NCBI GenBank assembly: GCA_023136815.1
Contig: JAGLQM010000018.1
Location: 1-11,057, forward strand
Direction: 5' to 3'
DNA length: 11,057 nt
Source of the DNA: Thermoplasmata archaeon
GTDB taxonomy: Archaea; Thermoplasmatota; Thermoplasmata; SG8-5
Below are positions 1 to 11,057 of this stretch, one piece after another. A program made the position numbers and the translations under genes. The notes beneath the pieces are model-generated. The model worked only from the letters and a program-made list of their open reading frames with translations, was not told the origin of the DNA and ran no database searches. Position 1 is the first letter of the stretch; every line of letters starts with the position of its first letter.

Positions 1-1653
1 GATAGGAAGGGAATGCGCATTGTAATAGAGCTTAAAAAGGGCATGATTGAGGAAGTTGTGCTGAATCAACTCTTCAAACACACACAGATGCAGACAACCT
101 TCGGAATTATTAATCTTGTTCTGGTTAACAATGAACCAAAGGTCCTGAACCTGAAGGAGCTAATGGTGCATTATATAGAACATAGAAAGGTAATCGTGAC
201 AAAGCGCACCACCTATGACCTGAACAAGGCAAAGGCCAGGGCGCATATACTTGAGGGTTTGCTAATAGCACTGGACAATATTGACGAGGTAATAGCCCTC
301 ATACGCAAGTGCAAGAGCTCGGACGAGGCCAAGGAAGGCCTAATGGCCAGATTCATACTTTCAATGGAGCAGGCAAAGGCAATTCTTGAAATGAGGCTCA
401 GCAAGCTCACAAACATGGAACGCCAGGGTGTTAAGGACGAACATGCGATGCTCATCAATGTAATTGCCGATTTAAGCGATATCCTGGACAAGGCAGACCG
501 TGTGTTGACCATCATCAAGGAAGAACTCGTAGAAGTCAGGAACAGGTACGGCGACGAGCGCAAGACTGATTATGTAGTCCATGCAGATGATATGGACATT
601 GAAGATCTGATTCCCGAGGAGGACGTAGTTGTCAGCATCACCCAGACCGGCTATATCAAGAGACTGCCGCTGGACACATACAAGGCCCAGCGCCGTGGCG
701 GTGTTGGTCTTATTGGCATGGAAACCAAGGAAGAGGATTATGTGACCAAGTTATTCGTAACCTCAACCCACAATTTCATCATGTTCTTCACCAATAAGGG
801 CAGAGTATACTGGCTCAAGGCCTGGAAGATTCCTGTAGGCGGAAGGCATGCCAAGGGCAAGGCCATAATCAATCTGCTTCCGAGACTGGAGGACGGCGAG
901 TTAGTCACTACTGCAATGCCAATCAAGGAGTATGATGACCAGCACTGGCTCATGTTTGCAACCAAGAAAGGAATAATTAAAAAGACCATTCTTTCGGCAT
1001 ACAAGCGCCCAAGGGTCACTGGTATATGGGCTGTAAAGCTCCGTGATGACGATGAACTGGTTCGCGTGGCAATGACCGACGGCAATCAGGAAGTTATTCT
1101 TGCATCCAAGAGAGGCCAGGCAGTAAGATTCTCCGAGTCAGATGTGCGAACGGTCAGCCGTCACTCCATTGGTGTCAAGGGAATGACACTGGCTCCAAAG
1201 GACGAAGTTGTCTCAATGGCAATCGTCAGCTCGGAAGAAGAGTCCATTCTCACCCTCACGGAAAATGGCTATGGAAAGCGTTCGTTCGTCGGAAATTACC
1301 GGAAAACAAAGCGCGGCGCAAAGGGTGTCATGACCATCCGGGCAAATGAGAGAAACGGCCAGGTGGTAATGGTCCGCCAGGTATCGGATGAGCATGAGCT
1401 GATAGTCACTTCGGAATCCGGCATGGTAATACGCATGCCAGTCTCTGATATTCGCGTCATCGGCAGGGCAACCCAGGGTGTCAGAATCATGCGCATAAAG
1501 GCTGATGACCGTGTGGTTACAGTATCCAAGATTCTGAAAGCTGAAGAGGAAGATGAGATACTGGATGCTGCGGAAACCGAGCATGTTGAGAAGAAGCCGA
1601 TCTCCGATGCTGATTTTGTTGGCCTGGAGAACGGCGAGGAAGAATCAGAGTAA
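1..1653 (+). CDS. gyrA: DNA gyrase subunit A, 5'-truncated by the window edge
   Basis: This is the C-terminal part of the gyrase subunit that breaks and rejoins DNA and wraps it to introduce negative supercoils, working in the cytoplasm with GyrB. The frame is open from base 1 (DRKG before the first Met at 13), and the opening residues match the GyrA breakage-rejoining region (MRIVIELKK), so the true start lies upstream. About 550 residues are present; by family length roughly the first 300 are missing, including the active-site Tyr. The tower/coiled-coil segment is followed by the C-terminal beta-pinwheel, whose blades repeat motifs such as SRHSIGVKGM, KRGAKGVM and GRATQGVRIM. An intact GyrA box, QRRGGVG at 688-708, argues for gyrase rather than topoisomerase IV. 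The protein ends in a strongly acidic tail (EDEILDAAE, ENGEEESE). In archaea this gene is generally viewed as an ancient bacterial acquisition; gyrB is expected upstream, outside the window. Confidence 0.97.
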   Translation, partial: DRKGMRIVIELKKGMIEEVVLNQLFKHTQMQTTFGIINLVLVNNEPKVLNLKELMVHYIEHRKVIVTKRTTYDLNKAKARAHILEGLLIALDNIDEVIALIRKCKSSDEAKEGLMARFILSMEQAKAILEMRLSKLTNMERQGVKDEHAMLINVIADLSDILDKADRVLTIIKEELVEVRNRYGDERKTDYVVHADDMDIEDLIPEEDVVVSITQTGYIKRLPLDTYKAQRRGGVGLIGMETKEEDYVTKLFVTSTHNFIMFFTNKGRVYWLKAWKIPVGGRHAKGKAIINLLPRLEDGELVTTAMPIKEYDDQHWLMFATKKGIIKKTILSAYKRPRVTGIWAVKLRDDDELVRVAMTDGNQEVILASKRGQAVRFSESDVRTVSRHSIGVKGMTLAPKDEVVSMAIVSSEEESILTLTENGYGKRSFVGNYRKTKRGAKGVMTIRANERNGQVVMVRQVSDEHELIVTSESGMVIRMPVSDIRVIGRATQGVRIMRIKADDRVVTVSKILKAEEEDEILDAAETEHVEKKPISDADFVGLENGEEESE

Positions 1654-1661
1654 ATAAAATC

Positions 1662-1700
1662 GACTGGCATTCAGATAATGTCAGTCTTTTATAATTTTTA
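1662..1700 (+). terminator. Hairpin terminator after gyrA
   Basis: Nine bases after the gyrA stop, GACTGGCATT (1662-1671) pairs with AATGTCAGTC (1677-1686) over 10 bp with one G-U pair and a 5-base loop. It is followed by TTTT and a further T-rich stretch to 1700. This has the form of an intrinsic terminator; in archaea the T-rich tract itself is the better established signal. Confidence 0.75.
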
Positions 1701-1745
1701 TTCGGTCGAGTGGATATTTAATATGCAGGTGATGTCGGCTTCATA

Positions 1746-1792
1746 ACCTATTTTTGACAGTTTGCGTAGAAAACCTGCAATCAAAAATAGGT
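1746..1792. repeat. Perfect 12-bp inverted repeat between gyrA and the arsR-type gene
   Basis: ACCTATTTTTGA (1746-1757) and TCAAAAATAGGT (1781-1792) are exact reverse complements separated by 23 bases. Inside the spacer TTGC (1762-1765) can pair with GCAA (1777-1780), so the whole unit could fold as a longer hairpin with a bulge. Its right arm ends 24 bases before the TATA box of the next gene. It could be a regulator site, a second terminator or a remnant of a small repeat; nothing in the sequence decides between these. Confidence 0.6.
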
Positions 1793-1808
1793 ATACTCAA
1801 ATTTATGG

Positions 1809-1824
1809 CGAAAGATTTTTATAC
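1809..1824 (+). promoter_or_regulatory. TATA-box promoter of the metal-resistance operon
   Basis: A purine-rich BRE-like CGAAAGA is followed by TTTTTATAC (1816-1824), a typical euryarchaeal TATA box. Transcription would be expected to start near 1845, giving a leader of about 25 bases before the ATG at 1871. The next element downstream is a palindrome that covers the predicted start point. Confidence 0.7.
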
Positions 1825-1827
1825 TCG

Positions 1828-1853
1828 TTTGAACATTTGAGCAACTGTTCAAA
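1828..1853. promoter_or_regulatory. ArsR/SmtB-type operator
   Basis: TTTGAACA (1828-1835) and TGTTCAAA (1846-1853) are perfect inverted 8-mers spaced by 10 bases. The spacer begins with TTTGAGCA (1836-1843), a near copy of the left arm in direct orientation. Symmetric TGAACA/TGTTCA arms are the usual form of ArsR/SmtB operators. The site lies just downstream of the TATA box over the predicted transcription start, where a bound repressor would block initiation. The expected ligand is the ArsR-type protein encoded directly after it. Confidence 0.75.
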
Positions 1854-1870
1854 TAACCGGGGGCTGGCTA

Positions 1871-2227
1871 ATGAATCCTAAAGAAGATGTCTGTCAGATA
1901 AATATCATAAACGAGAAGAAAGTTGAGGCCGTAGGAAAGGAGATGCTGGAAGATGATGTCTATTCTGATCTTTCGGAAACCTTCAGCGCACTGGGCAATA
2001 TCACCCGTGTGAAAATACTCCATATCCTTTCCAGAGATGAATTATGCGTGTGCGACATATCTGCGATCCTGGCTATGAGCATCTCCGCTGTTTCTCATCA
2101 ATTAAGAATTTTGAGAAACATGAAGATAGTGAAGTTCAGGAAAGATGGAAAAATCGTTTACTATTCACTTGATGACGGTCATATAGTTCAGCTTTTAAAA
2201 ATTGCCCGGGAACACATAATGGAGTGA
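1871..2227 (+). CDS. ArsR/SmtB-family metal-sensing repressor, CadC-like
   Basis: A 118-residue winged-helix repressor, the usual family length, that should leave its operator when it binds metal and so switch on the export ATPase behind it. The HTH core is LCVCDISAILAMSISAVSHQLRILR. The alpha-3 site motif ELCVCD supplies Cys59 and Cys61. An N-terminal arm resembling that of CadC contributes Cys8, but the position matching the second arm cysteine of CadC is Ile12. The alpha-5 zinc site D-x-H-x10-H-x2-E is complete (Asp102, His104, His115, Glu118). This mix fits sensing of Cd, Pb or Zn better than arsenite, which is inference. The ATG at 1871 is preceded by a G-rich run (1859-1863) acting as a weak ribosome site. 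The stop is 4 bases before the ATPase start, so the two genes form an operon. Confidence 0.93.
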   Translation: MNPKEDVCQINIINEKKVEAVGKEMLEDDVYSDLSETFSALGNITRVKILHILSRDELCVCDISAILAMSISAVSHQLRILRNMKIVKFRKDGKIVYYSLDDGHIVQLLKIAREHIME

Positions 2228-2231
2228 TATT

Positions 2232-4346
2232 TTGATAGAATTGAAAATCAAAGGGCTTCATTGCGCAGATTGTGTAGGAAAGATCGAGAAATCAATGTCA
2301 TCGCTCGAAGGCATCGAACATATCAAGCTAAATTTCAGCACGAGCAAGATGCAGATAAGGTATAATCCAGATGCTATCTCTCTGGAAGAAATACACTCAA
2401 AAATAAAGAGCCTCGGATATGGCATTCTTGATGAAGAAATAGAAGAAATAAGCGCATTCTCGTTGAAGAACCGCAAGTTTGTTTTTACCTTCATATCAGG
2501 AATTGCGATGCTTCTCGGACTTGTTATGTATTTCCTGACTCCAGATACTGTTCTGATGACATTTTATCTGGACATACACACATCCAGCTTGCTTTTCATC
2601 ATTGCCATGGTCTTCGGCGGTTATCATGCGGTCAAAAAAGCCGGAAAAGCACTGCTCAACAAGGTATTTGTCATAGACTCCCTGATGCTCATTGGCGCAC
2701 TCGGTGCGGTTCTGATTGATGCCTTTGCCGAAGGCGCAGCGGTTCTGTTCCTCTTCTCGCTGGCCGATCTGTTGGAGGGCTATTCCATAGAACGCTCTCG
2801 CAAATCTCTGAACGAGCTTGTGAATATCACACCAAAAGTAGCCTCGGTCAGGAGAGGTGAAAAATATATTGATATCCCGATAGAGGAAATCCAGGTCGGG
2901 GACATGGTGCTTGTAAGATCGGGAGAACGAATTGCGGTAGATGGTCAGGTAATCAAGGGCGTGTCATCGATAAATCAGGCTCCGATAACAGGTGAATCCA
3001 TGCCCGTGACAAAGGATATCGGAGACATTGTTTTTGCTGGTACGATAAATCAGGAAGGTTCGCTGGAAATCCAGGTTATGAAGGGATACAAGGACAGCAC
3101 GGTGGCCAAGATAATTGAGCTTGTGGAATCGGCGGAAGAGCAAAAGGCCCCGATAGAGCGTTTCATAGATCAGTTTGCCAAGTACTACACCCCTGCTGTG
3201 ATAATCATGGCAGTGATGGTGACCGTGATTCCGACATGGGTATTTCAGCAGCCATTTAATGTCTGGTTCTATAAATCACTCCTCCTTCTCCTCATCTCAT
3301 GCCCTTGTGCACTTGCTCTATCCACGCCTATTTCAATAGTATCTGGAATAACAAGCGGCGCAAAGAACGGAGTTCTGTTCAAGGGCGGGGCTTATGTCGA
3401 GCAGCTGGCAAAGATAGATACATTCGCCTTTGACAAGACAGGCACTCTTACCGAAGGCAAGCCCGTGGTGACCGATGTAATTCCATTCAATGGCTATTCC
3501 AGGGAAGATGTCCTTTCGATAGCATCAACGCTTGAATGCCGGTCAGAACACCCACTTGGCAAGGCGATAGTGGAAATCGCAGAACATGAATCTTTCTTCA
3601 GGGAATGTTCGGATTTTACCGCGATAACAGGCAAGGGAATCAAGGGAATTATTGAGAATGAAACATATCTTGTCGGCAGCAAGAAACTGTTCAATCCAGA
3701 GACTTTATCCAATTTCGAGGAGGACATCTTGAAACTCGAAGACGAGGCAAAGACCATAGTCATCGTGGGAAAAGAAAATGAGGCGGCTGGAATAATTGGA
3801 TTATCCGATAAAATCCGGGATGGCAGTAAGCGCATGGTCGAGGATCTTCACGCCATGGGCATAAAACAAGTGATAATGCTCACTGGCGACAACAAGAGAA
3901 CTGCCAAGGCCGTAGCCGAAAAGATAGGAGTGGATGAGTATCATGCGGAACTTCTTCCCGAGCAGAAGGTTTCGTTTATAAAGAAAGCCGCCGAAGAAAA
4001 TAGAAGGATCGCAATGGTAGGTGACGGCATGAACGACGCTCCAGCATTGGCCACAGCGCATCTGGGAATTGCGATGGGCGCGGCAGGATCGGATACCGCT
4101 CTGGAGGTAGCCGATATTGCATTGATGGATGACAACATCTCCAGAATCCCGTATCTTCTTTCCCTGGGAAAAAGAACCATGGGCATAGTGAAGCAGAATA
4201 TCGCACTCGCCATCGGAATCAAGCTGTTGTTCGCCATACTTGTGTTTCCAGGACTGGTAACTCTCTGGATGGCAGTCGCCATTGGCGATATGGGTGTGAG
4301 TTTGGCTGTAATATTCAATGCTCTGAGGTTGACGAAGGTACGTTGA
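2232..4346 (+). CDS. cadA: P1B-type heavy-metal efflux ATPase (Zn/Cd/Pb, CadA/ZntA group)
   Basis: An ATP-driven pump that exports divalent soft metals across the cytoplasmic membrane. At 704 residues it has the normal length. In order: one heavy-metal-associated domain with Cys11-x-x-Cys14 (GLHCADC); about four helices between residues 80 and 185; the actuator loop with TGES at 253-256; the metal-binding helix with Cys357-Pro-Cys359 followed by ALALSTP; the phosphorylation loop with Asp401 in DKTGT; His440-Pro441; the hinge GDGMNDAP at 597-604; and two final helices with Lys664 and Asp686. CPC together with that late Lys and Asp marks the P1B-2 (Zn/Cd/Pb) group rather than copper pumps. The start is TTG at 2232, supported by GGAGTGAT at 2221-2228 that overlaps the end of the repressor gene; no ATG lies nearer the HMA domain. 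Expression should follow metal release of the repressor. Confidence 0.95.
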   Translation: MIELKIKGLHCADCVGKIEKSMSSLEGIEHIKLNFSTSKMQIRYNPDAISLEEIHSKIKSLGYGILDEEIEEISAFSLKNRKFVFTFISGIAMLLGLVMYFLTPDTVLMTFYLDIHTSSLLFIIAMVFGGYHAVKKAGKALLNKVFVIDSLMLIGALGAVLIDAFAEGAAVLFLFSLADLLEGYSIERSRKSLNELVNITPKVASVRRGEKYIDIPIEEIQVGDMVLVRSGERIAVDGQVIKGVSSINQAPITGESMPVTKDIGDIVFAGTINQEGSLEIQVMKGYKDSTVAKIIELVESAEEQKAPIERFIDQFAKYYTPAVIIMAVMVTVIPTWVFQQPFNVWFYKSLLLLLISCPCALALSTPISIVSGITSGAKNGVLFKGGAYVEQLAKIDTFAFDKTGTLTEGKPVVTDVIPFNGYSREDVLSIASTLECRSEHPLGKAIVEIAEHESFFRECSDFTAITGKGIKGIIENETYLVGSKKLFNPETLSNFEEDILKLEDEAKTIVIVGKENEAAGIIGLSDKIRDGSKRMVEDLHAMGIKQVIMLTGDNKRTAKAVAEKIGVDEYHAELLPEQKVSFIKKAAEENRRIAMVGDGMNDAPALATAHLGIAMGAAGSDTALEVADIALMDDNISRIPYLLSLGKRTMGIVKQNIALAIGIKLLFAILVFPGLVTLWMAVAIGDMGVSLAVIFNALRLTKVR

Positions 4347-4354
4347 TAATCATT

Positions 4355-4381
4355 AAAAGAAAAATACTTAGCTGAAGCTAA
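4355..4381 (-). terminator. Distal terminator for the cold shock gene
   Basis: On the minus strand TTAGC, loop TTCA, GCTAA (4381-4368) is followed by a T-rich stretch (4364-4355). The T-tract exists only on the minus strand, so it serves the leftward transcript rather than the ATPase gene that ends at 4346. Confidence 0.5.
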
Positions 4382-4397
4382 TCAGTAAAAATAATGG

Positions 4398-4428
4398 AAA
4401 AAAGTAGCTGCAGTGTTATACAACAGCT
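4398..4428 (-). terminator. Proximal terminator for the cold shock gene
   Basis: On the minus strand AGCTG (4428-4424) pairs with CAGCT (4410-4406) around a 13-base loop, and six T residues follow (4403-4398). The stem is short, but its position 23 bases after the cold shock stop codon and the following T run fit a terminator. Confidence 0.5.
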
Positions 4429-4437
4429 TATGTCAGT

Positions 4438-4456
4438 TTGTAATCTAAAATTACAA
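4438..4456 (+). terminator. Possible weak terminator for the ATPase operon
   Basis: TTGTAAT (4438-4444) and ATTACAA (4450-4456) form a 7-bp A/T-rich hairpin followed by TTTCTT on the plus strand. It overlaps the stop codon of the convergent cold shock gene. It is the only candidate terminator for the metal operon in the gap after 4346 and is weak. Confidence 0.35.
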
Positions 4457-4642
4457 TTTCTTGAGGTTTGCAGCCTGAGGTCCCTTATCGGAATCTTCGA
4501 GATCAAATTCGACCTCATCGCCCTCGTCCAGACGAATTCCTTCGGGTATAGCGCTTCTGTGAACAAATATGTCCTTCTCGCCATCTACTTCGATAAAACC
4601 GAAGCCCTTCATGCCGTTGTACCATTTTATGGAGCCCTTCAC
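4451..4642 (-). CDS. Cold shock protein, CspA family
   Basis: A 63-residue single-domain OB-fold protein that binds single-stranded nucleic acid and acts as an RNA chaperone in the cytoplasm; the length is normal for the family. RNP1 is present as KGFGFIEV (residues 12-19) and RNP2 as DIFVHRSAI (24-32), with the aromatic residues that stack on bases. The typical opening KGSIKWYN and closing GPQAANLKK are also there. The start is GTG at 4642-4640, fixed by a perfect GGAGGTGA site (4655-4648) five bases upstream; no in-frame ATG precedes it. The gene stands alone and points leftward, convergent with the metal operon and divergent from the reductase. Its leader can form mutually exclusive hairpins next to or across the ribosome site. 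Confidence 0.96.
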   Translation of the reverse strand: MKGSIKWYNGMKGFGFIEVDGEKDIFVHRSAIPEGIRLDEGDEVEFDLEDSDKGPQAANLKKL

Positions 4643-4647
4643 TTATG

Positions 4648-4677
4648 TCACCTCCTCAGATATTCTTGAGGATCTGA
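4648..4677 (-). promoter_or_regulatory. Foldable leader at the cold shock ribosome site
   Basis: In the minus-strand transcript, TCAGAT (4677-4672) can pair with ATCTGA (4661-4656), leaving the adjoining GGAGGTGA free. Alternatively TCCTCA (4672-4667) can pair with TGAGGA (4658-4653), burying the first bases of that ribosome site. The two folds share bases and exclude each other. A temperature-sensitive switch is plausible for a cold shock gene, but this is inference from pairing alone. Confidence 0.4.
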
Positions 4678-4705
4678 TCTTTTAATAATATTGGAATACA
4701 ACATC

Positions 4706-4718
4706 TCATATAATTAAT
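4706..4718 (-). promoter_or_regulatory. TATA-box promoter of the cold shock gene
   Basis: On the minus strand the stretch 4718-4706 reads as an A/T-rich box with core TTATATGAG. Transcription would begin near 4685 and give a leader of about 43 bases ending at the GTG start, long enough to contain the foldable element. A second A/T-rich stretch at 4682-4692 is too close to the gene to be preferred. Confidence 0.5.
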
Positions 4719-4760
4719 TGTGTATTGCTTTTTGAGGTAAATTATTATCTTGGAACTATC

Positions 4761-4848
4761 ATATCCCTGTAATTGGTGATATCGAGGACATCTGAATGTC
4801 CGAGAGAGGCCTTTGGTACTAGGTGGTATTGAGCCTGAAAAGGTTCAA
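4761..4848 (+). promoter_or_regulatory. Run of hairpins upstream of the reductase gene, candidate structured leader
   Basis: Three hairpins lie in series. First, ATATCCC (4761-4767) pairs with GG plus GATAT (4775-4782) with one bulged base. Second, GGACAT (4786-4791), loop CTGA, pairs with ATGTCC (4796-4801). Third, TTGAGCCT (4829-4836), loop GAAA, pairs with AGGTTCAA (4841-4848), an 8-bp stem with one G-U pair capped by a GNRA tetraloop. The element ends 24 bases before the reductase ribosome site. I do not recognise it as a known riboswitch. The transcription start is unclear: A/T-rich boxes at 4707-4720 or 4738-4747 would place it near 4740 or 4770. Confidence 0.4.
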
Positions 4849-4883
4849 GAAATGTCTAATTATGGACAATCAGGAGGAATTAT

Positions 4884-5840
4884 ATGGACAGGATAAAACT
4901 GGGAAACAGCGGCCTCATGGTCTCAAGAATAGGTATTGGCGGGGCGCAGTGGGGCATGGAGAACTATGGGATAACAGACCCCGATACCATCAAAGCCACG
5001 ATAAATCATGCAATTGATTCTGGAATTAATTATCTGGATACTGCTGAATCATATGCTGATGGAGCCTCAGAAAGATACATTGGCCAGGTACTCAAAGAAC
5101 GCGGTGACAGAGAAAACCTGATACTTGCCACCAAAATTCATCCATTACATCTGGGATTCGACGAGGTTCTCAAGGCCTGCAATGCCAGCCTTCGCAGGCT
5201 CCAGACTGATTATATTGATTTATTCCAGATACATGCACCCAGCCCTACTGTTCCGATTTCAGAAACAATGATTGCCCTGCGAACCTTGCTGGACGATGGA
5301 AAAATTCGCCATGTGGGCGTGTCGAACTTCCAGGTATCAATGTGCGAGGTTGCAATTAATTCACTGGACAGTCATGAGATAATATCCAATCAACTTGAAT
5401 ACAGCATCCTCAACCGGAATATAGAAAAAGCAATGCTGAAATATGCCACATGGCGGGAACTCGTAGTTATCGCATACTCTCCTCTAGCCAGGGGAATGCT
5501 CACAGGAAAATTCATGTCTGGCCACGAACTTCCCGTTGACGATCGGCGTCAAAAGAAACCATTATTCTGCAATAAGGAGAACATTGAGAAACTTCAGCCG
5601 CTCATGGAGCTTCTGAAGGAAATCGGTGACAGGAACAATGCTGACATATCCCAGGTTGCTCTTAATTGGCTTCTGAAATTCGATAATGTGATTCCTCTTC
5701 CCGGTGCAAAATCAAGAGAGCAGGTGGACAGTCATGTTGCCGCAACCACATGGACCATGCCAGATGACGACTGGAATGCCATATCCAAGGCTTCCGAGGA
5801 TTTGCGTTTGAACAATTTCTATCATTTTGGACAGGATTGA
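4884..5840 (+). CDS. Aldo/keto reductase
   Basis: A 318-residue cytoplasmic oxidoreductase of the (beta/alpha)8-barrel AKR family that reduces carbonyl groups with NAD(P)H; the substrate cannot be read from the sequence. The catalytic tetrad is complete: Asp52 and Tyr57 in NYLDTAESYADG, Lys84 in ATKIHP and His117 in LFQIHAP. Other family marks are IRHVGVSNF, the SNQLEYSILNR strand and AYSPLARGMLTGKF, and the cofactor end motif IPLPGAKSREQV. The ATG at 4884 has GGAGG at 4873-4877, six bases away. The next gene starts 2 bases after the stop, so the two are probably one transcript. The region upstream holds several hairpins and is shared with the divergent cold shock promoter. Confidence 0.95.
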   Translation: MDRIKLGNSGLMVSRIGIGGAQWGMENYGITDPDTIKATINHAIDSGINYLDTAESYADGASERYIGQVLKERGDRENLILATKIHPLHLGFDEVLKACNASLRRLQTDYIDLFQIHAPSPTVPISETMIALRTLLDDGKIRHVGVSNFQVSMCEVAINSLDSHEIISNQLEYSILNRNIEKAMLKYATWRELVVIAYSPLARGMLTGKFMSGHELPVDDRRQKKPLFCNKENIEKLQPLMELLKEIGDRNNADISQVALNWLLKFDNVIPLPGAKSREQVDSHVAATTWTMPDDDWNAISKASEDLRLNNFYHFGQD

Positions 5841-5842
5841 AC

Positions 5843-6334
5843 ATGGCTAGCAAAAAGGACAAGGATGCCGAAAGTGGCCTCCAGGTATTTGCAATATTAG
5901 GTATTTTCTGTACTATTGGCTTCTATTACTGGACCTGGGATGGTGCTCTTTCTGATTTTGGTATGAGTCAGCGGGCACTATCCTGTTGTAATGTAGTTAA
6001 TATTCTCCTGACAATGATCTTTCTGGCATCCTGGCGGTACACCAAGAAGGAAATTCGAATCAAGGATTATCTGGAAGAGTATTTTGTAAAAAATGTTTCT
6101 ATTTCCATTGAACACATTACTGAAAAATTTCGGATTTCTCAATCATCTGCCATTAAGATTCTGAACATCTGGGCCATGGAGACTGCTGTTAAAGGTGAGT
6201 ATGATGTTATGACTGGCATTTATTCAAAAGAGCCTGAACCTGAGGATGATATACTGCCATTCTGCCCCAAATGCGGCAGTGAATTGGAAATAATTGGAGC
6301 CAGAAATTGCAGCAATTGCAAGGATTTCGAGTAA
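5843..6334 (+). CDS. Two-helix membrane protein with winged-helix-like segment and C-terminal zinc ribbon
   Basis: I do not recognise a named family. The 163-residue protein has two hydrophobic helices (about residues 13-32 and 46-64) preceded by a Lys-rich tip, so both ends are probably cytoplasmic. Residues 70-127 look like a winged helix: two or three helices (DYLEEYFVK, IEHITEKFRISQSSAIKILNIWAME) and then a wing-like VKGEYDVMTGIY. The C-terminus is a zinc ribbon with Cys141, Cys144, Cys156 and Cys159 (C-x2-C-x11-C-x2-C). A membrane-held nucleic-acid-binding or protein-binding regulator is one reading, but function is unknown. The ATG at 5843 is chosen over a TTG six bases upstream; AGGA at 5833-5836 is a modest ribosome site. 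Two-base spacing from the reductase suggests translational coupling. Confidence 0.8.
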   Translation: MASKKDKDAESGLQVFAILGIFCTIGFYYWTWDGALSDFGMSQRALSCCNVVNILLTMIFLASWRYTKKEIRIKDYLEEYFVKNVSISIEHITEKFRISQSSAIKILNIWAMETAVKGEYDVMTGIYSKEPEPEDDILPFCPKCGSELEIIGARNCSNCKDFE

Positions 6335-6352
6335 ACTACAGATCTTAAATAT

Positions 6353-6371
6353 GGATGAATAAAATTCATCC
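6353..6371 (+). terminator. Hairpin after the reductase operon
   Basis: GGATGAAT (6353-6360), loop AAA, ATTCATCC (6364-6371) is a perfect 8-bp hairpin 18 bases after the stop codon. There is no T-tract directly after it, so it may protect a 3' end or act as a weak terminator. Confidence 0.45.
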
Positions 6372-6554
6372 TAATCCAAACCAACCCACGTTTGACATTT
6401 GATATATAGAAAAGTTAGGTTAGAATGGGCGTTGCCCTTAAAATCATTAGATGAAAAAAGAAAAGCTGAAAATCAAGGATTTTTTACATCAAAATTCCGA
6501 TATATGCTGTTTTTGAGTAATTTAAGAGCAAAGCCGTTAGAATGGGAAAATTGA
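6372..6554. other. Intergenic stretch with an 11-bp direct repeat
   Basis: There is no credible gene here. GTTAGAATGGG occurs at 6419-6429 and again at 6536-6546. The first copy runs into a small GGGC-GTT-GCCC hairpin (6427-6437). There is also a TATA-like stretch around 6400-6409 and a T6 run near 6480, which could in principle bracket a short transcript, but no conserved RNA structure is recognisable. Confidence 0.35.
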
Positions 6555-6584
6555 AATAGATAAATATGCTTAATGATATCTATT
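6555..6584 (+). promoter_or_regulatory. TATA-box promoter of the caspase-like gene flanked by an inverted repeat
   Basis: AATAGATA (6555-6562) and TATCTATT (6577-6584) are perfect inverted 8-mers with a 14-base spacer. The TATA-like ATAAATATG (6560-6568) overlaps the left arm. Transcription would start near 6590, about 21 bases before the ATG. A repressor on this palindrome would compete with TBP, so regulated expression of the peptidase is a fair inference. Confidence 0.5.
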
Positions 6585-6610
6585 ACTGATACAATAAGGA
6601 TGTGAAACTT

Positions 6611-8797
6611 ATGCAATCATGTACAAATTGTGGCAATAGATATGACGGATATGCCTGTCCAAGTTGTGGCATGGCATCTGCACAGGACTATCAACAGCCT
6701 CCTCCTGCTCATGACCAGTACCCACCATCTTCAGGACAAACGCCGATATATACTCCCATGCCCCCGACGGCTCAGAAGGCAGGTTCAAGCAAGACTCTGA
6801 TAGCCATACTGGTGGTCATTGCACTTGTAATTGCCAGCATTGCGGCGGCAATTCTGTTCATAGGAGTAATAAATCCATTCAATGACGCAGTTGAAGTGTT
6901 CTCTGGTGACTCAATTTCAGGAACCATGCCTGGAACCGGAACCGATGATCTGTACAAGATCCTTCTGGAACCAGGGGAAGTGCTCAACGTGACACTTACC
7001 GGTGTTACAGGCACGGACTTTGACCTCTATGCCTATGAGAATGTGCGTTTCCGGGACGATTTTATAATCACTCACAGTGCCTGCAATTCCAGTTCCGAGG
7101 CCATGACCTTCGTTGCTTGGGAAGGGAACTATTACATTCTGGATGTATATTCCTACAATGGCAGTGGCAACTACACCCTTGATGTTGAGATCGTGGAGAC
7201 AATAAGCCTGGATGATGGCGACAATTCTATTTCTCAGGCAAATCCCCTAGACAGCGGCATGACAGTTTCTGATGATCTGAATGAGTACTATGACACTGAT
7301 GACTATTACGAGATATATGTGAACCAGGGCCAGATACTCCATACTTTCCTGGAGGTTCCGGTTCAGGTGAACACGGACTTTGATTTGTACATATACGATT
7401 CATCAGGCAGCCAGCTTGGTATCTCCGAGGCATCCTACGGAAACGAGGAACTCAGCATTTACGCGACCATCGGTGCCAGTTACTATGTAAATGCCTGGGC
7501 ATACGATGGAATCGGCAATTACTCGCTGTATGCGGAAACCTTCACTGCCCCATCTGCTGACTCGAATAATGATATTATGTCTGCCCAGAATATCTCCGAC
7601 GGAGCATATTTCAACGAGACATTAAATGGATACAATAACGTGGATACGGATGACTATTACTCCATTTATCTATCTGCAGGGGACACAATAACAGCCAACA
7701 TGAGCGGCCCCAGCAATGCAGACTTCGACCTGTACATATGTGATGATGACGGCGATATTGTGGCAAGTTCCAAGGAATATTCCTCATCGGAGGCCATTAT
7801 TTATTCCGCTCCACACGGCGGTTACTATTATGTCAATCCATATGCATACGATGGTTCCGGAACCTACGTCTTGAGTGTTAATATTGGCGACGCAGGTTCA
7901 TCTCTCAGTGCCAATGCTGGATACGATAGACCTATTGGAACTGGCCAGAGCATTGTATTTGATGGAACTGAGTCAAGTGGCCAAATATCCTCATATGCAT
8001 GGGACTTTGGCGACGGTTCAAATGGAACTGGTTCGGCACCCAGCCACACATACAGTACAACAGGCATATACACAGTTACACTGACAGTCTCTGATAATGT
8101 CAACACGGCCACTGACACTGTCACGGTGACGGTTCAGGATGCAGACTCAATGCCAGGCAAGTATGCGGTGGTCATTGGAATCTCTGATTATGAGGGAGCA
8201 GATAATGATCTGAACTTCTGTGATGAGGATGCTGAGAGCTGGACAACCTACCTCGAATCCCAGGGTTATACGGTGCATACCCTCATTGATTCTCAGGCTA
8301 CTAGAGATGGCATATTCAGTGAAATTGAATGGCTAGAAGCCCGGGAAGAGGCAGGCGATTATGTTGCATTTGCATTCTCTGGTCACGGTTCCTACTCCGA
8401 CAGGACCAGATCATCCTCTATCTGTGCCTGGAACATTCAGGAAGAGGATGGAACCATATCTGATGCAGACCTGGGTGCTGCATTCGCTGACTTTGACAGC
8501 GATCACATGTTCTTCTTCTTTGACTCATGCCACAGTGGTGGAATGGACAGTGTTGCAGGTTCCGGCAGATATGTCAGCCAGACTGCTGGTCAAATGGAAT
8601 ATGGCCTTGACGATTCAAAGAGCGAACATGGAATGTGGGTCTACTGGTTCCTGGAGTACTCAGTCAAAGCTCAGGGGTACACAGACCTTACACAGGCTCA
8701 CAATTATGCTGCACCACTGGCAACCAACGATGCAGCAAACATACAGAATTCCATGCACCCGGAGGAAGAATACAGCGGGACCTCATTCTACCTGTAA
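6611..8797 (+). CDS. Membrane-anchored caspase-like (C14) peptidase with zinc ribbon, three PPC domains and a PKD domain
   Basis: A 728-residue predicted cysteine peptidase of the caspase/metacaspase clan. In order: a zinc ribbon (Cys4, Cys7, Cys16, Cys19); a Pro/Gln-rich linker to about residue 58; one membrane helix (62-87) with Lys before and acidic residues after it, so the N-terminus should be cytoplasmic and the rest outside; three PPC-type beta domains (about 97-195, 200-310 and 317-424), each with an FDLY core; a PKD domain (431-513) with WDFGDGS from residue 464; and the C14 domain from 517. The latter has YAVVIGISDY, then His592 in FSGHGS and Cys640 in FDSCHSGG, so the His/Cys dyad is intact. 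DSCHSGG is the metacaspase form, which usually means Arg/Lys rather than Asp specificity. The ATG at 6611 is preferred over GTG at 6602 because GGATGTGA (6598-6605) lies five bases ahead. The gene appears to be transcribed alone. Confidence 0.92.
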   Translation: MQSCTNCGNRYDGYACPSCGMASAQDYQQPPPAHDQYPPSSGQTPIYTPMPPTAQKAGSSKTLIAILVVIALVIASIAAAILFIGVINPFNDAVEVFSGDSISGTMPGTGTDDLYKILLEPGEVLNVTLTGVTGTDFDLYAYENVRFRDDFIITHSACNSSSEAMTFVAWEGNYYILDVYSYNGSGNYTLDVEIVETISLDDGDNSISQANPLDSGMTVSDDLNEYYDTDDYYEIYVNQGQILHTFLEVPVQVNTDFDLYIYDSSGSQLGISEASYGNEELSIYATIGASYYVNAWAYDGIGNYSLYAETFTAPSADSNNDIMSAQNISDGAYFNETLNGYNNVDTDDYYSIYLSAGDTITANMSGPSNADFDLYICDDDGDIVASSKEYSSSEAIIYSAPHGGYYYVNPYAYDGSGTYVLSVNIGDAGSSLSANAGYDRPIGTGQSIVFDGTESSGQISSYAWDFGDGSNGTGSAPSHTYSTTGIYTVTLTVSDNVNTATDTVTVTVQDADSMPGKYAVVIGISDYEGADNDLNFCDEDAESWTTYLESQGYTVHTLIDSQATRDGIFSEIEWLEAREEAGDYVAFAFSGHGSYSDRTRSSSICAWNIQEEDGTISDADLGAAFADFDSDHMFFFFDSCHSGGMDSVAGSGRYVSQTAGQMEYGLDDSKSEHGMWVYWFLEYSVKAQGYTDLTQAHNYAAPLATNDAANIQNSMHPEEEYSGTSFYL

Positions 8798-8976
8798 CTC
8801 CATAATCTATTTGCCCCCTGATTTAGCGATTATATGTTTATCATATGTACAGGTCGGCGCAATGCTGGTGTTCAATCAATACCAGTTATAGTTACGAACT
8901 CATCTATTGAGACTTATCATGTTCGTAATTCATATCTTGAATACATATGCTAGAGTCTCGAAGATTAAGTATTCAC
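8798..8976. other. Convergent gap with several inverted repeats
   Basis: This separates the caspase-like gene from the convergent membrane-protein gene. It holds a 9-bp hairpin with two G-U pairs (8864-8872 with 8878-8886), a perfect 8-bp inverted repeat TTACGAAC/GTTCGTAA (8892-8899 and 8921-8928), and GAATAC/GTATTC (8939-8944 and 8969-8974). None is followed by a clean T-tract on either strand. They probably form the 3' ends of the two transcripts. No gene is visible. Confidence 0.4.
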
Positions 8977-9576
8977 CTATAATTTATTTGCACACATCTT
9001 GCAGTGTGTCCGGTCAGAATCATTCATGGTTCCGCACCTTCCGCATTTGACCATGGGCTTATGCTGAACTTTCACAGTATCCTTGCTCTGCCGTATGGTG
9101 ACATTATGCTGAACATGCTTCATTTCTCTGTATGTTGGAATTGGTTCGGTTCTTTTTCTGCTTCCATAGCCTATTTCGAAGAGGTTTTTCTTCTCTCTCA
9201 GCAATTGCCCACAAATCAGGGCCAGCACTGTCAGAACAAAGTAAATAATCGAATCCATGAAGTCAAGATAGGCCACCAGAAATCCGGCGATAACACTAAT
9301 TCCTGCAATGAGAAAAACTGCATGAACGCTGTTCTGCCTGCCCCATTCCTTCATTGTGGCAAAGCCCAGGGCCATTGGAAAGCATAAGATCCCTAAAAAT
9401 GTCAGTACAGCTCCAAGGGAAGTCCAGAGCCCTCCAAGGGCAGCCAGCTCATTTCCAAAAGCTCCTCCGGTACCTGAAACAATATCACCAACATCCATGA
9501 TTCCCAGGCCCAAATATATGGCGAAAATGCCTATTATGAATGTGAAAATTGTAAGGCCAGTGAGTCCCCGTTTCAT
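8977..9576 (-). CDS. Four-helix membrane protein with C-terminal zinc ribbon
   Basis: A 199-residue protein of unknown function; no named family is recognised. Four hydrophobic helices lie at about residues 5-27, 50-75, 84-104 and 109-126, with a Gly-rich stretch between the first two. A basic cytoplasmic region follows (REKKN, SRKRTE), and the protein ends in a zinc ribbon with Cys178, Cys181, Cys192 and Cys195 (C-x2-C-x10-C-x2-C). The basic tail places the ribbon in the cytoplasm. The ATG at 9576-9574 has no ribosome site ahead of it, but a TATA-like box centred near 9602 is 26 bases upstream, which suggests a leaderless message. It converges on the caspase-like gene, and the two share the pattern of membrane segment plus zinc ribbon. 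Confidence 0.85.
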   Translation of the reverse strand: MKRGLTGLTIFTFIIGIFAIYLGLGIMDVGDIVSGTGGAFGNELAALGGLWTSLGAVLTFLGILCFPMALGFATMKEWGRQNSVHAVFLIAGISVIAGFLVAYLDFMDSIIYFVLTVLALICGQLLREKKNLFEIGYGSRKRTEPIPTYREMKHVQHNVTIRQSKDTVKVQHKPMVKCGRCGTMNDSDRTHCKMCANKL

Positions 9577-9597
9577 AGGCAGTAGATGGACTTGGCT

Positions 9598-9606
9598 GTA
9601 TTTAAC
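9598..9606 (-). promoter_or_regulatory. TATA box placed for a leaderless transcript
   Basis: On the minus strand GTTAAATAC (9606-9598) is centred about 26 bases before the A of the ATG at 9576. That is the normal archaeal distance from TATA box to transcription start, so the message would begin at or within a base or two of the start codon. Confidence 0.5.
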
Positions 9607-9664
9607 TATTCATAAGAATAACCATTGGACGGCCCGGTTCCTCGATAAAACAGGTACAAAATAC

Positions 9665-9704
9665 GCAGGTTCTGAGGGAGAGAACCTGCTTTTTCTTTAT
9701 TTTT
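9665..9704 (+). terminator. Strong intrinsic terminator with no upstream gene on its strand
   Basis: GCAGGTTCT (9665-9673) pairs perfectly with AGAACCTGC (9681-9689) around a 7-base loop, followed by TTTTTCTTTATTTTT (9690-9704). It reads rightward. The nearest gene to its left points the other way, so it must end a short unannotated RNA, stop antisense transcription, or attenuate a transcript heading for the PadR-type gene. A competing arm GGTTC lies at 9636-9640. Confidence 0.75.
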
Positions 9705-9792
9705 AAGGATAGAGCAATTCCAAGTGTCCACTGAACAGGGATAACTCCATAAGGAATGTCATTTTTTTAAAAGGTGTTTGGCAAAATACAAA

Positions 9793-9826
9793 CATTTATA
9801 TGCAATAGTCCACTACTGTACTATAT
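9793..9826 (+). promoter_or_regulatory. TATA-box promoter and palindromic operator of the PadR-type operon
   Basis: TTTATATG (9795-9802) is a strong archaeal TATA box, with a start expected near 9824. Directly between box and start lie inverted 5-mers ATAGT (9805-9809) and ACTAT (9820-9824) with a 10-base spacer. An AGTAGTAGT stretch at 9846-9854 in the leader is complementary to ACTACT in that spacer. Placement fits autorepression by the PadR-type protein encoded behind it, which is inference. Confidence 0.6.
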
Positions 9827-9872
9827 GGTGAAACAAATTAATCTAAGTAGTAGTAAATTGGAGGATATTTAA

Positions 9873-10433
9873 ATGTTGAATTCAAATAATCTCAGTAATG
9901 TAGAAATTATATTGTTAGAGTTAATCAAAGAGAAAAATGAAATTAGTGGCTATGAAATAAAGAAGCAAATAGAAGATAGAGGATATGTAAGCTGGGCAAA
10001 TATTGGTAAAACGTCAATTTACAGTGGGATTAGAAAACTGGATGCGAAGAAGTTAATTACTTTGAAGACAGTAAAAAAGAAATCAGGTAAGGGCCCCCTT
10101 CCTCAGCACATAAAACTGACTAAATCTGGGAAAAAAATACTTTCTTGTGAAATAAAAAGGGCATTGTTATCACAAAGAGACTTTCCGTTGTATTACATAG
10201 GAATCGCTGGAATCCATCTATTAGAAAGAGAATTGATATTGGATATTTTAGAAGAAAGAAAAGAAATGAGCTTTGAAAATATTATAAGAATTAATAAAAT
10301 CTTTGAAGAGAAAGGCGGAGAGCATTTACCCATACAAGCCAAGGCACTATTCGAGCATCCAATATTGTTAATGAAAACAGATATTAAATTTATTGATACT
10401 CTTATTAAAACATTAAAAGAGGTAGAAAAATGA
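9873..10433 (+). CDS. PadR-family transcriptional regulator
   Basis: A 186-residue DNA-binding protein. Residues 5-88 form a PadR-type winged helix: NVEIILLELIKEKNEISGYEIKKQIEDR, then the recognition region SIYSGIRKLDAKKLI, and a wing with KKKSGKGPLPQHIKLTKSGKK. The remainder is helical with a Glu/Lys-rich segment and probably forms the dimer. PadR proteins are usually local repressors released by small phenolic or amphipathic ligands; the ligand here is unknown. The ATG at 9873 has TGGAGG at 9859-9864. The stop overlaps the next start as ATGA, so the two are tightly coupled. Base composition differs from genes to the left: two sampled 60-base lines (9961 and 10201) are 33% and 30% G+C, against 60% and 43% for two gyrA lines. 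This suggests separate origin. Confidence 0.88.
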   Translation: MLNSNNLSNVEIILLELIKEKNEISGYEIKKQIEDRGYVSWANIGKTSIYSGIRKLDAKKLITLKTVKKKSGKGPLPQHIKLTKSGKKILSCEIKRALLSQRDFPLYYIGIAGIHLLERELILDILEERKEMSFENIIRINKIFEEKGGEHLPIQAKALFEHPILLMKTDIKFIDTLIKTLKEVEK

Positions 10434-11057
10434 TAATTGAAGAATTTAAACCATTCAATGGACAACATTGTGAAACGACTGCAACAGGAAGCTTATTAAA
10501 TCAGCTTGGAATCGAACTTTCCGAACCGATGCTTTTTGGTCTAGGAGAAGGGCTGGGATTTATTTTCTGGAATATGAAAATGATGGATTATCCGTTTATC
10601 GGCGGCAGGATAAAACCAGATGTTCTTACCCAGAATATTGCGAAAAATTTAAACTTGAAATTGGAAGTTAAGGAAACGTCATCAATAAAAAAAGCTTGGG
10701 AAACTATCAGAAATAACGTTGATAACAATATTGCAGTTGGATTAAAACTTGATTGTTATTACCTGGATTATTATGAAAAGAAAATACATTTTGCGGCACA
10801 CTATGCCACAATCTACGGATACGATGAGAAGTTTGCCTATTTGGTTGATTCAATGCAACCAGATGGTGATGCAAAAACAACATTAAAGAATCTTGAATTA
10901 GCTCGAAATGCAAAAGGTCCTATGTCTTCAAAAAATTTGAGCTATACTATCCAAAATACAAAAAATGGATATGATCTTAAAAAGGCAATTGTTGTTGCGA
11001 TTAGAAATAATGCAAAAGATTATTTGAACCCTCCTATCAGTAATATCGGGTACAAAG
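10430..11057 (+). CDS. BtrH N-terminal-domain protein, 3' end beyond the window
   Basis: An open frame of 209 residues that continues past the window end. The start MIIEEFKPFNGQHCETTATGSLLNQLGIELSE and the following MLFGLGEGLGFIF match the BtrH_N domain, named after the butirosin acyltransferase BtrH, which moves an acyl group from a carrier protein to an aminoglycoside. The fold is papain-like. Candidate catalytic residues are Cys14 (in HC), His124 (in HYATIYGYDE) and Asp140 (in YLVDSM). The family often continues into a DUF4872 region, which would lie beyond the window. The ATG overlaps the regulator's stop codon and has GAGGT (10419-10423) six bases ahead. It is likely a transferase or amidohydrolase-like enzyme controlled by the PadR-type protein; the substrate is unknown. 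It shares the regulator's A/T-rich composition. Confidence 0.82.
   Translation, partial: MIIEEFKPFNGQHCETTATGSLLNQLGIELSEPMLFGLGEGLGFIFWNMKMMDYPFIGGRIKPDVLTQNIAKNLNLKLEVKETSSIKKAWETIRNNVDNNIAVGLKLDCYYLDYYEKKIHFAAHYATIYGYDEKFAYLVDSMQPDGDAKTTLKNLELARNAKGPMSSKNLSYTIQNTKNGYDLKKAIVVAIRNNAKDYLNPPISNIGYK

Follow-up and report, generated by a model that had tools for sequence, protein, structure and literature searches.

The window, an 11,057-nucleotide stretch of a Thermoplasmata archaeon contig (GenBank accession: JAGLQM010000018.1), carries on its forward strand at positions 6611–8797 an open frame of 728 residues, in which a zinc ribbon, a single membrane helix, three PPC repeats, a PKD domain and a caspase-fold domain with an intact catalytic dyad are combined in one chain, an architecture proposed in a preliminary description of the locus and confirmed by the open frame, Pfam matches, internal repeat alignment, hydropathy and the presence of His592 and Cys640. 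An in-frame GTG at 6602 offers an alternative start (731 residues); most orthologues have, as here, an ATG a few codons upstream of the first ribbon cysteine. The predicted cytoplasmic ribbon (residues 4–19; 6620–6667) is followed by a proline-rich low-complexity linker (residues 23–63; 6677–6799) and the transmembrane helix (residues 64–84, or 60–84 in the structural model; 6800–6862), beyond which lie PPC repeat 1 (residues 91–198; 6881–7204), PPC repeat 2 (residues 201–313; 7211–7549), PPC repeat 3 (residues 314–430; 7550–7900), the PKD domain (residues 431–510; 7901–8140) and the Peptidase C14 domain (residues 511–728; 8141–8794), all on the forward strand. The archaeal source assumed from the outset is borne out. 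Among named records the nearest are two metagenome-assembled genomes (MAGs), CSMAG_2432 and CSMAG_1752, both carrying the label Methanomassiliicoccales archaeon. This gene is the single C14 match in the window genome (0.95 Mb, 61% complete).

Both genes flanking the caspase gene also pair helices with a ribbon motif: the product of the upstream gene (5837–6334, forward strand) has a hydrophobic stretch, a weak hit to a helix-turn-helix and, at its C-terminus, a ribbon motif, and in G002 and G005 relatives of this gene likewise precede the caspase gene; the product of the convergent gene (8977–9576, reverse strand) has four helices and ends in a ribbon motif, and G001 encodes a relative with 77% identity, about 8 kb away from the caspase gene of that genome. 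Further out, the forward strand carries the 3′ part of gyrA (1–1653), a gene that in G003 and G005, too, lies upstream of the caspase gene; genes for an ArsR-type regulator and, after it, a heavy-metal P-type ATPase (1871–4346); and a gene for a PadR-like regulator that overlaps a BtrH_N/DUF4872 (DarH-like) gene truncated by the contig end (9873–11056).

The C14 domain matches its Pfam family at 59.6 bits against a cut-off of 21.4 (Pfam accession: PF00656; E 4.8e-16), with no match to the C25 family (Pfam accession: PF01364) in the window protein or the window genome. An AlphaFold model of the domain (pLDDT 96.1), compared by Foldseek, adopts a predicted caspase fold whose alignment with metacaspases spans the entire model, reaching the last residue for metacaspases and caspases alike. 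As regards a p10 domain of the metacaspase kind, this structural alignment contrasts with the sequence matches, of which the main ones to metacaspases end at around position 135–139 of 219 and that to MALT1 at 183. The preliminary assignment of the dyad holds in this model, where His592 and Cys640 fall in the catalytic columns of the metacaspase alignment; in an alignment of 57 C14 domains (A3), the columns of the histidine (Ser590-Gly-His592; 8378–8386) and of the cysteine (Asp638-Ser-Cys640; 8522–8530) are invariant, with the S1 aspartate of the latter motif conserved in at least 90%. Cys537 and Asp540 (8219–8230) are the alignment counterparts of Cys92 and Asp95 in the S1 pocket of TbMCA2, following the pocket residues given in the accessible part of PMC4357240. 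To judge from the alignment, an acidic S1 pocket formed by Asp540 and Asp638 would match selectivity for Arg or Lys. The domain is best described as a predicted endopeptidase of C14B (metacaspase/orthocaspase) type, with putative activity and specificity. By eye, about two of the four calcium-binding aspartates of TbMCA2 have counterparts, which we take to be Asp618 and, displaced by one residue, Asp646.

The region between helix and caspase is predicted to form a stalk of repeated domains. The PKD domain (PKD_4, Pfam accession: PF18911; E 3e-19) and the third PPC repeat (Pfam accession: PF04151; residues 348–408, E 9.3e-8) exceed Pfam cut-offs, and the first two PPC repeats, below cut-off in the window protein, are recognised by internal alignment, with pairwise scores among the three segments of 107, 160 and 183 against maxima of 65, 52 and 67 in 200 shuffles each; strands are also modelled in the first repeat. 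The full-length AlphaFold model is of low confidence (mean pLDDT 68, the C-terminal half of the C14 domain being poor), so its Foldseek matches serve for the PPC repeats only, the separate domain model being used for C14; its best match is to the tandem collagen-binding domains of ColG (PDB accession: 5iku), consistent with PPC-like folds. Among nine relatives scanned, PPC exceeds the Pfam cut-off in G001, G007, G009, G013 and G080, with three stretches each in the G009 and G013 orthologues, is sub-threshold in those of G002 and G003, and is absent from the Pfam matches of those of G005 and G023.

The helix stands out with a mean Kyte–Doolittle hydropathy of 3.25, the next best stretch in the window protein reaching 0.74. 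Across all 11 aligned proteins, the 15 residues preceding it contain 2–8 Lys or Arg and the 15 following it 0–1, with 1–5 acidic residues; the window protein has two basic and no acidic residues before the helix, and none and two, respectively, after it, the weakest case being L012, which also has two acids before the helix. PPC and PKD domains are known from secreted enzymes. We infer a signal-anchor helix with the ribbon inside and the C14 domain outside, the orientation put forward in the preliminary description, to which the charge pattern, the PPC/PKD ectodomain and the N-terminal helices of related C14 proteins all lend support. The reverse arrangement, a cytoplasmic caspase with an outside ribbon, was rejected in view of the flanking charges and those same helices. 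N-glycosylation sequons were dropped as evidence of topology, numbering nine in the window protein and none in L003, L004, L005 or L006.

Some match to the protein is found in 83 of 100 relatives searched, many of those among the matches listed being to PKD or PPC only; the window C14 domain as query finds matches in 23 of 400 genomes of the class. Ten whole-protein relatives were aligned with the window protein (A1), from the same family (G001, G002, G003, G005, G007 and G008), the same order (G009) and the same class (G013, G080 and G023), with G001 cut at the N-terminus, G002 at the C-terminus, G008 represented by its N-terminal part and the ribbon of G080 in another frame. A search of archaeal genomes for the domain order had been suggested, and ribbon, helix, stalk and C14 indeed recur in one frame in eight of these ten relatives, across four families, with G080 representing a fifth. 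Two further genomes from the family of the window genome, G004 and G006 (70% and 59% complete), have no C14 match. Identity of the C14 domain to that of the window is 78% for L003 and L004, 77% for L005, 76% for L007 and 69% for L006, falling to 51% for L008, 46% for L009, 44% for L010 and 37% for L012. In the nine relatives with a C14 domain, it is the best-conserved part or lies at most four points below the best, the only parts above it being PKD in L003 (79%), PKD and ribbon in L004 (79% and 82%), PPC2 in L006 (70%) and PKD in L010 (46%). In the tree, eight C14 domains of the ribbon–helix type form one supported group (99/95), outside which fall G013 with G080, and G023; a single origin of the type is not rejected (AU p 0.152 with 11 rows, 0.276 without L012).

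The ribbon cysteines (C4xxC7-x8-C16xxC19) score 16.9 bits against a cut-off of 27.3 for the Pfam DZR family, but they recur: a CxxC…CxxC ribbon precedes the helix in nine of the ten aligned relatives. In the tenth (L010; G080:C32), ribbon and stalk lie in different frames, reflecting an assembly error or a real frameshift. Ribbons also occur on membrane proteins of the window genome that are otherwise unrelated, including L155 (309 residues), with ribbon, helix and an unrelated ectodomain; L135, with a ribbon and then helices; and L129, with two helices and then C-terminal ribbons. L154 (241–1656, forward strand) starts with an export-type helix, which another helix follows, and ends in a tail rich in Cys and His that is RING-like by eye. 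The cytoplasmic ribbon is therefore probably a recurring inner-side module of the membrane proteins of this genome, with a putative role in assembly or anchoring.

The preliminary description held prokaryotic C14 peptidases to be mostly cytoplasmic or effector-like, and a mostly cytoplasmic location does not fit this phylum. Profile A2 finds matches in 99 of 389 phylum genomes, and PF00656 in 58 of 389. A first census comprised 137 C14 frames (the 57 of A3 and a further 80 among the A2 matches listed), 128 of them scorable after exclusion of nine 5′-open frames without a helix; 107 have a helix near a start and ten a ribbon and then a helix (117 passing); of the remainder, four have a helix but a start at odds with the rule, and seven have no helix. 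Because the A2 and A3 profiles were built from exported kin, the census was repeated with the general PF00656 model, yielding 23 new places among the matches listed, including G543:C205, which was absent from the first census; with L268 left out as a frame that could not be resolved, 18 of 22 pass, although L283 does so through a helix that begins only after 468 residues of a frame that is itself doubtful. The four that do not pass are L272, which is cut and has a helix; L282, with a hydrophobic stretch under threshold by eye; and two cytoplasmic-looking exceptions that start with the C14 domain, L267 (G493:C108; 325 residues) and L285 (G039:C1; 337 residues). Their recovery by the general model indicates that the bias of the first census is real, if small, and that kinship alone is no proof of export for the window protein. 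Over both censuses, an N-terminal helix is present near a start in 135 of 150 scorable C14 frames, by a rule that is a hydropathy threshold rather than a signal-peptide predictor and that, applied to whole frames, passes 18 of 69 non-C14 neighbourhood frames as a control. Export is the common case for C14 proteins in the sampled phylum, with two clear exceptions, and membrane or extracellular metacaspases had already been listed by a 2012 survey (PMC3501461). No protein of ribbon–helix type occurs outside the class of the window in the phylum C14 sample. Seven C14 frames found with the general model and absent from the first census (L269, L274–L276, L278, L280 and L281) form a group of 434–451 residues with an N-terminal helix.

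Gene order around the caspase gene is variable, and downstream genes differ between relatives. An M3-type peptidase gene follows directly, in the same direction and some 60–150 bases downstream, in G001 (L034:2407–4125), G005 (L037:11068–11553, open) and G007 (L038:6984–8699), identified by Pfam in G001 and by similarity in the other two; it is absent downstream in the window, G003, G009, G013, G080 and G023, giving three of nine visible loci, the contigs of G002 and G008 ending before this position. An operon logic was rejected, the compared loci sharing no partner or regulator beyond this neighbour in three of nine. McrA has no match in any of 13 genomes of families f1–f3, several of them incomplete, and one match, in G017, among eight other genomes searched; a C25 gingipain-like peptidase is present in seven of the 13, with none in the MAG of the window, where, at 61% completeness, absences count little. 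Isotope probing has shown that uncultivated Thermoplasmata (SG8-5) catabolise protein, and the same study notes extracellular peptidases abundant in archaea not living on protein, Methanomassiliicoccales included, so that peptidase counts do not show protein catabolism (PMC9123169). C14B is listed among the peptidases expressed in MBG-D archaea (PMC6461988), and the available main text of PMC12220078 names C11A, M14B and S08A, with neither 'caspase' nor 'C14'; across the accessible text of these three sediment papers, C11 and C25 are named, and C14B once.

The reading favoured here, at a probability of about one half, is a tethered surface endopeptidase, selective for Arg or Lys, that cuts proteins outside the cell, most likely as food. 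The signal-anchor helix would hold a C14B-like endopeptidase to the membrane, three PPC repeats and one PKD domain would form a stalk carrying the catalytic domain away from it, the acidic S1 pocket would select Arg or Lys, and the cytoplasmic ribbon would serve assembly or anchoring; substrates would most likely be environmental proteins, taken as food or bound by the PPC and PKD domains, or, as a second choice, neighbouring surface proteins. Counted in favour are the conserved layout, the predicted fold and pocket, the helices of the census, the secreted-type C14 paralogues of family f1 that carry PPC, fn3 or Big_5 domains, the occurrence of ribbon and helix in unrelated proteins, the absence of McrA and presence of C25 in families f1–f3, the M3 neighbours and the protein catabolism of SG8-5 (PMC9123169, in part). 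Against it, a tether suits bulk digestion less well than release would, and the M3 neighbour is missing from the window and C25 from its genome. The membrane tether and conserved layout would also suit a maturase whose substrates are not food but the cell's own S-layer, pilin-like or other secreted proteins, a less likely alternative. Stalks of five family f1 proteins, the sixth (L006) being left out, contain 0.5–2.5% Lys and Arg, as would be expected if the protease is to escape its own cutting at Arg and Lys; this paucity is however unspecific, with 1.7% in a 1897-residue C14 paralogue of G001, and the stalks of G009, G013, G080 and G023 reach 3.4–8.1%. Genes that look pilin-like by eye were noticed beside the caspase orthologue of G080 only.

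That the ribbon binds a partner, or senses zinc or redox state, and gates the outside caspase, or that the caspase releases a signal, is rather unlikely, as is the specific form of a transmembrane protease switch in which the cytoplasmic ribbon reports or gates extracellular activity. The ribbon cysteines are kept in frame in four families, and in another frame in the fifth, while the linker varies; the G005 and G007 proteins have two ribbons each; and a short paralogue in G001:C147 (L073:2331–3422, reverse strand) retains ribbon, a Pro/Gln/Tyr-rich linker, helix and C14 domain without PPC or PKD. The argument of the preliminary description, that wiring to a ribbon suggests a sensor, is however weakened by the ribbons that other membrane proteins of this genome carry beside unrelated parts. 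A lone helix would moreover transmit signals badly unless it oligomerised, and no regulator or operon partner is common to the compared loci. Shedding of the ectodomain, by self-cleavage or another protease, was also raised there and seems improbable: many N-terminal helices of kin may be cleavable signal peptides, yet the window protein offers no Lys or Arg for 31 residues past the helix, the first lying 32 residues on, inside PPC1, and the first in L003, L004, L006 and L007 lies 33–34 residues on (nearer the helix in L005, 12; L008, 2; L009, 23; L010, 20; L012, 29; and L073, 27). The least probable reading, and a very unlikely one, is an effector in conflict or cell death: a toxin with its caspase domain at the C-terminus, a protease of defence or a fratricidal protein. 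The PADLOC 'caspase' model matches the C14 domain (E 1.5e-16; three window proteins scanned), caspase domains occur as the C-terminal-most part of polymorphic toxins (PMC3482391), and surface or fratricidal functions of metacaspases were discussed in 2012 (PMC3501461); against this, C14 is among the best-conserved parts rather than a variable tip, a single scan of viral contigs turned up one match, a weak one of 21%, and those neighbouring genes in the window that match Pfam families are of household, regulator, transport or acyltransferase-like type, so that the conflict or death role once suggested finds no support in the neighbourhood.

Several known systems share parts of this architecture. 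From metacaspases and orthocaspases (C14B; PDB accessions: AtMC4, 6w8r; AtMC9, 8a53; TbMCA2, 4afr; Yca1, 4f6o), the window protein differs in being predicted outside on a membrane-anchored PPC/PKD stalk; likeness to the bacterial caspase-like GSU0716 of Geobacter (PDB accession: 3bij) was compared at the level of the domain only. Thermoplasmatota C14 proteins with an ordinary export helix (such as L074 and L081; C14 identity 47% and 38%) also combine PPC and C14 in one chain, without a ribbon before the helix, unlike the window protein. Plants have type I metacaspases, and an LSD1-type zinc finger is the defining form of their prodomain; the window protein instead has CxxC-x8-CxxC, with no zf-LSD1 match in Pfam scans of it and four relatives, and a membrane helix and ectodomain intervene. 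The clostridial collagenases ColG and ColH have PKD and PPC-type accessory domains, as here, on a different catalytic unit, and are secreted. Type I metacaspases likewise have zinc finger, proline-rich region and protease in order, and the same paper describes orthocaspases from archaea that carry Ig-like, EF-hand and sulfatase domains (PMC6426788). Gingipains (C25) and clostripain (C11), secreted or cell-surface cysteine peptidases of clan CD with Arg or Lys specificity, belong to families other than C14 (PMC4357240, accessible part). C14 proteins with a membrane helix or outside location were known already; the order ribbon, helix, three PPC, PKD and C14 is apparently new, no description of it or of any ribbon–helix–C14 protein having been found in the titles and abstracts of the literature searched, which excluded subscription journals and bioRxiv.

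Discussion of prokaryotic C14 peptidases has centred on cell death and regulation. In the sampled genomes of this phylum most of them appear to face outward, one branch being tethered by a helix and a predicted cytoplasmic zinc ribbon; if this holds, extracellular digestion or surface processing would count among the early functions of caspase-type enzymes, and a class of clan CD enzymes that has drawn little notice would be added to those turning over protein in sediments. Were the switch reading true, the gated enzyme would belong to a phylum whose caspase-type enzymes act mainly outside the cell and not in its death. The protein is a clear test object, with C14 domain, stalk and ribbon separable for expression. 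L128 and L152 (G000:C35) hold a long protein with around ten zinc ribbon motifs in tandem.
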